Shown in pieces: positions 1 through 29,678 of a stretch of DNA of 29,678 bases. The notes below the pieces were generated by a model. That model worked only from the letters and a program-made list of their open reading frames with translations, was not told the DNA's origin and made no database searches. The translations under genes were made by a program, and so were the position numbers. The stretch's first letter is position 1; every line of letters starts with the position of its first letter. The stretch is from a virus: positions 1 through 29,678 of the IMG/VR virus record IMGVR_UViG_3300009159_000223. The stretch is one strand, 5' to 3'.

Positions 1-123
1 CGAAGTATCTAAAGTACCATTTGCGTTAATTCTACAGATACGAGAATAACTATTACCACTAACTACATTAAAAAATCCACCTACTAATATTTTACCATCA
101 GCTTGAATTGTCGAGCAAAAAGA
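1..123. repeat. Direct terminal repeat, left copy
   Basis: These 123 bases are identical to positions 29556-29678. The copies sit exactly at the two ends and both read in frame through the same gene, so this is the overlap of a circular or circularly permuted molecule rather than a dispersed repeat. It could be an assembler overlap or a true short terminal redundancy; the sequence alone cannot separate the two. Confidence 0.97.
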
Positions 124-540
124 ATATGGTGTGTTTGTACTACCCGTCCATAGTAATGGTAATTGTGTAAAGGTACCATCATTTGCACCTGTACTTGTAA
201 ATCTATCTATTAGTATATTGTCTCTACCAACAGCGATTACTTTACCATCCGCTTGTTCTACAACTCCTCTCGCAGTAAATGTTTGAGATGGGTTAAAGCT
301 TGTATCTAAATTACCTGTTTTTTTAAGTTTGAAGACAGTATCTATTGGATATCCACCATAGTTATCAATATCCCCACCAACAAATAAATCTCCTGATACA
401 GAGTTAATATACATACTCTCAACTGAGCAACACATATTCAACAAATCAAAACATCCAATAGGACATTCCGTATTAGTAGGAGTGATAGTTGGACTATAAC
501 TCGGGGTATTACTTGGTGTAGGACTAACTCTTATTCTCAT
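1..540 (-). CDS. Delta-60 beta-propeller tail protein, N-terminal part (gene continues across the circular junction)
   Basis: This is the 5' end of the gene that ends at 27000. The ATG at 540-538 opens a frame that stays open to position 1 (180 codons) and continues in frame at 29555, giving 1031 residues in all. It starts with a short proline/threonine tract (about residues 6-25) followed by Cys26 and Cys30. Delta-60 repeats (DUF5122-like, pattern DGKILVGG...RLN.NGSLDTSF) begin near residue 41; repeats 1, 2 and most of 3 lie here. The start is only 4 bases after the stop of the 153-residue P/T gene upstream, so the two are very probably co-transcribed. No signal peptide is seen. A role as a tail-tip adhesin or receptor-binding protein is inferred from the domain type and the position between tail genes. 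Confidence 0.88.
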   Translation of the reverse strand, partial: MRIRVSPTPSNTPSYSPTITPTNTECPIGCFDLLNMCCSVESMYINSVSGDLFVGGDIDNYGGYPIDTVFKLKKTGNLDTSFNPSQTFTARGVVEQADGKVIAVGRDNILIDRFTSTGANDGTFTQLPLLWTGSTNTPYSFCSTIQADGKILVGGFFNVVSGNSYSRICRINANGTLDTS

Positions 541-544
541 ATTT

Positions 545-1006
545 TTAACATATTGCGATTATACTGATTATAGGAGAACCAGTCCATCCTAAAGTTCCAT
601 CAATAATACAAGTCGTAAATATTGTGGTAAATGGAGGTATCGTTCCTCCTGTTGGATTACCAGAAACACATAATAATCCGCTCCAACTTATTTCATTTCC
701 TGTACTGTTTTCTATTTCATACTCAATACAATCAAAAGGGTCATAAGGAGAACTTGGTGTAATACTTGGGGTTGGAGTTTGCGTAGGTGTAGTTTCTGTT
801 CCTGTTGGTGTTGCGGTATTAGTTGGAGTGCTTGTAGGAGTTACTGGTATTGTTCCTGTTTGTGTTTGTGTCTGTGTGGGACTTTGCGTCATAGTAGGAG
901 TTAAACCAGGACATACTGTACCAGTCGCAGTTTGCGTTGGAGTGATACTTGGAGTTAAACTCGGTGTTGCCGTTATACTTGGAGTGGGAGTTTGCGTAAA
1001 TCTCAT
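545..1006 (-). CDS. Short P/T-rich tail protein with a four-cysteine module
   Basis: The protein has 153 residues. Residues 5-88 are an almost pure Thr/Pro/Ser tract made of TPTPS, ITPT and similar units, with one Cys at residue 32. Residues 93-153 form a compact module with cysteines at 93, 113, 133 and 153, spaced exactly 20 apart, the last being the final residue. The same spacing is seen near the C-terminus of the upstream 1085-residue protein and in the propeller protein downstream. It lies between these two large genes, 20 bases after one and 4 bases before the other. It is probably an accessory tail-fibre or tip protein, but no named family is recognised. Its opening residues resemble those of the next gene (MR.....PTPS.T), which suggests duplication or fission. 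The leader contains GATATTTATAAGTA before the ATG. Confidence 0.8.
   Translation of the reverse strand: MRFTQTPTPSITATPSLTPSITPTQTATGTVCPGLTPTMTQSPTQTQTQTGTIPVTPTSTPTNTATPTGTETTPTQTPTPSITPSSPYDPFDCIEYEIENSTGNEISWSGLLCVSGNPTGGTIPPFTTIFTTCIIDGTLGWTGSPIISIIAIC
743..994 (-). repeat. P/T-linker low-complexity tract
   Basis: This GT-rich tract (as read on the plus strand) encodes residues 5-88 of the 153-residue protein. It is the longest of six such tracts longer than about 90 bases. On the opposite strand it produces spurious Gly/Val-rich open frames. Confidence 0.85.
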
Positions 1007-1020
1007 TACTTATAAATATC
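1007..1020 (-). promoter_or_regulatory. Recurring GATATTTA leader before the 153-residue P/T gene
   Basis: Sense GATATTTATAAGTA touches the ATG at 1006. One of six variants of the same element. Confidence 0.3.
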
Positions 1021-1025
1021 AGTTT

Positions 1026-4000
1026 TTAACAAGGTGTTCCTAGTGAGGTTATTGTGAAGGCAGCTAAGTCAGCATAAGGGAAACCTGGTAAGATACTTCC
1101 TTGTTGAACGCAGACACCAAACATTACTGGACTTGAAGCAGTATAAACATATTCATAATTTACAGACCCATCACAAGTAGTATATTTCAACCATCCGTTA
1201 TCAGTAATGTTTATTGTTGTGTTTAGATAACAATTAACACTTCTCGTAGGACTTGGGGTCATCGTGGGTGTAGGTGTGGTTTGTGTTGCTGCAGGTGTTC
1301 CCGTAGGTGTAGGCGACAAGAATGGTGTTAAGGTAGGTGTGGGTGTAGGTAAAGGTGTTGCAACTTCACAATCGACAACATCTTGGTTTATACAGATGGT
1401 AAATGTATTACCTGTAAAGTTTCCATAATTCATACATACATCAAACGCTTCATTAGGGTTTAAAGTCCAAGATGAAGTTGTACCACTACAATTCTCAAAA
1501 TAGAATGTAGAACGACTAGTTCCTGTGTTTGTTATTTGGTAGGTATCACAATTAGTTCTACCTGTTTCAGTAAACTCATCGTATGGTGGTGCGAAATAAT
1601 TTGGAAATGCTGTATTGATAGTACAACCTGTTCCCACAAAGTAAGGGTATAATCCAAATCTACCACTTAATGCATTTGCTACCTGACTATACAAATATGG
1701 TGTGGTATATTCATAATCAGGGTTAAATTCAGTCTGTACTACTTTATAAGTAAATTGGTTTTCCTCCTCACCTAAAACTACTACGTATTGACCTTCAAAA
1801 GCGTATATGTGATAAATTAAATCTGTTGTTGTATGGATAACTGGTCTATCACAATCACAAGGTATTAGGTCATAAAACCTTATAGGGAATGGTGTATAGT
1901 CTCTTGTTAGTTTAACCAACTCAACATTACATAAACCAGGTTGTAATAAACTTAAACCTGATATTTTGTTAATTCTCCAATAAGCATTCTTAATTATAAT
2001 CTTTTCGTTGAAATATAATTGTGATACTTCCCACGGAGTTAGATACATCTTACACTGCATAATCTTATTCTCAGGTGATGTAAGGTCTTCTATATAATCT
2101 CTATAAAAGATATCATATTGAGTTGCTGCTTCAGGATAAATAAGTTCGTCAGGTGTAAATGTGTCTGTTGAATTATAAGTGAGGTAGTGGGAGAACCCTG
2201 TTAATGCAAATGGATAAGTAGTTAATCTATTATAATTTTGGTAATACGCAACGGGGAATGCATCACCACCAAATCTTACATACCAAGAGTTTTGCCCAAC
2301 GGCATCATTTGTTAAAGGAAATCCTCTAAAAGCGACTCTTGGTAATGAACGGAATGGTCTAAATTCAAACGATACCTTACCATTTGAACTATTTTGTTTC
2401 GTAATGAAATAACAACTCAAAGCTGGATTTGTAGTGCCTGATGCATTTAGGTAATAATCTGTGTTTTGACCTAAGGTCTGTGTTAGATTAGTTTGTGCGT
2501 TCTTATAGTCTTCACCTAAATTGATGATGTTTTGCCCAAAAATTAAATTAGACCTTGTATTAAACTGAGTGTTAATATAGTCCTTATCCATTTTGTTCGC
2601 TAAAAATATTGAGCCGTTGATGATTGATGAGGTGGGAGTTAAGGTGATTGAGGAGTCCCAATCAACTTTATTAGTCCAATCGAGGACTTCTCCTTTACCT
2701 ATATAATCAATCATAGGTTCAACAATTAACGTATTTGGTTTAATAGGGTGCTCCACTACCACAAGATTAAACATCTTGTTAATATTTTGTATAAAATCAA
2801 TTTGTTTAATTTCACAGGACATCTCCTCATTTAATTTAATATATGAAGGTAATGCTTGAGACTGACCGATAACTGTAAGTCTAATATCAACATATTTGAA
2901 ATCTGGTACAGGTGGTAAGGCTAAAATCATATAATCAAATCCATTATATAAACCTAAAGTACTAAATGTTGTTGAAGTATATGTGTTTTCAGCTTGAATA
3001 CCAGTAGTGGCATTATAACCATATAATGTAAGAGCGGTAGGCGGTGATGTTTCTATTGCGGAAATTAAACCAAAACTTTCACCATTAACAACAAGAACTC
3101 TGGCATCACCTAATAATATCGGGTCAAAATCTCCACTTGGAGTACCCAAATATTCACTAACAACACTTAAGGCTATTTTATATTGTCCTTGTGGAACTTT
3201 AAACATAGCATAGTTTAATCCACCAACAATAGGGTCTGCAGGTGGATAGGCTGGATTATATCCAAGGTTTTCATAAACGACTTCTATAGGGAATACAATA
3301 TCTAATGTTGTTGGAGGGTTAGGAAATATTGAAACAGAGAATGGTTGGTAAGAGTCTCCAACACTTGCAGAGGTTGTCCCTGTTGTGTTAAAAAACTGAA
3401 ACTCATATTTCTTTGACTGTGATAGATAAACTGACTCTGTGTTAAACGATAGGGGTAAGTATTGTCTTCCAAAATAATCTGTAGCAAAAAACTCACTCTC
3501 AATCGTATAACCAGCATCACTCATAATAAGTTCATATAGTTTTCTTACACGAAGGTTAGGTATTAAGTAGGCTAAGTTTACAGCGTTTGGGTATCCACCT
3601 AAAACGTCCCAATAATCAAAAAATCCTGGTACTCCTGAGAATGCCAGTACAGGTGTGTTTGCTGTATCAATATCTCGTATATCATTAAACGTATTACCTG
3701 TATAGTCATAACCTCTTTGGGCTAACATCAAATTAACATCACCATTTACGGTAGAGTTATTTACGTACGGTTCATAAAATCCAGTACCATCTAATTCATT
3801 AAGAACATTTATATTTTGGAAACTCGGGTCATCAAGCCAAAATACGTTATCGGTTAATCCTGAAACATAATAATTCACAGGGGTTGTATCGACCTCACAT
3901 AAGGACTTATCCCCTATGTTTGCGACAACATCTCCTACTGCGTTATAGAAACTAATGGAATATATTTTTTCTGTCTTATTGATAGATACAGAGTTCATAC

Positions 4001-4283
4001 GGACATAACCATTATAGATTTCAAATCCATCGTATAATAAGTCAGCCTCAAACTTCTTCTTGGGGTTCCAATCTAGATATACTGAATTGATATCAAAAAA
4101 GTAATTGAATATGTCGTTGTTGTTCTTACTACCAGGAACTCTAAACTCTTTAGTAAAGGCACTATTCTTTTTAGTGATATCCTGTATCTCGGCAAATGAT
4201 ACTTCTATGTCTATGTCTTCATTACCATATAACTCTAAGTATTTTTGTTCTCCATTTACATAAGTCCTTATTTGTAATCCCAT
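1026..4283 (-). CDS. Large tail tip/hub-like structural protein with C-terminal P/T linker and four-cysteine modules
   Basis: The protein has 1085 residues. The N-terminal ~120 residues (LELYGNEDIDIEVSF, then FTKEFRVPGSKNNNDIF) match, from memory, a conserved group of virion proteins in flavobacterial and other Bacteroidota siphophages, probably distal-tail or tail-hub associated. The long middle part has no motif I can name. Near the C-terminus a four-to-five-cysteine module (residues 912-972: Cys 912, 932, 950, 964, 972) is followed by a P/T linker (973-1017) and a second cysteine module (Cys 1018, 1037, 1058, 1085) that ends on the last residue. It starts 3 bases after the previous stop. 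The body probably attaches to the tail and the cysteine/PT end is probably an exposed host-contact region; both statements are inference. Confidence 0.82.
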   Translation of the reverse strand: MGLQIRTYVNGEQKYLELYGNEDIDIEVSFAEIQDITKKNSAFTKEFRVPGSKNNNDIFNYFFDINSVYLDWNPKKKFEADLLYDGFEIYNGYVRMNSVSINKTEKIYSISFYNAVGDVVANIGDKSLCEVDTTPVNYYVSGLTDNVFWLDDPSFQNINVLNELDGTGFYEPYVNNSTVNGDVNLMLAQRGYDYTGNTFNDIRDIDTANTPVLAFSGVPGFFDYWDVLGGYPNAVNLAYLIPNLRVRKLYELIMSDAGYTIESEFFATDYFGRQYLPLSFNTESVYLSQSKKYEFQFFNTTGTTSASVGDSYQPFSVSIFPNPPTTLDIVFPIEVVYENLGYNPAYPPADPIVGGLNYAMFKVPQGQYKIALSVVSEYLGTPSGDFDPILLGDARVLVVNGESFGLISAIETSPPTALTLYGYNATTGIQAENTYTSTTFSTLGLYNGFDYMILALPPVPDFKYVDIRLTVIGQSQALPSYIKLNEEMSCEIKQIDFIQNINKMFNLVVVEHPIKPNTLIVEPMIDYIGKGEVLDWTNKVDWDSSITLTPTSSIINGSIFLANKMDKDYINTQFNTRSNLIFGQNIINLGEDYKNAQTNLTQTLGQNTDYYLNASGTTNPALSCYFITKQNSSNGKVSFEFRPFRSLPRVAFRGFPLTNDAVGQNSWYVRFGGDAFPVAYYQNYNRLTTYPFALTGFSHYLTYNSTDTFTPDELIYPEAATQYDIFYRDYIEDLTSPENKIMQCKMYLTPWEVSQLYFNEKIIIKNAYWRINKISGLSLLQPGLCNVELVKLTRDYTPFPIRFYDLIPCDCDRPVIHTTTDLIYHIYAFEGQYVVVLGEEENQFTYKVVQTEFNPDYEYTTPYLYSQVANALSGRFGLYPYFVGTGCTINTAFPNYFAPPYDEFTETGRTNCDTYQITNTGTSRSTFYFENCSGTTSSWTLNPNEAFDVCMNYGNFTGNTFTICINQDVVDCEVATPLPTPTPTLTPFLSPTPTGTPAATQTTPTPTMTPSPTRSVNCYLNTTINITDNGWLKYTTCDGSVNYEYVYTASSPVMFGVCVQQGSILPGFPYADLAAFTITSLGTPC
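1233..1367 (-). repeat. P/T-linker low-complexity tract
   Basis: Encodes residues 973-1017 of the 1085-residue tail protein, directly between Cys972 and Cys1018. Confidence 0.85.
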
Positions 4284-4286
4284 ATA

Positions 4287-5891
4287 TTAACCTTGTGTTG
4301 AGTATCGTTTTACGCTTGCGTAGTTTAGTGTAAAGGTGTATTGAAATATCTTTTGATATCTACGTTGGTATCTCTCTAATGACTTCTCCTCAATCACCAC
4401 AGGGATAAGATGTTCGTATAATCTAATCTCATTCAAACAAGACTCACAGTTATCAATATTGTGGATACAACGAGGTATCATACCTGTCCCTTTAATAATA
4501 TATACTTCAGGAGAGAAAAAAATCTCTTCTACAATAGAGGTATCGTTTTCATCCATAAACCAAGACTGGCATTTAACTTTGTAATCACCAATTTGGTCGT
4601 AGATATTTGTTCCACGTTCGTATGAACCTCTTGAATAGAATTGTTTGTTTAACGAAGCTTCTTTACGATATGACTTACGTTCAACTTCAAATGTCTTTGA
4701 TGACTTCTTACCAAATGAATATGTGTCCCACTGCCCTCTACCATTCAAAAAAAGCAGATGTACTGGCTGGTTAAGACAGTCATAAGGTTGCATCATAAAC
4801 TCTAATACTTCACTACTTCTTGCACTAAATGATAAGTCCTCTGTCGTTGGAGTGGTGTAGAAACAAACCTTCTCAGCAGCAGTTGGAATTACATTTGTAC
4901 CTTGTGCTGTTATGTTATATGGTAAGTAGAATACCCCCATCTTGAATAAGTCCCACACGTTGTATAGTGTTGAGTCGTTTGCTGTATATGCTGAGTATGT
5001 GTATGGTGTATCAGCAAATAAAGATGCTCTTGATACTAACGCTTGTGTTTGATTATTAAAGTAGTCATTCTGTCCGTCAAGGAACGATACGATGATAGGA
5101 CAATCAGGGTGATGCATTCTCGTTCTCATAGCGTGTGATACGATATCAGGTTGACTTAATGTCTTGTAATATCTACCAGCAGCGTTTAGGAACTCTCTTG
5201 GCCCACAAGTTGTATCAGGCCCTTGGGTAAAGATGTTTCTAAATAAGTTGTAGTAATAGAATGATTGGTTATTAACTTGGAAGAAGTTAGGTGATTGTGT
5301 ATAACCTGACCCTAATGTTGCTCCTGATAAATAAGGTTCAGGGATAAGTGAGTTATCCACACCAGGGAATATGTTAATAGGGTATGGTTGGTATGAAGCT
5401 ACGGGGTCAATATCATATATAATTGAACCAGCTGATGTGTCTTCATATTCACACCCCACGATTACTTGGTATTGTTCTATGTGCCATAATGTCTCAACAT
5501 CAGGGTTGATGTCTCCATTAGGCCATAGGTTATAGGCGTTGTATGTTCTTGTTTGTGTCGCATCACTTAAGGTAATAATAGAGTTTTCTTCAGCAACAAA
5601 GTTCAAGTATGGATAAGTTGTTCCACTCATTCTTGGATTGGCTGTTAAGAAGTTTCTAACAATTTGTTCCAAATCAACTATAGCTTTACCATAAGAGTTT
5701 GGTCTCACCTTTAGTCTTGCTGTTGGTTGTGGGTTATTATTAAAATCTACACTATCAGGACGGAAGTATATGTCGATGATATACTTGAAGTTCTGTAAAG
5801 TATAACCTGTTGATGAAAAAGTCCAAATGTGTTCCGCATTACTTGGTGTAATTGTTAGCGGGGACTGGTCTATATTGATTATTACGCTCAT
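4287..5891 (-). CDS. Conserved tail/virion structural protein
   Basis: The protein has 534 residues and no enzymatic motif. Its N-terminal part (IWTFSSTGYTLQNFKYIIDI, then ARLKVRPNSYGKAIVDLEQI) resembles a family found in tail operons of Bacteroidota siphophages, usually annotated as hypothetical or structural. A C..C..C cluster (CIHNIDNCESC) lies about 60 residues from the C-terminus and may be structural. It lies 7 bases after the gp10-like gene and 3 bases before the 1085-residue tail gene, so it belongs to the tail operon. It may be a baseplate or distal tail component; the exact role is not shown by the sequence. Confidence 0.78.
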   Translation of the reverse strand: MSVIINIDQSPLTITPSNAEHIWTFSSTGYTLQNFKYIIDIYFRPDSVDFNNNPQPTARLKVRPNSYGKAIVDLEQIVRNFLTANPRMSGTTYPYLNFVAEENSIITLSDATQTRTYNAYNLWPNGDINPDVETLWHIEQYQVIVGCEYEDTSAGSIIYDIDPVASYQPYPINIFPGVDNSLIPEPYLSGATLGSGYTQSPNFFQVNNQSFYYYNLFRNIFTQGPDTTCGPREFLNAAGRYYKTLSQPDIVSHAMRTRMHHPDCPIIVSFLDGQNDYFNNQTQALVSRASLFADTPYTYSAYTANDSTLYNVWDLFKMGVFYLPYNITAQGTNVIPTAAEKVCFYTTPTTEDLSFSARSSEVLEFMMQPYDCLNQPVHLLFLNGRGQWDTYSFGKKSSKTFEVERKSYRKEASLNKQFYSRGSYERGTNIYDQIGDYKVKCQSWFMDENDTSIVEEIFFSPEVYIIKGTGMIPRCIHNIDNCESCLNEIRLYEHLIPVVIEEKSLERYQRRYQKIFQYTFTLNYASVKRYSTQG

Positions 5892-5898
5892 AATTTAA

Positions 5899-6444
5899 TT
5901 ATTGGTTTGGTTCTTTTAATATGTCTTCAAAAAAGTTTTGCATATCAATACCTAAAGCTTTAACTGCGTCCTTCTCAAACTCTTTAGCAAAGTCTGTAAA
6001 GGCATCATCGTAGAAGTTGGTTGGTCTAATACCAAACCTTTGTATTATTTTTGATATTGCAAAGGCAGTTCCTTTAATTCTAAACTTTTGAAACTTACCT
6101 GTCTGTGTGTTTTTATTTAATCCCTTGGTTCTAATCCAATCCATAAGTGGTTTGATAGGAACGTATTTACCTGGTTTTCTACCATCATTTACGTTCTGCC
6201 AATAGTCCAACATCTTAACCAAGATTTGATTGGTTGAAGGGTTAAATGAAACATTTATTGAGTTATATAGATTACCCTTTTTAACCTTCATATTTCTAAT
6301 ACCTTGAAACTTGGAACTTCTTGTTCCATTATATCCTGGTGCGTATGGATATGGTGCTGCTAAAGACTTTTTTAATAGGTCTTCGAAACTCTCTGCGAGT
6401 CCCTGCATTACTTGGTTATATTGTTCTAAAGGTATCTGTTGCAT
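5899..6444 (-). CDS. HK97 gp10-like neck/tail-completion protein
   Basis: The protein has 181 residues. The order of features fits the HK97-gp10 family of head-tail joining proteins: an N-terminal helix, a conserved basic strand region (KKGNLYNSINVSF), then DYWQNVNDGRKPGKYVP near residues 80-100, then a helix-rich C-terminus with IIQRFGIRPTNFYDDAF. These proteins act at the neck between connector and tail tube. The ATG overlaps the stop codon of the preceding tail-terminator-like gene by one base (TAATG), indicating translational coupling. Assignment is by pattern recognition only. Confidence 0.72.
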   Translation of the reverse strand: MQQIPLEQYNQVMQGLAESFEDLLKKSLAAPYPYAPGYNGTRSSKFQGIRNMKVKKGNLYNSINVSFNPSTNQILVKMLDYWQNVNDGRKPGKYVPIKPLMDWIRTKGLNKNTQTGKFQKFRIKGTAFAISKIIQRFGIRPTNFYDDAFTDFAKEFEKDAVKALGIDMQNFFEDILKEPNQ

Positions 6445-6989
6445 TATTCACTTACCCCATCACTATTGTTATCACACGGTGGGAACTCCGCGTATGGTGC
6501 GATACATCTGTTTATTGCGTCAGGTACTCTAATTCTAATCTTACCTGCCCATCCTGCAACATAGTCATCGTATGCTTCCTCAAATGGGGTCATTTGAATA
6601 GGGTAATCAATATCAAGATTACAATAACACTCCATACCTGTTGCATACTTAAGTTGTGCTATCACATCTTTTAGAATGTCTAGTGTATCACTTGTTGCGT
6701 CAATTTGGTTATCAAAGTTCTTGGTATTCATAATATCCATTATTAGAATATTAAAGTCATACACGGTCTCTCTACCATCTGTTGAAGCACCATCAGTAAT
6801 AACCCACATAGATGGATAGTATGGGGCTCTTCTTGGGTCATTCTCAAGTTTTAATCGTTCTTCTGTATTGTAGATAAGTTGTTCTATAGAACCCTGACCC
6901 CACGATTGTATTTGTTCGTGATATGTTCCTAATTGACGGAGCAAATCCAATATCTTTTTGTAGTTATAATAACCGACTGCGTTTGCCAT
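6444..6989 (-). CDS. Tail-terminator-like protein
   Basis: The protein has 181 residues and is acidic. An N-terminal helical segment (YYNYKKILDLLRQLGTYHEQ) is followed by a beta-rich region with a YPSMWVITDGAS stretch and a TVYDFNILIMDIM strand, then a helix where a DTLDIL...DVIAQLKY pattern recurs. This is the layout of small tail-terminator proteins (gpU/gp17-like), and such proteins in Bacteroidota phages carry the same VYDF.I.IMD motif. It sits between the chaperone and the gp10-like gene, as expected for tail completion. The start lies 2 bases after the chaperone stop. Confidence 0.66.
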   Translation of the reverse strand: MANAVGYYNYKKILDLLRQLGTYHEQIQSWGQGSIEQLIYNTEERLKLENDPRRAPYYPSMWVITDGASTDGRETVYDFNILIMDIMNTKNFDNQIDATSDTLDILKDVIAQLKYATGMECYCNLDIDYPIQMTPFEEAYDDYVAGWAGKIRIRVPDAINRCIAPYAEFPPCDNNSDGVSE

Positions 6990-6991
6990 AC

Positions 6992-7776
6992 TTAAAATCT
7001 TTTTTGTGCCATTAAGGCCTTTTGTTGTTCTCTCATTTTTATTTCATTAAGGTCTTTGGTATATGATAAATAGTTTAATACAAAGACTAACGGATACGTA
7101 GTAATTTCTTGAACTTTTGTGATATCCTCATTAGCCAAAGAAATAATTGTCCCAAACCAAGACCAAAACTTATTAAAACTTTGAATTTCACGAACAGCCA
7201 AGTCATCTTTAGTATCACCTTCGTCTTGTTGAGCAAAGAGCCCTTCAAATTGCCTCGTAATACTCTGTCGAAACGCAAAAAAAAACCAGTCGCACCATTC
7301 ACGTATTTCACAGGTAATTTCTTAAACTCTTCGGCTCTAAGTTGAACTTTACTTGAGTCGTATGGTTTATATGCACCATTCTCATCAACCTCTCTATATA
7401 ACATCGCCATCAACAAATGCATCTCCTTTTTCTTCTCCATAGGGGTTTTAGATAGGTAGGTATCAATATCAACAAACTCACCAAATGTTAGGTTAGGTAA
7501 GTCCAAGAACTTATATGTCTTACCTTTAAACTCTATAATCTGTTTGAACTCGTTTGAGTCCTTCATTAAAAATGTTGATAACTCTGTGGTTGCTTTAACA
7601 ATTTCTACTGCATCGGCATTCTCTATCTCTTGTTCTGTTAGTCCTGTAATCATAGACAAGAGTTTTATTGAGAACTCACGCTCGTCAGTCCACTCTTGTA
7701 ATAAGATTAGTTTAGACCACATTTCAACTGTAGGTTCTTCTACTTGGTATTTCTTACCTTTATATTTTAATTCCAT
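6992..7776 (-). CDS. Tail assembly chaperone, long (-1 frameshifted) product
   Basis: If ribosomes slip back one base on the T9 run at 7285-7277, codons 1-166 of the 7776 frame join 95 codons of the -1 frame to give a 261-residue protein that ends at 6992. The N-terminal part has the chaperone-like EFKGKTYKFLDLPNLTFGEF and KKEMHLLMAMLYRE stretches. The -1 frame reads as normal protein with FNKFWSWFGTIISLANEDIT and FVLNYLSYTKD, a pattern I associate with the C-terminal extension of tail chaperones in related phages. Tail chaperones of siphophages are often made in two lengths by -1 frameshifting, and they help tail tube proteins assemble on the tape measure. An alternative is a one-base homopolymer error that breaks a single continuous gene. 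Confidence 0.72.
7087..7776 (-). CDS. Tail assembly chaperone, unshifted product
   Basis: This is the zero-frame reading of the same gene, 229 residues. Residues 1-166 are the conserved chaperone part. The last ~63 residues, after the T-run, are strongly basic and hydrophobic and look like out-of-frame reading of the overlapping -1 frame rather than a folded domain. The ATG follows a leader with TAAAGATATTTTATAATAT, which is shared with the 49-residue gene at 26964. Functional naming rests on family resemblance and on the two-frame arrangement. The gene lies 41 bases downstream of the large terminase, unusually far from the tape measure gene. Confidence 0.7.
   Translation of the reverse strand: MELKYKGKKYQVEEPTVEMWSKLILLQEWTDEREFSIKLLSMITGLTEQEIENADAVEIVKATTELSTFLMKDSNEFKQIIEFKGKTYKFLDLPNLTFGEFVDIDTYLSKTPMEKKKEMHLLMAMLYREVDENGAYKPYDSSKVQLRAEEFKKLPVKYVNGATGFFLRFDRVLRGNLKGSLLNKTKVILKMTWLFVKFKVLISFGLGLGQLFLWLMRISQKFKKLLRIR
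7277..7287 (-). other. Candidate -1 ribosomal frameshift site (GG-T9)
   Basis: In the sense direction the sequence is GGT TTT TTT TTG in the zero frame. This contains the heptamer T TTT TTT, so both tRNAs can re-pair after a one-base backward slip. The -1 frame is open from here to 6992. About 20 bases downstream GAGGCAA and TTTGCTC could form a weak bulged stem, but I see no strong pseudoknot. Confidence 0.6.
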
Positions 7777-7797
7777 ATATATTATAAAATATCTTTA
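7777..7797 (-). promoter_or_regulatory. Recurring GATATTTA-type leader before the chaperone gene
   Basis: Sense strand TAAAGATATTTTATAATAT lies directly upstream of the ATG. The same 19 bases precede the ATG at 26964, and GATATTTA variants precede four other genes. It may be a promoter -7 element or a translation leader; no experiment or clear -33 box supports either. Confidence 0.35.
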
Positions 7798-7817
7798 ATT
7801 TATTTTTCATTCACAAC

Positions 7818-9068
7818 TTATCGTACAACGTACTTACCAAAGTTAATTTTTTTCTTAAGACAATCATTCGCTAATGCTAGAGACATCACCATATCATCGT
7901 GGAACCCCGTAGGAGACCCGTATTTCACTCTTCTCGTCTTTGGTGAGTATTCGTATGTAAAAACGGATAACTCCTTGTATAGGTCAGTATTTAAGTCCTG
8001 TGTGGGTAGTTTGATTTTGTTTTCATTCATCGTTAATATCAACTCCTCAATTATATTTTGTTTGGAGTCATTACTGGTGACGAATGGCTCCACGTTTGAA
8101 TATTGTTTTTTGATTTGTTCGTAGATGGGGTCTCCAATACCATTTATCTCAATATTACATCTTGCGTTGAACTCTCTTAAGTTCTTCACAACCTCACTCA
8201 CAATCATATTCCAACTATTCTGTCTCTCTCTGTATATTCTAACCACATCACCTTTTGCGTTTAAGATGGTAAGTACTGTGTAGTCATTTGCTCTACCAAT
8301 ATCGAGACCAGCATAATATCGTTCGTTTGCATCTTTAGGGGGGTATTGTGCAAGACTACAATTGATATTAAGGTTTGAGAATACTTCACCACCTCCATCA
8401 AGGAACTCTGCTAGTATCTCTTGACGATAGATGTTGTCTGGTAAGGACATCTTGGCTTCAAGTAGTTCTTGTTCTGTAATGAATGGTGAGTCAAATGATG
8501 AACCCCTGAATGTCTTGTATTGTATGTAGTCCTCACTATCACCACGTAAAGCCAAGTTATAAAACCAGTTCCTTCCTTTTGGTGTGGATAAGAATAATAC
8601 CTTCTTACCTTTAACAAGTACTGTCGCTCTTAATACCTCATTCCATACGTTGTCTTTGATGTATCCTGCTTCATCTACAACAAGATAGGTATTTGTATAA
8701 CCTCTTAAGTTATTCTCCCTCTCTGCTGACCTGAAGTATATTATTGACCCATTTATAAAACTGATGGTTAGTTCACTCTTGTTGATTGCTTTGGTTAGAC
8801 CTGAACCTGCAAGACTATTAGATAGTTCTTCAAATACCTTTTTGGATTGGGCAAATATGGGGGCTACCCACATACCTATAGACCCGTTGTCTTCCAATAT
8901 CCACTTGAGTAGAATATTCATACCGAGGAATGACTTACCCCACTGCCTGCCCACAGACGCAACAATATATTTGGTGGTCTTGTCTAAACAGAGTTCTATT
9001 AGTTCATTCTGTTTTGGATGGGGTGTAAATCCTTGTACCTCGATTTCTTTATTCACTCTGTTCTCCAA
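7818..9068 (-). CDS. terL: Terminase large subunit
   Basis: The protein has 416 residues and all parts of a DNA-packaging motor. The ATPase half has Walker A GRQWGKS (residues 40-46), Walker B LVVDEA (129-134) and the coupling motif LSTPKG (160-165). The nuclease half has three acidic sites in RNase H-like positions: YAGLDIGRANDYT with Asp256, GIGDP with Asp313, and GFHDDMVMSLALA with Asp391/392. It cuts the genome concatemer and pumps DNA into the prohead through the portal. The length is at the short end for the family but no motif is missing. Its start overlaps the small subunit gene by 20 bases. Confidence 0.97.
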   Translation of the reverse strand: MENRVNKEIEVQGFTPHPKQNELIELCLDKTTKYIVASVGRQWGKSFLGMNILLKWILEDNGSIGMWVAPIFAQSKKVFEELSNSLAGSGLTKAINKSELTISFINGSIIYFRSAERENNLRGYTNTYLVVDEAGYIKDNVWNEVLRATVLVKGKKVLFLSTPKGRNWFYNLALRGDSEDYIQYKTFRGSSFDSPFITEQELLEAKMSLPDNIYRQEILAEFLDGGGEVFSNLNINCSLAQYPPKDANERYYAGLDIGRANDYTVLTILNAKGDVVRIYRERQNSWNMIVSEVVKNLREFNARCNIEINGIGDPIYEQIKKQYSNVEPFVTSNDSKQNIIEELILTMNENKIKLPTQDLNTDLYKELSVFTYEYSPKTRRVKYGSPTGFHDDMVMSLALANDCLKKKINFGKYVVR

Positions 9069-9495
9069 AGTTTAACTTGATTGATGTTCCACGAACTTCA
9101 ACCTTATCAGGTTCATTAAGACCCTGTAGTTTAGCCAAATCATTTAATACTTGTCTTGCGTTGGTTAGGTCGCTATTCTGTAAAGCCTCCTTGTATATGT
9201 CCCAATATTTGGTGATATGTTTTAATACCAGTTTGTCTTTTTCAAGTTCAAACTTCTTCTTCATTATAGCCCAACTTCTAACCCAATACTCATTAGCTTG
9301 AGACCTTGATACTTCCCTCTCCTTACAATACGCAACGTATTCAAGATATGATAAGTGGTCGTCAAGTATCGCCTTAATAGAATTGGCAACAAAGGTCTTT
9401 TGTTCTGCCTGAGTCATTTTTCTCTTATGACTTCCTTTTGGTCTTCCTAATGGTTTCTTAGGTGGTAAGTCTGTGTCTTCTATTTGATAGTCCAT
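9049..9495 (-). CDS. terS: Terminase small subunit
   Basis: The protein has 148 residues. An N-terminal AT-hook-like GRPKGSHKRK (about residues 18-27) precedes a helical middle, and the C-terminus has NARQVLNDLAKLQGLNEPDK, a pattern typical of small terminase subunits. It would bind the packaging start site and recruit the large subunit, which follows with a 20-base overlap. The first base of its ATG region overlaps the stop of the 64-residue upstream gene. Assignment relies on position plus the C-terminal motif; the DNA-binding fold itself cannot be proven by eye. Confidence 0.85.
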   Translation of the reverse strand: MDYQIEDTDLPPKKPLGRPKGSHKRKMTQAEQKTFVANSIKAILDDHLSYLEYVAYCKEREVSRSQANEYWVRSWAIMKKKFELEKDKLVLKHITKYWDIYKEALQNSDLTNARQVLNDLAKLQGLNEPDKVEVRGTSIKLNFGEQSE

Positions 9496-9689
9496 TATAG
9501 TTTAATTTGATATGTGTTTTCAGTTTTACCTGAACTCTCTTGTTCTTGTTTATGTCTCTCAACTGCTTCTTGAAATATCTTTTCTCTTAATGCGTTGATG
9601 GCTTTAATGTCTCTTGTAGCTTGCTCGTTTCTCTTTGCTACTCTCTTGTTGTGTTCTTTACGACTACCTCTTGTTTTACTTCTTGCCAT
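9495..9689 (-). CDS. Small basic protein of unknown function
   Basis: The protein has 64 residues, very rich in Lys, Arg and Glu and predicted mostly helical. The N-terminus (MARSKTRGSRKEHNKRVAKR) is strongly basic, so nucleic-acid contact is possible. It lies between the methyltransferase and the small terminase gene with one-base TAATG-type overlaps on the upstream side, so it is translated from the same message. No family is recognised; a packaging accessory role is only a guess from position. Confidence 0.72.
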   Translation of the reverse strand: MARSKTRGSRKEHNKRVAKRNEQATRDIKAINALREKIFQEAVERHKQEQESSGKTENTYQIKL

Positions 9690-11134
9690 TAGAATAATTT
9701 AGTTTGGACTGGTTTATTTCTCTCGTGTTCTATTCTTGCTGATGCAATATCCATATACTCCTGTTCCTTCTCAATACCGATGAAATTAACACCACATCTT
9801 ACAGCCGCCTTACCTGTACTTCCACTTCCCATAAACGGGTCTAAAATCGTCCCATTTGGTGGTGTAATCAAATTGATTAAGTATCTCATCAAGTCAGTTG
9901 GTTTAACTGTGGGGTGATGGTTTAACTTTGGTGGGGTAATCCAATCTGGTTCTTCACATTTACAATCTTGAGGTTTCAACATACTTGTTCCACAATTGCC
10001 ACATATTCTATCTATCCCGTGTCCTTTTTGTCTATCTGTCTTTGGTGTGAAATTATCTAACCCTTCGTTCCTATCTTTCTTTGCTGCCTTGGGACAATAA
10101 AAGAAACGACTGGCCCCACCTTTATCATTATATTCATTATTCTCATTAGTTGTTCCTCCACCAAAATAACTTTGTTGTTTAACATTTCTTGGTTTTCCTT
10201 TACTACTCTTACTAATACCACTCTGTTCGTCCAATAGTTGTCCCGCCTCTTCATCAAAGATTATGTTTGCAGGAAATCTACCTTCGTTAGTATAATGTGT
10301 TGTGTTTCTCTCTGTGGCACTTTCATTTAATGAATTACGACCATATACTTTACCTGATTGAGTGCTATTAAAATCTATATTTTCATTCTCTGCAAATCCA
10401 ATCCTTGAACCATCAATATTTATTCCACCTGTTCCGTGTTTCAATACATTCTCCGCAATTGATTTCTCACTTAATGGTTTCCTTGCCATAACGATTGGTT
10501 CGTGTGCTGGTTTGAGTGCTGTTCCCCAACCTTCCCATTCACTATTACCTTTTGTATCATAATGAACTCCTGCTGTTGTTTGTTCTTCACTTTGATATGC
10601 TCTACTACTTACACCTGATTTTTTCTCACCTAATACCTCTCTATCATTACCTTCAATCTTATCTATCGCTTTACCGATGTTATGTGATTTGGGGAAACCT
10701 GAACCAAATACCCACATAATTTGGTCTCTAATTTGAAACCCTGCATCCTCAAACGCTGATGCCATCCTGTGATATGTTCTTGGGGCACTAAACGATAAGA
10801 TGTGTCCCCCTGGCTTTAATACTCTTAAACACTCAACCGCCCATAACTCACACCATTCTTGGAACCACTTACCTTCTCTTGCTCCACCTATTGGAAGACC
10901 TGGTTGTACTCCTTTTGAGAACCCACCTTTAGCAGGACTCTTACCTTCGGCAAATCGTTCCTCACTTCTCTTTTGTTCTCTCTCAATAAGTTCTCTGTGT
11001 TTGGTTGGATTGTCCCATTCTTTATTCATAAAACCAATCCCATAAGGTGGGTCAGTTATAATACTATCTACCGAGTTGTCTGGTATGGTCTTTAGGACTT
11101 CAATACAGTCCCCTAATCTTAAATCTATATTCAT
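9689..11134 (-). CDS. DNA N6-adenine/N4-cytosine methyltransferase (orphan)
   Basis: The protein has 481 residues and belongs to the N6/N4 DNA methylase family (PF01555 type). The catalytic motif TDPPYGIGF lies at residues 27-35 and the S-adenosylmethionine motif DPFMGSGSTG at 432-441, so the order is that of beta-class enzymes. Between them are a conserved VECLRVLKPGGHILSF stretch and a probable zinc ribbon (CGNCG...CKC, about residues 380-395). No restriction endonuclease gene is nearby, so it probably protects phage DNA from host restriction or marks it for regulation. It is the first gene after the terminator at 11195-11237 and overlaps the next start by one base. The target sequence cannot be read from the protein by eye. 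Confidence 0.95.
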   Translation of the reverse strand: MNIDLRLGDCIEVLKTIPDNSVDSIITDPPYGIGFMNKEWDNPTKHRELIEREQKRSEERFAEGKSPAKGGFSKGVQPGLPIGGAREGKWFQEWCELWAVECLRVLKPGGHILSFSAPRTYHRMASAFEDAGFQIRDQIMWVFGSGFPKSHNIGKAIDKIEGNDREVLGEKKSGVSSRAYQSEEQTTAGVHYDTKGNSEWEGWGTALKPAHEPIVMARKPLSEKSIAENVLKHGTGGINIDGSRIGFAENENIDFNSTQSGKVYGRNSLNESATERNTTHYTNEGRFPANIIFDEEAGQLLDEQSGISKSSKGKPRNVKQQSYFGGGTTNENNEYNDKGGASRFFYCPKAAKKDRNEGLDNFTPKTDRQKGHGIDRICGNCGTSMLKPQDCKCEEPDWITPPKLNHHPTVKPTDLMRYLINLITPPNGTILDPFMGSGSTGKAAVRCGVNFIGIEKEQEYMDIASARIEHERNKPVQTKLF

Positions 11135-11194
11135 ATGTTTTTTTTGTTTACTGATTATTTAATTCAAATAAAAGTTTATTCCTTACATATAAAT

Positions 11195-11237
11195 ATAAAA
11201 AAAAGGGAAAAAATCAAATAATTTGATTTAATCCCTT
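11195..11237 (-). terminator. Intrinsic terminator at the end of the early block
   Basis: On the minus strand a 16-base arm (11237-11222, AAGGGATTAAATCAAA) pairs with 11218-11203 with only two mismatches around a 3-base loop, followed by eight T residues. It separates the small-protein block from the methyltransferase/terminase block. There is no T-tract on the plus-strand side, so it acts in one direction. Confidence 0.85.
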
Positions 11238-11263
11238 CAACATAACTAAAATGGGAGTAAAAG

Positions 11264-11548
11264 TTAGCTATAAAGTTTGTTGTATGTATTCTTAAGGTTT
11301 CTGGCAATATAAAAGAAACATTTACCACAACCAGGTTGTTTGTTTTGTTTAAATACCCTGTTATTAAAGTTATAAATATAATTCATCTCATCTCTTGTTA
11401 GTCCATACTTGTCTAACATAGGTAATACTCTATCAAACTCTTCTTTGGTATATGGTCTTGTTTCCATAGTGATTTCTTTAGGTTCTTTGCAACTCTCACA
11501 TACTGGTTTCTCAACCCCGCCTGTACCTTCTAATTTAATCTTTTCCAT
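11264..11548 (-). CDS. Conserved small protein with two CxxC motifs
   Basis: The protein has 94 residues. It has a CESCKEP motif near residue 18 and a C-terminal PGCGKCFFYIARNL segment, so it may bind one zinc through the two pairs. The middle is helical and acidic (YTKEEFDRVLPMLDKYGLTR). It overlaps the upstream sigma-like gene by 14 bases and is the last gene before a terminator. I have seen similar small proteins with a C-terminal C..C and N.Y.KLY ending in Bacteroidota phages close to the terminase genes, but no function is known to me. Confidence 0.75.
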   Translation of the reverse strand: MEKIKLEGTGGVEKPVCESCKEPKEITMETRPYTKEEFDRVLPMLDKYGLTRDEMNYIYNFNNRVFKQNKQPGCGKCFFYIARNLKNTYNKLYS

Positions 11549-12032
11549 TTATATAAGTTATCCACTTTTTATTTATCCACACCTTCATTTCTTTAATGGT
11601 GTTTCTTATTGAGTATTTTGGTATCTGTGTTTTTTTATGTATGGTCTCAATCTTTTTGTGTTCGAGATATAAGTTGAATAGACCATAATTATACCAAAAG
11701 TCTTTATTGTTATCAAGCTCCTCGTCTAATGTTTTTTTAACCCATTCCATACTCGGTGGTTCTATGTATTCTTCATCCTTTACTTCATAGTTAGGGGTTA
11801 GTTCTTGGAACACATATTTCTTATAGGTTCTCTGGTATTTTGAGTTATTACTATAGAACTGATTTTTGACTACTCTTATAAAAAAATATACCTTATCTTT
11901 ATTGGATAAGGCATTATACTTCTTATTCTTAGATAGGTCAATTAAAATGTCGTGCAATAAGTCATCACATCTATCATCGTTCCTTGTAATGGTTTTTACT
12001 ATTTCTCTGTATTGTTGGTATTGTTGTTCCAT
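11535..12032 (-). CDS. Sigma-70-like (ECF-type) regulatory protein
   Basis: The protein has 165 residues. Residues 13-70 resemble sigma region 2: RNDDRCDDLLHDILIDLSKN followed by a long helix with VYFFIRVVKNQFYSNNS and a basic end. Residues 120-157 look like the region 4 helix-turn-helix (LEHKKIETIHKKTQIPKYSI then RNTIKEMKVWINKKW). The size matches phage-encoded sigma-like factors. It could redirect host RNA polymerase to late genes, and a recurring GATATTTA element before several genes is a candidate target. The start overlaps the HNH gene by 34 bases. The divergence is high, so it may be a related helix-turn-helix protein without sigma activity. Confidence 0.68.
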   Translation of the reverse strand: MEQQYQQYREIVKTITRNDDRCDDLLHDILIDLSKNKKYNALSNKDKVYFFIRVVKNQFYSNNSKYQRTYKKYVFQELTPNYEVKDEEYIEPPSMEWVKKTLDEELDNNKDFWYNYGLFNLYLEHKKIETIHKKTQIPKYSIRNTIKEMKVWINKKWITYINGKD

Positions 12033-12508
12033 ATAAGTTTGTCCCAGCTACCTCTTGATATTACCTTCTGCATATAGTTTGGTGATATATTGTAAATCTT
12101 CATTATATCCCAAGTACTCCATACACCTTTTCTGTAATTCGTGATGATTTGTCTTTTTTTATCATCGTTGAGGTCGTGCTTATTGTCTCTCTTATAAATA
12201 CCTTTGTTTTCGTTATTCTTCGCCTGACTCACACATCTTAAGTTCTCGATGTTATTATTCATTACATTTCTGTCTATGTGGTCTATGGTCTTATCACACT
12301 CACAATCGTTAAATGCTTCCCATACAAGACGTGCAAGTTTCTTGGTGTATTTCTTCTTGTTGGTAAAGATTGAGACCACCTGATACCCTCTAATATCACT
12401 TGATTTGGTTTTTAATACTCGTTCGTTGAGTACTCTTCTAATTCTTCCTAAATTAGAACATTCGTAGTTTGGATATGAAGGTATCACCTTCCATATTTCT
12501 TGTTCCAT
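11999..12508 (-). CDS. NUMOD4/HNH homing endonuclease
   Basis: From the ATG at 12508 the protein has 169 residues. It starts with a NUMOD4 domain (EIWKVIPSYPNYECSNLGRI), continues with an HNH nuclease domain (RLVWEAFND, then TIDHIDRNVMNNNIENLR, with the His-Asn-Asn core) and ends in a helix-turn-helix segment (YRKGVWSTWDIMKIYNISPN). Such free-standing enzymes nick or cut DNA and spread themselves between phages. GTG at 12529 and ATG at 12526 are in-frame alternatives, but both overlap the upstream 47-residue gene; the NUMOD4 motif begins right after the chosen start. It overlaps the sigma-like gene downstream by 34 bases. Confidence 0.9.
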   Translation of the reverse strand: MEQEIWKVIPSYPNYECSNLGRIRRVLNERVLKTKSSDIRGYQVVSIFTNKKKYTKKLARLVWEAFNDCECDKTIDHIDRNVMNNNIENLRCVSQAKNNENKGIYKRDNKHDLNDDKKRQIITNYRKGVWSTWDIMKIYNISPNYMQKVISRGSWDKLIWNNNTNNTEK

Positions 12509-12515
12509 AATTTGA

Positions 12516-12659
12516 TTATTTACCATCACCGATGGCTTGGCAATACTCCTCGTATTCCGCTTGTTTATTTCTTAACCATAACTCATACTCATCATCAAAC
12601 ATAAGGTCAAACTCTTCGCTTGATAGGTACTCGTAGTAGTATTCTTTTAATGCTCCCAT
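12516..12659 (-). CDS. Small acidic ORF, 47 residues
   Basis: The protein has 47 residues starting MGALKEYYYEYLSSEEF and ending AIGDGK. It is rich in Glu, Asp and Tyr. No family is recognised. It fills the space between the HNH gene and the 55-residue gene with almost no gap (one base on the upstream side), on the same strand, which supports it as real. Its acidic, aromatic make-up is like that of small phage inhibitors, but this is only a resemblance. Confidence 0.55.
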   Translation of the reverse strand: MGALKEYYYEYLSSEEFDLMFDDEYELWLRNKQAEYEEYCQAIGDGK

Positions 12660-12660
12660 C

Positions 12661-12828
12661 TTATTTTTTTATTAGGTTTTTTAAGTAGTTTAACATTTGT
12701 AATTGACCTATTATTTGTTGTAGTTCATCACGACCCTCAATAGTATCTTGAGTATCGTGTGTATCAATTTGTTTTTGTAAAACAGGTATTAGTGTATCAA
12801 TACCTTTTTGTAGTTCTTTTATAGTCAT
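12661..12828 (-). CDS. Small helical ORF, 55 residues
   Basis: The protein has 55 residues, probably two amphipathic helices (MTIKELQKGIDTLIPVLQK and RDELQQIIGQLQMLNYLKNL) joined by a short Asp/Thr-rich turn. It starts one base after the stop of the 65-residue gene and ends one base before the next start, so it is packed in the same message. It looks like a small coiled-coil protein; no function can be named. Confidence 0.62.
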   Translation of the reverse strand: MTIKELQKGIDTLIPVLQKQIDTHDTQDTIEGRDELQQIIGQLQMLNYLKNLIKK

Positions 12829-12829
12829 A

Positions 12830-13027
12830 TTAGAAATTGTTATATGTATTGTTGAATTGTTCTACCTGAAGGTACGTCAATCCTTGAGTATGTTTACCTA
12901 TGGTGTTGTCCCACTCATACTGAAGCATTTGGTCTATATCCTGTTCTTTTGATTTAACCTTATCAGTTAAGATGTCTTCGACATTCCATTCTTGTAGCGT
13001 CTCTCCGCTGATTACTAGTGCCTTCAT
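12830..13027 (-). CDS. Small protein of unknown function, 65 residues
   Basis: The protein has 65 residues, begins MKALVISGETLQEWNVEDIL and is acidic with a C-terminal FNNTYNNF. No membrane segment or known motif is seen. It is the second gene after the promoter at 13310-13340, 5 bases downstream of the 82-residue gene, and is probably expressed early. Confidence 0.68.
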   Translation of the reverse strand: MKALVISGETLQEWNVEDILTDKVKSKEQDIDQMLQYEWDNTIGKHTQGLTYLQVEQFNNTYNNF

Positions 13028-13032
13028 ATCTA

Positions 13033-13281
13033 TTATTTTTCTGTGTAAGCGTCATGTGTTGTGAAATCAGCCATAGATGCAAGACCTACGATTGAGTAAT
13101 AAGTTTTATCATCACCAACCCAATTAACAAAAACAACCTCTTTTGTGTTAAAGTTAATCACTACTTGGGAACCATCGTTCATATACCACTCAACAAAGTT
13201 ATCCATTTGAGTATCAATACCTTGACCCAAGAATGCTGCTACTCTTGAAATCATCCATACATCTAATTTATTCTTTTTCAT
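13033..13281 (-). CDS. Small protein of unknown function, 82 residues
   Basis: The protein has 82 residues. Residues 25-70 look like a small beta-rich fold (FVEWYMNDGSQVVINFNTKE, then VVFVNWVGDDKTYYSIV). No family is recognised. It is the first gene after the best promoter in the window (13310-13340), and its leader is A/T-rich with no Shine-Dalgarno sequence. It is therefore probably one of the first and most strongly expressed phage genes, which makes a host-takeover role possible but unproven. Confidence 0.72.
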   Translation of the reverse strand: MKKNKLDVWMISRVAAFLGQGIDTQMDNFVEWYMNDGSQVVINFNTKEVVFVNWVGDDKTYYSIVGLASMADFTTHDAYTEK

Positions 13282-13309
13282 ATCTGTTATTTTTTAATTG
13301 TTATATAAT

Positions 13310-13340
13310 GTAAATATACGCCTCTTTTATCAAAAGTCAA
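13310..13340 (-). promoter_or_regulatory. Bacteroidota-type promoter
   Basis: On the minus strand TTGAC (13340-13336) is followed by a 17-base spacer and TATATTTAC (13318-13310). This fits the Bacteroidota -33 TTG / -7 TAnnTTTG consensus with one mismatch in the -7 box. It is 29 bases before the ATG at 13281. Confidence 0.7.
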
Positions 13341-13370
13341 GGAGGACACAAAAAAAAATAAAAAAAAGTT

Positions 13371-13736
13371 TTACTGCATAGCAGACATCATTTCTCCATC
13401 AGGAGAATTTCTATCTACCTTGGTGATGTGTAAGTTCTCGTAGGACTGTATTAGAACCTCTATACGGTCTTGATATTCGTGGAGGGGTAAAGAATACATA
13501 TCTGTATTTTTAAGGTCTAATTTCATCTCTAAAGTGGTTAAAAAGATATGTCCTATGGTTGAACCATATTCACTATGAAGTTTCTTGTAGCTCTGTCTAA
13601 CGAAATAATCAAAGTCATCTTGAGAAACAAACATATTGATAAGTTCTTTACCGATAGAATGAATAGGAAACTTGAAGGTATGGTTATCCTTTACGATTGA
13701 CTCTAAAAGAGGTTCTAATTTTGATACTGTACTCAT
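13371..13736 (-). CDS. Hypothetical protein, 121 residues
   Basis: The protein has 121 residues and is mostly helical. It contains LINMFVSQDDFDYFVRQSYK and a later helix YQDRIEVLIQSYENLH. No known domain is recognised. It stands alone between a promoter-like element flanked by inverted repeats upstream (13743-13814) and the strong promoter downstream (13310-13340), so it may be controlled separately from its neighbours. A regulatory role is possible but nothing in the protein shows a DNA-binding motif. Confidence 0.72.
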   Translation of the reverse strand: MSTVSKLEPLLESIVKDNHTFKFPIHSIGKELINMFVSQDDFDYFVRQSYKKLHSEYGSTIGHIFLTTLEMKLDLKNTDMYSLPLHEYQDRIEVLIQSYENLHITKVDRNSPDGEMMSAMQ

Positions 13737-13742
13737 AATATA

Positions 13743-13814
13743 ATTAGGGGGTTAGGTAAAAAAAAATAACAGAATAATTAAGATAGGACAATCAGCACAC
13801 CTAAACCCCCTAAT
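13743..13814. repeat. Imperfect inverted repeat around a promoter-like element
   Basis: ATTAGGGGGTTAGGT (13743-13757) and ACCTAAACCCCCTAAT (13799-13814) are inverted copies that differ by one extra A. The 41 bases between them hold a promoter-like TTGTC-N17-TTATTTTTT on the minus strand. It may be an operator pair, a long-loop terminator or part of an origin. Confidence 0.7.
13761..13791 (-). promoter_or_regulatory. Candidate promoter inside the inverted repeat
   Basis: TTGTC (13791-13787), 17-base spacer, TTATTTTTT (13769-13761) on the minus strand. The spacing equals that of the promoter at 13310-13340, but the -7 box is weaker. It would drive the 121-residue gene. Confidence 0.4.
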
Positions 13815-13818
13815 GTTT

Positions 13819-14043
13819 TTAGATGAATAGGAAGTCAATAACTTCGTTCTCATCATTTATTTTATACTCGACCTTATTAGTAGTCAAGCTGTTGTTAATT
13901 GGTTGTTCTACTTCCAATAATAGTAATTCGTCAATACCTTCTAAACCAATATTATAAAAATATTTTGTTGGTTGTCCGTTGTACTTCTTTTCCATTTTAA
14001 TAAGTTGTATCGAAGTAATTTTTTTTGTATATGATTTTACCAT
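13819..14043 (-). CDS. Small protein of unknown function, 74 residues
   Basis: From the ATG at 14043 the protein has 74 residues and begins MVKSYTKKITSIQLIKMEKK. A TTG 15 bases further upstream is in frame but the ATG directly follows a GATATTTATTAGT leader that is identical to the one before the portal gene, so I prefer it. The C-terminal part is acidic (INDENEVIDFLFI). No family is recognised. The stop lies just before the inverted repeat at 13799-13814. Confidence 0.65.
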   Translation of the reverse strand: MVKSYTKKITSIQLIKMEKKYNGQPTKYFYNIGLEGIDELLLLEVEQPINNSLTTNKVEYKINDENEVIDFLFI

Positions 14044-14056
14044 ACTAATAAATATC
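14044..14056 (-). promoter_or_regulatory. Recurring GATATTTATTAGT leader
   Basis: Sense GATATTTATTAGT touches the ATG at 14043. The same 13 bases touch the portal ATG at 17889. No clear -33 box is present (TTAAC lies 17 bases upstream of TATTTAT). Confidence 0.4.
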
Positions 14057-14078
14057 AATTTATTTAAAAAAGTTAAGT

Positions 14079-14255
14079 CTAGTCTTTAATAAAACCTACG
14101 AGTGGTACCTCAACTATTTCCGTTGGAAGTTCTTTTTCCATAATCTTATCTTTAACATCTTGACGCATTTGTTCTAACCAAATAGTATGTTGTTCTAATC
14201 GTTGAAGAGAGGTCATATAACTCTCATTACCTTTTTGCCATTCCTTTAGTTCCAT
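14079..14255 (-). CDS. Small helical protein, 58 residues
   Basis: The protein has 58 residues. A long N-terminal helix (WQKGNESYMTSLQRLEQHTI, continuing with EQMRQDVKDKIMEKE) has coiled-coil character; the last 15 residues are a short hydrophobic strand-like end. It starts 3 bases after the stop of the DUF6291-type gene, so it is probably its translational partner. No function can be named. Confidence 0.66.
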   Translation of the reverse strand: MELKEWQKGNESYMTSLQRLEQHTIWLEQMRQDVKDKIMEKELPTEIVEVPLVGFIKD

Positions 14256-14258
14256 AAT

Positions 14259-14777
14259 CTATTTGTTTAATAATCTTTGAAATTCTAATTCAGCAGCATC
14301 TTGTGCTTCTTTTGAAAACATATCAAAATCTTCTAATTTAGTTATTTTTATATTCTCTTCTAGTTCTACTTTATTCTCTTCTTTTCTCTTCTTTTCTTTT
14401 CTTTTCTCTTCTCTTAGGGTTGTTTTATTTTTTAACGGGGGTTGTTCTTCTAAACAAGTGGGGTTGTTTTCTAATACAACGGGGGTTGTTTCAGTTGTTT
14501 CAGTTGTTTTTTTCTTTGCGTTTTGATTACCCGCAGGTGCCCCACCTCTCGAACCATTCTCATAGTTGCTCTTTGATGTCTCAAGGAAGTATAGCAAGTT
14601 ATTAAATAACACCTTACATAGTTTGTTTTCTATGACTGGTGTTTCATTTGTTAGAAACCAGTTAAAAATAACTTCAGTAATTTCTAATCGTTCCTCGTTA
14701 GATAAGTCATCTAAGTAAGATTGGATAAAAGATTTTGGTAATACCAAACCTCTCTCTTTGTTTTTGTTGTTTTCCAT
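14259..14777 (-). CDS. DUF6291-type phage replication-associated protein
   Basis: The protein has 172 residues. The N-terminal ~90 residues (SFIQSYLDDLSNEERLEITE, ..., SNYENGSRGGAPAGNQNAKK near 70-89) match the DUF6291 pattern found in replisome-organiser-like proteins of phages. A hydrophilic Thr/Pro and then Lys/Glu-rich linker (REEKRKEKKRKEEN, about 122-135) leads to a short C-terminal helix. No initiator ATPase or DNA-binding domain of known type is seen, so its part in replication is inferred from the family. It is the only gene in the window that suggests replication, which implies heavy use of host enzymes. Confidence 0.75.
   Translation of the reverse strand: MENNKNKERGLVLPKSFIQSYLDDLSNEERLEITEVIFNWFLTNETPVIENKLCKVLFNNLLYFLETSKSNYENGSRGGAPAGNQNAKKKTTETTETTPVVLENNPTCLEEQPPLKNKTTLREEKRKEKKRKEENKVELEENIKITKLEDFDMFSKEAQDAAELEFQRLLNK
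14374..14415. repeat. 42-base pure pyrimidine/purine tract
   Basis: The plus strand is only C and T over 42 bases, with TTTTC and TCTTC units. In the minus sense it encodes the Lys/Glu-rich linker of the DUF6291-type protein. It is probably a by-product of that linker. Confidence 0.8.
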
Positions 14778-14810
14778 AATTTATAAAAAACCCCGTGTGT
14801 TTCAACCGTG

Positions 14811-14874
14811 CTCATCACTTCACAATTTACTCTACAAGGGGTCAATAATTTCTTAATGTCCGTATTGTGATGAG
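14811..14874. repeat. Inverted repeat in the gap between the zinc-ribbon and DUF6291-type genes
   Basis: CTCATCAC (14811-14818) and GTGATGAG (14867-14874) are perfect inverted copies with a 48-base loop; pairing extends imperfectly through CACAAT/ATTGTG. The whole 135-base gap (14778-14912) has no ORF. A weak promoter-like TTGAC-N18-TATTTATTG is at 14916-14885. The gap may be a control region or origin. Confidence 0.55.
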
Positions 14875-14912
14875 GGACTACGAACAATAAATAGTTATAA
14901 AAATCAAAAAGG

Positions 14913-15428
14913 TCAAGCTAGACCCAAATCTTTTGGAGAAAAATAAAACTTAGTCTTATATGGCTCGGGATTAACAGGTAGATTATACTTCTCACAAAAT
15001 TGCTCGTGTATACTTCTTTTTAGGCTGTACCCAATACTCTCAAGGAACTTGTAAGTATTTTTAAAATCTTCTTCTGTTAGACCAACTAATGATGGTAAAT
15101 TGTTATCGTCATTTTTTGATGACTTATAAATCTTATATGGTCTTTGTCTTGAACTGATGTTATTATTCTTACAATACTTACATCGTTTTTCATATCCATC
15201 AATTAAAGCATTATTACGATAAAATTGATTGATAGGCTTTTTTGTATCACAGGCGATACATAGTCTTGTTTCTTTGATTTGAATGTCGTTCATAGTTAGT
15301 CCTTGATTAACACAAGTCTTACAGATTTTTCTTCTATAACCTCTTCTACCATATATAGTAAAAGATGTGATAAGTTTTTCCTTTTCACAAACCACACATA
15401 TCATCGTTTTTTCGTCGTTATTCTCCAT
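14913..15428 (-). CDS. Double zinc-ribbon protein
   Basis: The protein has 171 residues. Two similar zinc-binding units follow each other: CVVCEKEKLITSF...CKTC (about residues 11-39) and CIACDTKKPINQFYR...CKYC (about 57-85). Each has two CxxC pairs 22-24 residues apart. The C-terminal half is helical with GLTEEDFKNTYKFLESIGYS and no catalytic motif that I recognise. The zinc units resemble those of phage recombination-endonuclease-like and DNA-binding proteins, but the His/Asn residues of an HNH nuclease are not evident. It is the first gene of the early block, directly after a promoter candidate, so a transcriptional or DNA-binding role is plausible. Confidence 0.75.
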   Translation of the reverse strand: MENNDEKTMICVVCEKEKLITSFTIYGRRGYRRKICKTCVNQGLTMNDIQIKETRLCIACDTKKPINQFYRNNALIDGYEKRCKYCKNNNISSRQRPYKIYKSSKNDDNNLPSLVGLTEEDFKNTYKFLESIGYSLKRSIHEQFCEKYNLPVNPEPYKTKFYFSPKDLGLA

Positions 15429-15431
15429 ATA

Positions 15432-15464
15432 GTATAATTATACCAAAAAGATAAAATAACTCAA
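15432..15464 (-). promoter_or_regulatory. Candidate Bacteroidota-type promoter for the early block
   Basis: On the minus strand TTGAG (15464-15460), a 17-base spacer, then TATAATTATAC (15442-15432), directly before the ATG at 15428. The spacing equals that of the promoter at 13310-13340; the -7 box differs at one of the TTT positions. Confidence 0.5.
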
Positions 15465-15491
15465 GGAAGGGGTGTTTCTGTTCGTTTGGGC

Positions 15492-15854
15492 TTATTTCCA
15501 GCGTTGTCCTATACTCATAACATAAAAGTCTTGGTACATACCATAACAAAAGTTGGCTCTACCAATTCTATCTTTTTTTCGTTCTCTAACTTGAATATCA
15601 TTCATACAACGAGACATAAAGTCATTCATCTTTTCTTTACCCTTTGGTGCGTATACGAACTTGGTTCTTGAGAATGAACCAGGGCTTACAACTCCACCTT
15701 GTTGTGCTTCTTCATCAACAGACATTTTGTCCCATTCAGTTTTGCAAATTGCGTAGGCTTGTCCTTCTACATCGTATTCATTAGCTATTTCGCTAATACA
15801 AGCGCTGATATATGATTGTTCGTCCTGACTTTCTGTCGGTTTTGGGATAGGCAT
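15492..15854 (-). CDS. Small protein with a duplicated Cys/Gln motif, head-morphogenesis-associated
   Basis: The protein has 120 residues and starts MPIPKPTESQDE. Two diverged copies of one motif are present: SYISACI...EGQAYAICKTEW (about 14-41) and NDFMSRCMND...GRANFCYGMY (about 77-107). The motif resembles the 'PIPKP..E....F..RCM......Q..AVC...W' segment found alone or fused to portal and protease proteins in Bacteroidota phages. Its function is unknown; the two cysteine pairs could bind metal or form disulfides. It ends the portal/connector operon, 1 base after the 88-residue gene. Confidence 0.7.
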   Translation of the reverse strand: MPIPKPTESQDEQSYISACISEIANEYDVEGQAYAICKTEWDKMSVDEEAQQGGVVSPGSFSRTKFVYAPKGKEKMNDFMSRCMNDIQVRERKKDRIGRANFCYGMYQDFYVMSIGQRWK

Positions 15855-15855
15855 A

Positions 15856-16122
15856 TTAAATAGGTTTTTTTGCTTTTGATTTTAGGGCTTTATTCTCTTC
15901 GTGTAGTATATCTATTTTAGTTTCCAAAGCTTGGATTTTAACATTCAAACTCTCAATCTCAGTCTTAAGGTCTCTAATGATTTGAGCATATAAGTTTACA
16001 CTCAACTCCAAGTTCTTTAAGACAACAGAGTCAGTCTCAGCATTAGTTCTTCTCTTACCTGCAAAAAACGCTGCCAGTCCTGTTATACCATTTGTTAAAA
16101 ATAATAATATAGTTTCGTTCAT
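15856..16122 (-). CDS. Small membrane-anchored coiled-coil protein
   Basis: The protein has 88 residues. Residues 4-22 (ILLFLTNGITGLAAFFAG) form one hydrophobic segment, followed by basic KRR and then a coiled coil over about residues 32-84 (VKIQALETKIDILHEENKAL). This is the form of an inner-membrane spanin-like or small holin-associated protein, and similar small proteins near portal genes are common in Bacteroidota phages. It is the only gene here with a clear N-terminal membrane anchor, so it is the best, though weak, candidate for a lysis accessory. It lies 10 bases after the connector gene. Confidence 0.75.
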   Translation of the reverse strand: MNETILLFLTNGITGLAAFFAGKRRTNAETDSVVLKNLELSVNLYAQIIRDLKTEIESLNVKIQALETKIDILHEENKALKSKAKKPI

Positions 16123-16132
16123 AAGTTATATT

Positions 16133-16738
16133 TTACCAATCTCCACAACAATCGTATTCGTGTCCCCAATAAGCTTGGATATTTCCGTTTAATGCTCCTG
16201 GCATTTTTCTTAAACCTGGTGTAAAGAATATTCCACCAAAGTAGTTTTGTTTTGAGTTTGGCATACCATCTTGTGATGTAAAGCTGAAGTACCAAGGGTA
16301 ATCATTTGGAAATGCTTGTATTCTATCCATCATCCTTTGAGCATAGAAGTTATATCTACTCAACTCAATATCTCTTAAATAAGACATTCCTTTGATGTCT
16401 ACAGCGTTTCCTTGCTCACTTGCACCCACCTGGATTCCCTTATTCATTTTTCGAGACCATATTTCAGGCATTACCTCAAAATATGCTCTGTGTGTAAGGT
16501 ACGGTGCGATGTATTCGTTTAACATTATTTGGTCTGCTTGAGACATCGTAGCTCCTGATAGTTGAACTGACTTTACTAAGTTAGTATAATAGTCATAACC
16601 TTTGGTTCCTAGCAAAACTTGCAAACCGAGTTCCTGTGCCATAAATACCCCGCTCGTTAATAAGGCTTCATCCGTGTTTTGATGAATTGTCGTAAACGCT
16701 TTTAGCTTTGTTTGACTCAAAAGTAGTACTGTGCTCAT
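16133..16738 (-). CDS. Head-tail connector-like protein (DUF6712-like)
   Basis: The protein has 201 residues. The N-terminus has LLLSQTKLKAFTTIHQNTDE followed by FMAQELGLQVLLGTKGYDYY, then a helix with YIAPYLTHRAYFEVMPE. This arrangement (residues 1-100) fits the small all-helical head-completion proteins of Bacteroidota phages, which I know as DUF6712. They bind under the portal and seal the head. The C-terminal half is less conserved and ends CCGDW. It starts 2 bases after the portal stop, consistent with this role. Confidence 0.7.
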   Translation of the reverse strand: MSTVLLLSQTKLKAFTTIHQNTDEALLTSGVFMAQELGLQVLLGTKGYDYYTNLVKSVQLSGATMSQADQIMLNEYIAPYLTHRAYFEVMPEIWSRKMNKGIQVGASEQGNAVDIKGMSYLRDIELSRYNFYAQRMMDRIQAFPNDYPWYFSFTSQDGMPNSKQNYFGGIFFTPGLRKMPGALNGNIQAYWGHEYDCCGDW

Positions 16739-16740
16739 AG

Positions 16741-17889
16741 TTATATTCCTTGGATTTTATCAACTATTGCTTGTTCTTCTGTCGGCAATATTTGGTTTTG
16801 TTCTATCCCTAAATTGATAGTTTGTTTATCTCTTAAAAAGATTAGTTTTTCGAATGTTTTTAACATAGACTCTTGAATGGGAATAATTACCGTTTGAAGG
16901 AATAAATTATAGCTGTCTATAACCTCTTCTCTACCCCCAAGTTGTCCTGCTGTCTTAATTCCAAGTATCATAGGTGAAGTTATACGATGTGATGTTAAAA
17001 TGGTTTGTTCTATTTGAGGAGCCATATTAGAGTACCAACCATCACTAGCGTTATTTGGTATTGGTGTAATATCAGGTGCACTATCTGCGTTCTCACTAAA
17101 GAAAAGGAAGAACTTACCTGCGTTATTCGTAGAAGTATATTTGGCTTCTAATTGTCTCTGTATCATCGTCATTTCGTCTTCATTAGGTGTTCCGTTCTTA
17201 AATGAAACAGCCATAGAAGGCATCATACTATTTTGTGTATTACAGAGATGGAAATTCTTTACCTCGATATCTAATTGGATACTAGTAATCCCCGCAACCC
17301 AGTCGGGTGCTGTATAATAATCCATACCAGGAATGTAAGACTTTACATACATAATCATCGATGTTGAGTCATCCGTCATATTGAATGCTGGTATTTCTAT
17401 AGGCTTGAACTTTTGTGGGTTTATTTGAGTACCCTTCCAATCAACAGAATACCAATATGTTCCTGTATTACCAAACATATCTTGCTTACCTGCTCTTAAT
17501 CTTGAGAAGTCAGTATGGTAAAACTCTGCGATACCACCGTCATTAGATTTTACAATATTTAACGCATACCCCCCAAATAAAATCCTATCAGTAATGCACT
17601 TCTCCATTACCTCATACACGGTCTCATTTCTATTAGCCATAGCAATAGCACCAGGGTCTCCCTCTTTAACAAGAAGGTTCTTACCTTTAACACCATAAAT
17701 AATAGCGTTGATACAAGCTCTGTTAATTGAACTATATTGGTATAGGGCTAATAAGTGGTTTGGAAATAGGTTATCCTCACCATAAAAAATGTAAGGCTTG
17801 TTTTTCACCACTTCTTGATATTGAGGTACTGCCGCTGGCATACCAAACTCTTGAATGTGAATATTATTTTTTAATTTTGTATCACTCAT
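16741..17889 (-). CDS. Portal protein
   Basis: The protein has 382 residues. The N-terminal part (YGEDNLFPNHLLALYQYSS, then INRACINAIIYGVKGKNL) and the later ILTSHRITSPMILGIK, AGQLGGREEVIDSYNLFLQT segments match portal proteins of Bacteroidota siphophages. These form the dodecameric ring at one head vertex through which DNA enters, and dock the terminase. The size is small for the family but the N- and C-terminal landmarks are present. The leader GATATTTATTAGT touches the ATG. The portal lies downstream of the capsid and tail tube genes, not upstream as in most siphophages. Confidence 0.88.
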   Translation of the reverse strand: MSDTKLKNNIHIQEFGMPAAVPQYQEVVKNKPYIFYGEDNLFPNHLLALYQYSSINRACINAIIYGVKGKNLLVKEGDPGAIAMANRNETVYEVMEKCITDRILFGGYALNIVKSNDGGIAEFYHTDFSRLRAGKQDMFGNTGTYWYSVDWKGTQINPQKFKPIEIPAFNMTDDSTSMIMYVKSYIPGMDYYTAPDWVAGITSIQLDIEVKNFHLCNTQNSMMPSMAVSFKNGTPNEDEMTMIQRQLEAKYTSTNNAGKFFLFFSENADSAPDITPIPNNASDGWYSNMAPQIEQTILTSHRITSPMILGIKTAGQLGGREEVIDSYNLFLQTVIIPIQESMLKTFEKLIFLRDKQTINLGIEQNQILPTEEQAIVDKIQGI

Positions 17890-17902
17890 ACTAATAAATA
17901 TC
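17890..17902 (-). promoter_or_regulatory. Recurring GATATTTATTAGT leader before the portal gene
   Basis: Identical in all 13 bases, and in its distance to the ATG, to the leader at 14044-14056. Confidence 0.4.
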
Positions 17903-17925
17903 TAAAGTTTGTATTTTATCCACAT

Positions 17926-18699
17926 TTAATCGTTAATAACATTTAATGTTAATGTTCCACCAGAACATAAGGTATTGTATAATGATGTTGGCATTTCACA
18001 TCTAATTCTACCATCACCGTTATCATAATAGGTTCCATAGTCAGTCCAACAATAACAAAATGATGGTGTAGAACAACTTGGTGGTAATGGGTCTGGTGCT
18101 GGTGTATTAAATAAATTAACTAAATCAATCATAGTATTTTGATTACTTATACTATAACAAGCCTCAACTTGTGTTCCATCACATCTATATTGTATTGAAT
18201 TATAGTTTGGTGTTCCAGTAAAAGTTAATACTTGAGAATAAACAGGTTGTGTATCACCTGATATACAAAATTGTTCTTCCTCACTAACATAAATAATGTT
18301 AGAGAAGTCTTCATCATTAGATATGTATGGTTCAAAGAAACAATCGTTGGTATCATTACCTACGATAAGAATGGCTCTACCAGACTCTAACTTATTATAA
18401 GCTAAGGCTATATTTGTATTACCAGAACTTACTTGCTCATAGATAGAATAATACCACTGTCCTAAATTATTACCAAACCATATTTCAGGTGGTGTTCCTA
18501 ATGGATTAACATTACCTCCCTCAATAAACCTAAACTTATCATATCTTATGTTAGATGTAATAACTTGAGGAATGAATGATATTCTCTCCTTACTGGCTAT
18601 GTTTTGAAAAGAGAATAGGTAATACGGATTAGGTAGTGTCTTATTCATAGACACAGTCGCTATTAAGTTATTTACCTCGTTCTTTCTTATTATTAACAT
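17926..18699 (-). CDS. Conserved virion-associated protein of unknown function
   Basis: The protein has 257 residues. The first ~125 residues (NNLIATVSMNKTLPNPYYLF, ..., QWYYSIYEQVSSGNTNIAL) match a family that is widespread in structural operons of Bacteroidota phages, with a NPYYLF and a YYSIYEQ landmark. The C-terminal part is variable and cysteine-rich (CSTPSFCYC, then RIRCEMPTSLYNTLCSGGTL). It is placed between the lectin-like P/T gene and the portal. It is probably part of the virion surface or a tail accessory; no enzymatic motif is seen. Confidence 0.72.
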   Translation of the reverse strand: MLIIRKNEVNNLIATVSMNKTLPNPYYLFSFQNIASKERISFIPQVITSNIRYDKFRFIEGGNVNPLGTPPEIWFGNNLGQWYYSIYEQVSSGNTNIALAYNKLESGRAILIVGNDTNDCFFEPYISNDEDFSNIIYVSEEEQFCISGDTQPVYSQVLTFTGTPNYNSIQYRCDGTQVEACYSISNQNTMIDLVNLFNTPAPDPLPPSCSTPSFCYCWTDYGTYYDNGDGRIRCEMPTSLYNTLCSGGTLTLNVIND

Positions 18700-18773
18700 A
18701 CTCGCTTATTATATAATGGGCGTCAAGTTTATCGTCTATCAACAAAAATAATATATTCATATCTCCTATTGAT

Positions 18774-19946
18774 TTACCACGAGGTATAGTTCCACTTATC
18801 CTTAAGATAGTTTTGAACCTGTGTTTGTTCTCCTGCCGTTAATGGTCTACCAAATACCATAATCTCACCAATCTCAGCTCCTGCGTTAATAGTTGTACTA
18901 AGAGTTCCGCCTGAAGTTGGTGATGTTCCAATAGTAAATGCGTTTATATTAGATAAAGTTGTTCCTGTAATATTAGTTGACGTTCCTGTAGTTGAATTGT
19001 TTAATACGGTATTTCCAAGTCCTGATGGATAAGGGATTACTTGAGTATATAAAAACTTATTATTCAAGGTATTAGCTGAAAAACCTACAATACCCACAGC
19101 TCCAAGTACAGTATATCCAGAACTAATGGTATTAGTTTGTATTGTATTATTCGTACCATTATTAAAGTTTAATGAATAAGCTACAGGGAATGAACTAGGA
19201 GTTGGTATAAACCCTCCTGTTGTGGTATTACCTGAATATAAAATGAGATTTACCCCAAACCCATTAACTGTAGTTGAAGCACTATAGTTATAACCTGGAT
19301 TGGTAATAACCATAAAGGTTGTTGACCCTGAAACAGGAACTACGGTATTGTCGAACCTTTGAGTTAAGAAATCTCTTAGTCCTGCTGTCGCACTCTTAGT
19401 GAACCTCACAACAAGTGGTGAACCTGGCAATTGACTTGAACCAGACCATATTGGCATCGTGTCTGTAGTTGTCCCTGTAAGGACTTTTTGATACGTTCCA
19501 ATACTTCTCCAAGCAGATACATAATTTGTACCTCCTGAAGAGATATAATCAATAGAACCTAAGTTAGTTGAGTCATACCATAATGATGGTGTTTCAGGTA
19601 ATGGATATGGTGTAGAACTTGGCGTAATAGTTGGAGTGAAACTTGGAGTGGGTGTAGGCGTGGATGTTGTTGTAGTTGTGGGTGTGGGAGTTGGCGATAC
19701 ATTAGGTGTTGATGTTCCTTGTGGAACAACTCCTGCTTGTTGTCCGTCATTCTCCATTTGAGTTTTTGGCATCAAGTCAATACGTCTGTATCTTGACTTC
19801 TTTAAATCCCAAGCGTCCATAGGGTTCGCATTTAATGGCGTTTTTTCCTTGTTTGTTGCAAGACCAGGTTGATAAAAGTAAGTCTGTTGCTTACCCAATA
19901 CTCCCCAAGTTTTTTTACCTATATTTTGTTTCCCGAAATTTCTCAT
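18774..19946 (-). CDS. P/T-linker protein with C-terminal LamG/concanavalin-like domain
   Basis: The protein has 390 residues. Residues 1-70 are basic and may anchor it to the virion. Residues 79-120 are a Thr/Pro tract (SPTPTPTTTTTSTPTPTPSF). The rest begins SLWYDSTNLGSIDYISSGGT, is beta-rich, and ends with GAEIGEIMVFGRPLTAGEQT, QVQNYLKDKWNY, the usual C-terminal signature of LamG/concanavalin A-like lectin domains. Such domains bind carbohydrates, so this is a likely capsid- or tail-borne adhesin. Unlike the other P/T proteins it has no cysteines around its linker. It follows the terminator at 19962-19990. Confidence 0.82.
   Translation of the reverse strand: MRNFGKQNIGKKTWGVLGKQQTYFYQPGLATNKEKTPLNANPMDAWDLKKSRYRRIDLMPKTQMENDGQQAGVVPQGTSTPNVSPTPTPTTTTTSTPTPTPSFTPTITPSSTPYPLPETPSLWYDSTNLGSIDYISSGGTNYVSAWRSIGTYQKVLTGTTTDTMPIWSGSSQLPGSPLVVRFTKSATAGLRDFLTQRFDNTVVPVSGSTTFMVITNPGYNYSASTTVNGFGVNLILYSGNTTTGGFIPTPSSFPVAYSLNFNNGTNNTIQTNTISSGYTVLGAVGIVGFSANTLNNKFLYTQVIPYPSGLGNTVLNNSTTGTSTNITGTTLSNINAFTIGTSPTSGGTLSTTINAGAEIGEIMVFGRPLTAGEQTQVQNYLKDKWNYTSW
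19587..19712 (-). repeat. P/T-linker low-complexity tract
   Basis: Encodes residues 79-120 of the lectin-like protein. The plus strand shows repeats such as GTGGGTGTAGGCGTGG-like units, as in the tracts of the tail genes. Confidence 0.8.
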
Positions 19947-19961
19947 TTAATAAGTTTGGCT

Positions 19962-19990
19962 AAAAAAGGGGGACAAAATATCCCCCCTTT
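19962..19990 (-). terminator. Intrinsic terminator after the tail tube gene
   Basis: On the minus strand AAAGGGGGG (19990-19982) pairs with TCCCCCTTT (19973-19965) around a short loop and is followed by a run of T (to 19962). It lies 14 bases after the tail tube stop codon and would give more capsid and tube message than downstream message. Confidence 0.85.
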
Positions 19991-20003
19991 ATTATTGTTG
20001 TTG

Positions 20004-20549
20004 TTAGCAAGCACAATCAACTAAACTCAATCCTACTAATGTAGAACTTAGAGAGTTAGCTAATATCTTAGCAGGTTCTTTTTCAAAACCTTCTAACATT
20101 ATTGAGTATGCTGAACGGTCTGCAAATGCAGTTCCACTCTCAGCCATACCGCTACTTAGTGCTAAACCAAAGTCTTCGCCTAAATAAAAGATACTTCCTT
20201 CGTTTGTTTCAACAAATACCTTTAAGTTGGTATTTTGAGCAAGAAGTTTAATTTGGTTTCTCGTAGATTGTTGCAACTTCAAAAACACTAGGTTTAATTG
20301 TTGATTATATACGACAGTACCATTCTCTAAACTTGCTTGGATGTTTTCAACAAAATTAGATGTATTCTTTTCAACTTGAAACTGATATACAGTTCCACCA
20401 GTCGCTCCCACAGTCAAGATTTCTTGTTCTGCGTTTTCAGTTGTGCCAGTAACACAACCTGCAACGATATAGGCGGTTTTTATACCCCCAATCGAGTCGC
20501 GACATCCTTTACACACATTTGATGTGATAAAACAGCTTGAAAAACTCAT
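20004..20549 (-). CDS. Major tail tube-like protein
   Basis: The protein has 181 residues. The N-terminus is cysteine-rich (CFITSNVCKGCRDSIGGIKT), followed by a beta-rich body with GGTVYQFQVEKNTSNFVENI and YNQQLNLVFLKLQQSTRNQI, and a C-terminal GTAFADRSAYSIMLEGFEKE. This pattern, including the CKGC..SIGGI start and an .E.EPA. near the end, matches a group of putative tail tube proteins in Bacteroidota siphophages. It is directly downstream of the major capsid gene and upstream of a terminator, as suits a protein needed in many copies. The leader is A-rich without a Shine-Dalgarno sequence. Confidence 0.74.
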   Translation of the reverse strand: MSFSSCFITSNVCKGCRDSIGGIKTAYIVAGCVTGTTENAEQEILTVGATGGTVYQFQVEKNTSNFVENIQASLENGTVVYNQQLNLVFLKLQQSTRNQIKLLAQNTNLKVFVETNEGSIFYLGEDFGLALSSGMAESGTAFADRSAYSIMLEGFEKEPAKILANSLSSTLVGLSLVDCAC

Positions 20550-20592
20550 AATTTTTGTTTTTTATTTAATAGTCCATAAGGACAAGTTTAGT

Positions 20593-21534
20593 TTATGATA
20601 ATCCATTAGTGATTACGAAGTTCGGCCAGGCCAAATTTACGCCAATTTTAAAATTTGAACGTAATCTCACCTCGTCAAAATCGACAGAGTAGAACATTTT
20701 TAATGTTTCTTGGTCGCTTAATAAGTCAACTCCCATAACTGCATAACCTGCAGGCATAAGAACTAATAGATTGCTTCCGTTTAGACCACCAACTGGATGT
20801 ACCAAAATATTGGTTGCAGGGTGGAATGTTTTGAAGTCTTCGTAAGATGACTCAGGATTGTAGTGGTAGTAATTCGCTGTTCGATAGTTAATTAAATATT
20901 TTCTATAATTAGCGTGCGACATAAACACTACTAAGTCAGTTCTGTCTACGATATCGTCAGGGATAGCTTCAACAAGTAAATCCACCTGAGCTAATGCGTT
21001 AGATGAAGTTAAAACTGAAGAACCAGTCACAACGATACCACCAGTAACTGTTGTATTTCCTGTTCCTAATTGAGCTGTTAACTCGATGAAACCTGAGAAA
21101 CAAGTATCAGCAGAGCTTGCACCCCACATTAAGTTCTCTACATATTGAGAGATTTGTGCTACTTTAAGTTCACTAATCTGTGCTTCGAATGGTACCGTTT
21201 CTGGGGTACTTCCAGGTGTGAGTAACTGGCCTAACCAGTAATTATTTAGGTCAGCAGGACATAACGACTCGTTCACCTTGTATTGGCAAACTTGGATATC
21301 CCTTTGTGTGTATATGGTTGAACCGCTTGAGTTCCAACCGCAAGTGCCTTCTTGAACTACTAATGTAGAGTTAAGCAAATTTATCGCTTGGCTCCCTTTA
21401 ACCCCAGGTTGCACCTTAATAATTTTTGCCGTCTCTCCTTCAAGAATTGCACGTCTAATCAATTCTCCACCAACTTCGTCTGTGTAAGTTGCTAAAGATG
21501 ATAGATTAAAACCGAAATCATATTTCTTATTCAT
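20593..21534 (-). CDS. Major capsid protein (HK97-fold type)
   Basis: The protein has 313 residues. It lies directly after the protease and scaffold genes. Landmarks are an N-terminal region (YDFGFNLSSLATYTDEVGGE), a middle TDLVVFMSHANYRKYLINYR helix and the C-terminal GSNLLVLMPAGYAVMGVDL, ..., DFDEVRLRSNFKIGVNLAWP, as in capsid proteins of flavobacterial phages with the HK97 fold. No N-terminal scaffold domain is fused, in line with the separate scaffold gene. An A-rich leader (AAAACAAAAAACAAAAG) precedes the ATG, as in highly expressed Bacteroidota genes. Confidence 0.88.
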   Translation of the reverse strand: MNKKYDFGFNLSSLATYTDEVGGELIRRAILEGETAKIIKVQPGVKGSQAINLLNSTLVVQEGTCGWNSSGSTIYTQRDIQVCQYKVNESLCPADLNNYWLGQLLTPGSTPETVPFEAQISELKVAQISQYVENLMWGASSADTCFSGFIELTAQLGTGNTTVTGGIVVTGSSVLTSSNALAQVDLLVEAIPDDIVDRTDLVVFMSHANYRKYLINYRTANYYHYNPESSYEDFKTFHPATNILVHPVGGLNGSNLLVLMPAGYAVMGVDLLSDQETLKMFYSVDFDEVRLRSNFKIGVNLAWPNFVITNGLS

Positions 21535-21566
21535 TTCTTTTGTTTTTTGTTTTAGTTTATTTAATT

Positions 21567-22337
21567 TTATTTTTTAGATAGAGTGTTAGCTCTTGTTCTA
21601 ATTAACGCTGATAACGCATCGTCTTTATGTGCATTAAATTCTGCGCTAATGTTTTTAGCTTGAGAAATTGGTTCTCCAGCAGGTTCTTTTGAGAACTTAG
21701 CCACTTTGGCCTTCATCTCTTCTTGAGTTTTAGTAATTTCTTCCATCTTCTTTGCCATAGCATCGATTTTTTCCATCATTACTTTTTTGAACTCTTGGTC
21801 GTCGATTGTGTCGTTAGCTTCGCTTAATGCAGGAACCATACCCATCTCTTCATCTGTTTCAGGAAGTTCTACGTTTTCTCTCTCGATGATTTTTCCGTCT
21901 TTTGTAATAATCTTAATTAAAACTTCTTTACCTTCTGTGTCTTTAAGTTTTAATTCGTGTTGCCCATCGGGTGCTTTTGTTTCAGCACCATCAGCAGCTA
22001 CTACAAATACGTCTTCACCAACATCGAATGTAGGGGATTTTACTACGGTTCCGTCCTTCAACATAGCGTCTACGAACTCTTGTGTTTTGTTTTCCATATC
22101 GTATTTAATTTCTTGGACTAATCCGTCCTTGATTTTTATTTTGGTTGTATCGTCCAATTCAAAATCTCCATCAGGAGCAGGAAGTTGTCCGTTATCAGTT
22201 ATAATATAAATAGGCTCATCTAAAGCCAATTCACCTTCTGTAATGAACTCATCATCCTTCTCCGCGATTTTGTAGGAATTGAATTTTTGCAATCCAAGGA
22301 GTTTATTTATTCTTTTAATAGCGTCTTGGTAAGTCAT
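21567..22337 (-). CDS. Capsid scaffold-like protein
   Basis: The protein has 256 residues, is strongly acidic and lacks cysteine. The N-terminal part (residues 35-155) holds repeated short beta units with the pattern APDG.[FH]EL..[DK]D (QLPAPDGDFELDD; ETKAPDGQHELKLKD). The C-terminal third is a coiled coil (FKKVMMEKIDAMAKKMEEIT, KTQEEMKAKVAKF). An acidic coiled-coil protein between protease and major capsid protein is typical of scaffolds. It starts 2 bases after the protease stop. The beta-repeat part is also seen in other Bacteroidota phage scaffolds, in my recollection. Confidence 0.8.
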   Translation of the reverse strand: MTYQDAIKRINKLLGLQKFNSYKIAEKDDEFITEGELALDEPIYIITDNGQLPAPDGDFELDDTTKIKIKDGLVQEIKYDMENKTQEFVDAMLKDGTVVKSPTFDVGEDVFVVAADGAETKAPDGQHELKLKDTEGKEVLIKIITKDGKIIERENVELPETDEEMGMVPALSEANDTIDDQEFKKVMMEKIDAMAKKMEEITKTQEEMKAKVAKFSKEPAGEPISQAKNISAEFNAHKDDALSALIRTRANTLSKK

Positions 22338-22339
22338 AA

Positions 22340-24454
22340 TTATTTAATTTCTTTTAGAATGTTTTTTATTTCGTCAAGTACCTTATGGGTTTCAGCGTTG
22401 AACTTAGCTCTCTCCAAAAAATACCCTTGAACTGAAAAACCTTTTAGTTTGCCATCTTTGACTTTTTCCCAAGTGGCATCATCATTCACTTTAACACTAA
22501 CCATCCAAGTACCTTTAGGGTAGTTCATACCAAATACTTGTTGTTTGTCTTTAGTTTGGTCTTCTACAATCCAACTCTCCACGACATCAACTCCATTAAG
22601 GAATTTCCTACCGTGTTCTATATTGGTTTTATCCAAGAGTTTTTCTTGCATAAACTTCTGTTGAAGTTTCTTAATTGTTTCGGCTGTGAAATACACATAG
22701 TAAATCTCACCTGTTATTTCATTTCTACGAATAATCATCTTATCAGGTATCATCGCTGGCCCTAATAAAAGTCTTTGTTCGTTATTAAATACTGAAAAAC
22801 TTAATTCTGTTTCAGCATTCATTTCTTCGTATTTCTTTATTGTGCTCTCAACCCAAGATAAGGCTTCAACACCACCCCACGCATCCATAGCAAGTTTTCC
22901 GCAAGAACCTTCATAAGACTTACTTGTCTCAAGGTCTTTTTCGTGTCTTGTAATGTATGCCTTCATTCTCTTTACAGTCTCAATAGAGACAGGTTTTCCT
23001 TGAGCTAATTGTTGGGCTCTTACTTTACCCACCTGAGTTAAACAACCTTGTGGATTACCTGACTTCTCAATATAATCTAAAGCCGCTTGCGCGTTTTTAC
23101 GGATAAGTGCAGGGTAATCATCATAGCTAGCAAACCCATCAACAACATAACTTCCATCCTCGTTCATTTCTTCTTTTATTGGAACACAATTTGGTGAACC
23201 ATCATCCTGTAAACCTATTGCGGTATAGCCAGGCCAACAAGCGTCTTCCAAACCAAAATTAACCCCGATATTACCAAGTTCTTTAACAACATCATTATTG
23301 TTATCATAATGTTTGGTGATACCAAGTTCTTTTATCTTTTCAACCTTAGCTTTATTACTTCCTGTTGCGAATACTCTTGAAGAAGGGATACCTAATGTTT
23401 CTGCTCGTTTTAACATAGGTTCCTTGTCTTGTCTTGCTGAAATGATATAAAGGGTAGCACCAGCATCAATAAGTCTCTGTGCGGTCTGCATTCCCCTCTC
23501 TGTTGATAACGTTTCATCATAATCAAAACTTATCTTTTCAGCAGCATACATATCAGGGTGCCATTCATCACCTTCTGGTGTATGACTCTCACAAGGCATC
23601 CACAAAACTTCTGTTCCATATTGATGTGAATGAGAACCTTTACATCCAATAGCCTCAGCCATAGCTTCAGCGTCTTCTCTATTTTGGAACATAGGTAAAG
23701 AAGCCAATACAGGTTTCTTTACGACCTTCTTTGTGATTTGGTCTACATAAGGACTTAACGCAGACACGTTAGGGTTTCCTTCGGCTGAGAAACCTACTCT
23801 TGGTGGGGTATTACCTGCAGCAATAGTAGCTGTTGTTCTTGTATCTGGCCCTGGCATATCATCAGTATCCTCAAGTCCTTTTTCAACTACAGTATTATTA
23901 ACAATTCTACCCTCGGCTTTATAGATAAGTTGTACCCATCTATGACGACAGTTATACGAACCTCTCCAAGTAAAAATATCATATCCATCAGGCCCAACTT
24001 CATTAACTGATAAGTTAGACATTTCCATAATATCCTCAATTCTAAATACTCTTTTAGCCTTCATCATCTCAGCACAGAATGTTCTGTTCTTCTCGTCTCT
24101 TGGGCCAACATATTTGTATCTAAATCTTACATCAGGAGTATCCTGTGCAGATGAGTCATTAGGGTTTGATATGATTGTAGCAAACTCCTTCTTACCGACA
24201 TTTCTAACTTCGGCAATATAAAAACCTTCTTTTTCAAGAAGACCTTGTGGTTCCCCAAAAGCGTGGAACATTTGAATAACTTTAGGGATTTGTTCGTCAG
24301 CTAAAACATAGTGAGAACATTTTTCTTCAGTTGGTTCTTGTGAGAAGTATTCAAAGTTGGCTTCGTGAGCTGGCATTTCAACAAGTGCAATTCCATCTAA
24401 ACCAGCTTCTTGGTCGTTGTCTTCTATAACTAATTCTATTATTTTAGGAGTCAT
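22340..24454 (-). CDS. Head maturation polyprotein: XkdF-like protease with head-morphogenesis and HAD-like domains
   Basis: The protein has 704 residues. The N-terminal GIALVEMPAHEANFEYFS (residues 21-38) is the start of an XkdF-like prohead protease (Peptidase_S78_2). Its main part follows only at 550-685 (LLLGPAMIPDKMIIRR, NIEHG with His614, VESWIVED, GFSVQGYF with Ser674). In between lie a head-morphogenesis-like segment (RDEKNRTFC...TWRGSYNCRHRW, 119-173), a GC.G.H motif (269-276), a HAD-phosphatase-like domain (SFDYDETLS with Asp311/Asp313, YIISARQ, NKAK, HYDNN; 307-400), a CWPGY...NCVPI motif (406-426) and a helical segment with VGKVRAQQLAQG and CGKLAMDAWGG. It should cut scaffold during head maturation; the HAD role is unknown. 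Confidence 0.88.
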   Translation of the reverse strand: MTPKIIELVIEDNDQEAGLDGIALVEMPAHEANFEYFSQEPTEEKCSHYVLADEQIPKVIQMFHAFGEPQGLLEKEGFYIAEVRNVGKKEFATIISNPNDSSAQDTPDVRFRYKYVGPRDEKNRTFCAEMMKAKRVFRIEDIMEMSNLSVNEVGPDGYDIFTWRGSYNCRHRWVQLIYKAEGRIVNNTVVEKGLEDTDDMPGPDTRTTATIAAGNTPPRVGFSAEGNPNVSALSPYVDQITKKVVKKPVLASLPMFQNREDAEAMAEAIGCKGSHSHQYGTEVLWMPCESHTPEGDEWHPDMYAAEKISFDYDETLSTERGMQTAQRLIDAGATLYIISARQDKEPMLKRAETLGIPSSRVFATGSNKAKVEKIKELGITKHYDNNNDVVKELGNIGVNFGLEDACWPGYTAIGLQDDGSPNCVPIKEEMNEDGSYVVDGFASYDDYPALIRKNAQAALDYIEKSGNPQGCLTQVGKVRAQQLAQGKPVSIETVKRMKAYITRHEKDLETSKSYEGSCGKLAMDAWGGVEALSWVESTIKKYEEMNAETELSFSVFNNEQRLLLGPAMIPDKMIIRRNEITGEIYYVYFTAETIKKLQQKFMQEKLLDKTNIEHGRKFLNGVDVVESWIVEDQTKDKQQVFGMNYPKGTWMVSVKVNDDATWEKVKDGKLKGFSVQGYFLERAKFNAETHKVLDEIKNILKEIK

Positions 24455-24469
24455 ATATTATTAAATATC
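24455..24469 (-). promoter_or_regulatory. Recurring GATATTTA leader before the protease gene
   Basis: Sense GATATTTAATAATAT touches the ATG at 24454. It shares TAAATTGATATTTA with the upstream side of the leader at 14044-14056, except for one position further out. Confidence 0.35.
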
Positions 24470-24492
24470 AATTTAACTGAAAAGTTTAAAAA

Positions 24493-26808
24493 TTATAGTG
24501 TAGAGCGGTCTTTAATTGAACGGTCTAACATCTGTTGGTTAGTCATATCACTAGCAACTACATAAGTTTTGATAGGAGCCATATTACTATTCATCTGTGA
24601 GGTTAATGAAGTTAAAGATTGTGATTGATTAACTCCTGCTATCGCAAGTCCTCCATCAGCAAAACTTCTACCACCACCTATTGTATTGATAGCAGATAAA
24701 ATAGGAGCAAACATAGCTGTTGATGCTGCGTTGATAACTGACTCACCATTACTTAACATAGCGGGGATTAAATCACTCTTACCTCCACCAGGGCCTCTAA
24801 CCAATCCACCTGTTGCCATACCTCTTGGTGCAGGAACTGCGGTACCTTGAGTTGGTGCTGCGGCAGGAGTTCCTCCTCCTCCACCACTATCTCCACTTCC
24901 TATTGCTGATGCGGCTGACTTAGCACCTCTAACGGCAGATACAATCGCAGATATGATACCTGCGGCTTGTGCTGCGTAGGCAATCAATAATGGAATGTTC
25001 TGTGGGAAACCTACAGCGGCTGTTTTAGCGGCACCTGCTGCTGTTGCAACGGTGGCTTCACTCGCCTTTAATGTTGAAAAGGTAATGGTCTTTTTAGCCT
25101 CCATTATAAGTTCCTTCGCCAATAATATTTGTTTCGCAACTAAAGCTGCTCTACCAACAGCACTCTCAGCACCAACGATAGATATAATGTTGTCTAAGGT
25201 ACTTAATTTGGCAGCAACCCTTCTTTCTTCTAACGCTTTTTCTTCTTCAACATTCTTGGCTTGGTTTTCAAGTCTTTTAGCGTTTAACTCTGCGATTTTT
25301 TCATCTTGACCTTGTAATAAAACTAACTGGTCTGCATAATATTTTTCATCGGCAGCCTTTTTATCTGCAAGTATTTTACCTTGTAGTTCCAAATCAAGAG
25401 CCGCAGCATTCATCCTATTTTGGAAGTCTACATCTCTTGCGGCTTTTTCAGTTTCGTTTTTCTTTACTAAGGTGTCTATATCATTTTTAGCCCTTTTGAT
25501 ATTCTCAAGTTGTTTAGCAACTGTAAGGTTTTCTTCAGCCTGTTTGATTTCACCTAATCTTGCAACCTCTTCTTTGGTAAGTTCTTTTTTGTTCTCGTAT
25601 AGTTTTCTCTCATTAGCAAGACCTTCAGCTTGAGATTTGAATATCTCGTCTTGAGCTGTCCTTGCCTCTTTTGAGTTCTCACCATATTTTTCTTTTAATA
25701 AAGTATATGTGTTTGTAAGGTCAGCAATCTTTTCTTTGTTGGCATCTTGAGAAGCTTTAACCTCATCTTGAAATGCCTTCTGTGCAAGTTCCTTATCCTT
25801 ATTTCTAAATTCTGTCTTTTTATTAAGATATTCAGCATCTAAAGCGGTAAGTTGTGATTGAAACTCCTTATACTCTTTAGAACCTTTAGGGTATAAAGCG
25901 GCTTGGTCGTCTAATAATTTCTTTTTAGAGTTGAAACTATCCAACGCATATTTCTTCTCGATAGCAAGTTTTTCTTCTTCAGTTTTTGCTGAAGCCATAG
26001 CTATCGATTTTGCCTTATCTAAGTTAGCTTGTCTATCTTTTTCTTCTTGGGCGAATATCGCCTTTTGAGTCTCTAAAAACTTTTGGCGAGCATCACTTTG
26101 TTCCTTAAGATTTTTCTTTTGAGTTTTAGTTGTTTCTGCGGCACCTTCATCAAACTTTTTGGCAGTTGCTGTATATGTCTTACCAAAGTCTACAACAGAT
26201 GATTTGGCGTCTTCCCAAGCACCTTTAAAATCACCTGAAAACAATTTGTATATTGCGGAACCTAATTTACCTAATGATTGTAATAAGGTAGAAATACTGG
26301 TATAAATATGTTTGATTGCAATTCCTACGATTGGAAGTGCTTTTTGAGCCAAGTTGATAAAAATATCAAACACAGGCTCCATAGCAGAGAATATACCACC
26401 CAATAATTGCTCAAACATAATCATTATTGGTTCCAACTTCTTCATCGCCTTTTCATTCTCACTAAAGGCTTTGACTAACATTCCAACTAAACCTACAATT
26501 AAACCAATACCTGTGGCTTTAAGAGCAAGACCAAACTTATTAGTTGATGAGGTCATAGTATCTAATCCACGACCAAGTGCACCAATAGGCCCACCAGCAC
26601 TTGCTAATGCATCAATCCAATCCTCACTCTGTCCTTTAGCAGTCTTGGTGGCATCACCAATATCGTTAATACGAGCCTGTATCTTTTTGAAGTCATCACT
26701 ACCTGCGACAGTTTCTTTTTGTAGTTGTTTTAACTCTCTTAATGCTTTAAGGGTACCCTCGGCATTTATCGCAGCGTCAATTTTAACCTTTAATTCTGTT
26801 GTTGCCAT
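24493..26808 (-). CDS. Tape measure protein
   Basis: The protein has 771 residues. Hydrophobic stretches lie at about 96-115 (KATGIGLIVGLVGMLVKAF) and 127-166, followed by ~300 residues of charged coiled coil (about 225-530) and a Gly/Ala-rich C-terminus with GGLVRGPGGGKSDLIPAMLS and NGESVINAAST, a signature of tape measure C-terminal regions. It sets tail length; at about 0.15 nm per residue the tail would be near 115 nm, which suggests a siphophage. No lytic enzyme domain is seen in it. It lies 6 bases after the 49-residue gene, and not next to the tail chaperone. Confidence 0.93.
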   Translation of the reverse strand: MATTELKVKIDAAINAEGTLKALRELKQLQKETVAGSDDFKKIQARINDIGDATKTAKGQSEDWIDALASAGGPIGALGRGLDTMTSSTNKFGLALKATGIGLIVGLVGMLVKAFSENEKAMKKLEPIMIMFEQLLGGIFSAMEPVFDIFINLAQKALPIVGIAIKHIYTSISTLLQSLGKLGSAIYKLFSGDFKGAWEDAKSSVVDFGKTYTATAKKFDEGAAETTKTQKKNLKEQSDARQKFLETQKAIFAQEEKDRQANLDKAKSIAMASAKTEEEKLAIEKKYALDSFNSKKKLLDDQAALYPKGSKEYKEFQSQLTALDAEYLNKKTEFRNKDKELAQKAFQDEVKASQDANKEKIADLTNTYTLLKEKYGENSKEARTAQDEIFKSQAEGLANERKLYENKKELTKEEVARLGEIKQAEENLTVAKQLENIKRAKNDIDTLVKKNETEKAARDVDFQNRMNAAALDLELQGKILADKKAADEKYYADQLVLLQGQDEKIAELNAKRLENQAKNVEEEKALEERRVAAKLSTLDNIISIVGAESAVGRAALVAKQILLAKELIMEAKKTITFSTLKASEATVATAAGAAKTAAVGFPQNIPLLIAYAAQAAGIISAIVSAVRGAKSAASAIGSGDSGGGGGTPAAAPTQGTAVPAPRGMATGGLVRGPGGGKSDLIPAMLSNGESVINAASTAMFAPILSAINTIGGGRSFADGGLAIAGVNQSQSLTSLTSQMNSNMAPIKTYVVASDMTNQQMLDRSIKDRSTL

Positions 26809-26814
26809 CTATTA

Positions 26815-26964
26815 TTAGTTTTCTTTAGCCATATCAATTAACTCAGGTAGTATTTTTACTATTTGTGTTAATTTATGGAATTGTTCTTTATCAAACATTT
26901 CTTGGTTTAACGCCCTTCTTAAATCCCCTATTGGGTCTGTTTCTATTTCTTCTATTTGCTTCAT
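26815..26964 (-). CDS. Small helical protein upstream of the tape measure, 49 residues
   Basis: The protein has 49 residues (MKQIEEIETDPIGDLRRALN, ending IDMAKEN) and is acidic and helical. It ends 6 bases before the tape measure start. Its leader TAAAGATATTTTATAATAT is shared with the chaperone gene at 7776. The spot is where a tail chaperone is usually found, so it may assist the tape measure, but there is no sequence support for that role. Confidence 0.65.
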   Translation of the reverse strand: MKQIEEIETDPIGDLRRALNQEMFDKEQFHKLTQIVKILPELIDMAKEN

Positions 26965-26981
26965 ATTATAAAATATCTTTA
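26965..26981 (-). promoter_or_regulatory. Recurring TAAAGATATTTTATAAT leader
   Basis: Sense TAAAGATATTTTATAAT touches the ATG at 26964; with the first two bases of the ATG it is the same 19 bases as at 7779-7797. Confidence 0.35.
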
Positions 26982-26999
26982 TTGTTTAATTCGTTCATA

Positions 27000-29678
27000 T
27001 TAACAAGTTCCATCTTGTGCGATGATTTCTAAACAGTTGGGTAATGAACTAAATCCTACATTTGGAAAAGTCATAATAAACGAACCTGTTGAAGTGTTCT
27101 GGCAAGCATATCCTGTGATTGGTGAACCAATCTCTATTCTTTGACCTGCCACAGAACACGTATAAGCAATCTGTACGTCATAGGTTCCTGCCGCTAAACT
27201 CACTTCTAAATTAGTTCCGTTTCCTGGTGTATTCGGCATCATACCTCCAGTAACTGACGCTATTAAGTTATTAACTTTAACTTGAGTTATTACAACATCT
27301 AATGATGTGTTTGTTAATATGTCGATACATAAAGTTGATGCCGAGGTTGGACTAGGTGTTAAAGTCATCGTTGGTGTAATCGTAGGAGTTGATGTGGTAG
27401 TAGGAGTTACTGGTATTTCAGGACAAGGCCCTAAGAAACAACCAATACGAACCTCAACGTTATCACCGTTGTTTATAACCACACCTGATATTTGTGGGAA
27501 TGGATTTGTGGTGAAATATAAAATATTTGTTTGAACTCCATTTATTATTATTTCCATAAACGCACAATTTCCTGTACCAGGTATGTTAGTACTTACATTT
27601 GCTTGAATAGTATTACCAGCTCCACATATAACACCATTAGGATTTGATTTGGTACCATATAATCCTGATGTTAATGGAAAAGTACTTGGGCCTGATAAAG
27701 TATTCATAAACGACCCGTTAATACCAATATCATTTACCGTACCAAGTCCACAATCTGCGTTTCTTATAGTCCAATTTGTATTACAAGAAGCAGTAGGTGT
27801 GGTGGTTGGAGTTGCTGTTTGTGTTCTAGTAGGACTAGGTGTTAATGTTTGTGTGGCAGTTGCGGTAGGCGTGGGTGTGATAGGACATACTAATGTATTC
27901 ACATTATATGAAGTATCACTACTAGACTCTCTCATACCTGTACCAGGGAATGTAGTATAAAAATTATAATATCCTTGTGGTATTACATTACCTGAATAAT
28001 AAAAAGTTAAACTTGTATAATTACTACTTGGAGTTCTATTTATTCCATTATTGATGAAACTATATAAACCATTAGGACATAAAGGACAATTAGGAACTAT
28101 GATACTAACCCAAGTGTTATCCGCAGACCATATATTAGTATTTGTTATTGTAATAGGGTCTTCGTTAAGTGATACTGGCTCACTCATCAAAGCATTATTA
28201 TTACCTACTGTATAACCTGTATAATCAATATATGCATTCATTTGAGATTGGAATATAGATTGTACCGTTGAAGGTGAACCTACTGAATTAAACCCTCTAA
28301 ACGTACTACCTTTAGAAATCATCCAATTAGATAGATTTGTTCTATCACTATTAGCGTCGAATATTGCGTATGCTGTTGGATTAGCACAATAAGTTGGACT
28401 AGGTGTTATACTTGGAGTAAGCGTAGGAGTACTTGTGTTAGTTGTTGTAGGAGTCATCGTAGGAGTTCTCGTAGGTGTGGAAGTCATCGTAGGAGTCATC
28501 GTAGGCGTGGGAGTTCTTGTTGCAGTTGCTGTGGGTGTAGGCGTGGGTAATACACAAGAACCTATTTGTCTTATAGGTTGGGTATATGGAAGACTTCCTG
28601 GTACAATATATTTACCACATATTCTCTCACCTTGTGTAAAATTGGCATCAAATATCTCATTATTAGTACAATCAACATAACTAATAGGTGTTGTTCCATT
28701 ACCAACATTCTCGAACTCAAAACAACATATTACAGCAACATCTGTTCCTCCACTTACTATAGATGAATTGGTATTTAATATCTTTGTGGCACAAAAATTA
28801 TATGGTAAAGTATCGTTATTAAAAATCTCTTGTATTACACCATTACAATCAACTATTAGTGCTGTTCCTGATGTAAACCCATCTAATTTACTAATAGAAT
28901 ATTGATAACAGGTTCCTACTTCACATTCAAAAATATCACCATTTGGTAGTAATTCTGTGAATATGTTAATATCTGTATCTCCTTTGTATTTATCAAAATT
29001 ACCTCCAACGTATATGTGCCCATTATACTTTAGTTTAACAACTCTTGGATGTTGAAATGCTGCAGTACCAAAACCAGTACCGACATTTAATGACGCATCC
29101 CTTGTTCCATTTGAGAAGAGTTTAACCAAACCTTTTGATGATACCCCATTTACAGTTGTGAAATCTCCTGCGGCAAAAATACCACCGTTAATTGGCTCAA
29201 CGTCAATACTATATACAATACCACCATCGTTTAAGAATGCGGTTGTAAATGAACCATCTATACTACCATTACTATTTAATCTTAATATTCTACTTCGAGT
29301 ATTAACAGGACGTGAAGCTTCGTTTGTACCTACTAGTATTTTACCATTAGATAACAAATACATACTATATATGTCTCCAAAAGGTAAAACAGGAGATGTG
29401 AATGTACTATCAATAGAACCATTACTATTTAACCTAATAATTCCTGATGAAGAAAAACCTGAATATGTTTCAAACGTTCCTGCGACTAATATTTTACCGT
29501 CAGGCTGAATTGTAATAGAGGTAACCAGACTATTAAAACCTGTACCAACATTAAACGAAGTATCTAAAGTACCATTTGCGTTAATTCTACAGATACGAGA
29601 ATAACTATTACCACTAACTACATTAAAAAATCCACCTACTAATATTTTACCATCAGCTTGAATTGTCGAGCAAAAAGA
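27000..29678 (-). CDS. Delta-60 beta-propeller tail protein, main part (gene starts at 540 across the circular junction)
   Basis: The full protein has 1031 residues (180 codons at 540-1, then 851 codons from 29555). Seven delta-60 repeats run from about residue 41 to 388, each like QPDGKILVAGTF...RLNSNGSIDSTF, which fits a seven-bladed propeller. Two four-cysteine modules follow (Cys 396, 417, 435, 457 and Cys 458, 476, 493, 514). Three P/T linkers (515-569, 738-770, 892-922) separate beta-rich modules, and cysteines lie beside each linker; the last residue is Cys1031. No catalytic site is seen. It is probably a receptor-binding tail fibre. An internal ATG at 29363 is not the true start. The last 123 bases here repeat the window start. 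Confidence 0.9.
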   Translation of the reverse strand, partial: SFCSTIQADGKILVGGFFNVVSGNSYSRICRINANGTLDTSFNVGTGFNSLVTSITIQPDGKILVAGTFETYSGFSSSGIIRLNSNGSIDSTFTSPVLPFGDIYSMYLLSNGKILVGTNEASRPVNTRSRILRLNSNGSIDGSFTTAFLNDGGIVYSIDVEPINGGIFAAGDFTTVNGVSSKGLVKLFSNGTRDASLNVGTGFGTAAFQHPRVVKLKYNGHIYVGGNFDKYKGDTDINIFTELLPNGDIFECEVGTCYQYSISKLDGFTSGTALIVDCNGVIQEIFNNDTLPYNFCATKILNTNSSIVSGGTDVAVICCFEFENVGNGTTPISYVDCTNNEIFDANFTQGERICGKYIVPGSLPYTQPIRQIGSCVLPTPTPTATATRTPTPTMTPTMTSTPTRTPTMTPTTTNTSTPTLTPSITPSPTYCANPTAYAIFDANSDRTNLSNWMISKGSTFRGFNSVGSPSTVQSIFQSQMNAYIDYTGYTVGNNNALMSEPVSLNEDPITITNTNIWSADNTWVSIIVPNCPLCPNGLYSFINNGINRTPSSNYTSLTFYYSGNVIPQGYYNFYTTFPGTGMRESSSDTSYNVNTLVCPITPTPTATATQTLTPSPTRTQTATPTTTPTASCNTNWTIRNADCGLGTVNDIGINGSFMNTLSGPSTFPLTSGLYGTKSNPNGVICGAGNTIQANVSTNIPGTGNCAFMEIIINGVQTNILYFTTNPFPQISGVVINNGDNVEVRIGCFLGPCPEIPVTPTTTSTPTITPTMTLTPSPTSASTLCIDILTNTSLDVVITQVKVNNLIASVTGGMMPNTPGNGTNLEVSLAAGTYDVQIAYTCSVAGQRIEIGSPITGYACQNTSTGSFIMTFPNVGFSSLPNCLEIIAQDGTC
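27330..27422 (-). repeat. P/T-linker low-complexity tract
   Basis: Encodes residues 892-922 of the propeller protein, between Cys891 and Cys923. Confidence 0.8.
27786..27884 (-). repeat. P/T-linker low-complexity tract
   Basis: Encodes residues 738-770 of the propeller protein, between Cys737 and Cys771. Confidence 0.8.
28389..28553 (-). repeat. P/T-linker low-complexity tract
   Basis: Encodes residues 515-569 of the propeller protein, between Cys514 and Cys570. Short units such as GTAGGAGTCATC recur in it. Confidence 0.85.
29556..29678. repeat. Direct terminal repeat, right copy
   Basis: Exact copy of positions 1-123; see the left copy. It encodes residues of delta-60 repeats 3 and earlier that are also read at the window start. 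Confidence 0.97.

Follow-up and report, generated by a model that had tools for sequence, protein, structure and literature searches.

Module-bearing tail genes of a circular phage record

The window, meaning the whole stretch of DNA analysed, comprises the 29,678 bases of IMG/VR virus record IMGVR_UViG_3300009159_000223. It carries a 123-bp direct repeat at its two ends (1–123 and 29556–29678), which indicates that the record is circular and that the gene for a propeller protein crosses the join. With the record ends joined, this protein is a single chain of 1,031 residues, and all of its residue numbers given here (396–514 for the modules) follow the joined protein. Its DUF5122 propeller scores 153 bits in Pfam, against a gathering score of 27. 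Together with the 1,085-residue protein (P1085) and the 153-residue protein (P153), it holds five copies of a small four-cysteine module, and Pro/Thr-rich segments occur in all three proteins (Table 1).

Table 1 Positions of the module-bearing tail genes and their parts in the window
Feature	Position	Strand	Basis or remark
P153, 153-residue tail protein gene, slot after the hub	545..1006	-	End domain exchanged between relatives
P153 Pro/Thr-rich stalk, residues 1–90	737..1006	-	First ~35 residues conserved in relatives
P153 module, residues 93–153, four Cys	548..730	-	Profiles; model pLDDT 94.3
P1085, 1,085-residue baseplate hub protein (on its model)	1026..4283	-	Foldseek hub matches; orthologue of P12024S gp45
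Hub module M1, residues 912–972	1368..1550	-	Profiles; model
Pro/Thr-rich linker M1–M2, hub residues 974–1013	1245..1364	-	Mostly pLDDT below 50
Hub module M2, C-terminus, residues 1018–1085	1029..1232	-	Profiles; model
Propeller module MP1, residues 396–457	28725..28910	-	Profile comparison
Propeller module MP2, residues 458–514, directly abutting MP1	28554..28724	-	Profile comparison; shuffles
Propeller N-terminal Pro/Thr-rich segment, resembling that of P153	469..540	-	
Propeller protein, first part; gene continues over the join into 29678–27000	1..540	-	
Propeller protein, second part: DUF5122 propeller, MP1–MP2, three further Pro/Thr linkers, end domains	27000..29678	-	
P534, 534-residue tail protein, without module in the window	4287..5891	-	Relatives have 1 to 7 modules inserted

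The propeller protein closes with a domain (27000–27326, residues 923–1031, ending EIIAQDGTC) that resembles the ends of L113:2791–5484 (ending EIQAYDGTC) and L056:8172–10496. On this likeness it would be a further exchangeable end domain, bearing a cysteine of its own. Amid the head and neck genes, a 390-residue protein lacking cysteine (18774–19946) has a Pro/Thr-rich stretch near residues 68–113, so that stalks of this kind are not restricted to tail-tip genes.

Five copies of one homologous domain

The sequence-only reading of this DNA had described a module of ~60 residues with four cysteines, occurring five times in three tail genes, under the interval 395–1570. This interval holds three of the modules; the other two lie at 28554–28910, as that reading itself said. 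The cysteine positions it listed are exact: 93, 113, 133 and 153 in P153; 912, 932, 950, 964 and 972, and 1018, 1037, 1058 and 1085 in P1085; and 396, 417, 435 and 457, and 458, 476, 493 and 514 in the joined propeller protein. All three proteins also have cysteine as their last residue, as had been noted. The near-equal spacing fared less well. The exact 20-20-20 of P153 is real but carries no meaning in itself, because the three gaps vary across the family (14–27, 14–23 and 13–27 residues).

The profiles drew on viral contigs, in which we collected relatives of P1085 and the terminase; the ends of the P1085 relatives showed a conserved four-cysteine pattern. A profile free of window sequences, built from the non-hub modules of other phages and a single hub module, located at the far C-terminus of a fused protein, ranked P1085, the propeller protein and P153 as the top three of 236 window open reading frames (ORFs). 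When the window was searched with the larger final profile, five copies were recovered (E = 3e-17, 7e-11, 3e-14, 7e-9 and 9e-6), each matching over the whole domain with the four cysteines aligned, and a sixth was not found. P153, the weakest-looking copy, was still recovered at E = 1e-6 after all window sequences and all sequences from the P153 slot had been dropped. Profile–profile comparison with 74 modules of other proteins gave probabilities of 90% (P153), 99% (M1), 94% (M2), 95% (MP1) and 88% (MP2), against at most 1.2% for control segments from the same proteins. Since profile–profile E-values are pairwise, we added column shuffles with the cysteines held fixed; for each of the five copies, the real score exceeded those of all 60 shuffles. 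An iteration seeded with the single MP1 sequence drifted into the propeller blades and was discarded.

These profiles and shuffles show the five segments to be homologous copies of a single domain. By eye, the individual segments have little sequence in common, as would be expected if cysteines in low-complexity tail proteins had fallen into this spacing by coincidence; the jackknifed profiles, the cysteine-fixed shuffles and the negative controls refute that explanation, to which we attach practically no weight.

A cysteine-defined family on uncultured phage contigs

A hidden Markov model built from the modules recovered relatives among phage proteins, with their cysteines conserved. In all, 70 ORFs yielded about 99 distinct copies, nearly all on uncultured phage contigs, after 1 of 115 hits, on a Paenibacillus contig, had been removed as looking like chance. 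Conservation of the cysteines in homologues had been named beforehand as a point on which the idea could fail; the four core cysteines are present in 113–114 of the 114 aligned copies. The family signature reads C-x-x-Y-x-I-x-N ... [YW]-x-D-C-x-G ... C-A-x-x-G-[ST] ... G-x-C. A DNA-pattern search returned 30 viral stretches, with match lengths nearly all in one reading frame; the same pattern gave 10 matches of scattered lengths in a collection of bacterial and archaeal genomes. In a second group of phage contigs (L117, L121, L125 and L128), the module is joined by poly-threonine runs, not by Pro/Thr repeats.

Scans of 16 modules against Pfam, PHROGs and NCBIfam gave nothing above threshold. 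Within Pfam, these modules gave no match to BACON (PF13004) up to E = 1, and only single weak, sub-threshold hits to Ig-like families (best E = 0.035). A DUF4024 assignment for the array of contig L141 was rejected as sub-threshold (19.6 bits against 25). A PDB sequence search with two profiles found nothing, and tblastn with module-bearing queries gave no module match among cultured phages.

The family also has cellular members. Two of these, from Bacteroidota genomes, are short proteins in which an apparent signal peptide and a proline-rich stretch precede a C-terminal module. A third (L154:6371–9877), in non-phage surroundings, is an RHS-like Bacteroidota protein that ends in DUF5977 followed by the module, which places some of the family among the surface proteins of cells. 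Among 395 genomes sampled from this group at the phylum level, just 2 had a module match; the phylum was assigned by the name of the Ignavibacteria record at the centre of the genome search.

Predicted fold of the module

An AlphaFold model of the P153 module, computed from 91 family rows, shows a five-strand beta domain (pLDDT 94.3) with strands at 5–12, 18–24, 30–35, 39–47 and 58–64 and cysteines at 5, 25, 45 and 65 in model numbering. A separate model of the entire P1085 chain, built from hub relatives only, places the M1 strands at 912–919, 925–931, 936–941, 946–957 and 961–965, and those of M2 at 1018–1028, 1030–1036, 1041–1046, 1052–1055 and 1075–1080, with pLDDT of about 72–86 in the modules. 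Unrelated predicted structures would have spoken against a common domain. In the three copies modelled (P153 and both hub modules), the strand order A-B-C-D-E agrees: numbering the core cysteines C1 to C4, C1 starts strand A, C2 follows B, C3 lies in or near D and C4 follows the last strand.

Libraries of solved structures gave no Foldseek match at E ≤ 0.001, an absence that is not evidence of a new fold. The best VIA Z score, 6.0, was to non-Ig PDB proteins and is under the noise level of 8. In BFVD, proteins of uncultured phages matched over 63–66 alignment columns with TM scores of 0.76–0.78, at Foldseek E above 0.001; the best of them had a TM score of 0.78, 1.5 Å, 30% identity and E = 5e-3. 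One BFVD match is named major tail protein.

Paired extra cysteines favour disulfides over metal

Some family members carry cysteines in addition to the core four. A cysteine 2 or 3 residues before C1 occurs only alongside one at C3+2 (16 of 16 clusters at 50% identity, p = 7e-12; the reverse direction has two exceptions), and a cysteine at C1+2 only alongside one 4–8 residues after C4 (9 of 9 clusters, p = 4e-7); as the sequences are related, these p-values somewhat overstate independence, and the pattern spans diverse clusters. The gain or loss of extra cysteines in pairs, together with the apparent signal peptides of the homologues, is strong, if indirect, support for disulfides among the module cysteines. 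Of the "disulfide- or metal-stabilised" domain originally proposed, it is the disulfide half that is favoured. The linkage of C1-2/-3 with C3+2 fits antiparallel pairing of the C1 and C3 strands, and we tentatively assign the core connectivity as C1–C3 and C2–C4.

Two other roles for the cysteines can be weighed against this. Four cysteines invariant in every domain could hold one metal ion in the manner of a zinc module; however, the core lacks CxxC pairs, its cysteines lie 13–27 residues apart, the extra ones come in linked pairs as disulfides do, and the cellular homologues appear to be secreted. We consider metal binding very unlikely. Equally improbable, in our estimate, is that the cysteines covalently join neighbouring tail subunits instead of bracing each module. 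Such bonds between subunits of virion proteins have been shown in phage Milano (PMC10811340), but the four cysteines are kept alike in single-copy, stalk-tethered and cellular proteins, and the extra ones pair within one module.

The module at the baseplate hub and its neighbours

The model of P1085 matches DT57C, the lambda tail tip, the Algoriphagus eCIS, MuSo2 and Mu gp44 in Foldseek, with low TM scores over the whole model. On this predicted fold, which agrees with known phage hubs, P1085 is a baseplate hub. The model also has Foldseek matches to the Bacillus exosporium proteins ExsFA and BxpB, which suggest a jelly-roll insertion in the hub.

By sequence, P1085 is an orthologue of gp45 of Nonlabens phage P12024S, a cultured flavobacterium phage with the same gene order: terminase, gp44, hub, tape measure, protease, capsid, tube and portal. 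Its gp44 is weakly similar to P534. The P12024S hub has an annotated BACON domain at its end, where the module sits in the window phage and its relatives; our own scan placed it at residues 685–721 of 754, below threshold at 18 bits. From its relatives, the host of the window phage is probably a member of the Bacteroidota.

Across the phages, modules are found at the end of the baseplate hub, in the next two genes and, as arrays, in another tail gene, that of the P534 relatives. The idea that one domain is reused among tail proteins is upheld by homology, near-total cysteine conservation, the predicted fold and this hub context.

Duplication and exchange of end domains

The P534 relatives carry insertions of the module near residue 230: a single copy in L014 and others, three copies in L031 and seven in L141. 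Within L141, the module at the hub end and a module of the P534 relative share 77% nucleotide identity over 174 bp, a likeness which indicates that modules move between tail genes within a genome.

In the gene that follows the hub, relatives retain the Pro/Thr-rich beginning but differ at the end. The module is detected at E below 1e-3 in 16 of 28 proteins of the P153 slot, the rest having different or more distant domains. With domain types assigned partly by eye, L026 and L038 have hubs that are 96% identical and unrelated end domains, and L026 and L006 have hubs that are 60% identical and end domains that are 82% identical. The nearest relative of the window, L001, is 90% identical to it over 6,995 bp, to about position 833. 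The homology stops inside the Pro/Thr stalk of P153 and the sequences differ beyond; the L001 contig ends within an apparent different module type, which is cut off (E = 2e-4).

A probable exchangeable adhesion module

Homologous modules with conserved core cysteines and paired extra ones sit at the hub, form arrays and are swapped between phages. Receptor-binding or adhesion units would be expected to sit at the tip, to form tandem arrays and to be exchanged among closely related phages, as these modules are; the BACON-like domain that occupies their place in a cultured relative fits the same expectation. We therefore consider it probable, though well short of certain, that the module is an exchangeable, disulfide-braced adhesion module at the tail tip of Bacteroidota-type phages. 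A five-stranded beta domain of ~60 residues would be braced by two core disulfides and optional third ones, with flexible stalks rich in Pro and Thr tethering it to the baseplate hub and to other proteins of the tip nearby. The unit is copied and exchanged from gene to gene and from phage to phage, probably in part through recombination within the DNA that encodes the stalks, and the set of host-surface contacts could thereby change quickly. Its putative ligands are glycans or proteins of the host surface.

The main rival to adhesion is that the module decorates the virion without a specific receptor, lending weak general stickiness, spacing or stability, like many phage Ig-like domains. The variable-number arrays and the insertion inside P534 resemble accessory Ig-like domains, and the major tail protein among the BFVD fold matches also fits decoration, as does the swapping of modules. 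Yet the copies are concentrated in the genes of the hub and tip, and closely related phages differ in the type they carry, as host recognition predicts; we hold decoration to be unlikely, though far less so than metal binding or cross-linking.

The adhesion reading may extend beyond this phage. Somewhat more doubtfully than for the module itself, we propose that an undescribed disulfide-braced family serves uncultured Bacteroidota phages as a general currency of exchange for receptor binding at the tail tip, common to phages and the secreted proteins of their hosts and moved within and between genomes by recombination in Pro/Thr-stalk DNA. End-domain exchange at low-complexity linkers suggests a way in which tail tips may diversify. 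For phages that are known almost entirely through metagenomes, the module offers an approach to host recognition: its signature makes tip proteins searchable, natural swaps are visible in otherwise near-identical phages, and the small domain can be expressed and tested alone.

Relation to known systems

We found no description of the domain family, of its cysteine code or of the exchange of modules at Pro/Thr stalks in the open-licence literature searched; the kind of system is itself known. Ig-like accessory domains are optional, exchangeable beta domains added to the virion proteins of tailed phages. Unlike these, the module matches no Ig model above threshold and belongs to a disulfide-type family with its own signature. 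The subunits of Bacillus endospore appendages (Ena) are likewise small, cysteine-containing beta domains, and 59–64 of 65 residues were matched at Z scores of 4.2–4.9; these scores are within noise, there is no sequence match, and other, unrelated folds score higher.

In crAss-like and other gut phages, tail proteins contain tandemly repeated BACON domains, with a suggested role in host binding (PMC6949934). Like the module, BACON is a small beta domain of tail-associated proteins in Bacteroidota phages, occurs alone or in tandem, and is spread by duplication and horizontal transfer (PMC6949934). The module differs in its four conserved cysteines, its Pro/Thr-rich stalks and the absence of a Pfam BACON match. 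Agrobacterium phage Milano has tail proteins rich in cysteine, and its mature virion contains disulfides (PMC10811340). Many of the Milano bonds link subunits of the sheath and baseplate, whereas the module is a repeated, mobile domain that carries its own cysteine pairs.
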